Shown here: positions 1 to 64,000 of the stretch, piece after piece | Numbering within the stretch: position 1 is the stretch's first letter | How the letters are laid out: each line of letters opens with the position of its first letter | Assembly: GCA_030429345.1 (NCBI GenBank) | Contig: JAUIFJ010000006.1 | Location: 99,258 to 163,257 of the forward strand | Direction of reading: 5' to 3' | DNA length: 64,000 nucleotides | Origin: a bacterium | GTDB lineage: Bacteria; CAIWAD01 | Notes under the pieces: model-generated | The model's database searches: none | What the model was told of the DNA's origin: nothing | The model's input: only the letters and a program-made list of their open reading frames with translations | Position numbers and translations under genes: made by a program

Positions 1-912
1 GCTGGGCAGGTGGAAATTGGTGATCAGCCGGTCGACGACCTTGAACTCGTAGGGCGGGTAGATGAACTTGTCCGTCCATCCCGAGTCGGGGTTGATCCCG
101 CCATTGAAGCGCGCCACCGTTTCCAGCGTGCGACAAACCGTCGTTCCCGTGGCCCAGACCTTGCCGCCGGCCTTGATGCTGTTGTTGACCGCCCGCGCCG
201 TGTCCTCTTCGACCGAATAGAACTCGCTGTCCATGCGGTGGCGGGTCAGGTCCTCCACGTTCACCGGGCGGAAGGTGCCCAGGCTGACATGCAGGGTCAG
301 CGGCATGATCTTGACGCCGGTCTTCTCGATGCGGGTCATCAGCCGCTTGGTGAAGTGCAGGCCCGCCGTCGGGGCGGCAACGGCGCCGACCTTTTCCGGA
401 TCCGAGTAGATGGTCTGGTAGTTCTTGATGTCGCGGCTTTCCGGCGCGCGGCTGATATAGGGCGGCAGCGGCGTCGAGCCGTACTTCTCGATCAGCTTGT
501 GGAAGTCGCCGTCGTAATTGAAGCGTACCACGCGCCCGCCGCTGGTCGTGTTGTCGATGATATCGCAGGTAATGCCTTCCATCAGGGTGATCGTGTTGCC
601 CATGCGCACCTTGCGCGCCGGCTTGACCATGATCTCCCACATGTTGTCATTCAGCTCCCGCAGCAGGAAGACCTCGATCTCGGCGTCGGTCTTCTCCTTG
701 TAGCCCGTCATGCGCGCCTTGATCACCCGGGTGTCGTTGATCACCAGGCTGTCGTCGGCTCCGAAGTATTCGACAATGTCCTTGAAGGTGCGGTGCTCGA
801 TCTCCTGGGTATCCCGGTGGATCACCATCAGGCGGCTCTTGTCGCGGTCCTTCATCGGCTGCTGGGCGATCAGCTTGTCCGGCAGCTTGTACTTGAAATC
901 GGATAGGCGCAT
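1..912 (-). CDS. queA: S-adenosylmethionine:tRNA ribosyltransferase-isomerase (3' end off the window)
   Basis: QueA moves the ribosyl part of S-adenosylmethionine onto 7-aminomethyl-7-deazaguanine at the tRNA wobble position to make epoxyqueuosine. The reading frame starts MRLSDFKYKLPDKLIAQQP and contains family blocks such as SLVINDTRVIKAR, GAVAAPTAGLHFT and LTLHVSLGTFRPV. 304 codons are visible; the family is usually about 340-360 residues, so roughly the last 40-50 are missing to the left. A Shine-Dalgarno AAGGATG sits just upstream of the ATG. It is the last visible gene of the yebC-ruvC-ruvA-ruvB-queA run, 82 bp after ruvB; a ruv-queA link is common in bacteria. No frame damage is seen. 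Confidence 0.95.
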   Translation of the reverse strand, partial: MRLSDFKYKLPDKLIAQQPMKDRDKSRLMVIHRDTQEIEHRTFKDIVEYFGADDSLVINDTRVIKARMTGYKEKTDAEIEVFLLRELNDNMWEIMVKPARKVRMGNTITLMEGITCDIIDNTTSGGRVVRFNYDGDFHKLIEKYGSTPLPPYISRAPESRDIKNYQTIYSDPEKVGAVAAPTAGLHFTKRLMTRIEKTGVKIMPLTLHVSLGTFRPVNVEDLTRHRMDSEFYSVEEDTARAVNNSIKAGGKVWATGTTVCRTLETVARFNGGINPDSGWTDKFIYPPYEFKVVDRLITNFHLPS

Positions 913-994
913 GGGTTCATCCTTGGCTGGCCCGATCCCGTCCGACACGACGGGGCAGGCAATGGAATCGGCCCCTTTTCCGCGGGGCGCGTTG

Positions 995-1996
995 TCAGTC
1001 CGACTGGGGCTGGATCCCCAGGTGTTTCCAGGCCGCCGGCATGGCCACGCGGCCGCGCACGGTGCGGTTGATCAGGCCCGCCTTGACCAGGAAGGGTTCG
1101 ACCACTTCCTCCAGGGTGTCGGCCTCTTCGCCGACGGCCACGGCCAGGGTGTTGAGCCCCACCGGTCCGCCGAGGAACTTCTCCACCAGGCAGGACAGCA
1201 GACGCCGGTCCAGCGGGTCCAGGCCCAGCGCGTCCACCTGCAGGCGGTCCAGGCCGTGCATGGCAATGGCGTGATCCACGGCCCCGTCGCCTTCCACCTG
1301 GGCGAAGTCGCGCAGGCGCCTGAGCAGGCGGTTGGCCACGCGCGGCGTGCCGCGACTGCGTCCGGCGATCTCGAGGGCCGCGCGCGGATCGAGCTCGATG
1401 CCCAGCAGCCGGGCGCTGCGGGCAAGGATCTGTTCCAGCTCGGCGGCGCCGTAGTGCTCCAGGTGGATCACGATGCCGAAGCGCGCCAGCAGCGGGCTCG
1501 TCAGCAGGCCGGCGCGGGTCGTCGCGCCGACCAGGGTGAAGCGCGGCAGGTCGAGCTGCACGCTGCGCGCCGCCGGGCCGCGATCGAGCATGATGTCGAG
1601 GCTGAAGTCCTCCATCGCCGGATAGAGGTATTCTTCCACCACCGGGTTCAGGCGGTGGATCTCGTCGATGAAGAGGACGTCGCCGTCCTCCAGGTTCGTC
1701 AGCAGGCCCGCCAGGTCGGCCGGCTTTTCCAGCACGGGACCGGATGTCACACGGATCTCGCCGCCCATCTCGCGGGAGACGATGTGCGCCAGCGTGGTCT
1801 TGCCCAGTCCCGGCGGCCCGTGGAAGAGGCAGTGGTCCAGCGCTTCCCGCCGTCCGCGGGCGGCGCGGATGTATACATCCAGGTTGGCCTTGTGCTCTTC
1901 CTGCCCGGTGAACTCGGAGAGCAGCGCCGGCCGCAGCCGGCTTTCGGCCGTATCGTCGGGGCTGAATTCCCCGCTGATGACGCGTTCGCCGTCCAT
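995..1996 (-). CDS. ruvB: Holliday junction branch migration ATPase RuvB
   Basis: RuvB is the hexameric AAA+ motor that drives branch migration of Holliday junctions together with RuvA. The 333-residue protein has the Walker A motif GPPGLGKT at residues 60-67, a Walker B with DEIHR, sensor 1 in GATTRAGLL and a C-terminal winged-helix domain (VGLNTLA...). Length is normal for the family. The ATG lies only 3 bp after the ruvA stop, so the two are translationally linked. A long antisense open frame covers it but has no recognisable content. Confidence 0.97.
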
Positions 1997-1999
1997 GCC

Positions 2000-2608
2000 C
2001 TACCTGCCCTGCTTCAGGGCCTGGCGCACCAGTTCGCCCACGCCGGCCATCTCGCCCAGGGCGGCGCGGGCCCGGGCCAGTTCCTTCTCGGCCCGAGCGG
2101 GCTTCCAGCCCAGGGCCGTCAAGGCCTCGAGGGCCTCGCGCAGCACATCTCCCCCAGCGGCGAGGGTCGGCTCGGCGGGGCCCTCGTCGCCGGACAGCGG
2201 CGTCTCCAATTGCTGGATGCGGTTGCCCAGCTCGAGCAGCAGGCGGCCGGCGGTCTTCTTGCCAATGCCCGGAATCCGCGTCAGCTGTTCCGCGTCGCCG
2301 AAGCGCACGCAACCCAGCAGCTCGCGGACCGTCATGCCGGAGAGGATCGCCAGGGCCACCTTGGGCCCGATGCCGCTGACCGAGATCAGCTGGACGAAGA
2401 CTTCGCGTTCGAGGGAATCACAGAATCCGTAGAGGGCCAGGTTGTCCTCGCGGACCACCTGGTGCACGTAGAGCCGGGCGGCTTCTCCGGGAGCCAGGCG
2501 CCGCGTGCTGGTCAGGCTGCAGTCCAGGCGCCAGCCGATCCCGCCGTTGTCGAGCACGACGCGCGTGCCGCGGCAGGTGGCGATGGTCCCTTCGAGGTAG
2601 TCGTACAT
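2000..2608 (-). CDS. ruvA: Holliday junction branch migration protein RuvA
   Basis: RuvA binds the four-way junction and loads RuvB. The 202-residue protein starts MYDYLEGTIA, has an N-terminal OB fold, two helix-hairpin-helix segments (SVSGIGPKVALAIL and IPGIGKKTAGRLL) and a C-terminal three-helix domain III (ALTALGWKPARAEKEL) that contacts RuvB. The Shine-Dalgarno TAGGAAT overlaps the stop codon of ruvC, whose end is 8 bp away, so ruvC-ruvA-ruvB form one transcript. Confidence 0.97.
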   Translation of the reverse strand: MYDYLEGTIATCRGTRVVLDNGGIGWRLDCSLTSTRRLAPGEAARLYVHQVVREDNLALYGFCDSLEREVFVQLISVSGIGPKVALAILSGMTVRELLGCVRFGDAEQLTRIPGIGKKTAGRLLLELGNRIQQLETPLSGDEGPAEPTLAAGGDVLREALEALTALGWKPARAEKELARARAALGEMAGVGELVRQALKQGR

Positions 2609-2616
2609 CGGGATTC

Positions 2617-3087
2617 CTAGGCCGTGTTCAGGTGGCAGATGGCGGCGGCCAGGGCGTCGCTGGCATCCAGCGGCCGCACCTCTTTCGCCAGGCCGAGCAG
2701 GCGCGCGACCATGAAGGCCACCTGCTCCTTGTCGGCGCCGCCCCGGCCGGTGACGGCGCGCTTGATCTGCATCGGCGTATACTCGGCGACCGCCAGGCCC
2801 ATGCCCGTGCCGGCCAGCAGGGCCGCGGCGCGCGCGTGGCTGAGCTTGATCAGCGACTGCACGTTGGGGCCCTTGAAGACCTGTTCGACGGCGAGGCAGT
2901 CCGGCTCGTGCTGCTGGATCAGCTCCTTCAGCTGGCCGTGGATCACATCGATCCTCTCCGCCAGCTCCCTGCGTTCCTTTCCGGGACGGATCACGCCGTA
3001 TTCAAGGGGCTCGAGCCTCCGGGCCCTGCGCCTCACCAGGCCGTAGCCGGTGCAGGCCAGTCCCGGATCGATGCCCAGGACGATCAT
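2617..3087 (-). CDS. ruvC: Crossover junction endodeoxyribonuclease RuvC
   Basis: RuvC resolves Holliday junctions by paired nicks. The start at MIVLGIDPG is chosen because it places the first catalytic aspartate at residue 7, as in E. coli; the frame stays open upstream only as an out-of-frame shadow of yebC. The other acidic residues are visible in CLAVEQVF and in the C-terminal DASDALAAA pair. At 156 residues it is slightly shorter than E. coli RuvC (173). Its ATG overlaps the yebC stop by ATGA, showing translational coupling. Confidence 0.95.
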   Translation of the reverse strand: MIVLGIDPGLACTGYGLVRRRARRLEPLEYGVIRPGKERRELAERIDVIHGQLKELIQQHEPDCLAVEQVFKGPNVQSLIKLSHARAAALLAGTGMGLAVAEYTPMQIKRAVTGRGGADKEQVAFMVARLLGLAKEVRPLDASDALAAAICHLNTA

Positions 3088-3830
3088 TCCAGCCCGGCCA
3101 GGGCGTCGTCGTCCGCGTCGAAATTGCTGTAGACATTCTGCACGTCGTCCAGGTCCTCGAGGGCCTCGATCAGGCGCACCACCTTGGCCACGTCGTTGCC
3201 TTCGACACGTGTCGAGTTCTTTGGCTGCCGTGTCAATTCGGCTCCCTTGACCTCGAAGCCGGCCTCCTCCGCGCCCTTGCGCAGCTCCTCCAGGCTCGTG
3301 CGTTCGCAGTAGACCATCCAGTCCTCGTCGCCGTCCTCGATGGTTTCGGCGCCGTGATCCATCAGTTCCATCAGCACGTCGTCTTCTTCCTTGCCGGCCT
3401 TGGCCAGCGTCACCATGCCCAGCTGGTCGAAGTTCCAGGCCACGGCGCCATCGGCTCCCAGGCTGCCGCCATGCTTGTTCAGCAGGTGCCTCACCTCGCC
3501 GACGGTGCGGTTCTTGTTGTCGGTCATGGTCTCGACCATGATCGCCACGCCGCAGGGGCCGTAGCCTTCGTAGGTGATCTCCTCGTAGGTCACGCCTTCC
3601 AGGGTGCCCGTGCCCTTGGCAATGGCCCGCTCGACGTTGTTGGCCGGCATGTTGTTGGCCTTGGCCTTGAGCACCGCGCTGCGCAGGCGCGGATTGGCGT
3701 TCTCGTCGCCTCCGCCCAGGCGCGCGGCGATGGTGATCTCCTTGATGATCTTGGTGAAGATCTTGCCTCGGGCCGCGTCGGCGGCGCCTTTCTTGCGCTT
3801 GATGGTCGACCATTTGGAATGACCGGACAT
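3084..3830 (-). CDS. yebC: YebC/PmpR (TACO1) family translation/regulatory protein
   Basis: This family was described as a DNA-binding regulator and more recently as a factor that helps ribosomes through difficult (proline-rich) stretches. The 248-residue product begins MSGHSKWSTIKRKKG, the hallmark N-terminus, and carries the acidic central and C-terminal domains of the family (EDVLMELMDHGAETIEDG-like segment, then VEGNDVAKVVRLIEAL). The start is fixed by that motif; longer in-frame upstream codons are not needed. It is the first gene of the ruv operon, with the usual yebC-ruvC order, and a promoter candidate lies upstream. Confidence 0.96.
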   Translation of the reverse strand: MSGHSKWSTIKRKKGAADAARGKIFTKIIKEITIAARLGGGDENANPRLRSAVLKAKANNMPANNVERAIAKGTGTLEGVTYEEITYEGYGPCGVAIMVETMTDNKNRTVGEVRHLLNKHGGSLGADGAVAWNFDQLGMVTLAKAGKEEDDVLMELMDHGAETIEDGDEDWMVYCERTSLEELRKGAEEAGFEVKGAELTRQPKNSTRVEGNDVAKVVRLIEALEDLDDVQNVYSNFDADDDALAGLE

Positions 3831-3873
3831 GGGGCCTCCAGCGTGTGCGGTACGGAAAATTCGGGAACCTGCA

Positions 3874-3902
3874 AGTGTAGAAAAATCGGCTTCAAGGGAC
3901 AA
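3874..3902 (-). promoter_or_regulatory. Candidate sigma-70 promoter for yebC-ruvCAB
   Basis: Read on the minus strand there is TTGTCC, a 17-nt spacer and TACACT, about 45 bp upstream of the yebC start. Both hexamers match the consensus at 4 of 6 positions with ideal spacing. This was found by eye only. Confidence 0.4.
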
Positions 3903-4016
3903 GAATCACGCGTCGCCGCAATGGTTCTCCGGTGAGTGCGGAATCGAAGAGTGGACTTTCCCGCAAAAGGGAGGGAGATTGGGCCGATTGATCCGGGTCT
4001 CGCCGTCTGCTTTGAC

Positions 4017-4033
4017 AAGGGAGGTGCCACATC
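4017..4033 (+). promoter_or_regulatory. Strong Shine-Dalgarno leading to an AUC start codon
   Basis: AAGGGAGGTG is followed by 4-5 bases and then ATC, in frame with the YhgN-like protein. There is a TGA in the same frame at 4013, and between it and the first ATG (4082) there is no ATG, GTG or TTG. The ATG at 4082 has no ribosome binding site and would cut off most of the first membrane helix. This decides for initiation at AUC, or else for a sequence error here. Confidence 0.6.
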
Positions 4034-4639
4034 TTCGACTGGACAGCCATCGGCCAGGCGTCCCTGACCCTGTTTTTCGTCATGGACCCGCTGGGCAACA
4101 TCCCCATTTTCAATTCCGTGCTCCAGGACATCGCGCCCGCCCGCAGAACGCGGATCATCGCCCGCGAGAAACTCTTCGCCCTGGCGATCCTCCTGCTCTT
4201 CCTGCTGCTGGGGCCGGCCCTGCTGCGCTTCCTGGGCCTGAGCCAGAGTTCGCTCTATCTCTCCGGCGGGATTCTGCTGTTCATCATTGCGCTGAGAATG
4301 ATCTTTCCGCAGCCCAAGCCCCTGGCCGCGCCCGAGCGCGAGGAACCCTTCATCGTGCCGCTGGCGGTGCCGATGGTCGCCGGCCCCTCAACGCTTGCGA
4401 CCCTGCTGCTTTTCAGCAGCTCCCGTCCGGATCTGTTGGCCTCCTGGGTGCTGGCCCTGCTCCTGGCCTGGCTGGCCGGCACGCTGATTCTCGTTTCGAG
4501 CCCGATCCTGATGCGCTGGCTGGGGCCCCGCGGCCTGAAAGCCATCGAACGCCTGATGGGCATGCTGCTGATCCTGCTGGCCGTGCAGATGTTCCTCAAC
4601 GGCCTGACCCAGTACGTACACGGCGAGTACCTGCCCTGA
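4031..4639 (+). CDS. MarC/YhgN family integral membrane protein
   Basis: This is a polytopic inner-membrane protein of the MarC family; the biochemical function of the family is unproven (YhgN is sometimes called an NAAT-type transporter). The core reads MDPLGNIPIFNSVL, then about six hydrophobic helices with EEPFIVPLAVPMVAGPSTLATL and ERLMGMLLILLAVQMFLNG, matching E. coli YhgN closely in motif order. From the ATG at 4082 it has 185 residues. YhgN has about 14 residues before the MDPLGN motif, and the upstream in-frame sequence supplies the matching hydrophobic stretch (ASLTLFFV), so I place the start at the AUC after the strong ribosome binding site, giving 202 residues. It is a single gene facing the methyltransferase tail to tail. 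Confidence 0.85.
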   Translation: MFDWTAIGQASLTLFFVMDPLGNIPIFNSVLQDIAPARRTRIIAREKLFALAILLLFLLLGPALLRFLGLSQSSLYLSGGILLFIIALRMIFPQPKPLAAPEREEPFIVPLAVPMVAGPSTLATLLLFSSSRPDLLASWVLALLLAWLAGTLILVSSPILMRWLGPRGLKAIERLMGMLLILLAVQMFLNGLTQYVHGEYLP

Positions 4640-4710
4640 GTCGCTATCGACGACGGACCTTGCTACCCCTTTTCCAAGGAAGTACCGTTTGCGGTTGCTT
4701 CAAGTCGTCC

Positions 4711-5535
4711 TCATTCTCTTGTCGCCCCCAAGGCATACATCAGCGGAAACTGTGCTTCAAGGCCCTTCATCCTCCAGCGGCGGTGTTCGGCCTTGACCAT
4801 CAGGGCATGCATCCTGTAGGTCGAGAAGTCGACCTCGCGCAGGAAGTCGATGCGCAGGCCGGCGGCGCACAAGGCGCTGATCACCTCGCCCAGGTTCCAG
4901 CTCCACTCGTGGCTCACGGTCCGAATGGGATTTCCCGGATCGGCATAGCTGCCGGTGTCCTCGAAGACCAGGGGATCGCGGTGAGGGAAGTAGGGGTAGC
5001 GGGGCGGCAGGGGCAGCTCTTTGGCCTCGTCGTCGAAGACTCCGAAGAAGGGGTGGTATTCGAAGAGCAGGAACCGCCCGCCGGGCTTCAGGTGGGTCGC
5101 CACCGTTTCCGCCCAGGCTTTGAGGTCGGGCAACCAGCAGAGCACGCCCTCGGAGGTGAAGACCCGGTCGTACTCCTTTGCATGGCTCTGGCCCAGGCGC
5201 AGCACATCGGCCTGCAGGAACTCGGCCTCCAGCTGCGTCTCGCGGCTCAATTGTCGGGCCAGCTGAATGGCCTCGCCACTGAAATCGACCCCGCAGACCT
5301 TCGCTCCTCGTCGGGCCCAGGCCAGGGTGTCCATGCCGAAATGGCATTGCAGGTGGAGCAGCTCCAGGCCGTCGACCGGGCCCATGAGCTCCAGGCAGAG
5401 CGGGTCCAGGTTGTCCTGCCCCTGGCGGAAGCCTTCCAGGTCATAGAGAGCGCTGTCCCGGTTGATGGCAACCAGCGAGTCCCACATGCGGCGGTTGCCC
5501 TGCAGGGCGCTTTCTGGATCGGTCTTCTTCATCAT
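4711..5535 (-). CDS. Class I SAM-dependent methyltransferase
   Basis: The protein has 274 residues with a Rossmann-type methyltransferase core: motif I region LLHLQCHFGMDTLAWARRGA, an acidic end of strand 2 in VCGVDFS, the FLQADVLRL segment, and motif IV/post-I region DRVFTSEGVLCWLPDL followed by KPGGRFLLFEYHP. The motif I lacks the common GxGxG form, as in many small-molecule methyltransferases of this group. The substrate cannot be told. Its ATG overlaps the stop of the upstream phosphoesterase gene by ATGA, so the two are co-translated, but this does not reveal a shared pathway. Confidence 0.85.
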   Translation of the reverse strand: MMKKTDPESALQGNRRMWDSLVAINRDSALYDLEGFRQGQDNLDPLCLELMGPVDGLELLHLQCHFGMDTLAWARRGAKVCGVDFSGEAIQLARQLSRETQLEAEFLQADVLRLGQSHAKEYDRVFTSEGVLCWLPDLKAWAETVATHLKPGGRFLLFEYHPFFGVFDDEAKELPLPPRYPYFPHRDPLVFEDTGSYADPGNPIRTVSHEWSWNLGEVISALCAAGLRIDFLREVDFSTYRMHALMVKAEHRRWRMKGLEAQFPLMYALGATRE

Positions 5536-6614
5536 GGGACGATGTCCTCCCGGGCTTTCAGACGAAGTTCCAGCAAGGCGCCCGCCTCTTCGAGCTTCCC
5601 CAACCGGGCCGCGCTGTCTGGATCCAGTGCAAGCGGATGCTCGAGATAGATCCAGCTATCTTCTTGTACATCATGAATATTTTCAGACAACCATTTCTCC
5701 ATCTCAGCCGGATGCCTGCAGCAGGTTTCGGGCAAAAGGGCTCTCACCTGGTGACGGGCGGGAAGGGGAAGCCAGTGCAGCTCGGGCTGCGTAATTCTGC
5801 CGGATCGTAGGGCCTCGATGGACCAGTCCAGCAGACAAAACCCTTTCTGCTCATCGACTTCGGCGAAACTGGTGCGCTCCGTGCTTCCCGGAAAGAGCAC
5901 CGGCGGCCTTCCCTCGGCAGACAAAAGCTGCGCCCGATGCAGGTGCCCGCTGAGCACCAGGTCCCATCCCGGCGAAAGCGCCTGCCAATCAATGACTTCT
6001 CCACCCGGGCGAAAGCGGTATCCCGCGGGGCCGACCCGGCTCTGCGAGAGCAGCTGGTGCAACAGAAGCAGATGCAGCGTCCCCGGCTCCCTGCGCGCCC
6101 GGCAATCCTTCTGCAGGAGCGGCACCTGGACCGCCGCCTCGCGCACGAATGGGATCCCCATGATTTTCAATGAGATTTGCTGCAGATCCCACTCCAGCAC
6201 ACCGGGCCGATGGAAGATGTGCAGCAGAGGGTCCTCGTCGAAGAGGGACTGGGGAATCCGCGATCGTTCATGGTTACCCGGCAGCAGGGCCACGGGCAGG
6301 CCCTCACGACAGCAATCCAGAAGAGGTTCAAGGGCTTGCGAGAAGACTCCCTGGGGAATGCGGCTGCGATAGCACAGATCCCCCAGGTGCAGGATGCCGT
6401 CGACCTTCGCAGCGCGTATTCCGGCCAGGGCCGCCCGGTAGCAGCGCCAATGGTCCTCGCCTCTGCGCTTCAAACGGGAACGCGCCGTCCGCGCATTCCA
6501 GCCCATGCCCAGGTGCGTATCGCTGAGCACCCCAAGCCTCAGGATCCCTGCCGCTTTGACAGGAATCTCGTCAAGGGGTCTCTCGGCCCATAGCTGGCGG
6601 TTTTCATGATTCAT
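5532..6614 (-). CDS. Calcineurin-like metallophosphoesterase (SbcD/Mre11-like fold)
   Basis: This is a two-metal phosphoesterase of 360 residues. All five metal-binding blocks are visible: SDTHLG (D32, H34), HLGDL (D79), GNHE (113-116), a lone His in LLLHQLL (about 186) and GHLHRAQ (H224, H226). The order and spacing resemble the SbcD/Mre11 nuclease domain, but no SbcC partner is nearby, so DNA as substrate is not assured. The last 100 residues have no recognised domain. There is no clear ribosome binding site: the inverted-repeat element begins only about 8 bp before the ATG and may have replaced the native upstream region. Downstream it overlaps the methyltransferase. Confidence 0.85.
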   Translation of the reverse strand: MNHENRQLWAERPLDEIPVKAAGILRLGVLSDTHLGMGWNARTARSRLKRRGEDHWRCYRAALAGIRAAKVDGILHLGDLCYRSRIPQGVFSQALEPLLDCCREGLPVALLPGNHERSRIPQSLFDEDPLLHIFHRPGVLEWDLQQISLKIMGIPFVREAAVQVPLLQKDCRARREPGTLHLLLLHQLLSQSRVGPAGYRFRPGGEVIDWQALSPGWDLVLSGHLHRAQLLSAEGRPPVLFPGSTERTSFAEVDEQKGFCLLDWSIEALRSGRITQPELHWLPLPARHQVRALLPETCCRHPAEMEKWLSENIHDVQEDSWIYLEHPLALDPDSAARLGKLEEAGALLELRLKAREDIVP

Positions 6615-6739
6615 AAGTGGTTAGAAGAGCTCGCACGGAGGGCACGGAGAAGACAGAGGGCACGGAGGAAAGAAAACTAGGGAGAGTGTTCAGGCACTTC
6701 CCCCTCCACTGTCAGTCCGTGGCCATCGCACACCCCAGC

Positions 6740-6768
6740 TGTCATTCCGTGGCTTGACCACGGAATCC
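6740..6768 (+). repeat. Palindromic repeat, copy 1
   Basis: The core is ATTCCGTGG, a CTTGA loop and CCACGGAAT, preceded by TGTC and followed by CC. It can fold as a 9-bp hairpin. Copies 1 and 2 are identical over 29 bp. Confidence 0.8.
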
Positions 6769-6847
6769 TTTTTCACCAACGCAGGCAGAAGGGGCACCAG
6801 ACCTCTCCCACCCCCACTGTCAGTCCGCAGCCATCGCCCACTCCCGC

Positions 6848-6876
6848 TGTCATTCCGTGGCTTGACCACGGAATCC
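6848..6876 (+). repeat. Palindromic repeat, copy 2
   Basis: Identical 29-bp repeat to copy 1, set 108 bp further on within a longer imperfect tandem unit that also contains GTCAGTCCG and a GCAGGCAG segment. Confidence 0.8.
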
Positions 6877-6963
6877 TTTTCACCGCCGCAGGCAGGAGGG
6901 GGCTTCAATCGTTTTCCCTCGACACATCCGGCCCAGAGGCACTCCGGTCTTCGACGCGGAGCA

Positions 6964-6992
6964 GGATTCCGTGGTCAAGCCACGGAATGACA
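6964..6992 (-). repeat. Palindromic repeat, copy 3 (opposite orientation)
   Basis: Same palindromic core as copies 1 and 2 but inverted, with TCAAG in the loop and flanks GGATT...GAATGACA. Its surroundings differ from the tandem units, so only this motif is shared. Confidence 0.8.
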
Positions 6993-7117
6993 CCAGGGGC
7001 GGCCTTGTAATGGCAGCAATTGGGGGCCCAGACTTCATCAATGACCACCGTCTTCTACAACAGCCATCCTCTTCCTCTGTGGCCTCTGTTTCCTCCGTGC
7101 CCTCCGTGCGAGGTCTT

Positions 7118-9208
7118 CTAGAGCTGTCCATTCAGTTTGCGCAGAAGCCATTCAAGACAAAGCAGGCCAATGGCAATCAACAGGATCCACCATTCGCGGT
7201 GCAGGTCCCAGCCGGCGCTGAGCGGGGTTTTCCGCGGGCTGCGGTCCAGGCTGTCGAAGCCCTCGCCGGAGCGCAGGGCGCGCAGGTCTTCCTCCGAATC
7301 CAGGTCGAAGGCACGGCCTTCCCCGGCACGCGCCAGGGCCTGGAGGGTGGCCGAGTCGCGGCGACCGGTCAGGTATTCGGCGTTGAAGTTGTCGACGCGC
7401 ACGCTTCCCGAATCGGCAAGCACCGGCCGATCCCCTTCTTCCGCAAGGACTTGCCATTGCAGGGCCCCCGCCGGCAGTCCGCCCAGGTTCAGCGTGTAGC
7501 GCCCTTCCCCGCGCGCCTCCATCACCGCCTCGCGCTGGGTGCCGCTGGAATCGGAGAGGGCAAGACTCAGCCGCGCCCCGTCTCGGGGGCGGCCATCCTC
7601 TTCGCGCAGGTAAGCCTCGAAGCGCAGGGCTTCTCCGGCGCTGACGACATCCTTGAGCGGACGCACCTGCAGCGGTCCCTGGTCCGAGGCGGCAATCAGC
7701 CAGCGCACCAGGTTGCGCGCCAGGCTCGAGGCGCGCTCGTTTTCGCCCAGGCTCAATTGGCTGCCGATCTGCCAGCGCCAGGGTCCGGCGACTGCCAGGG
7801 CGGCGCGCCGCGGCGAACTGCCGTTCAAAGCCAGCACCGGCTGCTCTTCCCGGCTCAGCAGGACGCTCGCGCCGGCAGCAGCTTCCTGGCGGCTGCGCGC
7901 CGGAGCCAGGGGAGGCATTTCGCGCCAGACCGCCTGCAGTTCCGCCAGGCTGCTTTCTTCGCCCAGCACCGGGTGCGGCAGGGAGGGCAGGCAAGGCCCT
8001 TCGTCCTTCCCCGGCGCCCCCTCGCCACGCAAAGGCATGAGCGGCAACTGCTTCCAGTCCATCGCGCCCAGGTCGACCGCCAGCAGCGGCACGCGCCGCA
8101 GCAGGGAGCGCAGGGCTTCACTCAGCCGATCGCTGCTGCGGGGCCAATCCACCAGCAGCAGCAGATCCGGATCCTTTTCCGGCGCTCCTTCAGCCAGCTC
8201 GTCTGGCCGCAAGGGAGTCCATTCCAGCTCCTCCCGCGAGGAGAGCGCCTGGCGCAACCAGGCCAGGCTGGGTCCCGGCGAGGAGGAAAGCACCTGCAGG
8301 CGATGCCCGCTCTCGCGCACCTTCGTCTGCAACATGCGCCGGTTGTTCAGCAGGCTGGCTTCTTCGGGACCCTCGGAGTCGAGCAGCTGCAGGCTGAGCT
8401 CCACGCTGCGGTCGCCCTGGCTTTCCGGCAGCCATTCCAGTTCGACTTCGCTGGACCGGCCTTCTTCGGGAAGGACAAAATCCTTGCTGTCCAACAACTT
8501 CCCGTCTATGCGCAGTTCTGCGCGCGCCGCCCGGCCCGCCAGGCCGCGGGCCTCGATTTCCGCTCGGACCGGCTCGCGGACTCCCAGTCGAGCCAGGCGA
8601 TTGCCGCGCAGGTCCCTGAGCAGAAGATCCGGCGGCGGCTGCAGCCGCCCGCTGCCCGCGGTCCACAGGCGCGGCTCCATTTCGCGGACCTGTTCCAGGG
8701 GCCAGCGACCGGCGCTCACATTGCCGTCGCTGACCAGGAGGATGCCGCGCAATACCTCGCTCCTCAGCTCGCGACGCAGCTGGCCGATGGCCTGATCCAG
8801 ATTCGTCTGACCACGCAGATATGTCAACGAATCCAGTTGACCATCATTGATTTCCTGAATGCTATCACCGAATGCGAACAGGCGAAGCTTCGCCGGTGCC
8901 AGCGCATCGGCAAGGTCCGCGAGCCAGGCGCGATGCTGTTGCCGGGCATCGAGGAAAGGCATGCTGGCGCTGTCGTCGATCAGCACGGCGAGGGTCGCCG
9001 GATCCTCCCGTTCCCGCTGCAGATCGAGGTGTGGAGCGAGCAGCAGGGAAACCAGCAGCACCCAGCTGGCAGAACGCAGCAGGGGCAGCAGCAGGCGGCT
9101 GGGGCCGCGGGCCTGGGGCTTGACCCGGGCATACTGGCGCCAGGTCCAGAAGACAAGCAGCAGGAGCAGGGGCAGGAGCCAGAAGAAGCCCGGCAGGGAA
9201 AGACTCAT
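7118..9208 (-). CDS. Membrane-anchored von Willebrand factor A domain protein
   Basis: The 696-residue protein has two N-terminal membrane helices (about residues 7-22 and 40-58), a VWA domain with a complete MIDAS site (D78-x-S80-x-S82 in LIDDSASM, T135 in RGQTN, D161 in LLVSDGN), then a long segment resembling the glutamine-amidotransferase-like fold seen in related proteins, and a final membrane helix (WWILLIAIGLLCLEW) near the end. Similar Bat-like proteins occur in many FCB and planctomycete genomes; the task is unknown. The start ATG overlaps the tsaD stop by ATGA. The terminal TAG lies inside the inverted-repeat element, so the C-terminus may have been set by that insertion. Confidence 0.85.
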   Translation of the reverse strand: MSLSLPGFFWLLPLLLLLVFWTWRQYARVKPQARGPSRLLLPLLRSASWVLLVSLLLAPHLDLQREREDPATLAVLIDDSASMPFLDARQQHRAWLADLADALAPAKLRLFAFGDSIQEINDGQLDSLTYLRGQTNLDQAIGQLRRELRSEVLRGILLVSDGNVSAGRWPLEQVREMEPRLWTAGSGRLQPPPDLLLRDLRGNRLARLGVREPVRAEIEARGLAGRAARAELRIDGKLLDSKDFVLPEEGRSSEVELEWLPESQGDRSVELSLQLLDSEGPEEASLLNNRRMLQTKVRESGHRLQVLSSSPGPSLAWLRQALSSREELEWTPLRPDELAEGAPEKDPDLLLLVDWPRSSDRLSEALRSLLRRVPLLAVDLGAMDWKQLPLMPLRGEGAPGKDEGPCLPSLPHPVLGEESSLAELQAVWREMPPLAPARSRQEAAAGASVLLSREEQPVLALNGSSPRRAALAVAGPWRWQIGSQLSLGENERASSLARNLVRWLIAASDQGPLQVRPLKDVVSAGEALRFEAYLREEDGRPRDGARLSLALSDSSGTQREAVMEARGEGRYTLNLGGLPAGALQWQVLAEEGDRPVLADSGSVRVDNFNAEYLTGRRDSATLQALARAGEGRAFDLDSEEDLRALRSGEGFDSLDRSPRKTPLSAGWDLHREWWILLIAIGLLCLEWLLRKLNGQL

Positions 9209-10224
9209 GGATTCGACTCCGAAAGTTCCATCAGCGAGAAACGCGGCGTGGCTTCCAGGTCCCATCCGCTGCGCTCGCCCCGCAGCAGGCGCCCGTGGGC
9301 CGCGCGGGCGATCATTACCGCGTTGTCCGTGCAATGGGCCAGTTCGGGCAGAACCAGTTGCCAGCCTGCGCCCTGGTTGGCCTGCAGCAGACGCTGGCGC
9401 AAGCGCTGGTTGGCGGCCACGCCCCCGGCCAGCACCAGGCTGCGGATTCCATGGAGATCGATTGCCCGAAGGCTTTGCCCCACAAGGGGATCGACAACCG
9501 CCTCCTCGAATGAGGCGCAGAGGTCCGCGCGCCGTGTCCGGCGCTGTTCTTCGCTCAGGGCGCGCAGGGTATGCAGGACGGCTGTCTTCAGGCCGCTGTA
9601 GGAAAAGTCGAGTCCCTCGCGTCCTTTGAGGCCGCGCGGAAAGGCGAAGGCTGCCGGATCGCCACTGGCGGCTTCCCGGGAAATCGCCGGTCCGCCGGGA
9701 TAGCCCAGGCCGAGCAGCTTGGCCACCTTGTCGAAGGCTTCGCCCGCCGCGTCGTCCAGGGTCTGGCCCAGGAGCTCGTAGCGCCCCTCTTGCGCCACGC
9801 GGATCAACTGCGTATGGCCGCCGCTGACGATCAGCACCAGCATCGGCAGGGGCGGCAGCTGTCCGCTGATGAAGGGCGCGTAGACATGGCCTTCCATGTG
9901 GTTGATGCCGAGGAAAGGCTTGTCCAGGGCCAGGGCGAGCGCCTTGGCGAAATGGAAGCCCACCAGCAGGCTGCCCGCCAATCCCGGTCCGCGGGTGGCG
10001 GCAATGCCCTCGATCTCCCGCAGGTCCAGCCCCGCCTTCTTGAGGGCCAGTCCGACCACGGGCTGGATGGTCTTCATGTGCTCGCGACTGGCCAGTTCGG
10101 GGACCACCCCTCCCCAGATCTCGTGGACCGGCTGGGAGCTGACCACATTGGCCAGCACCTGCTCGGCGTCGATCACCGCGGCGGCGGTGTCGTCGCAGGA
10201 ACTCTCGATGGCCAGGATTTTCAT
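9205..10224 (-). CDS. tsaD: tRNA N6-threonylcarbamoyladenosine synthase subunit TsaD
   Basis: TsaD transfers the threonylcarbamoyl group to A37 of ANN-decoding tRNAs, with TsaB and TsaE. The 339-residue protein starts MKILAIESSCDDTAAAV, carries the metal-binding HxxxH in NHMEGH (H109, H113), the nucleotide-binding VSGGHTQL, LSGGVAANQRL-like LAGGVAANQRL and a late CTDNAVMIA aspartate. Length is typical. A GAGG ribosome binding site precedes the ATG. It is upstream of, and overlaps, the VWA membrane protein, an uncommon neighbour. Confidence 0.97.
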   Translation of the reverse strand: MKILAIESSCDDTAAAVIDAEQVLANVVSSQPVHEIWGGVVPELASREHMKTIQPVVGLALKKAGLDLREIEGIAATRGPGLAGSLLVGFHFAKALALALDKPFLGINHMEGHVYAPFISGQLPPLPMLVLIVSGGHTQLIRVAQEGRYELLGQTLDDAAGEAFDKVAKLLGLGYPGGPAISREAASGDPAAFAFPRGLKGREGLDFSYSGLKTAVLHTLRALSEEQRRTRRADLCASFEEAVVDPLVGQSLRAIDLHGIRSLVLAGGVAANQRLRQRLLQANQGAGWQLVLPELAHCTDNAVMIARAAHGRLLRGERSGWDLEATPRFSLMELSESNP

Positions 10225-10364
10225 GGGACCTCAGGATCGCTGGTTGGCAAGGCCGAAGCGCTTCGCTCAAAGGGCAGCAAGTTCACAAAGAGCAACGGGC
10301 TTTCAGACCCGATGTACCCGCCGAGGCACGATGAGGATCCTTCCGCGAGGTGGTTCGACCGAAG

Positions 10365-10919
10365 CTAGTCCCCGGGACTCCAGAGCATTTCCACGAGGTA
10401 GAAGCGCTGCAGCTCCCTGAACTCCGTGTACAGCAGGGAATGAGAGGACTCGTTGGTGTAGGTGATCAGCGTCTCCGGCCCCGGCTCGAAGTGGGGATTC
10501 TCCGAGCCGTGGATCGCAAAGGCCTGGAGCACAGCTCCTTCCGGCAGACTGTACTCCCACTCCAGCTGCACGCCGGCATTGCTTGTGGAGATCGACAGCT
10601 GCACCACGGGCTCAATGGGCGGAGAGAGGGGGATCACCTGCTGGGGGATCATCCCCTGGCAGGTATAGCAGAACATGGCTGTGCCGACAATCTGCACGCG
10701 CTCGTCCACATAGGGCTGCAATTCAGGGGGAAAGGCGCTCAGCAGATAGACGCCTTCGAAACCGGGATCCGGTTCCAAGCGATAAAGCGCGCCGCATTCA
10801 AAGGCACACAGATCAATCCCCTGAATAATCCGGATCGTCCCCTGGACCATGGTTTGCGCCTGCAGGGAAAGAGAGAACAGCGACAGGGACAACAGCAGGA
10901 AGGCAAGGAAACGGTACAT
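10365..10919 (-). CDS. Small secreted protein of unknown function
   Basis: The 184-residue product has a clear signal peptide (MYRFLAFLLLSLSLFSLSLQAQ, cleavage after AQ likely). Four cysteines (CAFEC and CYTC) lie in the first half of the mature chain. The second half (VVQLSISTSNAGVQLEWEY ... FREL QRFYLVEMLW) resembles a lone fibronectin-III-like strand set as seen in secreted proteins elsewhere in this window. No family was recognised. It is a single gene with a Shine-Dalgarno AAGGG upstream. Confidence 0.7.
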   Translation of the reverse strand: MYRFLAFLLLSLSLFSLSLQAQTMVQGTIRIIQGIDLCAFECGALYRLEPDPGFEGVYLLSAFPPELQPYVDERVQIVGTAMFCYTCQGMIPQQVIPLSPPIEPVVQLSISTSNAGVQLEWEYSLPEGAVLQAFAIHGSENPHFEPGPETLITYTNESSHSLLYTEFRELQRFYLVEMLWSPGD

Positions 10920-11189
10920 GTGACAACCCTTTCAGTTATTAAACCTTGACACTCAGCAGTATGATTTCCCTCCGCGATCCTATCAATAGAATAATTACCT
11001 GTGCGAATTTTCACAGGCTCACGCCTTTACGATTAACACCCTGAAGAGATTGATTTACTGGATTTAAAGGGGATCGAATCAAGCTTCGATCAAATCAAGG
11101 ATCTTCAGCTTTGAAGAAATAATTGTCACATATACAAAGTGCTTCCGAGAGCTGTTTCGGATGATTATATTGTCTAATTCCGTCCAACA

Positions 11190-11354
11190 ATCGCTATCAC
11201 TATCGATGTTTCCATGCCGGGAGAAGGCGATTCCGCGACTGCGCTCCACAGCTCCTCTCCGCATCGATGTCCTAGGCCGCAGGAGCCAAGTTTGCTCCCC
11301 GCAGTCGCGGCGGGGGAAGATCTTGGTCGCCTGAGCGTCGATAGCGATAGCGAT
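11190..11354. repeat. Nested long inverted repeat in a 459-bp gene-free stretch
   Basis: The stretch 10920-11378 has no supported gene and is AT-rich on its left side. It contains an outer pair, ATCGCTATCACTATCGAT at 11190 and GTCGATAGCGATAGCGAT at 11337 (16 of 18 pair), and an inner perfect 11-bp pair, CCGCGACTGCG at 11233 and CGCAGTCGCGG at 11300. The right outer arm is part of a CGATAG tandem array of three units. Together these would form a branched hairpin of about 165 nt. Confidence 0.6.
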
Positions 11355-11378
11355 AGCGATGGAAGAGGGTAGAAGCCG

Positions 11379-12389
11379 CTACAGGCCCGGCAGGAAGATG
11401 CGGTTGCCGAAGCTGAGGGTATCGATGGCCGTGGAGTCCGCCAGCTCCGGCAATGCGGGGCGCAGTTCGAAGAGGCGCGGTTCGATCACCAGGGGCTGGA
11501 GATTGAGCGGAATCTGCAGCTGGCAGGGCACCTGCAGGGATCCCGGCGGAGCGCGCAGGTAATCCAGCTCGGCGCGAATGTCCTCCGCGCGAATGCCTTC
11601 CAACTGCTGCTCGCCGGCCTCGAGTACAAGGTTGAGGCTCATGGGGAAGACTTCCAGGCTGTCGGGCAGGTTGCTGACCACCAGCTGCACGTTCTCGATG
11701 GTCTTGCGCACTCGTTTCTCCACCGGCGCGGTCACCAGCACTTCCGGCCGGGAGAGCACGGCTCCCTCGAAGGGACTTTCCAGACGCAGCCGGCGATCCG
11801 GATCCCGCTTGATCTTGTTCATCGTCACCGCTTCGGTGGAAACCGCGCTCAAAGTGTCGACGAAACTGCGCGCTCCGCTGACCCGCACCCGGCGCGGCTG
11901 CCAGTCGACGGGGCCGGTCAGCAGGAAATCCTCCGCGGGCAGCACGCGCGCGCGCAGTTCAATGGGAACCTCGCGCTCGATGCGTTCGTCCAGCCGCAGA
12001 CGCAGCAGGGCCGGGCTGATGTTGAGCACCGTGATGTCCGGGTCGCCCTCCAGCACCAGGTTGGAGGTGCTGACCGTGTGACTGCGCTCTTCCGGGCTTT
12101 CCGGCACCAGCCGGTATTCGCCGCCGCTGAAGAGGGCAAAATTGAGCAGACTGCGGCCCCGCCCCTCGAAGGTCACGCTGACCTGGGACAGGGGCTCTTC
12201 GAGGATCACATGGTCGGGCAGGAAGTCCATCTGGACCTGGACAGGAAGCGTCAGCACGACCGTGGTTTCCTGGTCCGTGCGCACGAAGAGCCAGATCAGA
12301 AAGGCCATGACGAGCATCAGCAGCTTGGTCTGCAGCTGCCTGCCGAAAATCCGGCGCAGGTCAAAACTCTTCTGTCGGCGCTTGTTCAC
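11379..12389 (-). CDS. YbbR-domain (CdaR-like) membrane-anchored protein
   Basis: The 336-residue protein has a short basic N-terminus, one membrane helix (LLMLVMAFLIWLFVRT) and then beta-rich YbbR repeats with typical openings such as VPIELRARVLPAE and PRRVRVSGARSFVDTLSAV. In Firmicutes such proteins (CdaR) regulate the diadenylate cyclase CdaA. Here no cdaA gene lies next door, so a link to c-di-AMP is only family inference. The start is GTG; no other start gives a better ribosome binding site. Confidence 0.8.
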   Translation of the reverse strand: MNKRRQKSFDLRRIFGRQLQTKLLMLVMAFLIWLFVRTDQETTVVLTLPVQVQMDFLPDHVILEEPLSQVSVTFEGRGRSLLNFALFSGGEYRLVPESPEERSHTVSTSNLVLEGDPDITVLNISPALLRLRLDERIEREVPIELRARVLPAEDFLLTGPVDWQPRRVRVSGARSFVDTLSAVSTEAVTMNKIKRDPDRRLRLESPFEGAVLSRPEVLVTAPVEKRVRKTIENVQLVVSNLPDSLEVFPMSLNLVLEAGEQQLEGIRAEDIRAELDYLRAPPGSLQVPCQLQIPLNLQPLVIEPRLFELRPALPELADSTAIDTLSFGNRIFLPGL

Positions 12390-12624
12390 GTCCGGCTCTC
12401 GGGTTGGGGTGGTCCTTGCTTCGACAATGTCCTTCTCCGGCGGACCCCGGGGTGGGATTCAGGCCGGCCGCGGGAGGTGAGCCAGCGCACGCAGGGAAGA
12501 AGGACTTCTCCACTTCAATGGAATCGGCAAGCTACCAATCTTCCTGTAGCCTTCGGGTCGGATGAATGGCGTAGAAAGGGAAAAACCGCCCGGCCGGCGG
12601 ATAGAAGGCCAGGCGTCACACAGG

Positions 12625-12750
12625 GGTCCGGCTCGGGGTCCGACCCTGCGTCTGACCCCTGACCCCTGGTCTGGCACCTGGTCTGGCACCTCCTTCGGCA
12701 CCTGGTCCGGCTCGGGGTCCGACCCTGCGTCTGGCACCTGGTCTGGCACC
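12625..12750. repeat. Short direct repeats rich in GGTCTGGCACC / GGTCCGACCC units
   Basis: The gene-free stretch 12390-12793 contains two identical 30-bp copies (12625-12654 and 12704-12733; core GGCTCGGGGTCCGACCCTGC) and repeated units CTGGCACCTGGTCTGGCACC. Such GGTCTGACCC/GGCACC strings are common intergenic clutter in many high-GC genomes and resemble REP-type sequences. No transposase gene is beside them. The remainder of the gap shows nothing recognisable. Confidence 0.75.
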
Positions 12751-12793
12751 GCAGACTGTGACAAAGGATCTGGACACCGGAGCCAGCGGCGCG

Positions 12794-13585
12794 CTAGACC
12801 CAGGCGGACAGCAGCAACGCGCCGTACAGCCCCCAGAGCAGGCCGCCTTCCACCGGGGTGAATCGATTCCGTCCGGTCCAAAGCAGCCAGGCCAGGGCCA
12901 GCAGCCAGACCAGCAGGCCGGCGTGAAGCGGAACGTTGATTGCTCCCAGCGCGGCAAAGGGACCGCCGAACTGTTCCAGCACATAGACCAGCATGCCCGC
13001 GCCGATCAGGATTCCGATGCGGCGCAGCAGGAGCGGAAAGCGTCCCGGCCGCGTCGTCAGGGCGGCGCAGAGGGTAAGCATCCAGAAGCCCTCGAACCAG
13101 AAGGCGAAGTTCTCGCCGACGGCGACTCCCGCGTACTGGTGGAAAGCCTCGACCAGCCATTGCAGCTGGCGGACCTGCTCCTCCCCCAGGCCGGGCTGCT
13201 GCAGCTGCTCGCCGAGGGACTTCATCAGGAAGGGCCAGCGGATGAAGCCCAGGGTCGAGAGCAGGCCGAAGAGAGTGCCCGCAAGCAGCGCCCACTGCCC
13301 GGCCAGCGTATCACGCGCGCCGAGAGACCTCAGCAGCGGGATGTTCATCATCAGGAAGACCACGCCGGAGAGCACGAAAGCGTAGTAGGCCGGCACGGTG
13401 ATCCAACGCTGGCTGTAGTACAGGCCGAGCATCTCGTCCACCGGACGGCGCAGAACCTCAGGAAAATCGAAGAAGGCGATCAGGGTCAGGGAGGCGGCCA
13501 GCATCAGGACGACATAGGCAAGCAGGCCGAGCGCCGCCAGGCGCGCCTCGCGACGCTCATCGGTTTGGATCGTGTGATTCGTCAT
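12794..13585 (-). CDS. Polytopic membrane protein (DUF4386-like)
   Basis: The 263-residue protein shows about seven hydrophobic segments, starting LAALGLLAYVVLMLAASLTL, and a charged loop (KSLGEQLQQPGLGEEQVRQLQ) in the middle. The layout is like the DUF4386 group of uncharacterised membrane proteins, but I did not recognise a diagnostic motif. AGGAG lies 7 bp before the ATG, and the gene begins 9 bp after the SDR stop, so the two are one unit. Confidence 0.7.
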   Translation of the reverse strand: MTNHTIQTDERREARLAALGLLAYVVLMLAASLTLIAFFDFPEVLRRPVDEMLGLYYSQRWITVPAYYAFVLSGVVFLMMNIPLLRSLGARDTLAGQWALLAGTLFGLLSTLGFIRWPFLMKSLGEQLQQPGLGEEQVRQLQWLVEAFHQYAGVAVGENFAFWFEGFWMLTLCAALTTRPGRFPLLLRRIGILIGAGMLVYVLEQFGGPFAALGAINVPLHAGLLVWLLALAWLLWTGRNRFTPVEGGLLWGLYGALLLSAWV

Positions 13586-13594
13586 GCTTCGCTC

Positions 13595-14332
13595 CTATTC
13601 GCTGTCGCGCAGTTTCTTCGCCAGCAGGTTGGGCCACCAGCGCTGCACGCGCGCGGCCAGCCGGGCCGGACCGACATTGATCTCGTTCTCATCCCTTTCC
13701 CAGGCCAGCAGCAGCGCCGCGGCGACTTCTTCCGGCGCGATCTTGCCGCTGCCGCGGCCGGCAGTCATGCCCGTGTCGACGAGGGGCGGCCGCAGGGTTC
13801 TCACGCGTACGGAACTGCAGGCCAGCTGGTCGCGCAGGCAGCGGGTGAAGCTGTCCAGGGCGGCCTTGGTGGCGCAGTATACGGCGGCATTCCGCTTCGG
13901 CGCGAAGGCGAGCACGGAACTCAGGGTGACGATGGCGGCCTCCTTCTGCCGGCTGAGTTGAGGCAGCAGCATGGCGCTGAGGACGATCGGCGCGCGCAGG
14001 TTGATGTGCAGCTCCTCGTTGATGCGGCTCCAGGGCAGGCTCTCCTCCGTCAGCAGGTAATTGTGTTGCACGGCGGCGTTGTGGATGAGCACATTGAGCC
14101 CAGGCACATGCTGCTCCAGATCGTGTGACAGTTCTTCCAGGGCCCCCATGCGACTCAGGTCGTAGCACAGGCCCTCGATGCCCGCATGCTGCTCCTCGAC
14201 CCGACGCAGGCGTTCGAGATCACGGCCGACGACCAGCACGCGGTTGTGTCTTGCGGCGAATTCCCTGGCGATGGCCAGGCCGATGCCACGTGTTCCTCCG
14301 GTGACCAGGACGGTGTTTCCAGTGGGACTCAT
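13595..14332 (-). CDS. Short-chain dehydrogenase/reductase
   Basis: This is a classical SDR of 245 residues that would reduce or oxidise a carbonyl/alcohol with NAD(P)(H). The cofactor loop TGGTRGIG is at residues 11-18, the HNAA block near 84-87, the catalytic serine in TLSS (138-139) and the YCATK pair (Y152, K156). The C-terminal half (VRTLRPPLVDTGMT) resembles the DltE-type subgroup. The substrate is not evident. GGAG precedes the ATG. Confidence 0.92.
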   Translation of the reverse strand: MSPTGNTVLVTGGTRGIGLAIAREFAARHNRVLVVGRDLERLRRVEEQHAGIEGLCYDLSRMGALEELSHDLEQHVPGLNVLIHNAAVQHNYLLTEESLPWSRINEELHINLRAPIVLSAMLLPQLSRQKEAAIVTLSSVLAFAPKRNAAVYCATKAALDSFTRCLRDQLACSSVRVRTLRPPLVDTGMTAGRGSGKIAPEEVAAALLLAWERDENEINVGPARLAARVQRWWPNLLAKKLRDSE

Positions 14333-14347
14333 TGGGATGTACTCCAG

Positions 14348-15058
14348 TTAGAGGGCGTAGGACAGGCCGAGAGTGAAGACGTGATAGCGATTGTGGAAAT
14401 TGCCGCGGTATGCATCGCGGATCCTTTCCACGAGCGCTTCCTGGTCCGGCGCTTCCAGCTCCCGGGCGCTTCGGATCGCCACCCGGGGATCGCTGATCGG
14501 CGTCATCAAGGCCGCGGCGATGCCCGTGTCCAGGCGCAGGCGGCTGCCCAGCTCGAAGGCATAGCCCAGGCCGAAGGCCGGCCCGAATCCCGCGGAGCGG
14601 CTCTGGACCAGGCTCAGTTCGCCGTCGTAGACGGAGGTACCGACCTGTCGCTCGCGGGCATCGAAACGCATGGTCTCAATGTCCTCGCCATTCCAGACGA
14701 AGCCCGCCTGCAGATAGGGCGCCCACTCGACCGGGCGATAGCGCGCCGCCAGCAGGGCCCGCGCCCCGGTGGTCTCCTTCGAGCTCAGCAGCCCGCCCAG
14801 GCCCGTGTTGCGGGCATTGAAGGAGCTGCCGTCACGTTGCAGGTAGTCCTTCATCTGCAGGCAGCCGACCAGCGAGAACTGCTCGCTGAAGCGATAGCCC
14901 AGCAGCAGGCCGGGCTTGAAGCTGCCGGCCAGCACGGGGATCTCCCCGAAGCTCAGGCCGATTTCCCAGCGCGGGTCGAAGTCTTCGGCAGAAGCCGGCT
15001 GCAGCAGTGCGGCGGCCAACAGGCCCAGCAGGGCCGATGCGGTGCGTGATCGATGCAT
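14348..15058 (-). CDS. Secreted beta-barrel outer-membrane-type protein
   Basis: The 236-residue product has a signal peptide (MHRSRTASALLGLLAAALLQPASA) and alternating amphipathic strands (RWEIGLSFGEIPVLAG, GLLLGYRFSEQFSLVG, LLAARYRPVEWAPYLQAGF), ending in HVFTLGLSYAL with a terminal hydrophobic residue, as in small outer-membrane barrels. GGGAGG precedes the ATG at good spacing. It ends 15 bp before the SDR start and may share its transcript. Function unknown. Confidence 0.75.
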   Translation of the reverse strand: MHRSRTASALLGLLAAALLQPASAEDFDPRWEIGLSFGEIPVLAGSFKPGLLLGYRFSEQFSLVGCLQMKDYLQRDGSSFNARNTGLGGLLSSKETTGARALLAARYRPVEWAPYLQAGFVWNGEDIETMRFDARERQVGTSVYDGELSLVQSRSAGFGPAFGLGYAFELGSRLRLDTGIAAALMTPISDPRVAIRSARELEAPDQEALVERIRDAYRGNFHNRYHVFTLGLSYAL

Positions 15059-15199
15059 GAATGCCTCCCGTTGTTTCGTGTGTTGGCCACAAGATGAAGG
15101 GAAGGCCGTGGACCGGCATTAACATGGGTTAAGAAATGAGGCGGGCGAATCCGTGGTCTCGATCGTGGCGGCTGCGGGATGTACGGACAGGGGAAGGGA

Positions 15200-15802
15200 T
15201 CAGCGCCTCGACCCTTTCGCGCGGATGCGGCTCAGCTGGATCGGTGTCACACCCAGGTAGGAGGCGATGTGATACTGGGGAATCCGCTGCTCCAGGCCGG
15301 GATGCTCCTCCTGGAAGAAGCGGTAGCGGTCGGTGGCGTCGTGGAGCACAAGGCGCAGTTCCCTTGTCTCCTTCTTCGTCCATTCGAACTCGATGACCTT
15401 TCGCGTGAGACGCTCCAGCTCGTGGAAGCGGTCGAAGAGGCCGCGGAATTCGACATAGTCCAGCTCGAGCACCGTCGAGTCGACGAGGGCCGCGATATGG
15501 ATGTGGTTCACCTTGTCCAGCACCACGGAGCTGAGCGCGACCATGAAGGTGTCGGGCGTGAAGAAGGTCTTGTTGTACTCGACCCCTTCCTCCGTGCGGT
15601 AGAAACTGCGGAAGGCGCCCTCGCAGACGAAGCCCAGCTGCCGCGGCCGCGTGCCGGCCTCTACGAAGGCTTCGCCCTTGCGGAAGCGGCGCAGGCGCAG
15701 CAGGGACTCGACGGCCTGCCATGCCTCGTCGGCGAGCGGCTGGACGTTCTCCATGACCTGGCGCAGGCGCGCGGCATGGATCGACTGTTCCGGGGACATC
15801 AT
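15200..15802 (-). CDS. Crp/Fnr family transcription regulator
   Basis: It has an N-terminal cyclic-nucleotide-binding-like jelly roll (KGEAFVEAGTRPRQLGFVCEGAFRSFY) and a C-terminal helix-turn-helix (IPQYHIASYLGVTPIQLSRIR), in the form common in Bacteroidota-type single-domain Crp proteins. The start is uncertain: ATG at 15802 (MSPEQSIHAARL region) gives the usual distance to the KGE motif; ATG at 15841 or 15910 would add a non-conserved leader, and none has a strong ribosome binding site. The ligand is unknown. It lies just downstream of the arylsulfotransferase-like gene on the same strand. Confidence 0.85.
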   Translation of the reverse strand: MMSPEQSIHAARLRQVMENVQPLADEAWQAVESLLRLRRFRKGEAFVEAGTRPRQLGFVCEGAFRSFYRTEEGVEYNKTFFTPDTFMVALSSVVLDKVNHIHIAALVDSTVLELDYVEFRGLFDRFHELERLTRKVIEFEWTKKETRELRLVLHDATDRYRFFQEEHPGLEQRIPQYHIASYLGVTPIQLSRIRAKGSRR

Positions 15803-15957
15803 GGAAGCAAAGTGCGGCAATCCTTCAAAAGCCGCCAGCATAAATCGCCCACCGCCCGGCCAGGATGAGCGGAGTCCCGGACTCCAGGCCATTGTCGCCG
15901 GCCGAAGCATTCCCCTTTCGGCATTCCCCGGAGATCGGCAGCCTGCAGGAGGTTGTC

Positions 15958-18795
15958 CTAGCGCAACACTGTCACCCGGTAGAAACGCTGCGCGGCGCCA
16001 TCGTTCGGGCCCTGCCAGGTGCTGCCCGGCACCGAGAAGGCCGGGTCTTCCGGAAAGTCGAAGGGGTCGTCGGAGACGTAGACATTGTAGGACAGCGCTC
16101 CGGCGACCGCGTCCCAGTCCAGCTGGATGAAGGGGCCGCCGCTGGAAATGCGCAGGTCGGTGATGCCGTCCTCGGAGGGCGGGAAGAGGTCCCGCACCAG
16201 GCGCACATGATTGTAGACGCGCACGACATCCCCCTGTGGGCCGTGGCCGTGGGGGAAGTCGCCCGGAGTGCCCGCCTTCAGGTCCGCGCGCTGGGCGCCC
16301 GCGCCGTGGACATCCAGCAGCACCCAGTTGCCGGACTCCGGCGGGGACTCGATCCAGCCCAGGGCCTCACCGAAGGCGACGACCATCGCCCAGCTGCCGT
16401 CCGTCTCGTTCTCGTGGGTCGTGCTCGACCAGTAGCAGGGGTAATTCGGATTGCCGCCCTCGTCGGTGATCTGCGAACTCTGGAAGAGCGAATCGATCGC
16501 CGGGGAGCCGGTCGCCTGGGGAGAGCGCCCATAGTCGACGATCGACTGCAGCTCCTTGACATCGGGCACGCGCCAGTCGTCGTAGCCCAGGTAGTCTTCC
16601 GTGTTGCGCTGTCGGGCCAGGGCCAGGGCCTCTTCCCAGTTCAGCGCCGCGCCGCTGTCGTCCAGCTGCCACATGCGTGCCGTTGCCAGGTCCGTGATCG
16701 TTCCGTCGCCGTTGTCGACGAAATCGTTCTGGCCGTAGTCCGCGCCGCCCCGCACGTATTGCACGTAGAAGAGCTTGTCCTCTTCCCCGCCTCCGGGTTC
16801 GACCAGGGGATAGCCCTTGACGCGGCCATCGGCGAAGTTGACGCCGAAGACACTGTCGTCGCCGTTCATCGTCTGTCCCGTATACAGAGTCGTGCTCAGG
16901 TACTGGGCGTCGATCAGCCGCTCTCCGGCCAGGGTATCGCCGTAGCCGAACTCGAAGTACGAGGTATCCAGGAATGGAATGAACTGCTGGGGATCCGGTC
17001 CGCTGATGTCCTTGCCGCTGGCCAGGAAGAGCGAGTACAGTTCCTTCAGCGTCGGCACGCGCCAGTCCGTGTGTCCCGCCAGCGTCAGCCCGGCCGCCTC
17101 ACTCAGGGCCTGGTCCAGGGAGCGCTTGTCGGCGACATCGATCGTGCCGTTGCCGTCCTGGTCCGTGGTCGCCTGCCACATCAGCCCCGTGACCAGGTCC
17201 GTCACCGTGCCGTTGCCGTTGTCCGTATACACCGGCGGGTTGCCCTGGTGCTGGCAGTCCTGGCCGTGGAAAGGCGCGCCCGTCGCGGGGGGCGTGATCG
17301 GCGCGCTGTTGTCGAAGCAGGTGTCCTGACCCGTGTCGACCAGCGGATAGTCGGCACTGCCGCCGCCGAAGGCCGGCAGCTCGATGAAATCGCCGGGTGT
17401 CAGGTCCTGGCCGGCGAAGCCTGCATAGTCCGCAGCATAGCGTTCGATCTTGAAGACCGCGTTCTGCCGGCTGAGCACGCCACCCGGAATCGCCGCCCCC
17501 TGCTGCAGGGGACCGGCCAGCACCACCGGATTGATGTACTCCCAGAGGATCTCGGAGTCCGGGCTCACTTCCAGGAAGATTCCCAGGGACCCGGCGCAGA
17601 GCAGCGTGTTGCCGTTGGGTTGCCGCGTGGCGCCGGAGACATTGCGCGAGTAGAGGTCCGTCGGCGTGTCCGCCGCGTAGATCCAGACCGGCGCCTGCGG
17701 TCCCCAGGCCGTTCCCGGGGCGGGAGTGCCGTAGTCGCCCGAAGCATCGACGGGCGGGACGATTTCGTCTACGGTGGAATAACTGCCATCCGGCCGGTTG
17801 CCGCCGTTGTTGAAGACCAGGATGTTCCCTTCCCCCGGCCGGCCCGGCTCGATCCAGCGCGCGTCGTGCAGGCCGTAGAACTGCTGGTCGGCCTCCGTGC
17901 CCGCGCCATAGGCCCGCGGATTGCCCCAGCGGTAGAGCAGGTCGCCGCCCCTGCCGCTGTTGCCGCCGCTGCTGGAGGCGGCCTCGGCGGTGGTCGTGCT
18001 GTGATCGATGACCCAGAACTCGTGGAAGAAGCGCGAGCTGATCACGATCTGGTCCAGCTCGGCATTGTAGTCGATGCCGTTGACATGGTTCCAGTCGGCA
18101 TTGGAGGCCTGGTTGGGATTGGTGTAGTAGTTGATGTCGATCCGTTCCGGGTGCTCGGCGATCACGCCGTAATTGGCCTTTGTCGAGTCGTGATCCTGCA
18201 CCAGGTGATCCCAGACATGCCATTCCCAGACGATGGTGCCGCCCGATGCGCCGTCCGGCTCGACCTCGATGATGTGATCCGGCCACAACTCGCCGTTGCC
18301 CAGGTTGTCCGGATTGCGGCCCGCGGCGATCGCCTCGGCGGCGGTCTTCAGCTCCCAGGCGATCATCAGCACATTGCCGTTGGGCAGGGCCTCGACATCG
18401 TGATGCAGGCGGACCTCGGCGCTGTTGTATTCGAACTCCCAGACCAGGTTGCTGTCCCAGTCCAGCATCTCGACGCGACCGCCCGCTCCGCCGGCGTTCA
18501 TCGAGCCCAGGTTCGGCGCCTTGGAGGTGCGCAAGAGTTCCCCGCTCTCCAGGAAATAGGCGGCAAAGGCCGGCTGTTCGGCGCTGCTCCAGGAATGCAC
18601 CTCCCGCCCCGCGTTGTCGATCAGGTAGGTCTCCGTATACCGATTGGGCGCGAAGAGGGTGTAGCCCGGCTGGGAAGCGGGGTCATTGATGAAGAGGCCG
18701 ACGGTCTGCTGTGCCTGTAGCGGCTGCAGGGCCACGGCCAGCAGGCCGAGCAGAAGCACCGGCTTCAGGCCGGCGGAGTAAGAATTCCGTAGCAT
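15958..18795 (-). CDS. Secreted arylsulfotransferase-like protein fused to two Lcl (DUF1566) domains
   Basis: The 945-residue product has a signal peptide (LLLGLLAVALQPLQA). Residues about 30-480 match the ASST-type beta propeller (HHDVEALPNGNVLMIAWE, GIDYNAELDQIVISSRFF, ATRQPNGNTLLCAG). Two Lcl/DUF1566 domains follow, near 520-665 and 690-850, each opening with a DNGNGT/DNGDGT-TDL...MWQ block and containing DWRVP..KEL. A fibronectin-like tail closes the chain (LDWDAVAGALSYNVYVSDDP). A real sulfotransferase role is not shown; the propeller may serve binding. It follows the porin-like gene by 145 bp on the same strand. Confidence 0.8.
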   Translation of the reverse strand: MLRNSYSAGLKPVLLLGLLAVALQPLQAQQTVGLFINDPASQPGYTLFAPNRYTETYLIDNAGREVHSWSSAEQPAFAAYFLESGELLRTSKAPNLGSMNAGGAGGRVEMLDWDSNLVWEFEYNSAEVRLHHDVEALPNGNVLMIAWELKTAAEAIAAGRNPDNLGNGELWPDHIIEVEPDGASGGTIVWEWHVWDHLVQDHDSTKANYGVIAEHPERIDINYYTNPNQASNADWNHVNGIDYNAELDQIVISSRFFHEFWVIDHSTTTAEAASSSGGNSGRGGDLLYRWGNPRAYGAGTEADQQFYGLHDARWIEPGRPGEGNILVFNNGGNRPDGSYSTVDEIVPPVDASGDYGTPAPGTAWGPQAPVWIYAADTPTDLYSRNVSGATRQPNGNTLLCAGSLGIFLEVSPDSEILWEYINPVVLAGPLQQGAAIPGGVLSRQNAVFKIERYAADYAGFAGQDLTPGDFIELPAFGGGSADYPLVDTGQDTCFDNSAPITPPATGAPFHGQDCQHQGNPPVYTDNGNGTVTDLVTGLMWQATTDQDGNGTIDVADKRSLDQALSEAAGLTLAGHTDWRVPTLKELYSLFLASGKDISGPDPQQFIPFLDTSYFEFGYGDTLAGERLIDAQYLSTTLYTGQTMNGDDSVFGVNFADGRVKGYPLVEPGGGEEDKLFYVQYVRGGADYGQNDFVDNGDGTITDLATARMWQLDDSGAALNWEEALALARQRNTEDYLGYDDWRVPDVKELQSIVDYGRSPQATGSPAIDSLFQSSQITDEGGNPNYPCYWSSTTHENETDGSWAMVVAFGEALGWIESPPESGNWVLLDVHGAGAQRADLKAGTPGDFPHGHGPQGDVVRVYNHVRLVRDLFPPSEDGITDLRISSGGPFIQLDWDAVAGALSYNVYVSDDPFDFPEDPAFSVPGSTWQGPNDGAAQRFYRVTVLR

Positions 18796-18940
18796 GGGTG
18801 TCCCTTTTCCAATCGAGCGGCCGGGGAGACCGCTTCCTTCATTGACTGCAGGCCAACATAGGGTTTGCGGGAAAGCCGGGACAGCTTCAGGCGCGGAAGG
18901 CGGAAATCGACCTGCCGGGCGAACAGGGCAGCCACGCACC

Positions 18941-20257
18941 TCAGAATGCGGCGCAGACCCCCAGCAAAAGGACTTCGCTGCGCGCGTCCGCCTGGCTGTG
19001 GGTGGTACCCGGGTCGCCTGTGGGATCGAAGGGATCCGGCCCGCTGATGAAGTTGAGCGGCACATAGCCGCGCGTCCGGATCACCTCGGCGAAGCCCTTG
19101 AAGGACTTCGTCCAGAAGAACTCGCAGCCCAGCACGGCCTGGCTCTGCTTTTCCCAGGGACTGCCTTCAGGCCCGGCGATGAACTCGCTGTAATGGGCCG
19201 AAAGGGCCATCCGCCGCCCGGCGGAAAGCATCCAGGCCTGTTTCGCTCCCAGCCCCAGGGAGGACACCGCGCTGGCTTCGTAGACATTCAAGGGCGGATG
19301 CGGGTTGTGCGTGCCGGGCCATTCCTTCGTCGTTTCCGCGTACTCCGCGATCAGCGTCGTGCCCTGTACGACAAGCCGCGCATTCAGGTCCCAGGCCGGA
19401 TTGCGATAGCCGTCGCCGCTGGAGAAGTGTGTCACGGGAAAGGGCTGGTTGTAGGCCGAGCCGTCCATGTAGCTCGCGCCCAGGCGCAGCTGCCCCTTTT
19501 CGATGGGAATGCGCCAGGACAGGTCGACGGCGGAATTGGCCACGTCGTCCGGGGTCGCGTCCCCGGAATTGGCCGCGCGGAACTGCGCGCCTCCCTGGAT
19601 CGCCATCAGCCGCAGGCCCAGGGATTCGCCCTGGTAGCCGACCAGGCCGCCGAAGGCCAGCCCGCCGAAGGCATGCCACACGGTGGAGGCGGTGAAGGGA
19701 TTGACCGTCTCCGTCAGGCCGAAGGGGACGGCCATCTTGCCCAGCGAGGCGTAGAAGGGCGATTTCTCCGGATTGCCGAAAAGGAACCAGCCCCGTCGCA
19801 GCGAGACCTGGTTGCGCTCGATGCTGGTCATGGTGCCGCTGCCGAAACTCTGCTCCGGATTGTAGAGCAGCTGGAAGTGCAGCGCCGTCCAGGAAGTCAG
19901 CCGACCGCTGAAGTGCAGCCGGGCCTCGTGGAGCACCAGTTCGGAAGCGCTCTTCCCGCCCTGGTTGTTCTTCGTCGGGTGGCGCATCAGGTAGCCGAAC
20001 TTGGCCTCCGTGTTGCTGCGCTGCAGATCGCCGATCGCCGTCAGCGAAGCGCCCACGACCAGGGAGCGCTCCGGCAGAATCCCCTCCTCCAGCGCCTGGC
20101 GGAAGAGCAGCTGCTTCCGGTTGATGCTCCGGGTCTGGTCCAGCAGCTCGTAGCTGAAGCCGGAGCGCAGGAGCAGCCGCGCCTCCGTTTCGGCAGCCTG
20201 GAGATGCACCGCGGCGGCGAGGCCAAGGAAAGCCATGGCGATGATAGTGGAAGGCAC
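18941..20257 (-). CDS. Porin-like outer-membrane protein
   Basis: The 438-residue product is a predicted outer-membrane barrel: signal peptide (IIAMAFLGLAAAVHLQA), many alternating strands (LHFSGRLTSWTALHFQLLYN, FYASLGKMAVPFGLTETVN, WDLNARLVVQGTTLIAEYA) and a final strand ending in F (LLLGVCAAF). The start is GTG because GGGAG lies 9 bp before it and it begins the signal peptide; an ATG seven codons later is a weaker choice. The fold resembles phosphate-selective or OprP-type porins in outline only. Confidence 0.75.
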   Translation of the reverse strand: MPSTIIAMAFLGLAAAVHLQAAETEARLLLRSGFSYELLDQTRSINRKQLLFRQALEEGILPERSLVVGASLTAIGDLQRSNTEAKFGYLMRHPTKNNQGGKSASELVLHEARLHFSGRLTSWTALHFQLLYNPEQSFGSGTMTSIERNQVSLRRGWFLFGNPEKSPFYASLGKMAVPFGLTETVNPFTASTVWHAFGGLAFGGLVGYQGESLGLRLMAIQGGAQFRAANSGDATPDDVANSAVDLSWRIPIEKGQLRLGASYMDGSAYNQPFPVTHFSSGDGYRNPAWDLNARLVVQGTTLIAEYAETTKEWPGTHNPHPPLNVYEASAVSSLGLGAKQAWMLSAGRRMALSAHYSEFIAGPEGSPWEKQSQAVLGCEFFWTKSFKGFAEVIRTRGYVPLNFISGPDPFDPTGDPGTTHSQADARSEVLLLGVCAAF

Positions 20258-20339
20258 GCTTCGATCTCCCGCTAGGCGACTGCACTTCGACCGGCAATGG
20301 GCCGGCTCGCTGGATTCTCTGTATGGGGATCGGCAGAAC

Positions 20340-20382
20340 GGGGTGGGGGGTTTACCTGGGGTGATGGGGGGGAGTCGGGGGG
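20340..20382 (+). other. G-rich tract with quadruplex-forming pattern in a divergent promoter region
   Basis: Five G runs of 4, 6, 4, 7 and 6 bases are separated by loops of 1 to 7 bases. This sits in the 408-bp gene-free gap between the divergent porin and cotransporter genes; nothing else stands out in that gap. Confidence 0.7.
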
Positions 20383-20665
20383 ACTGCGCTGCAGGATGGC
20401 GCATTCACCCTTTTCAGGCTGGACGATGGCGCGCACTCGCCGAACACAACCTTTTCGACTCGGCGATCTCCTGCCCCGGTTCGTATTTTCTGAAGACTCC
20501 CCGTTCCGGCAGGGTGCCTGCGGCCCAAGCGTCGGATGCCTGTCTCCATCGGGAAGGTCCACGACCACGGCGGCCCTTGCCGGAGAGATCCGGCTCATAC
20601 TGGCGGACGCGACGAGCCGGAACTCGCAGGGCTCCTCGACGTCCCGCTCGCTGAGGATTCCATAG

Positions 20666-23059
20666 ATGAACGATGTGACTCCGCCCGCCAAGGGACACGG
20701 CTTCGGCACCAGTCCCGTCTTCCTGGCATCGATCAGCACGATCCTGGGGGCGATCCTCTTCCTGCGCTTCGGCTATGCGGTGGGCCATGTCGGGCTGCTC
20801 GGCGCCCTGGCGATCATTCTGATCGGCCATGCGGTGACCATCCCCACCGGCCTGGCCGTCTCCGAGATCGCGACCAACCTCAAGGTGGAGGGCGGCGGCG
20901 CCTATTTCATTATCAGCCGCTCCTTCGGCAAGGTGGTCGGCGGGGCGATCGGCACGACGCTCTACCTTTCCCAGGCCATTTCGGTGGCCTTCTACATGAT
21001 CGCCATGTCCATCGCCTTCCAGCCATTGCTGGATCTCGTATACGAACATTACGGCTTCCTGCCCGATACGCGCCTGATCAGCATTCCGGCGACGCTGATC
21101 CTGATCGTGATCCTTTTGCGCAAGGGCGCGCAGCTGGGCGTCAGCGTGCTCGTCGTCGTCACGGCCATCCTGGCGCTGTCGCTGGTCTTCTTCTTCCTGG
21201 GCACGCCGCTGGACTCCTCGGGCTCGATCGACCTGATCGCGCGCGTGGACAATCCGGATGATTTCTTCAAGGTCTTCGCCATCGTCTTTCCGGCCTTTAC
21301 GGGCATGATCGCCGGCATCGGGCTCTCCGGCGACCTGGCCAATCCGCGCAAGTCGATTCCCCTGGGCACGATGACGGCGACCCTGTTCGGCATGGCCGTA
21401 TACATCCTCGTCGTCTTCAAGCTGGCCTACTCGGCCACCCCGGAACAGCTGGCCGGTGACGAGCTGATCATGGGCAAGATCTCCCTCTGGGGCCCGGCGA
21501 TCCTGCTCGGCCTGGGCGCGGCCTCGCTCTCCTCCGCCATCGGCTCCTTCCTGGTAGCGCCGCGCACCCTGCAGGCCCTCGCCGCCGACGGCGTGCTCCC
21601 CGGCGAGAACCTCGGCCGCATGCTGGCGCAGGGACGGGGCAAGACCAACGAGCCGCTCAACGCCACGCTGCTGACCTCCGTGATCGTGCTCTTCTTCCTC
21701 TCGCTGGGCAGCATCGATTTTGTCGCACAGATCATCTCGATGTTCTTCATGATCACCTACGGCACGCTCTGCGCGATCAGCTTCATCGAGCATTTCGCCG
21801 GCAATCCCTCCTACCGCCCGACCTTCAAGACCAAGTGGTACCTGAGCCTGCTCGGCGCTGTGGCCTCCTTCTGGATGATGTTCAAGATGCAGCCCTTCTT
21901 CGCGGCGGTTGCCGTGATCCTGATGGGCCTGACCTACCTGGGCATCAAGCGCAGCACGGACGAGGAACAGGATCTTGCCGCCTCGGTCCAGGGCGCGCTC
22001 TTCCAGCTGACGCGCTGGCTGCAGGTCGTCACACAGAAGAAGCAGAGCGGCTCCACCAGCACGGTCTACTGGCGGCCTTCGCTGATCGCCATCTCCAGCT
22101 CCTCCCGCAACCGGCTGGCGCCCTTCGAGTTGACCCGCTGGATCTGCCACCACTTCGGCTTCGGCACCTACATGCACTTCATCAAGAAGCCCCTGGCGGA
22201 GGAAAGCAAGCGCGAGGCCGTCGAGTTCTATGCCGACCTGATCAAGCAGACGGAACTCAGCCGGGCCAACATCTATGTGAACACGATCATCAGCCCGAGC
22301 TTCATCAGCGCTGTCGCACAGCTGGTGCAGACGCCGGGCATTTCCGGCATGAAGAACAACAGCATCCTCTTCGAGTTCACGCAGAAGGACACAAGCGAAC
22401 TGCCGGAAATCATCCAGGGCTGCAACTACGCCGCGCTGGCCGGCTTCAACATCTGCCTGCTGCGCTCCGGCGAGCGCCATTTCGGCTACAAGACGGACAT
22501 CCACCTCTGGCTCACGCCGGGCGACTTCAGCAACGCGACGGTGATGCTGCTTTTGTCCTACATCATTCTCGGGCACCCGGAATGGTCAAGGGGGAAGATC
22601 AAGCTCTTCACGGCGATCCGGGAGAACAATGTAGACGTACAGCTGAAGCGCCTAAACCGCCTGATCGACCAGGGCCGCATTCCCATCTCCCACAGCAATG
22701 TGCACTGCGTGCCATTGAGCCCTGACACGCCCTTCGACGAGGTCGTCAGCCAGTACTCCCACAAGGCGGACCTTGTCATCGCCGGCCTCTCCGTGGCCAA
22801 ACTGATCCGGGACGAAGGGTCCTTCCTGAAGGGCTTTGACGGCATCAGCGACATCCTCTTTATTCAGGCGGGACAGCACCTGAGGATCACGGATGAGCTG
22901 GAAGAGGAGTTGATTCTGACGGATGAGGATGTGGTGGCGGAACAGGAGCGGAAGGTCGCTGAGGAGGATGAATCCTCGAATTCCTCAGATGAGGCAGTAG
23001 GTGGGATGAGTCACACGGATGGCGAGGGTGAGAAGGGGGAGAAGCCGTCGGAGGGGTAG
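20666..23059 (+). CDS. SLC12-type cation-chloride cotransporter homologue (APC superfamily)
   Basis: The 797-residue protein has about 12 membrane helices starting at residue 15 (FLASISTILGAILFLRFGYAVG), including the GGGAYFIISRSFG motif, GIGLSGDLANPRKSIPLGT and LGAASLSSAIGSFLVAPRTL, which mark the SLC12 branch of amino-acid/cation-chloride carriers. A long cytosolic C-terminal domain of about 330 residues follows (from about 460), ending in an acidic tail. Ion specificity cannot be read from the sequence. It faces the porin gene divergently and is the last high-GC gene before the island. Confidence 0.85.
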   Translation: MNDVTPPAKGHGFGTSPVFLASISTILGAILFLRFGYAVGHVGLLGALAIILIGHAVTIPTGLAVSEIATNLKVEGGGAYFIISRSFGKVVGGAIGTTLYLSQAISVAFYMIAMSIAFQPLLDLVYEHYGFLPDTRLISIPATLILIVILLRKGAQLGVSVLVVVTAILALSLVFFFLGTPLDSSGSIDLIARVDNPDDFFKVFAIVFPAFTGMIAGIGLSGDLANPRKSIPLGTMTATLFGMAVYILVVFKLAYSATPEQLAGDELIMGKISLWGPAILLGLGAASLSSAIGSFLVAPRTLQALAADGVLPGENLGRMLAQGRGKTNEPLNATLLTSVIVLFFLSLGSIDFVAQIISMFFMITYGTLCAISFIEHFAGNPSYRPTFKTKWYLSLLGAVASFWMMFKMQPFFAAVAVILMGLTYLGIKRSTDEEQDLAASVQGALFQLTRWLQVVTQKKQSGSTSTVYWRPSLIAISSSSRNRLAPFELTRWICHHFGFGTYMHFIKKPLAEESKREAVEFYADLIKQTELSRANIYVNTIISPSFISAVAQLVQTPGISGMKNNSILFEFTQKDTSELPEIIQGCNYAALAGFNICLLRSGERHFGYKTDIHLWLTPGDFSNATVMLLLSYIILGHPEWSRGKIKLFTAIRENNVDVQLKRLNRLIDQGRIPISHSNVHCVPLSPDTPFDEVVSQYSHKADLVIAGLSVAKLIRDEGSFLKGFDGISDILFIQAGQHLRITDELEEELILTDEDVVAEQERKVAEEDESSNSSDEAVGGMSHTDGEGEKGEKPSEG

Positions 23060-23141
23060 CTGAGGGAGTGAAAGGCATCTTCTCTATGATCGGGGTGGCA
23101 TAGTGCCGGTATGATTACAGGGGGAGGTCATCAATTTTTGA

Positions 23142-25832
23142 CTAGTCTAGAATTGTTCGACACGTCCTGAAGCCGTGCGAAATCGATGAGTTATATGGAT
23201 GCAGATTAAAACGATGTGCAGTAGTAACCTCCCGATCATCATCGTCCCATGCTCCACTTCGAAGTATTCTGCCGCCTGATAAACCTTGAGATCCAAGCGG
23301 ATCTACAACCGATTCATAGCCATACGGTTGCCACTTGTCGCCTGTCCACTCGCGCACATTTCCAGACATATCAAATAAGCCAAGTTCAGTAGCACCTCCG
23401 ACTATACTTCCCACAGGCAAAGTCCACCCATTACATGACCATGGCCAGTTTTGACTATAGTTCGAAACACTACAAGAAGGTGGATCATCGCCCCACGGAT
23501 ACTTATTACCATTTCCCAGCTTCGCAGCGTACTCCCACTCAGCTTCAGTTGGCAAACGGAACCCAATCGATTGGTACGGATTATGGTCCTCTGTTTGGTT
23601 CCACACTCCTTGATAAAATGGTGGCAAGTCATAAATCTCACTTAGCCAATCACAGAAACAAACAGCACCATACCAAGTGATATTCTTTACAGGGTGCAGG
23701 AGCGGGTCGTACGTGAGAGCGTCCACAAAGCCCCACTCGCCTGCGTTGGCTGCTCGCGTAAGTATGAATCGTGTCCCATCATATACAATCTCTGAATTAT
23801 TGTGATTTATCAAGATCAGATCTTGATCATAAGCTGTAACATAGTTCCCACTAACCTCTACATATCCTCTAAAAAGAGCCCAGTTTAATGCCGCAAGAAA
23901 CTGCTGATTTGTGATCTCAAAACTTCCTAGAAAGTATGCATTTGTTAGTTCAACTTCATGAACTGGCTCTTCAATTTCATCAAAACCCATATCAAAAGTA
24001 CCCGACGGGAATTGAGTTTCAGGAATCGCTGGAAACCCTGGTCCAGCGCCTACAGGAACTACTTTGAAGTAGCCTGATGTATTTATACCAGAAAATGGCA
24101 GTGAGAACTCTGGGCTAAGAGTAGAAGCAATCCTAGTATCAGAACTTGGCTCAAAGAACGGTAATCCGGATGAGTGAACTTCATACGTCTCAATGGCAAT
24201 TGGTGATTGACCATATGCGTCAAACTCAGGAGGAGTCCAAGTCAAATGTATCGATTCATTGACTACTGACGCAGTTAAGTCAGATATTCGAGCTAATTCA
24301 GAACCTTTAGTCACTTTCCTGACAAGGTTGGATGGCGGGCTGATATTACCAGACTGATCAACAGCTCTAAGCTCAAAATACCATACCGTTCCTGATGAAA
24401 GACCCGTAACGGTAGTATGACTAGTAGTGATCACAGATAGTAATGGATCATCCACATCTGTCCACAAGCGATCACTATCGCTTATTAACGAATCTTCTGA
24501 GCACCACAGCTCATAGCGAAGGAAGGCTCCTTCGATTGCAGGCGAAAACGCAAGTGTAACAGTTGACTCTGTGCTACTAATTGCGAATAGAACCGATGAT
24601 GTTGGCGGAATAACATCTTCATCTATGAGAACTCGCCAATCATCATCTATTCCGGGAAAACTACTGGTTCCGCTATATCCCCACAATCCAGATTCAGAAC
24701 TTCTTGCCCGGAACTCGAATGCGTACTCGCCATTTCCCGACACAAAAGTATGAGTAGTCTGGATATAGATTGAATCACTGTCTTGGAAGAAATCAACTAC
24801 TGACCAGTCTTCTGAGTCTCCATCTAAATAATCTCCATCACCATTCTCATCAATTCTAATTTCAATACTGCTTCCTTGAACTATGTTTGGATGCGTCCAG
24901 AGACATCCAATCTGTCCTGTCCTGTTCACCCACGCAGCTGGTGGTTGTGAAGGAATAGGATTAGTCGCGACTGGTGAGCTTGCGACCCCTTCTATGTAGA
25001 AATCATCGATTAACCAAGATGATTCATCTGCGAGAAAGTCCCCTTCAAAAACAAATGCGAATCGAATGTCGTTCGCATTTGTTGCCCAATCTGAAATGTC
25101 GATTATTTGCATTCCACTGCTAGACTCAGAGTAGCCCGCTAGCAGATTCCAAGAAACACCTCCATTAGTAGAGTACCTTAGCTGTGCGGATGAACTGCTA
25201 TGAACATAGTCGTGTGTGAATCCAACACTTAATTCGCCATAGCCAACGAGATTGTACGTTGGAGAGATCAGCCATTCACTCCTAGGAAGACTGAATTGCT
25301 CCTGTGAGACTCTCATAGCATAATCTTCTTCTAGCTGTAGAAAAGGCGCCCAGGGGTTTGAGCGTGATACATTTAGCGATTGCGTCGTCCAGTTCTCTGG
25401 AAATGATCCAAAACTATTAAAATCTTCAAATACTGGACTGGGTTGATCACAGTGCATTTCACCAAAATCGGTGGGAACTTGTGCGGGAATTGCTGGGCCA
25501 GGCAGATAGAACTGTGAAAAAGGATTAAAAGTATGTACTAGTGAGTCACAGCCATAGTGGATTGTTATACTGTTAATGGGTGTTGGGCTAGAAAGCTGAT
25601 CGTCTATCGCCCAAGTAAAAGTAAAGGCAGAGGGCAAACCAGCGGGACCCGAAATAGAGCCAATAAAGGCAGTTTCACCTGAGGTTAAACCTATATCCGC
25701 AGTAACTCGTATGGGGGTTGCAAACCCAGAGAAATCTTCTTCAGCTGCAGCAAACTCCACCTCGGCAAATGCTAGTGAGCCAAGTGAAATAAAAAACGAT
25801 GCAGCTAGACAAAAGACTGATGACCTTTGCAT
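23142..25832 (-). CDS. Secreted protein with FGE-sulfatase (SUMF1-like) domain
   Basis: The 896-residue product has a signal peptide (VFCLAASFFISLGSLAFA). Residues about 130-275 resemble a MAM/immune-inhibitor-like jelly roll (NWTTQSLNVSRSN ... SWLIDDFYIEG), two fibronectin-like segments follow, and the last 270 residues form an FGE-sulfatase/C-lectin fold (PSGTFDMGFDE, ITNQQFLAALNWA, GFRLPTEAEWEYAA, GLFDMSGNVREW, GFRTC). Catalytic activity is unlikely to be provable from this; many secreted members serve as binding domains. GC is clearly below neighbouring core genes. GGAG lies 7 bp before the ATG, and the upstream region is shared with the beta-helix gene. Confidence 0.85.
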   Translation of the reverse strand: MQRSSVFCLAASFFISLGSLAFAEVEFAAAEEDFSGFATPIRVTADIGLTSGETAFIGSISGPAGLPSAFTFTWAIDDQLSSPTPINSITIHYGCDSLVHTFNPFSQFYLPGPAIPAQVPTDFGEMHCDQPSPVFEDFNSFGSFPENWTTQSLNVSRSNPWAPFLQLEEDYAMRVSQEQFSLPRSEWLISPTYNLVGYGELSVGFTHDYVHSSSSAQLRYSTNGGVSWNLLAGYSESSSGMQIIDISDWATNANDIRFAFVFEGDFLADESSWLIDDFYIEGVASSPVATNPIPSQPPAAWVNRTGQIGCLWTHPNIVQGSSIEIRIDENGDGDYLDGDSEDWSVVDFFQDSDSIYIQTTHTFVSGNGEYAFEFRARSSESGLWGYSGTSSFPGIDDDWRVLIDEDVIPPTSSVLFAISSTESTVTLAFSPAIEGAFLRYELWCSEDSLISDSDRLWTDVDDPLLSVITTSHTTVTGLSSGTVWYFELRAVDQSGNISPPSNLVRKVTKGSELARISDLTASVVNESIHLTWTPPEFDAYGQSPIAIETYEVHSSGLPFFEPSSDTRIASTLSPEFSLPFSGINTSGYFKVVPVGAGPGFPAIPETQFPSGTFDMGFDEIEEPVHEVELTNAYFLGSFEITNQQFLAALNWALFRGYVEVSGNYVTAYDQDLILINHNNSEIVYDGTRFILTRAANAGEWGFVDALTYDPLLHPVKNITWYGAVCFCDWLSEIYDLPPFYQGVWNQTEDHNPYQSIGFRLPTEAEWEYAAKLGNGNKYPWGDDPPSCSVSNYSQNWPWSCNGWTLPVGSIVGGATELGLFDMSGNVREWTGDKWQPYGYESVVDPLGSQGLSGGRILRSGAWDDDDREVTTAHRFNLHPYNSSISHGFRTCRTILD

Positions 25833-25862
25833 GAGGATCTCCAGAGCAAGATGTGCGGGCTT

Positions 25863-25896
25863 TCCGAACAGTATGAACTTCTAAGCTGACATGCAC
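25863..25896 (-). repeat. Leader repeat, copy A (before the FGE-sulfatase protein)
   Basis: A 34-bp block beginning TCCGAACAGTATGAACTTC on the plus strand is identical to a block upstream of the beta-helix gene. It lies between the predicted -10 box and the start codon, so it would be transcribed as part of the 5' leader. Confidence 0.85.
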
Positions 25897-25924
25897 TATA
25901 TAGAGCACGCATCTAGATCTTCAA
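25897..25924 (-). promoter_or_regulatory. Candidate promoter of the FGE-sulfatase protein gene
   Basis: On the minus strand: TTGAAG, 16-nt spacer, TATATA. The -10 matches 5 of 6. It lies about 65 bp upstream of the ATG and directly before the conserved leader block; the beta-helix gene has the same arrangement, which supports it as a real promoter. Confidence 0.6.
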
Positions 25925-26035
25925 ACTAGCTTTGACTACTACACCTACTTCATCCAGGACTGGGTGGACGAAGGCCTTGCATCTACTTGGTGCAAGTGGG
26001 TGAAGTAGTCTGGATCTGCAGTTTCGGTTGGCAAT

Positions 26036-27742
26036 TCACCGAGGATCGACCCCTCCTGCAACTGCCCGACCTCGCAATATCGCGTTCACACCACTAAAGC
26101 TCATACCTGGCTCTAGATCCTCTACTCTACCAGCAATGTCCACCCACGCCTCTACTCGATAGTTGATCAAGTCCGAGAACTGCGCCGCCCTGAAGTGCTC
26201 AAACTCCGTCCCGGGCACTGCGAAGAGGTAGAACCAGTAATCCTCGACATAGGGATCCAGCTCGTTGTAAAAGACCAGGTAGATGTCCGGGGTCACCGGG
26301 TTGCCATAGATCGTCGAGTCAACGGGCGACCAGTTGAGCATGGCGGACTGGTCTTCCTCGATTGCGACGGTCAAGTCCGTGACCGCTGCAGGAATGGGGC
26401 CGGATTCACCGACCAGGGGAACGACATGGTGTCGTGGGTCTTCGGTGTTGCTGATCTCTGTGTCAGCCCAGATGTGGAGGGTGTCTTGGAAGAGGCCTTG
26501 GGATTGGGGGTCGAATGTCAGGTTGAAAAATCCCGATTGAAATCCAGCGCCGATGGAGTCTGTAAATGTACCTAGAATGAACTCCATCAGAGTCGTACTT
26601 GCGCTGTCTACAGAAACACCCGCGCATGCGGACTTGAACTCGACAGCAAGCTGGGCTGTGTAGCCGGGCTCTGTAACTACGACAGCCTCTTCTGGGATAC
26701 TGACCTGATCGCCTTGGCAATAGAATAGGGCACCCATGTCTGCAATGGTGCCGTCTGGATCGAGTGGGCTACTAGGATCGCCAGCGTCTATGCATGGCGA
26801 ACTCGACAGCAAACTATAATCTTCGCCAAAGGAAGGCGAATCTGAAATGTTACCATTCCTCCAGTATAAATCGCTGCTAATGTTATCCACTTCAACTCCA
26901 TCGGCGCCCTGCTCAATGCAAGAGTAATCAATTGTTAGCGTATTCCGAACAAAGGCATCCTCACTAACCAAGCGTATGGGGACGGCATAGTAATTGTAAA
27001 TGTTATTAAACAGAATCGAGTTATGAATGGTCAGGTGTGATGCGTTCGAAACGCGCACAAGGCTGCTAGTATAGTGCGTACCTTCAATTTCAAAACCAGC
27101 AATCGTACAATTTTGTAGCAATACTTCCGAAGCATCCAAATGAATGGCATCTACAAAAACGCTGGGCTGCTGAGTCTGAATATGGAGCACATCGAAAAAA
27201 TCAGCATACGAGTACAAAATACTTAGTCTCTCTCTCAAATTAACGAATTGCACATTCGAAAATCGAACATCATTACAGTAATGAATGCGTATAGAATTTT
27301 CAGAAAAATAACATTCATTAACTTCAAGACTATAGAGATTAACAAAATCAACGTCGAAGGAGAACTCAAATCGGCAATGTTGAATCTCAACTCTAGCTTC
27401 ACGGTTTGGAAACTTTATACCGCGATTGTAAAAGTTTATGCCACGTATTCTAGTTACTAGCGAGTCATCAGGAGTAAAGACTATATCATGAACCCCTGAG
27501 ACACTACAACCTTGGCTCCAACTAGATTCTCCAGATAATACCGACGCTGCAAGCAGTGTTATAGATCGCGGCACATGTATCGGTGTGTCAATAACATGCT
27601 CTTGCTCTGCCAAAGAGATAGTATCGCCAATCGCAGATATTGAAACAGCATTCTCAAGAGACTCTTGATCCCCAGGCACATGAATAACAGCAGCCCGAAC
27701 CATCGAGACGCCTAGCATAAGAAGAAAGGTGATCTGGAGCAT
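26036..27742 (-). CDS. Secreted right-handed beta-helix protein
   Basis: The 568-residue product has a signal peptide (MLQITFLLMLGVSMVRAA). The mature start (VIHVPGDQESLENAVSISAIGDTISL) is the classic opening of extracellular parallel beta-helix repeat proteins, and repeats follow to about residue 320 (VLLQNCTIAGFEIEG, LTIHNSILFNN, SCIEQGADGVEVDNIS, PCIDAGDPSSPLDPDG). The C-terminal part is fibronectin-like (AVTDLTVAIEEDQSAMLNWSPVD). GC is low. The shared promoter/leader suggests co-regulation with the FGE-sulfatase gene downstream on the same strand. Confidence 0.85.
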   Translation of the reverse strand: MLQITFLLMLGVSMVRAAVIHVPGDQESLENAVSISAIGDTISLAEQEHVIDTPIHVPRSITLLAASVLSGESSWSQGCSVSGVHDIVFTPDDSLVTRIRGINFYNRGIKFPNREARVEIQHCRFEFSFDVDFVNLYSLEVNECYFSENSIRIHYCNDVRFSNVQFVNLRERLSILYSYADFFDVLHIQTQQPSVFVDAIHLDASEVLLQNCTIAGFEIEGTHYTSSLVRVSNASHLTIHNSILFNNIYNYYAVPIRLVSEDAFVRNTLTIDYSCIEQGADGVEVDNISSDLYWRNGNISDSPSFGEDYSLLSSSPCIDAGDPSSPLDPDGTIADMGALFYCQGDQVSIPEEAVVVTEPGYTAQLAVEFKSACAGVSVDSASTTLMEFILGTFTDSIGAGFQSGFFNLTFDPQSQGLFQDTLHIWADTEISNTEDPRHHVVPLVGESGPIPAAVTDLTVAIEEDQSAMLNWSPVDSTIYGNPVTPDIYLVFYNELDPYVEDYWFYLFAVPGTEFEHFRAAQFSDLINYRVEAWVDIAGRVEDLEPGMSFSGVNAILRGRAVAGGVDPR

Positions 27743-27772
27743 GGGGACATCCTCAACAAGGTATATGGGTAA

Positions 27773-27806
27773 TCCGAACAGTATGAACTTCTAAGCTGAC
27801 ATGCAC
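27773..27806 (-). repeat. Leader repeat, copy B (before the beta-helix protein)
   Basis: Identical over 34 bp to copy A; similarity continues with a few changes through the promoter region to about 27840. Confidence 0.85.
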
Positions 27807-27835
27807 GATATAGATCTTGCATCTAGAATTGCCAA
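27807..27835 (-). promoter_or_regulatory. Candidate promoter of the beta-helix protein gene
   Basis: On the minus strand: TTGGCA, 17-nt spacer, TATATC. The hexamers match consensus at 5 and 4 of 6 positions, the spacing is ideal, and the position relative to the leader repeat matches the other copy. Confidence 0.6.
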
Positions 27836-27854
27836 CCAGCTTAGACGACTTCCC

Positions 27855-28433
27855 CTACTTCTTCCAAAAATCCCGCCCAAAAATCACCAGCACCGTATAA
27901 ATCTCCAGCCTGCCCAGCAGCATACAAGCGATCAGCGCCGCCTTCCCCAGGGGATGTATCCCCGCGAAATTTCCCGCCGGGCCGACGCTGTCCAGGCCGG
28001 GGCCGATGTTCGAGAGGCAGGCGATCGTCGCCGAAAGGGAGGTTTCCATGCCGTGTCCCAGGGCCGCCAGCAGCAGCATGGTGAAGGCGATGATCCCCAG
28101 GTAGAGCACCAGGAAGCCCGCGATGTTGAGCACCATTTCCGGGGGGATGACGCGGTCGCCGACGCGTACCGGAAAGATGGCTCGGGGGTGGAGCATCTTG
28201 CGCAGGCTTTGGTGGGCCAGGCTGATCAGCACTTTCAGGCGCACCACCTTGAAGCCGCCGGCCGTGGATCCCGCCATGCCGCCGACGACCATCAGGCAGA
28301 GGATCACCATGTGAGCCAGCGGGTGCCAGAGGTTGTAGTCCGTGGTGGCGTAGCCCGTGGAGGTGATGATCGAGGTCGACTGGAAGGCCGCGTCCTCCAG
28401 CGTAGGGAAGAACTCCATGCCGCCGTAGATCAC
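27855..28433 (-). pseudogene. Truncated trkH copy (C-terminal 192 codons)
   Basis: The frame from VIYGGMEFFP to IFGRDFWKK is nearly identical to the last 192 residues of the intact TrkH at 32604-34058, with only three amino-acid changes (A to T, and N-D to D-S), although roughly two dozen silent DNA changes are visible by eye. The 5' part, about 290 codons with the pore-forming first half, is missing. The break coincides with the terminus of an IS3-family element. The fragment could be translated from its first GTG but would lack most of the channel, so I call it a pseudogene. Confidence 0.9.
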
Positions 28434-29096
28434 TGAGAAGGTCCCACTTTGTTGGACAGCATTCTTCGATTCCCAAGTGGATCCCTGCCGTTTTTCTTCG
28501 CGCCGTCAGGCGCGTCTTCTTTGGGGCAATTGAAATCCCCCAATCAGTTCGCCGAGAGTCGCCCGCGGCGTTAGAAGAGAGCTTCGATTGCCTACTGAGT
28601 CTCGATTCCTGCAAGAGTGTGTGACAGCTTATGCCACACTCAAATGTTTTATGCTGTTAACATCCGCCGGCGGTTCGTTGTTTAGACTTTGGTGCGGACG
28701 ACGACCTTTGTAGAAGGCAATGTACGAGCCGATCTGCTGCCGTGCTTTCGCGGGGGATTCATAGCCACGCTGACAGATCTCCTCGTACTTCAGGGTCCGC
28801 CAGAAGCGCTCGATCACCACATTGTCCCGCCAGGCAACGCGTCCATCCATGCTGGCTCGAATGCCATGGGTCGTCAGAAGCCCCAGAAACTTCCCGGTTG
28901 TGAACTGGTTCCCCTGGTCCGTGGTGACAATCTCCGGTGTGCCATGGCGGGCGACCGCTTCTTCCAGCGCTTCGATGCAGAAGATTGTCTGCATCGTGTT
29001 CGACAAGCGCCAGGACAGGATCTTTCTGGAATGCCAGTCGATCACCGCCACGAGATACAGGAAGCCGTGCGCCATCGGAATGGTTGTGATATCCAC
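28434..29096 (-). mobile_element. IS3-family insertion sequence remnant
   Basis: The end at 28434 reads TGAGAAGGTCCCACTTTGTT followed by GGACA, starting with TG as IS3-family termini do and resembling their TTGGACA inner border. It directly abuts the broken trkH copy. About 190 bp of non-coding tail separate it from the transposase frame. Homology to the transposase begins abruptly near 29096, and no second terminal repeat was found in the following few kb, so more than half of the element is gone. The gap to 29401 shows nothing recognisable. Confidence 0.75.
28629..29096 (-). pseudogene. IS3-family OrfB transposase, N-terminally truncated
   Basis: The remaining part keeps the DDE integrase core: D in VDITTIPMAHGFLYLVAV, D in IVTTDQGNQFT and E in VIERFWRTLKYEE, then the family ending YKGRRPHQSLN. 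The usual N-terminal 100 or more residues are replaced by unrelated sequence upstream of VDITT, and orfA is absent. Small departures from consensus (SMDGRVAWRDN instead of SMDGKGRWMDN) fit decay. It cannot be active alone. Confidence 0.85.
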
Positions 29097-29401
29097 TGTA
29101 TTCGTTCCAGCGCAGAATTCAAACGCCAACTGCTGGTACGAAGGTTCGCCCAAGACATGGACTTGCCAGTAAGGACTGTCGATCGTGGGCCCAGGCAAGA
29201 AGCAATGCAAGGCAGTATCACATTAAAATCATTCAGAGCCGGTTGTATCAAAGAGTTCAACTCGCTAACACCGCCTTGCCAAACCAACCATGGACCAGGC
29301 TGCTCATTCACCAATCCACTGCTCCCGGGATACAGGAGCAGATCGGATCGATGCAGTTCATGACCTGTGGTACAACCTTCCCATCAGGCCTGGAGCCAGA
29401 A

Positions 29402-31783
29402 CTAGGGTTGTCCAGCCTGTACTTGCAGCGTACCGCTGAACAGAAGGCCGCTATTCTGGTTATTCACATTTGAAACATTGAAGTACAGCCAATTGGATCC
29501 GGGAAACAACATGCTGCCGACCTCAAGCGATAGATGGCTCTGGAAGGCTGGTCCACCACCTGGAGCACCTGGAAGCGGCATCATGTTCAGGTAAATCTCC
29601 TGGTTCTGCCCGAGACCCAGGCCATCTTTCGCTGCGTAATACAAGTCGAGTTGTGCGACATCGATGGGGTCGCTTGTTACCTCGAATTCTATGGCATAAA
29701 GTGCTGAATTGCCGCCAAAGAAGCCGGAATTCGTGACCCAGTGTGCAGTGCTGTCCGCCGGCAGGGCTTGCAGCCAATCAAATTCCGGAGAAATAATCGC
29801 TGCATCTGGACCGTTTCGAGCGTCACTGAAGTCACTGAAGGCAAAGCTATAGTTGAAGGGTCCTGCGGTTACATGGCTACGAAGACTTATCTGGGTGTCC
29901 CATCCGCCCACAGGTCCATTTCCGCTGTGAAAGGCAATTTCCTCAACAACAGTGTCAACACGCAGATCGTAGGCCCCATCCTCGTAGCGTCCGGTTACCA
30001 CGATCACATAGTCGCCTGCAGGCAGCGGGCACCCCTTTGCCCGGGCCGACCAGAAGCATTCACTGGAATACTCATCCCGGTCCTCATTGCCCCAGATCAG
30101 GTCATTGAGTGCGGGCATGACACCATGGTCAAGAAAAACCCCGATTGTCGAGTTGTGCCCGGTGGCGCAAAGCTCGATATCCAGCACAGCAGGCTCAGCC
30201 AGACTCAATTTGAACCAGTGGTCCGCCGCTACACTGCCTCCCGTATAGTGTTCATCCCAACTGCAGATCAAGTTGGAAGTATCTGAGAGGGCGATGGTGT
30301 TGAGGCAACCTTCCGTGCTGCCCGAGTAGGTGAAAGGCAGGGCATCGATCAAATGGGCTTCTTCGTACGTGCGCGGCCCGTCACAATTGGGATAGGGGTC
30401 GGGGCAGGGTGCTGTTGTATACGAGATGCCATAGTGAATGGGTGCAGCCGGATCACAGGGGATCTCCAGGTCAATAAACTGCTGAGACGCAACAAACAGG
30501 GCATACCTGTCCCAGATATAGTCCTGGTCTGCCGCAAGGCATGGAGTTGTGATTGTCACTGGATCAGATCCAGGCTGCGCATGAACCGTGCTGATGATTT
30601 CTTCGTCGCGACAATTGACATCATTGGAAGCAGCACGAATCAGATGTGCGGTCATCGGCATGATTTCACCCGGAACAAGTGTGATCGTAATCGTGGAATT
30701 CTCCTCAAGGACTATTTCGTACCAATCTGTATCACGCATCCCGGCATCTCTCCACATAGTACCACACACAAGCTGGCCTTCACTGATTTCCTCCATTGCG
30801 CCACTCTCGAGAGAACAACCACCATTCGTATCGGCACAGGGTGCTTCCTGCTCCAGGGAAAATTCCATGGTTTGGCAAACCGCGGACACTTTGTAGTACC
30901 GCTGCCCGGTGGTCGCAACACCAGCATCCAGATAGGTTGTCATACCTGCAGTTGAGGTTGAAAGCTCCGTGAATCCGCCATAGGCGTTCTCGGTGGATGA
31001 GTACACCTTGTAGTCCATTGCCTCGGCCAGCGGCGGCCAGCTAAGCAGGACATCCTCATCGACTCTGCTGATTGTCAAGTCAACGTTGGCGCAATCCGTC
31101 GAGAATGGGCATTCATCTGCAGGAACTGTGTATTGCTCGACGCAGATATCCAGTTCGAATTCGCTTGCACCTGTCATGAATACGGGAAGCATCACTGTCC
31201 GAGGGCCTGCTATGTTGCTCCAGCTCAGTGTGGGATTGCCATCCCCGCAGGTGCCCCACTCATCGACACCGATCAAGTAGTCCGGGCAATCGCTGCAGGA
31301 TCCATGAATGGTCGGGGCAATACTGGCGATTGCCGGAACTGTACCACAATAGGATACCTGCAGGTTGTTCCGGGTGTAGGGAAACTCGATCTCGTACCAG
31401 ATGCCGTTCCAGTCCAGCACTCCCGGGCAATCGAGTGTCGCACCGGCAATCGTTCCGGAAACATGTTGAGGACATGGACCACTGATGTATTCCGCGTTCT
31501 GACAATCGTCATTGACAGGTGGATCCTGCCGGAGACTGCCATCAAACTCGAGACCAGTCTGTGCCTTGTTGTCCACGGAACGGCGCAAGGTGTGATCTGC
31601 TGATTCCGGGCGTGTTTTCAGAAGAGAAACTGTTTTGTCAGGATTCGTTGTGGGCAAAGGAGCAGCAAGGACGCTGCTCAGCTCGTGGCCAACAACTCCG
31701 GTCCCGTCTACAGAAGTCGAGAAGTCAGCGGCAAGAACTGTGTTCAACCAGCAGCAACACGTGAAAACCAGAAACTTTTTCAT
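29402..31783 (-). CDS. Large secreted protein of unknown function
   Basis: The 793-residue product begins MKKFLVFTCCCWLNTVLA, a signal peptide, with GGGAGGAAGT just upstream fixing the start. It is cysteine-rich (DDCQNAEYISGPCPQ, ECPFSTDCAN, CADTNGGCSLES), has a fibronectin-III-like domain near residues 240-315 (VDLTISRVDEDVLLSWPPL), and repeated jelly-roll-like segments reminiscent of pre-peptidase C-terminal modules (DYVIVVTGRYEDGAYDLRV). No enzyme motif is seen, and no C-terminal sorting tail. It is in the island, with GC intermediate between the core and the lowest-GC genes. Confidence 0.8.
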   Translation of the reverse strand: MKKFLVFTCCCWLNTVLAADFSTSVDGTGVVGHELSSVLAAPLPTTNPDKTVSLLKTRPESADHTLRRSVDNKAQTGLEFDGSLRQDPPVNDDCQNAEYISGPCPQHVSGTIAGATLDCPGVLDWNGIWYEIEFPYTRNNLQVSYCGTVPAIASIAPTIHGSCSDCPDYLIGVDEWGTCGDGNPTLSWSNIAGPRTVMLPVFMTGASEFELDICVEQYTVPADECPFSTDCANVDLTISRVDEDVLLSWPPLAEAMDYKVYSSTENAYGGFTELSTSTAGMTTYLDAGVATTGQRYYKVSAVCQTMEFSLEQEAPCADTNGGCSLESGAMEEISEGQLVCGTMWRDAGMRDTDWYEIVLEENSTITITLVPGEIMPMTAHLIRAASNDVNCRDEEIISTVHAQPGSDPVTITTPCLAADQDYIWDRYALFVASQQFIDLEIPCDPAAPIHYGISYTTAPCPDPYPNCDGPRTYEEAHLIDALPFTYSGSTEGCLNTIALSDTSNLICSWDEHYTGGSVAADHWFKLSLAEPAVLDIELCATGHNSTIGVFLDHGVMPALNDLIWGNEDRDEYSSECFWSARAKGCPLPAGDYVIVVTGRYEDGAYDLRVDTVVEEIAFHSGNGPVGGWDTQISLRSHVTAGPFNYSFAFSDFSDARNGPDAAIISPEFDWLQALPADSTAHWVTNSGFFGGNSALYAIEFEVTSDPIDVAQLDLYYAAKDGLGLGQNQEIYLNMMPLPGAPGGGPAFQSHLSLEVGSMLFPGSNWLYFNVSNVNNQNSGLLFSGTLQVQAGQP

Positions 31784-32603
31784 ACTTCCTCCCGGAAACT
31801 GGCTGAACGCATAATGCAAGGTGGGAATTGTTCCCTCGGGCAGGCTGTCCGTTCCTGTCATCCTGACCGGGATTCAGCACAACTGTGTATTACAGGTGAT
31901 TGCATACGACTGTGTTGCGGACCAATTGCCTTCCAGAAGACACTTCTCGCATTGCGCAGAATCAAGCAGCAGGAGAGTGCAAATGTCAGACCAAAGAGGC
32001 ACCGGGGAAACAGAAGAACTTAGGCAACTGTATAACATGTACTTACCTTCAGATCAGATCCTGTATCCGTCAATCTCAGCGAGTACAACTCAACTCGAAT
32101 TGCTCGAATTCCGGCACAGCCTGGAGTAAGCATTCCAGCAGGAAGAGAGATTAGCAATTCATCCGAGAGAGATTCTGCACATCATTGCGCGGATTCTCTG
32201 AATTACCATGCACTTGTTCGTGATGTTTCACTTGAGTACTCACTCAGCAGAGCTATCAGTGAACAATGCCCTGACAAGGAAGTTCTGGCCAAGCAGGGTT
32301 CCCTGCTACGCCGCCTATGAACCAAAGTTCAGGCAGCTTGCTCTGTACTCCTACCCTGGCACAATCGAGTTCTCTGAGCATGTTCGCCCACCTGGAGAAT
32401 CTCTTCTTCCGGAAGAAGCTGAATTCCGCTGATTCATGGCGATCACACTTTTGGTATTTATCCCGATTGATTCTCGCTTGAAGCATTTGGCAGTTAAGGC
32501 GACTTTCTTGGGAAGCATACTGTTGTGCTACCGGAAGCTTCCCTATTCAAGCGACCATTCAGGGATAGAGCTTCTGTAGACAAACTGGGTTGACCAACTC
32601 CCC
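31784..32603. other. 820-bp stretch without a supported gene
   Basis: Several short open frames occur on both strands but none has a recognisable product, a good ribosome binding site or high-GC third positions. Base composition is lower in GC than the core. It separates the secreted-protein gene from trkH and is part of the island. I see no terminator, repeat or RNA gene in it. Confidence 0.5.
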
Positions 32604-34058
32604 CTACTTCTTCCAGAAATCCCTGCCAAAAATCACCAGCACCGTATAAATCTCCAGCCTGCCCAGCAGCATGCAGGCAATCAGCGCCGCCTTCCCCAGG
32701 GGATGTATCCCCGCGAAATTTCCCGCCGGGCCCACATCGTTCAGGCCGGGGCCGATGTTCGAGAGGCAGGCGATCGTCGCCGAGAGCGAGGTCTCCATGC
32801 CGTGTCCCAGGGCCGCCAGCAGCAGCATGGTGAAGGCGATGATCCCCAGGTAGAGCACCAGGAAACCCGCTATGTTGAGCACCATTTCCGGGGGGATGAC
32901 GCGGTCCCCGACGCGTACCGGGAAGATGGCGCGGGGGTGGAGCATCTTGCGCAGACTCTGGTGGGCCAGGCTGATCAGCACTTTCAGGCGCACCACCTTG
33001 AAGCCGCCCGCCGTGGATCCCGCCATGCCGCCGACGACCATCAGGCAGAGGATCACCATGTGTGCCAGCGGGTGCCAGAGGTTGTAGTCCGTCGTGGCAT
33101 AGCCCGTGGAGGTGATGATCGAGGTCGACTGGAAGGCCGCGTCCTCCAGCGCCGGGAAGAACTCCATGCCGCCGTAGATCACTTCCATCATCGTGATCGC
33201 GACGATGGCGCCCAGGGTCAGGCCCGTATACAGCTTCAATTCCCCGTCGCGGAAGACATCCTGCCAGCGCTTCTGGTAAAGGCGGAAATGCAGCGTGTAG
33301 TTGATGCCCGTAATGAACATGAAGAGCGTTCCCGCGTAGTGCAGGAAGGAACTGTCCCAGGCTCCGAAACTGGCGTCCTGCGTGCTGAAGCCGCCGCTGG
33401 CCATGGTGGTGAAAGCGTGCGCGCTGGCATCGTAGAAGCTCATGCCGCCGATCCAGTAGACGAGCATGTTGAGCGAGGTCAGCAGAATGTAGATCCGCCA
33501 GAGCAGCTTGGCCGTGTCCTTTAGTCGCGGGGTGATCTTCTCGCTGCTCGGCCCGGGCGTCTCGGCCTTGAAGAGGTGCATGCCGCCGACGCCCAGCATG
33601 GGCAGGATGGACAGGCCGAAGAGCACGATGCCCAGTCCGCCGATCCACTGCATGAACATGCGCCAGTAGGCAATGCCCGCCGTCAGTTCGCTCGGCTTGT
33701 GCAGGATCGAGCTGCCCGTCGTGGTGAAGCCGCTGACGCTTTCGAAAACGGAATCGAGCAGGCCCGGAAACTGGCCGCTGAAGTAGAAGGGCAAGGCGCC
33801 GCAGAGCGACATCAAGAGCCAGCCCGCGGTGACGACGACGAAGCCTTCGCGGACCGTCAGTTCGCCGCGCTGCCGCTGGAAGACAGGCAGGAAGGCCAGC
33901 AGCGAGCCCAGCGCCAGGGTCACTCCCAGGCCCAGGCCGAGCGCCGCGCTGTCCCCTTCGGCGTAGATGAAGCTCACGGCCAGGGGCATCAGCATCGATA
34001 CGCCCATCAGCAGGAGCAGCCAGCCGAGGATGCGTGTGACACGTGCGCCGTTCACCAT
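32604..34058 (-). CDS. trkH: Trk-type potassium uptake membrane subunit
   Basis: TrkH forms the K+-conducting channel that works with the TrkA gating ring. The 484-residue protein has the four-fold membrane-pore-membrane plan; filter-region segments are visible as SGFTTTGSS, AFTTMASGGFST, STSIITSTGYATTDY and ACLSNIGPGL. Length is normal. It lies 43 bp after trkA on the same strand. Its last 192 codons are duplicated at 27855-28433. Confidence 0.95.
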   Translation of the reverse strand: MVNGARVTRILGWLLLLMGVSMLMPLAVSFIYAEGDSAALGLGLGVTLALGSLLAFLPVFQRQRGELTVREGFVVVTAGWLLMSLCGALPFYFSGQFPGLLDSVFESVSGFTTTGSSILHKPSELTAGIAYWRMFMQWIGGLGIVLFGLSILPMLGVGGMHLFKAETPGPSSEKITPRLKDTAKLLWRIYILLTSLNMLVYWIGGMSFYDASAHAFTTMASGGFSTQDASFGAWDSSFLHYAGTLFMFITGINYTLHFRLYQKRWQDVFRDGELKLYTGLTLGAIVAITMMEVIYGGMEFFPALEDAAFQSTSIITSTGYATTDYNLWHPLAHMVILCLMVVGGMAGSTAGGFKVVRLKVLISLAHQSLRKMLHPRAIFPVRVGDRVIPPEMVLNIAGFLVLYLGIIAFTMLLLAALGHGMETSLSATIACLSNIGPGLNDVGPAGNFAGIHPLGKAALIACMLLGRLEIYTVLVIFGRDFWKK

Positions 34059-34101
34059 GGACGGGCTGTCTCACGGGCCTGGGGGCCGCCGTCTGTGCCG
34101 C

Positions 34102-35448
34102 TCAGGCGAAGCACTTTTCCACTTCCTGTTGCCGTTCGTCCAGGGTGACGACGGTCACCAGGTCGCCGGCCTCCAGGCGGCTGTCGCCGATGGGCACGAA
34201 GGCTCCGTCCTCGCGCTGGATGGCGGCGAGCACGCAGTCCTTCGGCAGGCTGAGGTGACTCACGGTCTTGCCCGCGTGGCGGCTCTTCTTGCCCAGGTCG
34301 AAAACGATCACGTTGACGCCCGCGCCGGGCAGCTGCACCTGCTGGCGCATGCGGCCGCGCTTGACGTGCTTCAGGATCTCCTGGGCCGTGATGATGCGCT
34401 TGTTGATGCCGATGTCCAGGCCGATGGTCTTGACGATCGGCATGTACTCGGCCTTCTGGATCATCGTCATCGTGCGCTTGACGCCCAGGTGCTTGGCCAC
34501 CAGGCTGGTGATGATGTTCTTCTCTTCCTCTTCCGTCAGCGCCAGGAAGGTGTCCATGTCGCCCAGGCTTTCCTGGGCCATGGCGTCGATCTCCTTGCCG
34601 CCCGACTCGAGCACCATCACGCCGCGGCCCAGCTCCTCGGCCACCTGCTGCGCCGGGCGCTCGTGTTCGCCGGGAGTCTGGAAGATCTTGATGTTGAGGC
34701 CCTTGATCTCGCTCAGCGACTGGGCCGCCTGCAGGGCGATCGGGGTGGTGCCGAGGATCATCACGTCGTGGCTGCTGCCGTCGTGCACGCCGCTGGCGCG
34801 GATCAGCTCGACGGTCTGCGAGCCGCTGACGGCGAAGGTCACCGTGTCCCCTTCGCGGGTCTCGGCATTGCCGGCGGGAATCGAGCTGATGCCGTCGCGC
34901 AGGACGGCGACGACGCGAAAGCTGATGTGAGACAACTTCTTCGCGCTGCTCGCCAGGTTGGCCCCGTCGAAGACCGAGCCCTTCTGCACGGTCAGCGAGA
35001 TCAGGCGGATCCGCCCTCCGGCGATGCGCTGGAAATCCTTCAGCCCGCTGTGCATCACGAGCTCGACGATGGCGCGGCTGCTCTCCCGCTCGGGATTGAC
35101 GCAGACATCGGCCAGGCCCATCTCGAGCACCTCGCGGGCGAACTCGTCGTTGCGGATGCGCGCGATGCGCTTCTTGACCTCCAGCTTGGCGGCCACGCTG
35201 CAGGAAAGGGCGTTGATCTCGTCGATGCTGGTCGCGGCAATGAAGTAGTCCGCGCCCTTGACATTGGCGCCCTGCAACACGGACAGGCTGGTCGCGCTGC
35301 CCTCGTGCGCCGCCAGGTCGAGGCGCTCGCTCAGGGCCTCCAGGCGCTCGCGGTCGATGTCGACCAGGATCAGCTCGTTCTCGTCGCGGCAGAGGTACTG
35401 GGCCAGGTAGCCGCCCACATCGCCGCCGCCGATGATCACGATCTTCAC
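34102..35448 (-). CDS. trkA: Trk potassium transporter NAD-binding subunit
   Basis: TrkA is the cytosolic ring that gates TrkH. The 448-residue protein carries two tandem RCK units: the first opens with MKIVIIGGGDVGGYLAQYL and an acidic strand-2 end (LILVDIDRERL), the second near residue 230 (DVMILGTTPIALQAAQSL), each followed by a TrkA-C domain (VRLISLTVQKGSVFDG; LSLPKDCVLAAIQRED). The start is GTG and overlaps the stop of the upstream 148-residue gene by GTGA. Confidence 0.95.
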   Translation of the reverse strand: MKIVIIGGGDVGGYLAQYLCRDENELILVDIDRERLEALSERLDLAAHEGSATSLSVLQGANVKGADYFIAATSIDEINALSCSVAAKLEVKKRIARIRNDEFAREVLEMGLADVCVNPERESSRAIVELVMHSGLKDFQRIAGGRIRLISLTVQKGSVFDGANLASSAKKLSHISFRVVAVLRDGISSIPAGNAETREGDTVTFAVSGSQTVELIRASGVHDGSSHDVMILGTTPIALQAAQSLSEIKGLNIKIFQTPGEHERPAQQVAEELGRGVMVLESGGKEIDAMAQESLGDMDTFLALTEEEEKNIITSLVAKHLGVKRTMTMIQKAEYMPIVKTIGLDIGINKRIITAQEILKHVKRGRMRQQVQLPGAGVNVIVFDLGKKSRHAGKTVSHLSLPKDCVLAAIQREDGAFVPIGDSRLEAGDLVTVVTLDERQQEVEKCFA

Positions 35449-35891
35449 AGCAGCCCTCCCCCGTCCTGCGGACGGCGGGCCGCTTCCGGAGACTGCGGCG
35501 GACGGCCCAGCGAGCGGAAGGCGTCCTCGGCCAGCACTTCGCGTGATACGGAGACGGCCTTCGCCGCCAGCCAGGCCAGGGCCTTTTCCGGAGTGCGTGT
35601 GACAAGCACCGGCACTCCGCGCAGCTCGATGACCCGCGTGTGCTCCGGGGCCGTGTCGGCGCAGGGGCAGACCGCGTCCTCGCGCAGGGGCAGGGCCAGG
35701 GTCTCGTGGGGCAGGGCCGCCAGCAGGCGCAGCAGGTCTTCCCGCAGGCCTTCGGGCAGGGCCAGGGCGCCGTCCTCGACCAGGCCGTAGTCGTGGGTCG
35801 ACTGGATCACGGCCCCGCTGTCGTGGAGCAGCTCGCGGGCCGCGCCCAGGCGGCAGGCGCGCGCCCGGTCCGCATAGTGGCCAGGGGTCAC
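35445..35891 (-). CDS. 148-residue protein of unknown function, overlapping serS and trkA
   Basis: The frame runs from a GTG that overlaps the serS stop (GTGA) to a TGA that overlaps the trkA GTG (again GTGA), so it is squeezed exactly between two core genes and is almost certainly translated. The product starts VTPGHYADRARACRL, has no signal peptide or membrane helix, contains a CPC pair (REDAVCPCADT) and ends in a proline/arginine-rich tail. No family was recognised. Position suggests co-expression with the potassium genes only. Confidence 0.75.
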   Translation of the reverse strand: MTPGHYADRARACRLGAARELLHDSGAVIQSTHDYGLVEDGALALPEGLREDLLRLLAALPHETLALPLREDAVCPCADTAPEHTRVIELRGVPVLVTRTPEKALAWLAAKAVSVSREVLAEDAFRSLGRPPQSPEAARRPQDGGGLL

Positions 35892-37165
35892 GCCGCCGGC
35901 CCCCGCAGCCGCTCCGTGCCCAGGTAGGGACGCAGGACCTCGGGCAGCAGCAGGCTGCCGTCTTCCTGCTGGCAGGCCTCGACCAGGGCGACGATCAGCC
36001 GGCTGGTGGCCAGTCCGCTGCCGTTGAGCGTGTGCACGAAGCGCGGCTTGCCGGAGCCTTCCTTGAAGCGGATGTTCGCCCGGCGGGCCTGGAAGTCCTC
36101 GAAGTTGCTGCAGCTGGAGCATTCCAGGTACTTGCCCTCGGCGGGGCTCCAGACCTCGATGTCGTAGGTCTTGGCACTGGCGAAGCTTGTATCACCGCTG
36201 CAGAGGGTCAGCACGCGGTAGTGCAGGCCCAGCTTCTGCAGCACGCTCTCGGCGTCGTTCAGCAGCTTCTCCAGCTCCTCGTAGCTGTTCTCCGGCCGGG
36301 CCAGCTTGACCAGCTCCACTTTGTTGAACTGGTGCGTGCGCAAAAAGCCGCGCACGTCGCGGCCGTAGCTGCCGGCCTCGCGGCGGAAGCAGGGGCTGTA
36401 GCCGCAGAACTTCATCGGCAGCTTCTTCGCGTCGAGCACCTCGCCGGCGTGGATGTTGGTGATCGGCACCTCGGCGGTCGGGATCAGCCAGAGGTCGTCG
36501 CGCTCGCAGTAGTACATGTCCTCGGCCATCTTGGGCAGCTGGCCGGTGCCGGTCATCGAGGCCGAGTTGACCAGGAAGGGCGTCGAGACCTCCGTATAGC
36601 CGTTCTCCCCCGACTGCAGGTCGAGCATGAACTGGATCAGCGCGCGCTCCAGCTTCGCGCCCGGTCCCGTATACAAGGGAAAGCCGCTGCCCGAGAGCTT
36701 GGCCCCGCGGGGGAAGTCGTAGAAGCCCTCGGCCTCGCCCCAGCTCAGGTGGTCCTTCAGCCACTCCGGCGCCGGCGCCTTCTCGCCCCACTCGCGCACG
36801 AAGACATTGGCCTCCTCGTCGTTGCCGACGGGGACCTCCGGATGCGGGGCATTGGGAATCGCCAGCAGCAGCTGCCGCTGCTCCTCCTCCAGGGCCTTCA
36901 GCTCCTGGTCGAGGGCCTTGATGCGGTCCCCTGTCTCACGGGTGGCGGCGATCGCCGCCGAGGCGTCCTGCTTCTCCTTCTGCAGGCGGGCGATGTCCCG
37001 GCTGGCCGCGTTGCGCTCGGCCTTCAGCTTCTCGGTCTCGCCGATCAGCTCGCGACGCGTCTCGTCCAGGCCCAGGATGCGCTCGAAGTCGACGCGGACA
37101 TTCTTGCGCTCGATCAGCTCCTTCAGCTCGGCGGGCCGGCTGCGCAGCTCCTTGATGTCGATCAT
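35888..37165 (-). CDS. serS: Seryl-tRNA synthetase
   Basis: SerRS charges tRNA-Ser. I start at MIDIKELRSRPAELKELIE, the family N-terminus; an in-frame ATG seven codons earlier adds nothing conserved. Residues about 25-105 form the long antiparallel coiled coil that binds tRNA, and the class II motifs follow: motif 2 FRREAGSYGRDVRGFLRTHQF and motif 3 near GSGLATSRLIVALVE. Length is 425 residues, as expected. The gene follows the phosphofructokinase by 53 bp. Confidence 0.97.
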   Translation of the reverse strand: MIDIKELRSRPAELKELIERKNVRVDFERILGLDETRRELIGETEKLKAERNAASRDIARLQKEKQDASAAIAATRETGDRIKALDQELKALEEEQRQLLLAIPNAPHPEVPVGNDEEANVFVREWGEKAPAPEWLKDHLSWGEAEGFYDFPRGAKLSGSGFPLYTGPGAKLERALIQFMLDLQSGENGYTEVSTPFLVNSASMTGTGQLPKMAEDMYYCERDDLWLIPTAEVPITNIHAGEVLDAKKLPMKFCGYSPCFRREAGSYGRDVRGFLRTHQFNKVELVKLARPENSYEELEKLLNDAESVLQKLGLHYRVLTLCSGDTSFASAKTYDIEVWSPAEGKYLECSSCSNFEDFQARRANIRFKEGSGKPRFVHTLNGSGLATSRLIVALVEACQQEDGSLLLPEVLRPYLGTERLRGPAA

Positions 37166-37218
37166 GGGAAGATCACTTTCTGTCACACGGCATCACCGGG
37201 GATGCCGGGATTCGTCGC

Positions 37219-38442
37219 CTACATGCTGCCCGTCATGATGAAGACCGGGCTGCCCAGGAAGTCGCGGTAGATCGGGCGCAGGCGATCCGTGTTGTAGTGC
37301 CGTGAGACATCGACCAGCTTCTTGGTCGAGATCACCGTGTTGACCGGCACGTGGTCGTAGGCTCCGCGGCGCACGCAGACCAGCCGTCCGCTGGCCTTCT
37401 GCGTCACCAGGTCCATGGCGATGTTGCCGAAGGCCATCGGCACGATGGCGTCGACGCTGTCCGGGTTGCCGCAGCGCACCAGGTAGCCCAGCTTCTGGTA
37501 GATCACATTGACGCGCTTGCCGCCGTTGTACTCGGCGCTGCGCTCCTTGATCAGGTTGGCCAGGCTCTCGCCGACTCCGCCCAGCTTGCGGTGGCCGAAC
37601 ATGTCGGTCTCCGTGCCCTCGAAGGACATCTCGTCCTGGCCCTTGAAGGTCGCGCCCTCGCTGATCAGCACCACGCTGTACCTGCTGGGGTGCAGCTCGC
37701 GGTCGCGCACCAGCAGCTCGGTCAGGTGATCCACGTCGAAGGCGTGCTCGGGAATCACGCAGCGGTTGGCCGCGCCGGCCATGGTCGGCAGCAGCGCCGT
37801 ATACCCGGCATAGCGGCCGAAGACCTCCAGCACCAGGATGCGCTCGTGGCTGCCGGCGCTGGTGCGCAGGGCGTGCGTCATCTCGATGGTCCGTGTGACA
37901 CAGGTCGAGAAGCCGATGCAGTAGTCCGTGCCCGGCACATCGTTGTCCATGGTCTTGGGAATGGCGATCACGCGCACGCCCTGCTCGTGCAGGTGCTCCC
38001 CGTAGGACAGGGTGTCGTCGCCGCCGATCGGGATCAGGATGTCGATGCCGAGGTAGTCCAGGTTCTTCAGCACCTCGTCGGTCAGATCCACCGTGGCGTC
38101 GCCTTCCGGCTCCTGGATGCGGTCGCGCAGGTGCAGCGGCACCATGGGCCAGGGCACATGGCTCGGCCGGGTACGGCTGGTGTGCAGGAAGGTCCCGCCG
38201 GTGCGGCCGGCGCGGTTGACGATGTCTTCCGTCAGGTCGATGACCGAGTCCCCGTTCTCCTCCAGGGTCTTGTCGCGGTCGATCTCGATCAGGCCGCCCC
38301 AGCCGCGGCGGATGCCGACGACGCGGTAGCCGTCGCGCAGGGCCCGGATCGTCAGGGCGCGAATCGCGGGATTGAGTCCGGGCACGTCCCCGCCGCCCGT
38401 CAGGATGCCAATGCATCCCTTGTTTCGTCGAATATTGGCCAT
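37219..38442 (-). CDS. Phosphofructokinase, predicted pyrophosphate-dependent
   Basis: The 407-residue enzyme phosphorylates fructose 6-phosphate. The N-terminal GILTGGGDVPGLN (about 13-24) and substrate loop PKTMDNDVPGTD are typical. The donor-site residues are GGDDT (140-144) and PKTMDND (162-168); aspartate and lysine at these places are the marks of PPi-using enzymes, where ATP enzymes have glycines (GGDGS, PGTIDND). So a reversible PPi-PFK is inferred. Some annotators would call it pfkA. GGAGG precedes the ATG. It heads the unit containing serS and the Trk genes. Confidence 0.9.
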   Translation of the reverse strand: MANIRRNKGCIGILTGGGDVPGLNPAIRALTIRALRDGYRVVGIRRGWGGLIEIDRDKTLEENGDSVIDLTEDIVNRAGRTGGTFLHTSRTRPSHVPWPMVPLHLRDRIQEPEGDATVDLTDEVLKNLDYLGIDILIPIGGDDTLSYGEHLHEQGVRVIAIPKTMDNDVPGTDYCIGFSTCVTRTIEMTHALRTSAGSHERILVLEVFGRYAGYTALLPTMAGAANRCVIPEHAFDVDHLTELLVRDRELHPSRYSVVLISEGATFKGQDEMSFEGTETDMFGHRKLGGVGESLANLIKERSAEYNGGKRVNVIYQKLGYLVRCGNPDSVDAIVPMAFGNIAMDLVTQKASGRLVCVRRGAYDHVPVNTVISTKKLVDVSRHYNTDRLRPIYRDFLGSPVFIMTGSM

Positions 38443-38668
38443 GGTGTCCTCCGCTTCGGGCCGAATGCCGATCCCGGGCGCGGCCTTCACGCCGCCGGGA
38501 TGCTGCCTGGATCCGGCTCCAGTCGCGCAAAGTAAAAAGGAATGTTCAAAAGCTTTCCGATCCTGGGCATTCACGGACCGGGCACCAGGACCCGTATCGA
38601 CCGTTTCCGGCTTGCCGCGCGCGGCAGGGCGGAGCCGGCCGGCGACCCTCGCAGAAAGGAGATCCCGC

Positions 38669-38989
38669 TTGCAGCGCATGACCCCCGCAACAGCCCTTGC
38701 CGCCCTGGAAGAATCCGGCGGTCCGTTCCTGGACATCTTCCGCCACGGCAGCCTGCAGGTGGAAATCTACCGGCCCGACCGTGTCGATCGGCAGACCCCG
38801 CACACCCGCGACGAGCTCTACGTGGTGATCTCGGGCAGCGGCATCTTTCTCAAGGACGGGAAGGGCCGGCCCTTCGAGGCCGGCGAGCTGCTCTTCGTGC
38901 CGGCGGGCATGGAACACCGCTTCGTCGACTTCTCGGAGGATTTCGCCACCTGGGTCTTCTTCTACGGACCGGAAGGCGGGGAAACGTAG
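38669..38989 (+). CDS. Small cupin-domain protein
   Basis: A single-domain cupin of 107 residues with the two metal-site motifs visible: TPHTRDELYVVISGSGIFLKDG and a second PAGMEHRFVDFSE. Function is unknown; similar proteins bind sugars or metals. The TTG start is chosen because AAAGGAG lies 7 bp before it; an ATG three codons later is the alternative. It is divergent from the phosphofructokinase gene across a 226-bp gap in which I see no further gene. Confidence 0.85.
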   Translation: MQRMTPATALAALEESGGPFLDIFRHGSLQVEIYRPDRVDRQTPHTRDELYVVISGSGIFLKDGKGRPFEAGELLFVPAGMEHRFVDFSEDFATWVFFYGPEGGET

Positions 38990-39009
38990 GGGTCGATCGC
39001 GATCGACCC
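38990..39009. terminator. Perfect 20-bp palindrome between convergent genes
   Basis: GGGTCGATCGCGATCGACCC starts right after the cupin stop and lies 20 bp before the end of the opposing MORN gene. It can form a hairpin in both transcripts. It lacks a U run, so a bidirectional terminator is plausible but a protein site is also possible. Confidence 0.5.
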
Positions 39010-39029
39010 GGAAATCCGTCGGGTCTTTC

Positions 39030-39827
39030 CTACCCTGCCGCCTTGTCCTCGTAGGTTCCGCGCTCCTCGTCGAGTTCGGGCGGATAGAGTAGGTGCAGGC
39101 CTTTCAGGGGAGTCTGGGGCTTGACCAGCAGGAAACTGCGCAGGCATTCCTCGAAGAGCACGCGGTAGAGCGGCCAGGTGCCTTCAGGGCAGACGGCCTG
39201 AACCTTGTAGAGATCCTCGTCGTCCTGGATGAAGGCCATGCGCGTGAAGAGCCTGCGCTTGCCCTGGTCGACGGTGGTCAGAGCCACGCAGGCCTCCAGG
39301 TTGCGGATCCACTGGGGCTCCATTTCCTGGATCTGGAAGTGCATCGCCCGCAGGCTCTTCTCGCTGCGCGTCAGCAGCTGCAGCGTGAACTCGCGAATGC
39401 CCATGTCGGCGCGAATGCCGTGTTGTGATACGGAAATCCAGGGACTGTCCGGGTCGCCCTGCCCCTGGATGCAGTGCAGCACATGCCCTTCCTGCGAAAC
39501 GCCCTGCCAGCCCTGCGGCAGGCAGATGCGGAATCCCTCGCGTTTGGCGGTCTCCCAGTGCACGACGCGGTACTCGCGGTCCTCGCTGTAGTACAGCCAG
39601 CGGCCGTGGGGCATGCCGTCGCGGAAGATGCCGACCGCGCTGCGCAGGCCGCTCTGGTTGTAATACTTCCACAGGCCCTGCTGCAGGAAGTTGTCCACCT
39701 GCCCCAAAGCCATCAGCCGTCCGCCGGGATGGTACTCGCGCACCAGTCCCGCGCCTCCGTCCAGCACCCCGGGCGGATAGCTCTGGCGCGGCATGCCATC
39801 GGGCCAGGTGATGAGGGTCTTCTGCAA
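39030..39827 (-). CDS. MORN-repeat-like protein of unknown function
   Basis: About 265 residues. The first 90 residues contain two or three YwqK/MORN-like units (GLVREYHPGGRLMALGQV, GLWKYYNQSGLRSAVGIFRDG, MPHGRWLYYSED). The rest has no recognised domain; it is mixed alpha/beta in look and has no signal peptide. The start is unsure: TTG at 39827 or ATG at 39794, neither with a clear ribosome binding site. It follows rodA by 91 bp. Confidence 0.7.
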   Translation of the reverse strand: MQKTLITWPDGMPRQSYPPGVLDGGAGLVREYHPGGRLMALGQVDNFLQQGLWKYYNQSGLRSAVGIFRDGMPHGRWLYYSEDREYRVVHWETAKREGFRICLPQGWQGVSQEGHVLHCIQGQGDPDSPWISVSQHGIRADMGIREFTLQLLTRSEKSLRAMHFQIQEMEPQWIRNLEACVALTTVDQGKRRLFTRMAFIQDDEDLYKVQAVCPEGTWPLYRVLFEECLRSFLLVKPQTPLKGLHLLYPPELDEERGTYEDKAAG

Positions 39828-39918
39828 TGGGGATCCGAAGCTTGGCCCGTCGCTCCACCTGCCTGGTGGAAGGAGAGAGGCCTGCCCTGTTGTTTTTCGG
39901 GTCTTTGCAGGCAGGAAT

Positions 39919-41139
39919 TCAGGTCAGCCCTTCGCGGCGGTGGGCGGAAAGGTTGAGCAGCAGGCCGATCAGCAGCATGTTGCTCAGGGTGAAGGTGCCG
40001 CCGTAGCTCAGGAAGGGCATGGGCAGGCCGGTGACGGGCATGATGCCCATGGTCATGCCGGCGTTGATCAGCACATGGACGAAGAGGATCGCCGCCAGCC
40101 CGGTCATCACCAGGGCGCAGAAGCCGCTGCGGTGGTCCAGGCCGACCATCAGCGCCCGCAGGATGAGCGTTCCGAAGAGCAGCAGCACCAGGCCGGCGCC
40201 CAGAAAGCCCCATTCCTCCGCCAGCACGCTGAAGATGAAGTCCGTGTGGCGCTCGGGCAGGAAGGCCAGCTGGGTCTGGCTGCCCTGCAGGAAGCCCTTG
40301 CCGAAGAGGCCGCCGCTGCCGACGGCGACCTTGGACTGGATGATCTGGTAGCCCGCGCCCAGGGCGTCGGCCTCCGGGTCGAGGAAGGTCAGGATGCGCT
40401 GCTGCTGGTAGGGCTTGAGCAGGCCCCAGAGAGCGGGCAGGCTGAAGCCCACGCCCGCCGTCAATCCCAGGATGCCGAAGTTGAGCAGCAGGCCGACTTC
40501 GGCGAACCAGAGCACGCCCGCCAGCAGCAGGACAAAGGCCAGCAGCAGGAAGATGTTGGTCGACAAAAGGGCGGCCAGCACGGGGGCGATCAAGAAGAGC
40601 GCCCAGGACCAGGGCAGCCCGGCGCGCAGCAGCATGGGATAGCTCAGGAAGAGGAAGACCAGCGCCGTGCCCAGGTCGGGCTGCAGCAGGACCAGGATCA
40701 GCGGCGTTCCGGCGATCACGCCGGCGCTGAGGATCGAGCCGAAGCGGCTCAGGTCGAGGCGGTTGTCGGAGAGGAATCGGGCCAGGGCCAGCACCAGGGC
40801 GATCTTGGCCAGTTCGGAAGGCTGGAAGCGCAGGGGTCCCAGCTGGATCCAGCGCTCGGCGCCCATGCCGACCGCGCCGGCCAGCTTGACCCAGAGCAGC
40901 ACGGCAATGCTGGTGCCGTAGGCCAGCCAGGCGGTGGCGAACCAGAAGCCCGGCGGCAGGAAGGCCGCGCCCAGCAGCACCGGCAGGCCGATCAGCAGCC
41001 AGAGGCCCTGCTTGGCGGCAAAGTCGGTGGCCTGGTTGGCGGAGGCGCTTTCCAGCACGCCCAGGCCGATCGCCATCAGCGCCAGGGCCGGCAGCAGCAG
41101 CCCCCAGTCCACCCGCCGAAGGAGCGCCAGGACCCTCAA
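39919..41139 (-). CDS. rodA: Rod-shape peptidoglycan glycosyltransferase RodA
   Basis: RodA is the SEDS-family enzyme that polymerises glycan strands during side-wall growth together with PBP2. About 10 membrane helices are seen, with family blocks GAERWIQLGPLRFQPSELAKIALVLALA, LQPDLGTALVFL, and GLPMPFLSYGGTFTL near the end. The listed start is a TTG without a good ribosome binding site; a GTG at 41112 (VDWGLLLPALAL) fits family N-termini equally well. MreB/MreC/MreD and PBP2 genes are not in the window. The upstream VC0807-like gene ends 15 bp away. Confidence 0.93.
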   Translation of the reverse strand: MRVLALLRRVDWGLLLPALALMAIGLGVLESASANQATDFAAKQGLWLLIGLPVLLGAAFLPPGFWFATAWLAYGTSIAVLLWVKLAGAVGMGAERWIQLGPLRFQPSELAKIALVLALARFLSDNRLDLSRFGSILSAGVIAGTPLILVLLQPDLGTALVFLFLSYPMLLRAGLPWSWALFLIAPVLAALLSTNIFLLLAFVLLLAGVLWFAEVGLLLNFGILGLTAGVGFSLPALWGLLKPYQQQRILTFLDPEADALGAGYQIIQSKVAVGSGGLFGKGFLQGSQTQLAFLPERHTDFIFSVLAEEWGFLGAGLVLLLFGTLILRALMVGLDHRSGFCALVMTGLAAILFVHVLINAGMTMGIMPVTGLPMPFLSYGGTFTLSNMLLIGLLLNLSAHRREGLT

Positions 41140-41154
41140 CGGGACGGGTCCGGT

Positions 41155-41874
41155 CTAGAGGTGAGGATGAAGGATTTCATCGAGTTTGAGGCCCGACAGT
41201 TTCTCGATGCCGCGGATCAGGTAGAGCAGGGCCAGGATCATCACCAGCAGGCTGGGCAGCACATTGACCGGATAACTGAGCGCGGTCATGCGGGCGAATT
41301 CCTCATTGAAGGCTTCGGTCCCCGCCGGCGAGACGACGATCCAGCGCGCCAGGAAATAGTTGGTGGTCGAACTGACCAGGAAACTGGCGGCGAGAATCAG
41401 GTTGCTGACGACGAGCCGGCGGCGGTATTCCTGTTCCAGGCCCCGCTCTTCCAGGGCCCGGTGCACTTTTTCCGTGTCGATCATCTTCTCCACCAGGGTG
41501 GCGACGACCGGCCAGCGCGTCCAGAGACTGCCCACGCAGACCAGGGCGATGATCAGGGGAATTGCGGCCTCCTTGACGGCGATCCATTCCGGAGGCAGCT
41601 CCAGCAGGGCGATGGCGCCGGTCAGCAGCACACTGACCATGCCCAGGATGGACATCATGCTGAAGCGCTTCTCTCGCACGCGTTCCAGGATGCCCCAGCC
41701 CAGCGGGAAGGCCAGCGCCAGCAGCAGGGCCGGCAGCGCGCCCAGGTGTTCGCTGAGCTTGACCAGGATGAAGATCGGCAGGGCGATGTTCACCACCAGG
41801 TTGAGCACGGCGCCGCGACCGCCGCGGGCCGGCTCGGGCATGCCGGGAGGCTGGGATGTGGAATTGTGCTTCAC
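41155..41874 (-). CDS. VC0807-like membrane protein
   Basis: The 239-residue protein has six or so helices and the pattern of the VC0807 family: LALAFPLGWGILERVREKR, VGSLWTRWPVVATLVEKM, and FARMTALSYPVNVLPSLLVM near the end. The family is distantly like intracellular septation protein A; function unproven. The start is GTG. It precedes rodA in the same direction, and the pair plus the MORN gene probably form one transcript. Confidence 0.75.
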   Translation of the reverse strand: MKHNSTSQPPGMPEPARGGRGAVLNLVVNIALPIFILVKLSEHLGALPALLLALAFPLGWGILERVREKRFSMMSILGMVSVLLTGAIALLELPPEWIAVKEAAIPLIIALVCVGSLWTRWPVVATLVEKMIDTEKVHRALEERGLEQEYRRRLVVSNLILAASFLVSSTTNYFLARWIVVSPAGTEAFNEEFARMTALSYPVNVLPSLLVMILALLYLIRGIEKLSGLKLDEILHPHL

Positions 41875-42082
41875 CGCCGCTCGCAGTCGTTTACAGGAAT
41901 CTTTCAGTATAAGGAATGCCGCCGGGTTTCGACCCTTACCAGAAAAAGTGGGGACGACCTGCTCGTTTTCTCAGGGAAGGAGCACAACAGGGTGCAAGCC
42001 CAGGAAGACGCGGCAGGAAAAGAGCTTGCGCTTTCAGACGCGGGAAGGCCCCGGAATACGACCCTTCGCCCGGAGTACAAAA

Positions 42083-42111
42083 GAACGGGAGGGCCGGCAG
42101 CCCTCCCGTTC
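42083..42111 (-). terminator. Intrinsic terminator after the 240-residue sorting-tail protein
   Basis: On the minus strand, a perfect 12-bp stem (GAACGGGAGGGC paired with GCCCTCCCGTTC) with a 5-nt loop is followed by TTTTGT. It begins 22 bp after the stop codon. Confidence 0.85.
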
Positions 42112-42133
42112 GCGGTTGGATCCGGAGAGGAAG

Positions 42134-42856
42134 TCACTTCACCAGCATCAACTTCCTTGTGCTTTCGCCCAGGCCGGTTTCCAGCCGGGCCAGGTACATG
42201 CCGGAGGGCAGGGCGCCGGCCTCGAAGACCGCCTCGTGCTCCCCGCGCGACAGCAGGCCGTCGACCAGCTGTGATACAAGGCGTCCCTGCAGGTCGTATA
42301 CGCCGAGTTCGACGTGCCCCGTCTCCGGCAGGGTGAAGGCCAGGGTCGTCGCCGGGTTGAAGGGGTTGGGCACGGGCGCCTGCAGGGCGAAGGCCAGCGG
42401 CAGCTCGCGAGTCGCCGCGGTCGGCGAATCGAGCAGGGTCAGCGTGATCAGCCCGCGGTTGTCCCCGCAGGGCACATCGTAGATGTAGAAGGTCACCTCG
42501 CTGGCGACGGGAATCTCCCATTCGATGATCGAGCCCGCCGCGTCGGCCGTGGCCTCGGCCAGCGAGGCGTACTCTTCGCCGGAGCTCCAGTGCAGGATTT
42601 CTCCGGTGGCGTGGACATAGCCCTTGATCAGCGCCCGCCAGGCCGTGCCGCCGCTGTGGTTGTCCGAACTCCAGTAGGAATGTCCGCCGCTTTCCCAGCG
42701 GATCAGCTGCAGGCCGGCCGGCAGGGTATAGGTCGGGCCGTCCCAGAAGGGGTCCGCGGTGCCGCAGTCGGAATAGGGGTCCACGTTGAAGGTCGTCTCC
42801 GCGTGGGGAGCGCCGACCAGGACCAGGAGCAGAGGCAAGGCAAGTATTTTCCGCAC
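42134..42856 (-). CDS. Secreted protein with FlgD-Ig/Por-type C-terminal sorting tail (paralogue 1)
   Basis: The 240-residue product has a signal peptide (MRKILALPLLLVLVGAPHA). The mature N-terminal domain (about 20-150) contains LIRWESGGHSYWSSD and a CGDNRGLITLTLLD segment shared with its tandem paralogue. The last 90 residues form the sorting module: VPNPFNPATTLAFTLPETG, VYDLQGRLV, GMYLARLET, ending KLMLVK. The domain before the tail is not recognised. The intergenic stretch above it (42857-43101) holds the terminator of the next gene and a short TTCG-loop hairpin at 43022-43039. Confidence 0.82.
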   Translation of the reverse strand: MRKILALPLLLVLVGAPHAETTFNVDPYSDCGTADPFWDGPTYTLPAGLQLIRWESGGHSYWSSDNHSGGTAWRALIKGYVHATGEILHWSSGEEYASLAEATADAAGSIIEWEIPVASEVTFYIYDVPCGDNRGLITLTLLDSPTAATRELPLAFALQAPVPNPFNPATTLAFTLPETGHVELGVYDLQGRLVSQLVDGLLSRGEHEAVFEAGALPSGMYLARLETGLGESTRKLMLVK

Positions 42857-43051
42857 AGGAATCTCCTTCCAATTGGTTCAGGCACTGCGTCTGCTGGGCC
42901 ACTCCGGGGCAGGTCCACCACTCGTCCCATGCTGCCAGCGCCATTTCAGCTTTGAGTCCGTCACACAGGCCGGAACAGGGCAAGGGTCATGCCACTTCTG
43001 GCGGAAGGGCTTGAAGGCAAGGCAGGGATTCGTCCCTGCGTGCTAGAGAGA

Positions 43052-43079
43052 GAACGGGAGGGCATCTGCCCTCCCGTTT
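43052..43079 (-). terminator. Intrinsic terminator after paralogue 2
   Basis: An 11-bp stem (AACGGGAGGGC with GCCCTCCCGTT) and 4-nt loop lie 23 bp after the stop, followed on the minus strand by CTCTCTCTAG. The stem is the same as in the terminator of paralogue 1, so the duplication that made the pair included its terminator. Confidence 0.8.
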
Positions 43080-43101
43080 CGAGACTCTTGCTGGATGCGC
43101 G

Positions 43102-43821
43102 CTACTTGACCAGCATCAATTTTTGTGTGCTCTGGCCGCGCTCGGTCTGCAGGCGGGCGATGTAGAGGCCCGATGGCTGGTTGCCGGCCTCGAAGACGAC
43201 CTCGTGCTCTCCCCGCGAGAGCATGCCGTCCAGCAGGCGTGAGACAAGGCGGCCCTTCACGTCGTATACGGCCAGGCTGACTGAGCCCGTCTCGGGCAGG
43301 GTAAAGCCGAGCGTTGTCGAAGGATTGAAAGGATTGGGCACGGGCGCCTGCAGGGCGAAGGCCAATGGCAGTTCCCGGGCTCCTGCAGTCGGGTCATCGA
43401 GCAGGGTCAACGTGATGCTGCCCCGGTTGTCACCGCAGGGTGTGTCGAAAATGAAAAAGGTCACAAGACTGGCCACAGGCAGCTCGAAGTCGAAGACTTC
43501 GCCGCTGGCATCCGCGGAGGCCGCGGCCAGCGAGGGATACTGCAGGCCGGTGGACCAGCTCAGCATGTCGCCGGTTGCATGCACATAGCCTTGGATCGTG
43601 GCGCGCCACGCCGTGCCACCGCTCTGGGCGTCCGAACTCCAGTACGAGTGCCCACCGCTTTCCCAGCGAATCGGGTTCAGGCCGGCCTCGAGGAAGTAGG
43701 TCGGCCCGCCAAAGTAGGGGGTCTGCCCGCAGTTCGATGCGGGATTGACCATGAAGGTCTCATCGGCGAGAACGGATCCGGACAACAGATGGACCAGGGA
43801 TGCAAGCAGCAGGGCTTTCAT
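43102..43821 (-). CDS. Secreted protein with FlgD-Ig/Por-type C-terminal sorting tail (paralogue 2)
   Basis: The 239-residue product has a signal peptide (MKALLLASLVHLLSGSVLA) and is alike to paralogue 1 throughout: FNVDP/FMVNP opening, PIRWESGGHSYWSSDAQSGG, CGDNRGSITLTLLDD, then VPNPFNPSTTLGFTLPETG and KLMLVK at the end. AAGGAG precedes the ATG; an in-frame ATG 18 codons earlier would spoil the signal peptide. Its separate terminator and 245-bp spacing suggest independent transcription from paralogue 1. Confidence 0.82.
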   Translation of the reverse strand: MKALLLASLVHLLSGSVLADETFMVNPASNCGQTPYFGGPTYFLEAGLNPIRWESGGHSYWSSDAQSGGTAWRATIQGYVHATGDMLSWSTGLQYPSLAAASADASGEVFDFELPVASLVTFFIFDTPCGDNRGSITLTLLDDPTAGARELPLAFALQAPVPNPFNPSTTLGFTLPETGSVSLAVYDVKGRLVSRLLDGMLSRGEHEVVFEAGNQPSGLYIARLQTERGQSTQKLMLVK

Positions 43822-44034
43822 GTGGGACTCCTTCTTCCCGCGCTGGTCGGAATCCGGCACAGGTGAACAGGGCATTGTCCTGCGACCGAATGCAAGCGCT
43901 TGTTTTCTAGAATTGTCGTTTCAGGGCAACGTCACACCACGCAACAACGGTGCCAGCCGGCGAAGCCTGGTGTTGGCGGAAGAAGGATGGGACTCTTCGG
44001 GGGCAGCCGCCATAGGGCATCTGCCGCAGGAAGC

Positions 44035-45732
44035 CTACTTGAGCAGCAACAGCTTCTGGTTGGCCTGGCCGAAAGGAGTTGTCACGCGCACCGTGTAGAA
44101 GCCGCTGGCCAGGCGGGCACCGCCGAAGGCCACGCGGCCTTCTCCGGCCGGATGTTCGCCCTCGTGCAGGAGGCCGACCCGGCGACCGGCCAGGTCGTAT
44201 ATGGCGATCGTCAGCGGCATGGAGCGTTCCAGCCGGAAGGGAATCCAGGTCTGGCCGTTGAAGGGGTTGGGACGGGCCGGCAGCAGCGCGAAGACCTGCG
44301 GCTGCATCACGCGGGATCCGTCGACCGCGACGCCCGGCAGGCCCAGCAGGCGGATGTCGTCGATGTACCAGCCTTCGGCGGTGGTGCCCGTGTCGCTGCC
44401 GAAACGGAAGGCGATGCGCACGTTCTGGCCGGCGAATTCGCGCAGATCGAAGGAGGCTTCCCGCCAGTCGTGTTCTCCGCTGTAACACGGAGTGCCGCCG
44501 GCGAAGGGATGGCTGGCCGGACTGCCGCCGCCCGACCGGTAGCGGAAGTGGGCGGGATAGTCCTCGCGCGGGGTGAGCTGAACCCAGGTGAAGCCGTCAT
44601 CGCTGCTGAGTTCGACGAACCCTCCGTCATAGGCGGAATCGGGCCAGGTGCTGGAGGTCTCCGCTTCCATGCGATGGCGAAAATGCAGCAGGGCAAACTC
44701 CGGCAGCTGCGTTTCAGGACAGATCAGCCGTCCATGAGCGCTGTCGCTGTAGTCGCCGCCGCCTGTATCACCGAACTTCCAGGCCGTCGAGGGGCTCTGG
44801 CTGTCTTCCGTGCTCAGGTGCCAGTCGTTCGCGCCCTCGTCCACGCCGAAATGGCTCCAGCCGGGAGCGCCGTCTTCCAGGTCCCAGCTTGCAAGGACCT
44901 CCCGGTTGCCGATCTGCAAGCTCAGGGCATCCTCGAACTCAAGCGAATCACAGGACAGGGCAAGCGCGATCGGAATCTCCGCCAGGGCGGGTGCCTCGGC
45001 ATCGATCAGCAGAACCAGGGGGCTGTCACACGCTCCGCTGGCACCGGCGCCCATGTCGGGGCAGGTCAGGGCATTCTCAATCCAGCTGATCCACGGACTT
45101 TCGCTGGAAGCCTGCACCACGATCCCCTCTGCGCGAAGGCTTCCCGTGTTGCGCAGAATGGGCAACAGGCTGATCTGTTCTCCCGGCTCGGCAACACCGT
45201 CCCCGTCATCGTCCTCTACGATCTGCCAGTCGTCCAGGACCAGTTCAGGACGCCCCAGGCCTTCCTGGCTCAGGATTTCCAGCGCGGTCGTCTGCCCGTC
45301 CACGCTCGTGCCCTGGAAGGCCCCCACGTAGAGGCGGGCCTCCCCCGAACCGGAGTCCGGCGCGGTCCACAGGAAGCCGGCGGTCGACTGGTTGTAGGAC
45401 GACAGCCGAATGCCGTTGGCTTCTCCCTCGGTAGAATACAGAGCCGTCCCGCTGAAGGGCGCCAGTTCACCCGCAAGCTGGGTTCCCGTTCCAAGACGAC
45501 AGGAGGCATTGAAGTTGTTGATCGAGGGGAAGCCGTTGCTCTCGATCAGCACCAGGTAGGTCGCGCCGGGTTCGTAGAGAGCCGGAAAGCCCTGGATTCC
45601 GACCGTGCCCTCCGCGCCCCCATGACAGGAGATCGCGCAGGTCTGCCGACCGGGCGCGCCGGAATAGCCGGTGAAGTTGGAGCGGGCTTCCACCAGGGAA
45701 GCCAGAAGCAGGAGCAGCAGGACAAGGCGCAC
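44035..45732 (-). CDS. Secreted choice-of-anchor-V-type protein with C-terminal sorting tail
   Basis: The 565-residue product starts at a GTG with GGAGG five bases before it, opening the signal peptide VRLVLLLLLLASLVEA. The first mature domain (SNFTGYSGAPGRQTCAISCHGGAEG, then YEPGATYLVLIESNG) matches the choice-of-anchor V/Reeler-like type. A jelly-roll segment follows in the middle (ASWDLEDGAPGWSHFG ... GWYIDDIRLLG), as in immune-inhibitor-type proteins. The tail is PARPNPFNGQTWIPF, YDLAGRRVG, KLLLLK. The CxxxCHGG block could bind metal or haem weakly, but a normal CxxCH motif is absent. Confidence 0.82.
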   Translation of the reverse strand: MRLVLLLLLLASLVEARSNFTGYSGAPGRQTCAISCHGGAEGTVGIQGFPALYEPGATYLVLIESNGFPSINNFNASCRLGTGTQLAGELAPFSGTALYSTEGEANGIRLSSYNQSTAGFLWTAPDSGSGEARLYVGAFQGTSVDGQTTALEILSQEGLGRPELVLDDWQIVEDDDGDGVAEPGEQISLLPILRNTGSLRAEGIVVQASSESPWISWIENALTCPDMGAGASGACDSPLVLLIDAEAPALAEIPIALALSCDSLEFEDALSLQIGNREVLASWDLEDGAPGWSHFGVDEGANDWHLSTEDSQSPSTAWKFGDTGGGDYSDSAHGRLICPETQLPEFALLHFRHRMEAETSSTWPDSAYDGGFVELSSDDGFTWVQLTPREDYPAHFRYRSGGGSPASHPFAGGTPCYSGEHDWREASFDLREFAGQNVRIAFRFGSDTGTTAEGWYIDDIRLLGLPGVAVDGSRVMQPQVFALLPARPNPFNGQTWIPFRLERSMPLTIAIYDLAGRRVGLLHEGEHPAGEGRVAFGGARLASGFYTVRVTTPFGQANQKLLLLK

Positions 45733-45978
45733 GGGACCTCCAGAAAAGGATGCTTGAAGGTGCGGAAGCGAAGAGTCGAATGACTTGACGCAGGACAAAG
45801 GCAACTGGGACAGAGTGGCAGTCGACCGGCATCCGTTTTCAGGATGTGCAGTACCTGGACTAGTTCTGTAGTGGTTGCCTTAGCAAGGGGGACGTGAATC
45901 GATCCCCCGGCAGCGAAGAGCGACTTCATTTGCTACCATTCGGAAAACAGCATCTGTGAGAATGAAAGACTTCGACCG

Positions 45979-48432
45979 ATGCGCTACCTCCTCCTTTCCT
46001 CCTTCTACTGCCTGGTGTCTTCCTGCAGAGCAGTCTCTGCCGAAGCTTTCTATGATCTGGAGTTCCGGCAGACGCTCCTTCCGCAGATCGAAGCGGGCTA
46101 CCGCACATTGTGTACATCGGATCTCAATCGCGACGGCCAGCAGGACATCCTGATCAGCGCCAGGGGGCAGCAGTCCCTGTGGCTTCTTCTACTACAGGAG
46201 GAAATCGGGCGTTTCCGGCCGATTCATCTGGTTGACATGCCGGCTGAAGTGCAGATCGTGCGTGCCGACGCATGGACCCATCCAGTCTCACAAGAGCCTG
46301 AAATCCTGCTCTCTACAAGCGGTTCCAGGCTACAGTACCTCCACCTGCACTCCACCGAGTTCACCGTGCTTGACAGCGCAAGCTGGCACTGGTCTCCCCA
46401 GTCCTACAGTGCGCTCGACTTTGACGGAGACGGCAGAATGGATGTCCTTGGAGCGATCCGGACCGAGGATGATACGCTTCGCATCCGGTTCCTGGAGGGT
46501 TTGCGTCCCGAGAACGAGGCTGTTGACCGGTTCAGGATGATGTGGGAGGAGGAGTGGTTCCTGCATCACTTCTTCCGCTCGACGACACGGACGCTGGACC
46601 TCTTCGACACGAACCGGGACGGATACAAGGACATCCTCTTCACGGCGGATCACACGGATGGAACTCAGCTCTATCGGATCGAGTACGACCCGGGTTCCTC
46701 GCGCTTCTCCACGGACATCGATACTATCGAAATCGACGAGTTCAGCACCATGGAGCCCTTCCGGATCGAGGTTGTGCAGTCCGAATGGAATGATGTGATC
46801 GAAGAGAAGGTGATCCTCTACGGCGGGGAGCAAGGCGAATCCCTCGACCTCCTTTCGATGGGGGAAACGGGTGCCCTGTATCTCTCGCATCGCTTCTACA
46901 TTCATTCGATCCCGGAACTCCCCTCTTCCTGGAGTCCCTCCACCGCCTTTACGATGCGGGAGGATCCAACCGGGTATCCTGCCCTGGTTCTTGACGGCTA
47001 CCCTACCCCCCGGACCGTCGTGCTGGATCTCGAATCGGAGAATTATCCATACAATGCGATGGGCTTCGGCGGCTATTCCTGGCGCGTTCCACTGGCTGTA
47101 CGACATGACAACAGGCTCACGGCCCTGTATCCGGGAGATACGAGCCTGATGCTTTATACCCTCGATTCCCGCGGAACGGACTCCCGAAGGCTGCTGCCCT
47201 TTCCGGAGTTCTCGCCCTTGTGCCTGTTCTCGCAAGTGGAAAGCGACATCCAGCTTCTTGATTTCAATGCGCAAATGCAGGACCTGCGCCTGATCGGCGC
47301 GGATCTGTATTCGCCGTGGATCACGGTGTCGAAGGTCTTCGAGGGCGGTATGCAGTATTGGTCTACAAATCCGGGAGCGGTCTTTCCCGACTTCCGTGCC
47401 GCTTTCTTCTCGGGGGGCACGGCCTTCGAGATCTGGAACGATGAGGGCCTTGACCTGCGGGAAGTCGAGTTCGGCCGGGGCTTTCCCGACTACCAGGTGG
47501 CTTTGCTGCGCCCTGGCTGGAACAACTACAGCTTCCGCTCGGGCACCTTGCCGAACACGCTGGCGATCCGGGACATCCGCGAGACCTACTACTGGACACT
47601 TCCGTTTGCGGATCCGGAGACCGGGCGAAACGAGGCCTATCTCTGGCAACCGGGCAGCGGCGTCTACAACGACCTGCTGCTGGCGGACGACGATGCGATC
47701 TGGCTGGCTGGAGAAGGCCCGGCCGAATTCGGAGCGCCCTTCATGCTTCGCTGGACCATCCCGGCAGCGGGACTGGAGGATCCGGTGATCCGCGTCTTCG
47801 AGAACGAGCTGGTCATCCATGATGAACGCAGCGGCTTTTTGCTACATGGACCCTATCCGCTTCGCCAACCAGGCGAGGCGACCATCCTGCGGCAACCCTC
47901 GGAAGCATGGATCCATGATCTGGCCCTAGCGGACCTTGATCGCGACGGGGACCTGGATCTTCTCTGCAGCGTGAAAGAGGAAGGCCTGATCCTCTACGAG
48001 CGGGAGAGCGCCGAGCTGGGTTTTCTGCCCTTCGTGACGATCGATCCGGACATTGATCCATTGCGGATCTGGACCATCGAACAGTCCGGTGACACACAGG
48101 TGGATGTGCTCGCCTGGGACGGAGAACTCCTGCATCTGGCAGGAAGTACCGAGCAACAGATACGGGACTCCCGTGTCCGGGTAGCCCACATTCATCCCAA
48201 TCCGGCCACTACCGTCGCACAATGCCGGATTCCCTGCGATGCCGATGAATTGCTGTCGATTCGGCTGTTCAATCTTCTCGGCCAGACGGTCTACCGGGAA
48301 CGGCGCGCCAGCGGGCAAGGTGGGATCATCGACCTGCAGATCCCGACCAGCTCCCTGCCCTCCGGCAAGTACTTCATGGAAGTGCGCGGACGCAAGCAGC
48401 TGCATCTCGCGCCCTTTGTCGTGCTCCGCTGA
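45979..48432 (+). CDS. Secreted FG-GAP/VCBS-repeat protein with C-terminal sorting tail
   Basis: The 817-residue product has a signal peptide (MRYLLLSSFYCLVSSCRAVSA). Calcium-loop-like repeats appear at intervals: SDLNRDGQQDILI, LDFDGDGRMDVLG, FDTNRDGYKDILF and ADLDRDGDLDLLC, consistent with an FG-GAP/VCBS beta propeller. The ending IHPNPATTVAQCRI ... LFNLLGQTVY ... LPSGKYFMEVRG is a Por-type sorting tail. It is divergent from the choice-of-anchor protein across 246 bp, in which I see no gene. Confidence 0.85.
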   Translation: MRYLLLSSFYCLVSSCRAVSAEAFYDLEFRQTLLPQIEAGYRTLCTSDLNRDGQQDILISARGQQSLWLLLLQEEIGRFRPIHLVDMPAEVQIVRADAWTHPVSQEPEILLSTSGSRLQYLHLHSTEFTVLDSASWHWSPQSYSALDFDGDGRMDVLGAIRTEDDTLRIRFLEGLRPENEAVDRFRMMWEEEWFLHHFFRSTTRTLDLFDTNRDGYKDILFTADHTDGTQLYRIEYDPGSSRFSTDIDTIEIDEFSTMEPFRIEVVQSEWNDVIEEKVILYGGEQGESLDLLSMGETGALYLSHRFYIHSIPELPSSWSPSTAFTMREDPTGYPALVLDGYPTPRTVVLDLESENYPYNAMGFGGYSWRVPLAVRHDNRLTALYPGDTSLMLYTLDSRGTDSRRLLPFPEFSPLCLFSQVESDIQLLDFNAQMQDLRLIGADLYSPWITVSKVFEGGMQYWSTNPGAVFPDFRAAFFSGGTAFEIWNDEGLDLREVEFGRGFPDYQVALLRPGWNNYSFRSGTLPNTLAIRDIRETYYWTLPFADPETGRNEAYLWQPGSGVYNDLLLADDDAIWLAGEGPAEFGAPFMLRWTIPAAGLEDPVIRVFENELVIHDERSGFLLHGPYPLRQPGEATILRQPSEAWIHDLALADLDRDGDLDLLCSVKEEGLILYERESAELGFLPFVTIDPDIDPLRIWTIEQSGDTQVDVLAWDGELLHLAGSTEQQIRDSRVRVAHIHPNPATTVAQCRIPCDADELLSIRLFNLLGQTVYRERRASGQGGIIDLQIPTSSLPSGKYFMEVRGRKQLHLAPFVVLR

Positions 48433-48492
48433 CCTGTCGTTCTTCGCGAAACGGGAGGTGCCGCTCCGGACAAGACGAAAGCCAGGAACGAG

Positions 48493-48524
48493 AAACGCCC
48501 GCCGGAAGCAACCGGCGGGCGTTT
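48493..48524. terminator. Bidirectional terminator between convergent genes
   Basis: A perfect 13-bp stem (AAACGCCCGCCGG with CCGGCGGGCGTTT) around a 6-nt loop lies between the FG-GAP gene and icd. A-rich and T-rich stem ends give short U runs in both directions. Confidence 0.85.
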
Positions 48525-48545
48525 GCAATCCTGCCTTCGGGAAAA

Positions 48546-50771
48546 CTAGCTCATCCCGTCGATGATCGCGTTCCAGGTGGCGCTTGGACGCATGGCCTTC
48601 TCCAGGGCCGACAGGTCGGGCCGGTAGTAGCCGCCGATTTCCAGGGGCTCGCCCTGGGCGGCATCCAGTTCCTGCAGGATCTTCTCTTCGGCAGCGGCCA
48701 GCTTTTCGGCCAGCGGCGCGAAGGTGGCGGCCAGCTTCTTGTCCTCGTCCTGTTCGGCCATCGCCCGGGCCCAGAACAGGCTCAGGTAGAAATGGCTGCC
48801 GCGATTGTCCAGCTGGTGCACCTTGCGCAGCGGGGACTTGCCTTCTTCCAGCACCCGGCCGATGGCCGTGTCCAGGGCCTTGGCCAGCACTCCCGCCGCC
48901 GGCTGGCTGCTGCGCGTCGCCAGGTCTTCCAGGCTGACGGCCAGGGCCAGGAACTCGCCCAGGCTGTCCCAGCGCAGGTGCCCTTCCTGCACGAACTGCT
49001 GCACATGCTTGGGCGCGCTGCCGCCGGCGCCCGTCTCGTAGAGGCCGCCTCCGGCCAGCAGGGGCACGATGGACAGCATCTTGGCGCTGGTGCCCAGTTC
49101 GAGAATCGGGAAGAGGTCCGTCAGGTAGTCGCGCAGCACATTGCCGGTGACGCTGACCGTGTCCTCCCCCTTGCGCGCGCGCTCCATGCTCAGGCGGATC
49201 GCCTCGACGGGCGGCAGAATGCGCAGGTCCAGGCCCTGGGTGTCGTGATCCTTCAGGTAGCGCTCGACCAGGGTGATCAGGTTGGCGTCATGGGCCCGGC
49301 GATTGTCCAGCCAGAAGATTGCCGGACTGCCCGTGCGGCGGGCGCGTTTGACGGCCAGGCGGACCCAGTCGCGGATCGCCACGTCCTTCGTCTGGCACAT
49401 GCGCCAGACATCGCCCTGCTCGACGCGGTGCTCGAGCAGCACGTCGCCGCCGGCATCCAGCACGCGGATCACGCCGTCGCCCGGCGCCTGGAAGGTCTTG
49501 TCGTGGCTGCCGTACTCCTCGGCCTTCTGGGCCATCAGTCCCACGTTGCTGACATTGCCCATGGTGGCCGGATCAAAGGCGCCGTGCTCGCGGCAGAAAG
49601 CCATGCATTCCTGGTATATGCCGGCGTAGCAGCGATCCGGGATCAGCGCCAGGGTGTCGGCCAGCTGGCCGTCGGGGCCCCACATCTGCCCCGAACTGCG
49701 GATCATCGCCGGCATCGAGGCGTCGATGATGATGTCGCTGGGCACATGCAGGTTGGTGATGCCGCGGTCCGAATCGACCATGGCCAACGGCGGACGCTGC
49801 TCATAGACGCTGCGCAGGTCCTGCTCCAGGGACTGCTTCTCGGCGGCCCTCAGTCCTTCCAGCTTCTTTTCCAGATCACCCACGCCCATGTTGGGATTGA
49901 AGCCCATGGAGTCCAGTTTCGCGCTGTGCTTTTCAATGAAGGGCGCGTAATACTCCCTGACCGCGCAGCCGAAGAAGACAGGGTCGCTGACTTTCATCAT
50001 GGTCGCCTTGAGGTGCAGGCTGAGCAGCAGGCCCTCGCGGCGGGCGCGCTCGATGCTCTTGCCGTAGAAGGCGCGCAGCTTGCGCAGGCTCATGCGGGAG
50101 CTGTCGATCACCTCGCCCTGCAGCAGCGGCAGGCCCTCGCGCAGCAGCACGCGCTCGCCGGAGGCGCTGGTGAATTCGATGCGCACGCTTCCTTCCCGCT
50201 GCATCACGTGGCTCAGCTCGCTGCCGTAGTAGTCGCCGTCTTCCATGTGCGCCACCCGGGAACGGGATTCGCTGCTCCAGGCGCCCATGCGATGCGGGTG
50301 GGCCTGGGCGTAGGCCTTGACCGCGCGGGCCACCCGGCGGTCGCTGTTGCCTTCGCGCAGGACCGGGTTGACAGCGCTGCCCAGCACGCGGGCATAGCGT
50401 TGACGCGTTTCCTTGTCGGCTTCGCTTTGCTCCTCCTCCGGGTAGTCCGGCAGGGCGAAGCCCTGGCCCTGCAGCTCGGCGATCGCCGCTTTCAGCTGGG
50501 GCACGGAGGCGCTGATGTTGGGCAACTTGATGATGTTGGCTTCCGGCGTCTTGGCCAGTTCGCCCAGTTCGGCCAGGTCGTCGCTCTGCTGCTGCTCCGC
50601 TTGCAGATGCTCCGGAAATGCGGCCAGGATGCGCGCCGCCAGGCTGATGTCGCGGGTTTCGACGGCCACGCCGGCGCTGCGGCTGAAGGCGCGGATGACG
50701 GGCAACAGGGACTGGGTCGCCAGGTAGGGCGCTTCGTCGGTGAAGGTATAGAGGATCTTGGGGGTCGCCAT
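48546..50771 (-). CDS. icd: Monomeric NADP-dependent isocitrate dehydrogenase
   Basis: The 741-residue enzyme oxidises isocitrate to 2-oxoglutarate in the TCA cycle. Size and motifs show the monomeric (IDH-II) type and not the common 45-kDa homodimer: [19 protein letters not shown] start, [56 protein letters not shown], and [28 protein letters not shown]. It stands alone, with no other TCA gene near, and shares a terminator region with the gene facing it. Confidence 0.96.
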
Positions 50772-51056
50772 AGGGAGTTCCCGAGCTTCGTTTGAGGGTG
50801 TCGACAGCCCGCCAGTTTAACAATGGAAAGGCGCAGATGTTGCTACCCCGCGGATGCCGACAGACCGCCTCCGCTCGAAATCGAATCCAAATTCGATCCC
50901 CTTCCGACGGGGCCCTTCTCCACCCTGCGATTCCGATTCCGAAGGCTCGGCGAATGCATTACAATGAAGGGGAACCGGAAAGTCGGCCTGCCGGCTTCAC
51001 AAGGTCGACGGCGACCCGTGGAAGCCGGCGGACCTGTATACAAACGGGAGGATGTG

Positions 51057-51428
51057 ATGCAGCTCGGAGCGTTTTCGATCAGCCTGGCGGTCAAGGACCT
51101 GGAAGCCTCGCGGCAGTTCTACTACAAGTTCGGCTTCTCGGACAAGGGCGGCGACCCTTCCCAGGGCTGGCTCGTTCTGTCCAACGGGGACACGGTGATC
51201 GGCCTCTTCCAGGGCATGTTCGAGAAGAACATTCTGACCTTCAATCCGGGCTGGGACCAGCAGGCTCAGGCCCTGCCGGAATTCAGCGACGTGCGCGAGC
51301 TTCAGAAGAAGCTCAAGGCCGAAGGTGTGACACTCATCGAGCAAGCCGACGAAAGCGGCAGCGGCCCCGGCTATTTCACCTGCGAGGACCCGGACGGCAA
51401 TCCGATCCTCGTCGACCAGCACGTCTAG
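51057..51428 (+). CDS. VOC-superfamily (glyoxalase/bleomycin resistance-like) protein
   Basis: The 123-residue protein folds as paired beta-alpha-beta-beta-beta units: [33 protein letters not shown] and [17 protein letters not shown] near the end. The reaction is unknown; several usual metal ligands are not obvious. GGGAGG lies 7 bp before the ATG, which rules out the longer frame reaching up to 50823. The final codons are one arm of a 17-bp inverted repeat. Confidence 0.88.
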
Positions 51429-51456
51429 AGAGAATCGTCCTGGTCGACGAGGATCG
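51403..51456. repeat. Perfect 17-bp inverted repeat spanning the stop of the VOC gene
   Basis: CGATCCTCGTCGACCAG at 51403 (coding for the last residues) pairs exactly with CTGGTCGACGAGGATCG at 51440, with a 20-nt loop that contains the TAG stop. There is no U run after it. Confidence 0.85.
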
Positions 51457-51488
51457 TTGTCGATCCCTGTAGACGAGCACCCGGAAAC

Positions 51489-52466
51489 ATGAGCCATCAC
51501 CACCACCATCATCACCACGACCACGGGCACCATCATCCCGACGGGCCTCCCAACAAGGCCTTCGCCATTGGGCTGGTGCTCAACCTGGGCTTCGTGATCG
51601 TCGAGTTCGGCTATGGCGCCTGGGCGGGTTCGCTGGCCCTGGTGGCGGATGCCGGACACAACCTGAGCGACGTGCTCAGCCTGCTGCTGGCCTGGGGCGC
51701 GAGCCTGCTGGCCGGCTTCAGCAGCACGCGCAGGCGCACCTACGGCTACAGCAAGGCGACGGTCTTCGCCAGCCTGCTCAGCGCGCTGCTGCTGCTGGTG
51801 GCCCTGGGCGGCATCGCCTGGGAGGCGCTCGTGCGGCTGCGTCAGCCGGCGCCCGTGGCGGGAGGCGTCGTGATCACCGTGGCTGCCATCGGCGTGGTGA
51901 TCAACACGCTGACGGCCCTGCTCTTCGCAAAGGGCAGCAAGGAGGACCTCAACCTGCGCGGGGTCTACCTGCACATGGCGGCGGATGCCGCCGTTTCCCT
52001 GGGCGTCGTGCTCTCCGGCCTGCTGATCCTGTATACGAACTGGCTCTGGGTCGATCCGGTGGTCAGCCTGGGCATCGTCGTCGTGATCTTCGTCGGCACC
52101 TGGCACCTGCTGCGGGATTCGGCCAACTACGCCATGGACGCCGTGCCGCCGGGAATCGACCTGGACGAGATCCGCGCCCTGCTGCTCGAGCAGCCCGGCG
52201 CGACGGACATCCACGACCTGCATGTCTGGCCGCTGAGCACCACCGAGACCGCCCTCACCGTGCACCTGGTGGTGGATCACGAAGGCATCGACAACGACTT
52301 CCTGCACGGGGTCCAGCTGCAGCTGCAGCAGCGCTTCCGCATCGGCCACGCCACCATCCAGCTGGAACACCGCTCGGGACTCGACGACTGCCTGCTGCAC
52401 GACGGCAAGTGCTGGGACGTGAGACAACCTCGTCCGGGGCAAGGGAAAGGAGTACAGAATGTTTAG
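51489..52466 (+). CDS. Cation diffusion facilitator (CzcD/ZitB-type metal exporter)
   Basis: The 325-residue protein exports divalent metals such as zinc by proton antiport. The N-terminus MSHHHHHHHHDHGHHH is a run of metal-binding histidines. Six helices follow; the transport-site motifs are ALVADAGHNLSDVLSLLL (helix 2) and YLHMAADAAVSLGVVL (helix 5). The C-terminal cytosolic domain has DIHDLHVWPLST. The stop overlaps the next gene by 8 bp. Confidence 0.93.
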   Translation: MSHHHHHHHHDHGHHHPDGPPNKAFAIGLVLNLGFVIVEFGYGAWAGSLALVADAGHNLSDVLSLLLAWGASLLAGFSSTRRRTYGYSKATVFASLLSALLLLVALGGIAWEALVRLRQPAPVAGGVVITVAAIGVVINTLTALLFAKGSKEDLNLRGVYLHMAADAAVSLGVVLSGLLILYTNWLWVDPVVSLGIVVVIFVGTWHLLRDSANYAMDAVPPGIDLDEIRALLLEQPGATDIHDLHVWPLSTTETALTVHLVVDHEGIDNDFLHGVQLQLQQRFRIGHATIQLEHRSGLDDCLLHDGKCWDVRQPRPGQGKGVQNV

Positions 52467-52806
52467 GACGAAAACACCCGCAGAGGCCCAGCAGGCGCTG
52501 CGCATCGACCGCCAGGTGGACCTGGTCAGCGGCGGCCTGCTGCTGCTCTGGACCGGGCTGCTGATGCTGCTCGAGACCGGCTGGGGAACGGGCCTGACCG
52601 GCGTCGGCCTGATCCTGCTCGGCGAACAGGCGGCGCGCTGGCGCTACGGCCTGGCCTCCGACCTGTTCTGGGTGCTGGCCGGCGTGCTGCTGATCGCGGG
52701 TGGCATCTCCCTGCTCAGCGGGCTGGGGCACGGCCTGGTGGCGATCCTGCTGCTGGCCATCGGCGCCCTGCTGCTGCTGGCCGCCTTCAAGGGGCGGCAG
52801 GCCTGA
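52459..52806 (+). CDS. Small membrane protein of unknown function
   Basis: The 115-residue product has a short soluble start (MFRTKTPAEAQQALRIDRQ) and four hydrophobic segments rich in Leu and Gly (GGLLLLWTGLLMLLETG, GLTGVGLILLGEQAA, DLFWVLAGVLLIAGGISLL, LVAILLLAIGALLLL). No family was recognised. AAAGGAG precedes the ATG. Placed between the metal exporter and the channel-like gene, it probably shares their membrane context. Confidence 0.75.
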   Translation: MFRTKTPAEAQQALRIDRQVDLVSGGLLLLWTGLLMLLETGWGTGLTGVGLILLGEQAARWRYGLASDLFWVLAGVLLIAGGISLLSGLGHGLVAILLLAIGALLLLAAFKGRQA

Positions 52807-52838
52807 GGCTTCGTCCTCGAGGATCGAAAGGACCTCTC

Positions 52839-54782
52839 GTGATCCAACGCTTCCTGCAGCGTCTCACCTTTTCCCTTGAGCGCTTCATCCTGCGCGGCGC
52901 CTTCCACCAGCTGCTGGTGGTCAGCGCGGTGATCCTGCTGATCTCGCTGGCCGCGGGCACGGTGGTCTACCTGAGCGTGCCGCAGTTCAACGATTATTCC
53001 GAATCCGTCTGGTGGGGCTTTCTGCGCCTCTCGGACCCCGGCTATCTCGGAGACGACGAGGGCACGATCGCCCGCGTGGTCTCGACGGTGGTCACGGTCC
53101 TCGGCTACGTGGTCTTCCTGGGCGCTCTGGTGGCGATCATGACCCAGGGGCTGGGGCGGCTGATGCGGCGCCTCGAATCGGGCACGACGCCGCTCTCGCT
53201 CAAGGGACACATCCTGGTGCTGGGCTGGACCTCGCGCACGGAATCGATCCTGCGCGAGCTGCTGCTCAGCGAAGGACGCATGCGGCGTTTCCTCGACCGC
53301 TTCGCGGCCCGCAAGCTGAAGATCGTCGTGCTGGTCGAGGAGGTGAGCCTGGAGCGGACCACCGAACTGCGCCAGGCCCTGGGCCCGCTCTGGGATCCCC
53401 AGGTGGTGATCCTGCGCATGGGCAGTCCCCTGCTGCCGGAACACCTGGACCGCGTCGATGTGCTGCACGCCTCGGCGATCATCCTGCCGGCCGGCGAAGC
53501 GAACCAGCTGAGCAGCGAAGCCCTGGACGCGCGCATGATCAAGACCGTTCTCTCCATCTCGCGGCGCGGCGAGGGCCTGAAACCCCTGCCGATCCTGACC
53601 GCCGAACTCTTCGACGCCCGCAAGACGGAGATCGCGCGCACCGCCTACCGCGGGGACATCGCCCTGATTCCCGGCGCGACCCTGATCAGCCGGCTGATGG
53701 CCCAGACCCTGCGGCATCCCGGGCTCTGCGCCCTGGCCGCCGAATTGCTGACACACGAAACGGGCAGCGAGATCTATTTGCGCGACAGCGCGGCCTGGAC
53801 CGGGCGGGCCTTCGGCGATCTGGCCGCGTACTACAAGGGCGCGATTCCGCTGGGCGTGCTGCGTCCGCGCGGCGAACAGCTGCTGCCCCTGCTCAACATG
53901 GATCCGGACGCGCTGCTCGAGCGCGGCGACCGCCTGGTCCTGCTGGCGGACAGCGAGGACTGCCTGGACCCCCTTCCCCGCCCCCGGGAGAGTACCAGGC
54001 AGGCAGTGGCGGCCACCGTCGAGGAAAGCGCGGCCAGGCGCCGGCGACGCATCCTGCTGCTCGGCTGGAGCCGCAAGCTGCCCGCGCTACTCGACGAATT
54101 GCAGAGCTACACCGAAGAGAGCTTCTCGCTGACCGTGGCCAGCCGGGTGCCGGAAGAGAATCGCCGCGAGTTCATCGAGCGCTACGCCGGCGCGACGGAC
54201 CGCGTCGAAGTCTCCCATCTGCAGCTGGACTACGCCCTGCCGCGCGAACTGGAAGCCCTGGACCCCGGCAGCTACGACAACGTGATCCTGCTCGCCGGCG
54301 AAGGCCTGCATTCCGGCGAGGATCCGGATTCGCGCACGCTCTCGGCCTGCCTGCTGCTGCAGAGCCTGCTGCCCCGCGAGGGCGGCCCGGAAGTGCTGGT
54401 GGAGCTGATCGATCCGGACAACCAGGACCTGCTCGCCGACCGCCCCGGGGAACGCATCGTCAGTCCGCAGATCCTGAGCCACATGCTGGCCCAGGTCACG
54501 CTGCGCCGGGATTTGTGGACCGTCTTCGAGGAGCTCTTCACGGTGGGCGGGGCGGAAATCGATTTCGTGCCCGTGGAGGCCTGCGGGCTGCCCATAGGCC
54601 AGGCCCTGCATTTCAGCGCGATCCGCGAGCAGCTGAAGGAACGCCGCTCCATCGCCCTGGGCTTGCAGCAGCGGCGGAAGGGCCGGCGGCAGCTGGCGCT
54701 CAATCCGGCGGATACCAGCCGCTGGGTGCTGGAGCCCGGCGACCGGGTGGTGATCCTCGGGCGCTACGAGGCGACCATCTGA
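52839..54782 (+). CDS. CASTOR/POLLUX-type ion channel with NAD-binding-like domains
   Basis: The 647-residue protein has two N-terminal helices (LLVVSAVILLISLAAGTVVYL; VVSTVVTVLGYVVFLGALVAIM) with a pore-like loop SVWWGFLRLSDPGYLGDDEGT between them, then two RCK-like Rossmann domains: GHILVLGWTSRTESILREL and RRILLLGWSRKLPALLDEL. The GWS/GWT motif and the DPGYLG loop fit the CASTOR/POLLUX group of cation channels (Ca2+ or K+). GTG start with AAAGGA upstream. It follows the small membrane gene by 32 bp. Confidence 0.85.
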   Translation: MIQRFLQRLTFSLERFILRGAFHQLLVVSAVILLISLAAGTVVYLSVPQFNDYSESVWWGFLRLSDPGYLGDDEGTIARVVSTVVTVLGYVVFLGALVAIMTQGLGRLMRRLESGTTPLSLKGHILVLGWTSRTESILRELLLSEGRMRRFLDRFAARKLKIVVLVEEVSLERTTELRQALGPLWDPQVVILRMGSPLLPEHLDRVDVLHASAIILPAGEANQLSSEALDARMIKTVLSISRRGEGLKPLPILTAELFDARKTEIARTAYRGDIALIPGATLISRLMAQTLRHPGLCALAAELLTHETGSEIYLRDSAAWTGRAFGDLAAYYKGAIPLGVLRPRGEQLLPLLNMDPDALLERGDRLVLLADSEDCLDPLPRPRESTRQAVAATVEESAARRRRRILLLGWSRKLPALLDELQSYTEESFSLTVASRVPEENRREFIERYAGATDRVEVSHLQLDYALPRELEALDPGSYDNVILLAGEGLHSGEDPDSRTLSACLLLQSLLPREGGPEVLVELIDPDNQDLLADRPGERIVSPQILSHMLAQVTLRRDLWTVFEELFTVGGAEIDFVPVEACGLPIGQALHFSAIREQLKERRSIALGLQQRRKGRRQLALNPADTSRWVLEPGDRVVILGRYEATI

Positions 54783-54959
54783 ACTACCGGATACTCCTCC
54801 TTTACCTGTCCGTGTGCGGGACAGAACCGCCGATCACACTTCGCTTGCACAAACTCTGTTCGTGCGGAAACAGATTCGCCCGAACTTGGTAGCATATTCC
54901 TGAAGCGCAGCCGCGCACTCGACACACTTGCATTCATCAATTGAACAGGAATCCACTGC

Positions 54960-56345
54960 TTGAAGATCCCTTTGCGGACCCGCCATGCTACCGCCCATCT
55001 GCTATTACTCGTGTTGCTGGCGGCCTGCGCGGGCTCCCTGCCTCCGCTGCCGCTGCAGGAGGACTTGCCCGGCGGCTTCTCGGAGAGCGGGCAGGACCCG
55101 CTCCCGGAAAGCTGGTGGAAGCACTTCGGCACGCCCGCACTGGATTCCCTGGTCGAAGTCACGCTGGCGGAGAACCACGAGCTGGCCGGGGCGATTGCCG
55201 GCTTGCGCGCCGCCGAGGCATTGAGGCGACGCGCAGGGGCGGATCGCCTGCCCTCCGTCGAAGCCGGTGCCGGAGCGCAGGGCACACGCTCCCCTTCGTC
55301 CGCGGCCGAAGGGGAAAGCGTGTCGGCGGAACTGGGCGTAGCCTGGGAAGTGGACCTGTGGGGCCGCCTGGCCTCAGCCCATGCGGCCGAATCCTTTCGT
55401 GCGCAGTCACAGGCCGAAGACCTGCGAGCCCTGCGCCTGTTGCTGAGCGCCGAGACCGTCGAGGCCTGGTTCACACTGGCCCGGGCCCTGGCAACCCTGG
55501 ACTTGCTCGAAGACCACCTGCGGACAGGCCGGCAACAGGAAGAACTGCTGCGTCTGCGCCTGGGCACCGACAGCCGCAGCGCCGACCTGTTCCGGCAACA
55601 GGGAGAGCTGGCCGCCCTGCGCCGGCTGCAGGCCGAGACCCGCGTCAATGCCGAACAGTGGCAGCATCGCCTTGCCCTGCTGGGCGGCCAACCGCCCACG
55701 GGCCTCGCGATGAGCACTAGGCCTCCCCTGCCCGCCCTGCCGCCCCTTCCCGCCGCCGGTCTGCCCGCGGCGCTGGTCGAGCGCCGACCGGATGTACGCG
55801 CCGCCCGCCTGCAGCTGCTGGCCAGCGACCGCGACCTGGCCGTGGCCCTGCGCGAGCGCTTTCCGCGCCTCACCCTGGGCTTGAGCCTGGAAGACGCGGC
55901 CGAAGCGCCTTCCGAGCTCTTCCAGGACTGGCTGGCGACCCTGGCCGCCGACCTGAGCCTGCCGCTCTTCGCCGGCGGCCGTCTGCAGGCCGAAGCCGAT
56001 CGCCGCGAGGCCCTGCGCGCGCAGCACTTGTGGACCTATCGTCAAACCGTCCTGCAGGCCTTTCTGGAAGTGGAAGACGCGCTGGCCGGCGAGCGCGCCG
56101 CGCGGGAGGCCCTGCAGCACCTGGAAGAGCAACGACAGCTTGCCGGCCGCACCTTCGAGCTGGTGGATTTCGGCTATCGCAACGGCAGCGAAAGTTTCCT
56201 GGAAGTCCTGCGCGCGCGGGAGAGCCTGCAAGACCTGGATCGATCGCTGATCGCGGCGCGGGCCGACTGCCTGCTCCAGCGACTGCGCCTGTGCCGCGCG
56301 CTGGGCGGTGGCCCTCAGGCCGCTGAAGAAGGAGAGCACCCATGA
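54960..56345 (+). CDS. Outer-membrane efflux lipoprotein (TolC/OprM/NodT family)
   Basis: The 461-residue product is the outer-membrane channel of the RND pump encoded next. The signal peptide ends in a lipobox (LVLLAAC, Cys23). Family features: LPESWWKHFGTPALDSLVEVTLAENHELAGA, SAELGVAWEVDLWGRL, and LVERRPDVRAARLQL. Start is TTG with CAGGA upstream; no ATG is near. The stop overlaps the adaptor ATG by ATGA. The 177-bp gap upstream of it shows no gene. Confidence 0.92.
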   Translation: MKIPLRTRHATAHLLLLVLLAACAGSLPPLPLQEDLPGGFSESGQDPLPESWWKHFGTPALDSLVEVTLAENHELAGAIAGLRAAEALRRRAGADRLPSVEAGAGAQGTRSPSSAAEGESVSAELGVAWEVDLWGRLASAHAAESFRAQSQAEDLRALRLLLSAETVEAWFTLARALATLDLLEDHLRTGRQQEELLRLRLGTDSRSADLFRQQGELAALRRLQAETRVNAEQWQHRLALLGGQPPTGLAMSTRPPLPALPPLPAAGLPAALVERRPDVRAARLQLLASDRDLAVALRERFPRLTLGLSLEDAAEAPSELFQDWLATLAADLSLPLFAGGRLQAEADRREALRAQHLWTYRQTVLQAFLEVEDALAGERAAREALQHLEEQRQLAGRTFELVDFGYRNGSESFLEVLRARESLQDLDRSLIAARADCLLQRLRLCRALGGGPQAAEEGEHP

Positions 56346-57480
56346 CACACGCCCGTACCGCCCTGGCCTGCTGCGGCATCTTCCTGGCGGCGGCCGCTCT
56401 GCTGTTGCTGATCTATACCAGCGAACCCCGCGCCGAACGCAGCGGAGCCGTGCGCGAAACCGCGGTGCCGGTGCGCCTGGCAGTCGCCGAGCGCGGCGAC
56501 TGGCGGCCGCGGCTGGCAGCCAGCGGGCAGGTGGAGCCGGCCCGGGAAATCGAGCTGGCGGCGCGGGTCGGCGGCCAGGTGCTGGAAGTCAATCCGGTCT
56601 TTGCTCCGGGCGCGCTGCTGAAGAAGGGCGATTGGGTGCTGAGCATCGATCCGGCCGACTACCGCAATCGTCTGGCCGAGAGGCGCGGCGCGCTGGCCGA
56701 AGCCGAGGCGCAGCTGGCCCTGGAAGAAGGCCGCAGCGAAGTCGCCCGGAGGGACTATGAACTGCTGGGCGAGGATCTGCCGCCTGCACGGCGGGCGCTG
56801 GTCCTGCGGGAACCGCAGCTCGAAGCCGCCCGGGCGGCTGTCGAGGCGGCGCGTGGCGCCCTGCGCCAGGCCGGGCTGGACCTGGAGCGTTGCCGTGTGA
56901 CAGCGCCCTTCGACGCCCTGGTGCTGGAGCAGGCGGCCTTCGAGGGCACGCAGGTCTCGGCCGGAAGCCCTCTGGGACGCCTGGCCGGCACGCGCGAGTA
57001 CCGGGTCTCGCTCAGCCTGCCCCTGGCGCGGTTGCCCTGGATCGAGCTGCCGGCAGACGACGAGGCGGGTGCCGCCGTCCGCCTGCGGCAGCGCAGCGCC
57101 TGGGCCGAAGGGGAGAGCCGCCGGGGCGAAGTCTTCCGGCTGCTGGGCGAACTGGGCGGTGAGACACGCATGGCCCGCCTGCTGGTCAGCGTCGCCGATC
57201 CCCTCTCCTCCGCAGAGGGGCCGCCCCTGCTGCTGGGGAGCTACGTGGAAGCGGAAGTCGAAGGGCGGCTCCTCCAGGACTGCGTGCGCCTTCGACGCGA
57301 GCACCTGCGCGCCGGCGACAGGGTCTGGCTGTATACGGAAGGCGTTCTCGAGTTCCGTCGGGTCAGGGTCCTGCTGCGGGACGCCTCCTTCGTCTACCTC
57401 TCCGAAGGACTGGAGGGCGGGGAGCAGGTCGTTGTCACCAACCTGGCGCGCGTCCGCGAAGGCGCGGCCCTGAGGCCCCT

Positions 57481-57484
<4 letters not shown>
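56342..57484 (+). CDS. RND efflux periplasmic adaptor (membrane fusion protein)
   Basis: The 380-residue product links the RND pump to the outer-membrane channel. It has an N-terminal membrane anchor ([16 protein letters not shown]), a biotinyl-lipoyl-like half ([22 protein letters not shown]), an alpha hairpin of coiled coil about residues 110-165 ([29 protein letters not shown]) and the second half motif [15 protein letters not shown]. The gene overlaps both neighbours, so the three pump genes are translated together. Confidence 0.93.
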
Positions 57485-60582
<3,098 letters not shown>

Positions 60583-60740
60583 GCTTCGATTCTTGCGCTT
60601 GGATCTTCGCACTGTAATCGGGGCTGCCCTTTTCCCTGCCTATCTTGCCAATGCGACGCGAAAGACAATTCTTTCGTGAAGACTTCCACCACTGCGAACA
60701 GGACATTCTACCCTTCACACCCGAAAGAAGGATCGACCCC

Positions 60741-61466
60741 ATGAGCACCGAAACTGTCGGCGAGGCACGGATCCTCGTCATTGAGGACGAAAGCGACCTG
60801 GCCAAGCTCCTGAGCCTGCACCTGGCCGACCAGGGCTATCGCGTCGAGACCCGCGGCGACGGTCCGGGTGGCCTCGAGGCCGCTGCCAGCGGCGAGTTCC
60901 AGCTGGTCGTCCTCGATATCATGCTGCCCGGCATGAACGGCTTCAATGTCTGCCGCGAGATCCGCAGGAAGAACACCCAGCTGCCTATCCTGATGCTGAC
61001 CAGCAAGACCGAGGAACTGGACAAGGTGCTGGGCCTCGAGCTGGGCGCGGACGACTACATGACCAAGCCCTTCTCGATCCGCGAGCTGGTGGCGCGGGTC
61101 AAGGCCCTGCTGCGGCGCAGCGACCTGGGCGGGAAGGATGCCGGCTCGGAAGAGGATAGCGTGCTGCAGCGCGGCGAGCTTTGCATCGACACACGCAGGC
61201 GTCGTGTGACAATCGGAACACGCGCCATCGAGCTGACGACCCGCGAATTCGACCTGCTGCTGCTTTTCGCCCGCAATCCCGGCACCGCCTTTTCGCGGCA
61301 GGAGCTGCTGGACAAGGTCTGGGGCTACCAATACGGCGGCTACAGCCACACGGTCAACTCGCACATCAACCGCATTCGCAACAAGATCGAGGAAGACCCG
61401 GCCAAGCCCGTCTGGATCGAGACTGTCTGGGGCCTGGGCTATCGCTTCCGCGAGGAGGACGCCTGA
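60741..61466 (+). CDS. OmpR-family response regulator
   Basis: The 241-residue protein has a receiver domain with acidic pocket VIEDES, phospho-acceptor D59 in VLDIMLPG, T87 and K109 (YMTKPF), and a winged-helix DNA-binding domain (ELTTREFDLLLLFARNPGTAFSRQELLDKVWG ... VWGLGYRF). The ATG is picked because AAGGA precedes it and the family N-terminus starts here; the frame stays open further up. TGATG overlap with the kinase. It follows the RND operon by 158 bp on the same strand, so it may control the pump. Confidence 0.95.
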   Translation: MSTETVGEARILVIEDESDLAKLLSLHLADQGYRVETRGDGPGGLEAAASGEFQLVVLDIMLPGMNGFNVCREIRRKNTQLPILMLTSKTEELDKVLGLELGADDYMTKPFSIRELVARVKALLRRSDLGGKDAGSEEDSVLQRGELCIDTRRRRVTIGTRAIELTTREFDLLLLFARNPGTAFSRQELLDKVWGYQYGGYSHTVNSHINRIRNKIEEDPAKPVWIETVWGLGYRFREEDA

Positions 61467-62944
61467 TGTTCAGTTTGAGTCACAGTTTCAGCGCCCGTCT
61501 CTCCGCGCTCTTCCTGGTCCTGATCCTGGGCCTCGGCGTATCCCTCACCGTGTTGACGATCCAGTCGATGGTGATGTTCAACGAGGAGACCGAGCAGAAG
61601 CTCAACCGCACCCTGGCGCACCAGATGGCCATGGAGTTTGCCCCCTTCGTGCAGGATTCCGTGGATCACGAGTCCATCGAGGAGCGCATTGCCTACCTGA
61701 CTGGCATCAACCGCCGCATCGAGATCTATCTGCTCGGCGGCGACGGCATGATCAAGGCCTCCTTCATCCATGAAGGACAGGAGCTGAAGAGGGATCGCAT
61801 CGATACCGCCCCGCTGGAGGACTTCGTCGCCGGCAAGGAAGTGCCGATCGCGGGGGATGATCCCCTTTCGCCGGACCGCCGCAAGCCCTTCTCCGCCTCC
61901 AGGATCAGCATGATGGGCATGGATGGCTGCTGGCTTTACGTGATCCTTGGCGGCCAGGAGGTGGAGTCGACGGCGGGCATGCTGCGCAACAGCTATATCT
62001 TCAAGACCACCCTGCGCGGCCTGCTGCTGATCCTGCTGGTGGCGGCGATCGTCGGCTTCGTGCTCTTCTACTGGATGACAGGCCGTCTGCGATCGCTGAG
62101 TCACACGATCCAGGAGTTCCGCCGCGGGAAGACGGCGGCCCGCTCCCGTGTCAGCGGGCAGGACGAGATCGGCGTACTTGGCCAGAACTTCAACGAGATG
62201 GCCGACACGATCGTCGCCAACATGGAGGACCTGCGCAACACGGATCGCCTGCGCCGCGAACTGATCGCCAATGTGAGCCACGACCTGCGCAGCCCGTTGT
62301 CTACCATTCAGGGCTACCTGGAAACGGCCTTGATGAAGCAGGACGAGCTCTCCCGCGACCAGCTGCGCGAGTACCTGGACATCGGCTTGAAGAACACGAG
62401 CAGCCTCAATGGACTTGTCTCACAGCTCTTCGAGCTGAGCAAGCTGGACGCGAAGCAGGTCGAGCCGGAGATGGAGCACTTCAACCTGGCCGAGCTGCTG
62501 CAGGACCTCGTGATGCAGTTCGGCGAGCGCGCGCGCCAGGCGGGCGTCGAGCTCGAACTCGAGCACCCCGGCGAGCTGGACGCCGTATACGCTGACATCG
62601 GCCTGGTCGAGCGCGTGCTGGGCAACCTGATCGACAACGCCATCAAGTATACGCCGGAAGGCGGCAAGGTCTTCGTCAAGCCGGCGAACACGGTGGAAGG
62701 CGTGCGCATCGAGGTCCGGGATACGGGCAGCGGCATTCCCGAGGAGGACCTGCCGCACATCTTCGAGCGCTTCTACCGGGTGGAGAAAAGCCGCGGCCGG
62801 GGCCGCGGCGGGGCCGGCCTGGGACTGTCGATCTGCAAGAAGATCGTCGAACTGCACGGCAGCGCGCTGAGCGTTGAGAGCAGGCCCAGCGAGGGCACGG
62901 CCTTCGGCTTCACCCTGCCGCGAGCGACCATGGCGTCGGCCTAG
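61466..62944 (+). CDS. Sensor histidine kinase with HAMP domain
   Basis: The 492-residue kinase partners the response regulator. Two membrane helices (about 12-33 and 177-199) flank a periplasmic sensor domain of about 140 residues; a HAMP linker follows, then the dimerisation/phospho-acceptor helix with H272 in NVSHDLRSPLSTIQGYLE and an ATPase domain with N box NLIDNAIKYTPEGG, DTGSGIPEEDLPHIFERFYRVEKSRG and GAGLGLSICKKIV. The signal sensed is unknown. GAGGAGG precedes the start. Confidence 0.95.
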   Translation: MFSLSHSFSARLSALFLVLILGLGVSLTVLTIQSMVMFNEETEQKLNRTLAHQMAMEFAPFVQDSVDHESIEERIAYLTGINRRIEIYLLGGDGMIKASFIHEGQELKRDRIDTAPLEDFVAGKEVPIAGDDPLSPDRRKPFSASRISMMGMDGCWLYVILGGQEVESTAGMLRNSYIFKTTLRGLLLILLVAAIVGFVLFYWMTGRLRSLSHTIQEFRRGKTAARSRVSGQDEIGVLGQNFNEMADTIVANMEDLRNTDRLRRELIANVSHDLRSPLSTIQGYLETALMKQDELSRDQLREYLDIGLKNTSSLNGLVSQLFELSKLDAKQVEPEMEHFNLAELLQDLVMQFGERARQAGVELELEHPGELDAVYADIGLVERVLGNLIDNAIKYTPEGGKVFVKPANTVEGVRIEVRDTGSGIPEEDLPHIFERFYRVEKSRGRGRGGAGLGLSICKKIVELHGSALSVESRPSEGTAFGFTLPRATMASA

Positions 62945-62981
62945 CCGATCCGGAAGCGGCTTCGGCCGACAGTCCGGCTAG
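62941..62981. terminator. Structured convergent junction containing both stop codons
   Basis: CTAGCCG and CGGCTAG pair across the 33-bp gap between the kinase and the DUF4412-like gene, and an inner CCGGAAGC/GCTTCGG pair adds to the stem with a bulge. Both stop codons lie in the outer arms. No U run follows. Confidence 0.4.
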
Positions 62982-63808
62982 CGCTCCATCATCAGGTCCA
63001 TGATGGAAACGGTCTTGGCATCGGCGGGCGGACGAAGGAAAGCCTCTTCCAGCTCGGACTCACCGACTTTTTGCAAGGTGGACGTGCTTTGCTTCATGCC
63101 GTTCTGGTAGTGCACCTGGCGCACGGGAAGGCCTTCGTAGTCCGACTCTTCCATTTCCTCGCCGATGCGGGCCATGAACTCTTCCATGGACTGGATCAAG
63201 TGCCCCTCGGCGGCGCCCAGGCCCAGCTCGCCCGGCGTGGTCGACCAGACTTCCTGGCTAAGCGCATCTCCCAGCGTGGCCCGATAGTGGGCGCAGCTCA
63301 AGCCGTTTACGTCCACATTTTCGTCCACTTTCTGCCAGGTCGGGTCGCTGCCGGCTACTTCGCCCATCGTGCCCAGCCCGGCCATGCCGGGAATTCCGCC
63401 ACCACCACCCAGGTATTGGTCCATAGCAGCCCGGTCTTCTGCACTCATGTGCTGCCGCGCTTCTTTCAGTGCATCCTGCAGCATGTCCTGCGCGTTGGCC
63501 AGATCCTGCTGTGTCACACCGGTGGCGGCCATCTGCTGCTTGACCTGGCCCTTCATGTTCTGGATGTCCTCTTCCGTCACACGACTGACGCGATTGCTTT
63601 CGCGGTCGTAAACGGAGAAGGCCCCTGCCCTGGCGTCGTGGAAGAAGAGCCAGCCGCCGCTTCCCTCCTCCACGCGCAGGAGATCGCCCTGGATCCAGAT
63701 CTGGGTGATCTCCTCGAGGTTCTCGAGGTGGTTGACGGTCGTCTCGCGGAAGTGGTGGCCGGCATGAAGTGTGGCGGCCAGGATGGGAATCAGCAGAAGT
63801 GCGCGCAT
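62978..63808 (-). CDS. Secreted DUF4412-like protein
   Basis: The 276-residue product has a short signal peptide (MRALLLIPILAATLHA). The mature part begins GHHFRETTVNH and reads EITQIWIQGDLLRVEEG, FFHDARAGAFSVYDRESNRVSRV, in the manner of DUF4412 periplasmic proteins that carry such a barrel-like start; a Gln/Glu/Met-rich helical middle and a GGGGGIPGM loop follow. Function unknown. The ATG listed begins the signal peptide; a further upstream in-frame start would not. Confidence 0.75.
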   Translation of the reverse strand: MRALLLIPILAATLHAGHHFRETTVNHLENLEEITQIWIQGDLLRVEEGSGGWLFFHDARAGAFSVYDRESNRVSRVTEEDIQNMKGQVKQQMAATGVTQQDLANAQDMLQDALKEARQHMSAEDRAAMDQYLGGGGGIPGMAGLGTMGEVAGSDPTWQKVDENVDVNGLSCAHYRATLGDALSQEVWSTTPGELGLGAAEGHLIQSMEEFMARIGEEMEESDYEGLPVRQVHYQNGMKQSTSTLQKVGESELEEAFLRPPADAKTVSIMDLMMER

Positions 63809-63857
63809 GGGGTTCCTCGTTTCTGGATGGACATGGCACCTATATACCATAGAGAGA

Positions 63858-63889
63858 GAAGCCCCGGCATCTTTCGATACCGGGGCTTC
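63858..63889 (-). terminator. rRNA operon terminator
   Basis: On the minus strand, downstream of the 5S gene: a 14-bp stem (ten perfect pairs GAAGCCCCGG/CCGGGGCTTC, one U-G, then AUC/GAU) closed by a GAAA tetraloop, followed by the pyrimidine run TCTCTCTCTAT. Confidence 0.8.
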
Positions 63890-63895
63890 ATAAAA

Positions 63896-64000
63896 CCAGG
63901 CGGCGTCCTACTCTCCCACACAATCGCTCATGCAGTACCATCGGCGCTGGCGGGCTTAACTGCTCTGTTCGGGATGGGAAGAGGTGTCTCCCCGCCGCCA
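63896..64000 (-). rRNA. rrf: 5S ribosomal RNA (5' end off the window)
   Basis: On the minus strand the sequence contains the conserved CCCATCCCGAAC, AGTTAAGCCC, GCCGATGGTACT and GGGAGAGTAGG blocks in the right order and ends GACGCCGCC. About 105 nt are visible; only the first dozen or so bases of the usual ~115 should be missing. The 23S and 16S genes would lie to the right, outside the window. Confidence 0.93.

Follow-up and report, generated by a model that had tools for sequence, protein, structure and literature searches.

An apparent AUC start codon in a yhgN/marC-family gene of a bacterium from the CAIWAD01 lineage

Translation of a yhgN/marC-family gene from a bacterium of the lineage CAIWAD01 appears to start at an AUC codon at position 4031 of the window, by which we mean the whole 64,000-nt stretch of DNA that was analysed. 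We assign this reading a probability of roughly 0.86. An AUC start had been proposed for the gene in an earlier, sequence-only reading, and that proposal is now supported by the N-termini of homologous proteins, by the Shine–Dalgarno (SD) sequence and by other genes with AUC starts. The matter is of practical consequence, as gene callers restricted to ATG, GTG and TTG would either drop yhgN or trim 17 residues, including the first helix, from its product.

The yhgN/marC locus and its start codon

The features of the locus are collected in Table 1. In the yhgN frame, which closes at the TGA at 4637–4639, no ATG, GTG or TTG codon is present between the TGA at 4013 and the ATG at 4082, including the region near the homologous start, and on this point the sequence-only reading was accurate. 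The gene on the other side of the leader, which we take to be yebC-like from a reading of its sequence, is divergent, and yhgN is therefore free of translational coupling to an upstream gene.

Table 1. Features of the yhgN/marC locus (positions in the window)
Feature	Position	Strand	Basis
In-frame TGA stop, bounding the N-terminus	4013..4015	+	Read from sequence
Shine–Dalgarno AAGGGAGGTG, core GGAGGTG at 4020–4026	4017..4026	+	Sequence; anti-SD duplex −15.0 kcal/mol
ATC (AUC), proposed start codon	4031..4033	+	
Integral membrane protein of the yhgN/marC family (202 aa, counting the AUC codon as residue 1)	4031..4639	+	Profile matches; structure model
ATG of MDPLGN, first canonical in-frame codon, implausible as start	4082..4084	+	SD absent; helix 4–18 lost
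yebC-like divergent neighbour (MSGHSKWSTIKRKKGA...)	3084..3830	−	Frame; name read from sequence

The 16S rRNA 3′ end of the source genome is canonical (GGATCACCTCCTTT) and carries the standard anti-SD sequence. The contiguous exact match to it is the 7-nt GGAGGTG, the whole of AAGGGAGGTG being the consensus with one additional G, and 6 nt separate the last G of GGAGG from the ATC, within the 5–9 nt looked for in an extended SD at an AUN start. The anti-SD duplex energy was −15.0 kcal/mol before the ATC versus −0.4 kcal/mol at the ATG at 4082, so that both the SD claimed immediately before the ATC and the claimed lack of a ribosome binding site at 4082 were borne out. Of the 1207 gene starts called in 2.27 Mb of this genome, 0.75 % have a duplex of −15 kcal/mol or lower, as do 0.07 % of random positions; the SD before the ATC is no chance match. 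It is partly paired in the predicted leader fold, a point against initiation at the ATC. A search of the leader against Rfam gave no match to a regulatory RNA and the predicted fold was no better than those of shuffled sequences, and searches of the leader for a sigma-70-like promoter and a terminator found neither.

Other sites that might feed the frame are TTC at 4034, CTG at 4064 or 4070, and GTG at 4024 followed by a frameshift, and we consider it extremely improbable that any of them does so. The TTC, like the ATC, has a usable SD spacing, and we know of no gene that starts at UUC. The GTG belongs to a +1 frame that stays open over a long distance but sits within the SD itself, and that frame (3829–5649) spans the whole gene and beyond, as chance gives at high GC. 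The two CTG codons are without an SD (−3.8 and −2.5, respectively). The AUC at 4031 is exactly where a coding-potential model retrained on the source genome placed the coding boundary.

The MarC-family product and its N-terminus

The yhgN product is a member of the MarC membrane protein family, with a full-length match over the curated cut-off. Pfam MarC (PF01914) matched with an E value of 1.2e-54 and 185.3 bits (cut-off 23.9), covering profile positions 2–201 of 203 and residues 5–194, and TIGR00427 scored 119.6 bits, above its cut-off of 99.2; the best equivalog match, NCBIfam YhgN (NF008010), scored 200.5 bits, below the 215-bit equivalog cut-off. The whole-length match and the conserved motifs are thus common to the window protein and the YhgN/MarC family (PF01914, TIGR00427), whereas the proposed start differs, the relatives using ATG, usually 13 residues before the MDPLGN motif, and yhgN ATC. 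In the 24 homologues with an N-terminus readable by the motif, an in-frame ATG precedes the MDPLGN methionine by 13 codons in 22, by 15 in one (L047) and by 23 in L031, the closest relative found (58–59 % identity), which comes from a gammaproteobacterial metagenome genome. Read from the ATC, yhgN has 17 residues before this methionine, which is residue 18. As the homologues carry 13–23 residues at this point, and as such an extension can here be supplied only upstream of 4082, where the ATC with its very strong SD is the one site resembling a start, the AUC reading is supported. The sequence-only reading had put the extension of family members at about 14 residues; it was right that the upstream frame supplies one, while the lengths are those given above.

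An AlphaFold2 model built from 16 sequences had a mean pLDDT of 85.9, rising to 92 over the first 20 residues, and placed the first helix at residues 4–18, so that a start at 4082 would remove this helix entirely. The earlier expectation that most of it would be lost was therefore correct as to the loss and too cautious as to its extent. Leu14, which is invariant in the alignment and lies upstream of the MDPLGN methionine, would also be lost. A search of solved structures found no relative. The ATG at 4082 is the first canonical in-frame start, yet a short form of the protein starting there would have no SD, would lack its whole first helix and would lack an extension present in all readable homologues, and we give it almost no credence.

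No yhgN orthologue was present in the other four genomes of the phylum examined, and the distant homologues use ATG. This absence, together with the gammaproteobacterial origin of the nearest relative, suggests that yhgN was acquired horizontally. The same two observations would fit a gene that has recently lost its start codon and is decaying after transfer, but the 202-codon frame is intact, every invariant column of the alignment is retained and a very strong SD is still present, all of which make decay very unlikely compared with an intact gene translated from AUC.

AUC starts elsewhere in the genome and family

As a control within the source genome, 2.275 Mb (54 % of the genome) was read and 1603 genes were called. 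AUC starts proved rare, at about five in this portion. In infC, on another contig (G000:C9:97828-, L076), the first canonical start is a GTG within the conserved domain; AGGAGG is followed after 8 nt by ATC GCC AGA and then by a normal IF3 N-terminus. In two relatives from the same family (L208 and L209), ATC GCC AGA is found in the same place behind AAGGAG, with a tandem ATC ATC, and the family's infC start appears to be AUC. In lspA, encoding lipoprotein signal peptidase (signal peptidase II; G000:C13:162842-, L210–L213), each of the four family genomes has ATC-ACA-CG preceded by an SD-like stretch and lacks a canonical start nearby, with a stop two codons upstream of the ATC in the source genome and four codons upstream in G002. 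The first canonical codon of lspA in the source genome is 15 codons downstream of the ATC, inside the first membrane segment, and the Pfam Peptidase_A8 match of the product begins at residue 9. This appears to be an AUC start outside infC that is common to four genomes; it suggests that selection keeps AUC starts outside infC in some lineages, and it provides a natural setting in which to ask whether genes other than infC are regulated through IF3 discrimination.

Two further genes can be set beside these. An ABC-exporter gene (G000:C8:64051-, L218) has ATC at the alignment position occupied by ATG, ATG and GTG in three relatives. In a lipoprotein-like gene, the ATC overlaps the upstream stop (AAAGGAG aagcgc TGATC) and is followed by RLRSLLLLGILLLAGC, with no canonical start for 42 codons; its relatives align to the later part only and it has no Pfam match, which makes it a weaker case. 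Duplex energies, for which the median over all genes was −6.4, were −10.3 at infC, −8.7 at the lipoprotein-like gene, −6.1 at the ABC-exporter gene and −5.2 at lspA, beside the −15.0 of yhgN, and a strong SD is therefore not universal among the AUC genes.

These genes bear on the possibility that a sequencing, assembly or strain-mixture error has obscured an ATG (or GTG or TTG) at 4031. Consensus errors in drafts occur at about one per 10^4–10^6 bases. The source genome is a draft of 92 contigs in which a single base decides the matter, and the SD and spacing at 4031 match an ordinary strong gene start; infC, lspA and the ABC-exporter gene, however, also have AUC on comparative evidence, giving a prior of a few such starts in 1600 genes, and the remainder of the yhgN frame is intact. 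We consider such an error unlikely, though the least so of the alternatives to a genuine AUC start.

Across the genome, an SD-filtered count gave a modest excess for AUC (6 of 92, versus 205 of 7571, or 2.7 %, for all codons). With a combined start score applied genome-wide, AUC was indistinguishable from control codons and showed no excess; the coding boundaries of the hexamer model are probably too fuzzy for such a score. Several near-cognate candidates were set aside, two of them (C38:4793 and C1:23494) because a canonical start lies closely downstream, others (the CTG cases on C14 and C15, C46:17603, C40:98830 and C51:18361) because a canonical start lies upstream, and, provisionally, C21:47275 because an SD is absent. 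What is proposed is AUC initiation in a few genes and not an altered code.

A separate observation from the same genome concerns a thioredoxin-like frame on the plus strand of contig C44 (at about 72770), which reads VLINFGATW-TGA-PACNTEF and has its in-frame TGA at the expected first cysteine of the CxxC motif. A tRNA-SeC is encoded at C59:9815-9912, and together the two make a selenoprotein likely.

Initiation at AUC and known non-canonical starts

One initiator-type anticodon stem, CAU, was found per genome in all four family genomes, and a special GAU initiator tRNA, which none of the four contains, was rejected. With CAU as the sole initiator stem, decoding of AUC would fall to the ordinary initiator tRNA, mismatched at the third position. 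Our working hypothesis is that the extended SD would hold the 30S subunit with its P site over the AUC, that the initiator tRNA would pair there with the first two bases and leave a C·C mismatch at the third, and that the yhgN protein would begin with fMet and not with Ile. Rescue of a mismatched start codon by a strong SD is a known mechanism and would probably operate here under discrimination by IF3, which in vitro selects against weak pairs at the third position (PMC10158994). As with infC, initiation at yhgN may then be limited by IF3 and fall below that from AUG, and we infer that yhgN would be weakly expressed and IF3-sensitive, the transporter being kept low and rising when IF3 is scarce. 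A broader proposal would have AUC regularly serve this little-sampled lineage as a minor start codon beyond infC, in a small, partly conserved, IF3-sensitive set of genes (infC, lspA, yhgN, the ABC exporter and perhaps the lipoprotein-like gene) whose expression rises when IF3 is limiting; we offer it tentatively and are inclined to doubt it.

Like infC genes, which have AUU, AUC or AUA starts, yhgN would combine a near-cognate AUN codon with a good SD, and the organism's own infC has the same codon; infC is autoregulated by its own product, as established for E. coli, whereas the membrane protein encoded by yhgN is not known to have any part in initiation. E. coli infC and pcnB start at AUU (cited in PMC9410913), and pcnB resembles yhgN in having a translation-limiting AUN start outside infC but is an unrelated gene and uses AUU where yhgN would use AUC. 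In S. aureus, AUA or AUU starts are used by infC, cvfC1 (AUU), ccpN (AUA) and citZ (AUA), with extended SDs predicted for infC, cvfC1 and ccpN; the starts of cvfC1, ccpN and citZ were shown by Ribo-Ret and by reporters, which gave roughly 10–30 % of the AUG level (PMC13009471). The pairing of a near-cognate AUN codon with an extended SD recurs in yhgN, although the S. aureus genes use AUU or AUA and the AUC of yhgN is proposed from sequence; the starts of cvfC1 and ccpN are conserved (PMC13009471), whereas the four other genomes of the phylum offer no yhgN orthologue for comparison. With its proposed AUC start, yhgN joins the known class to which infC, pcnB and S. aureus cvfC1 and ccpN belong.
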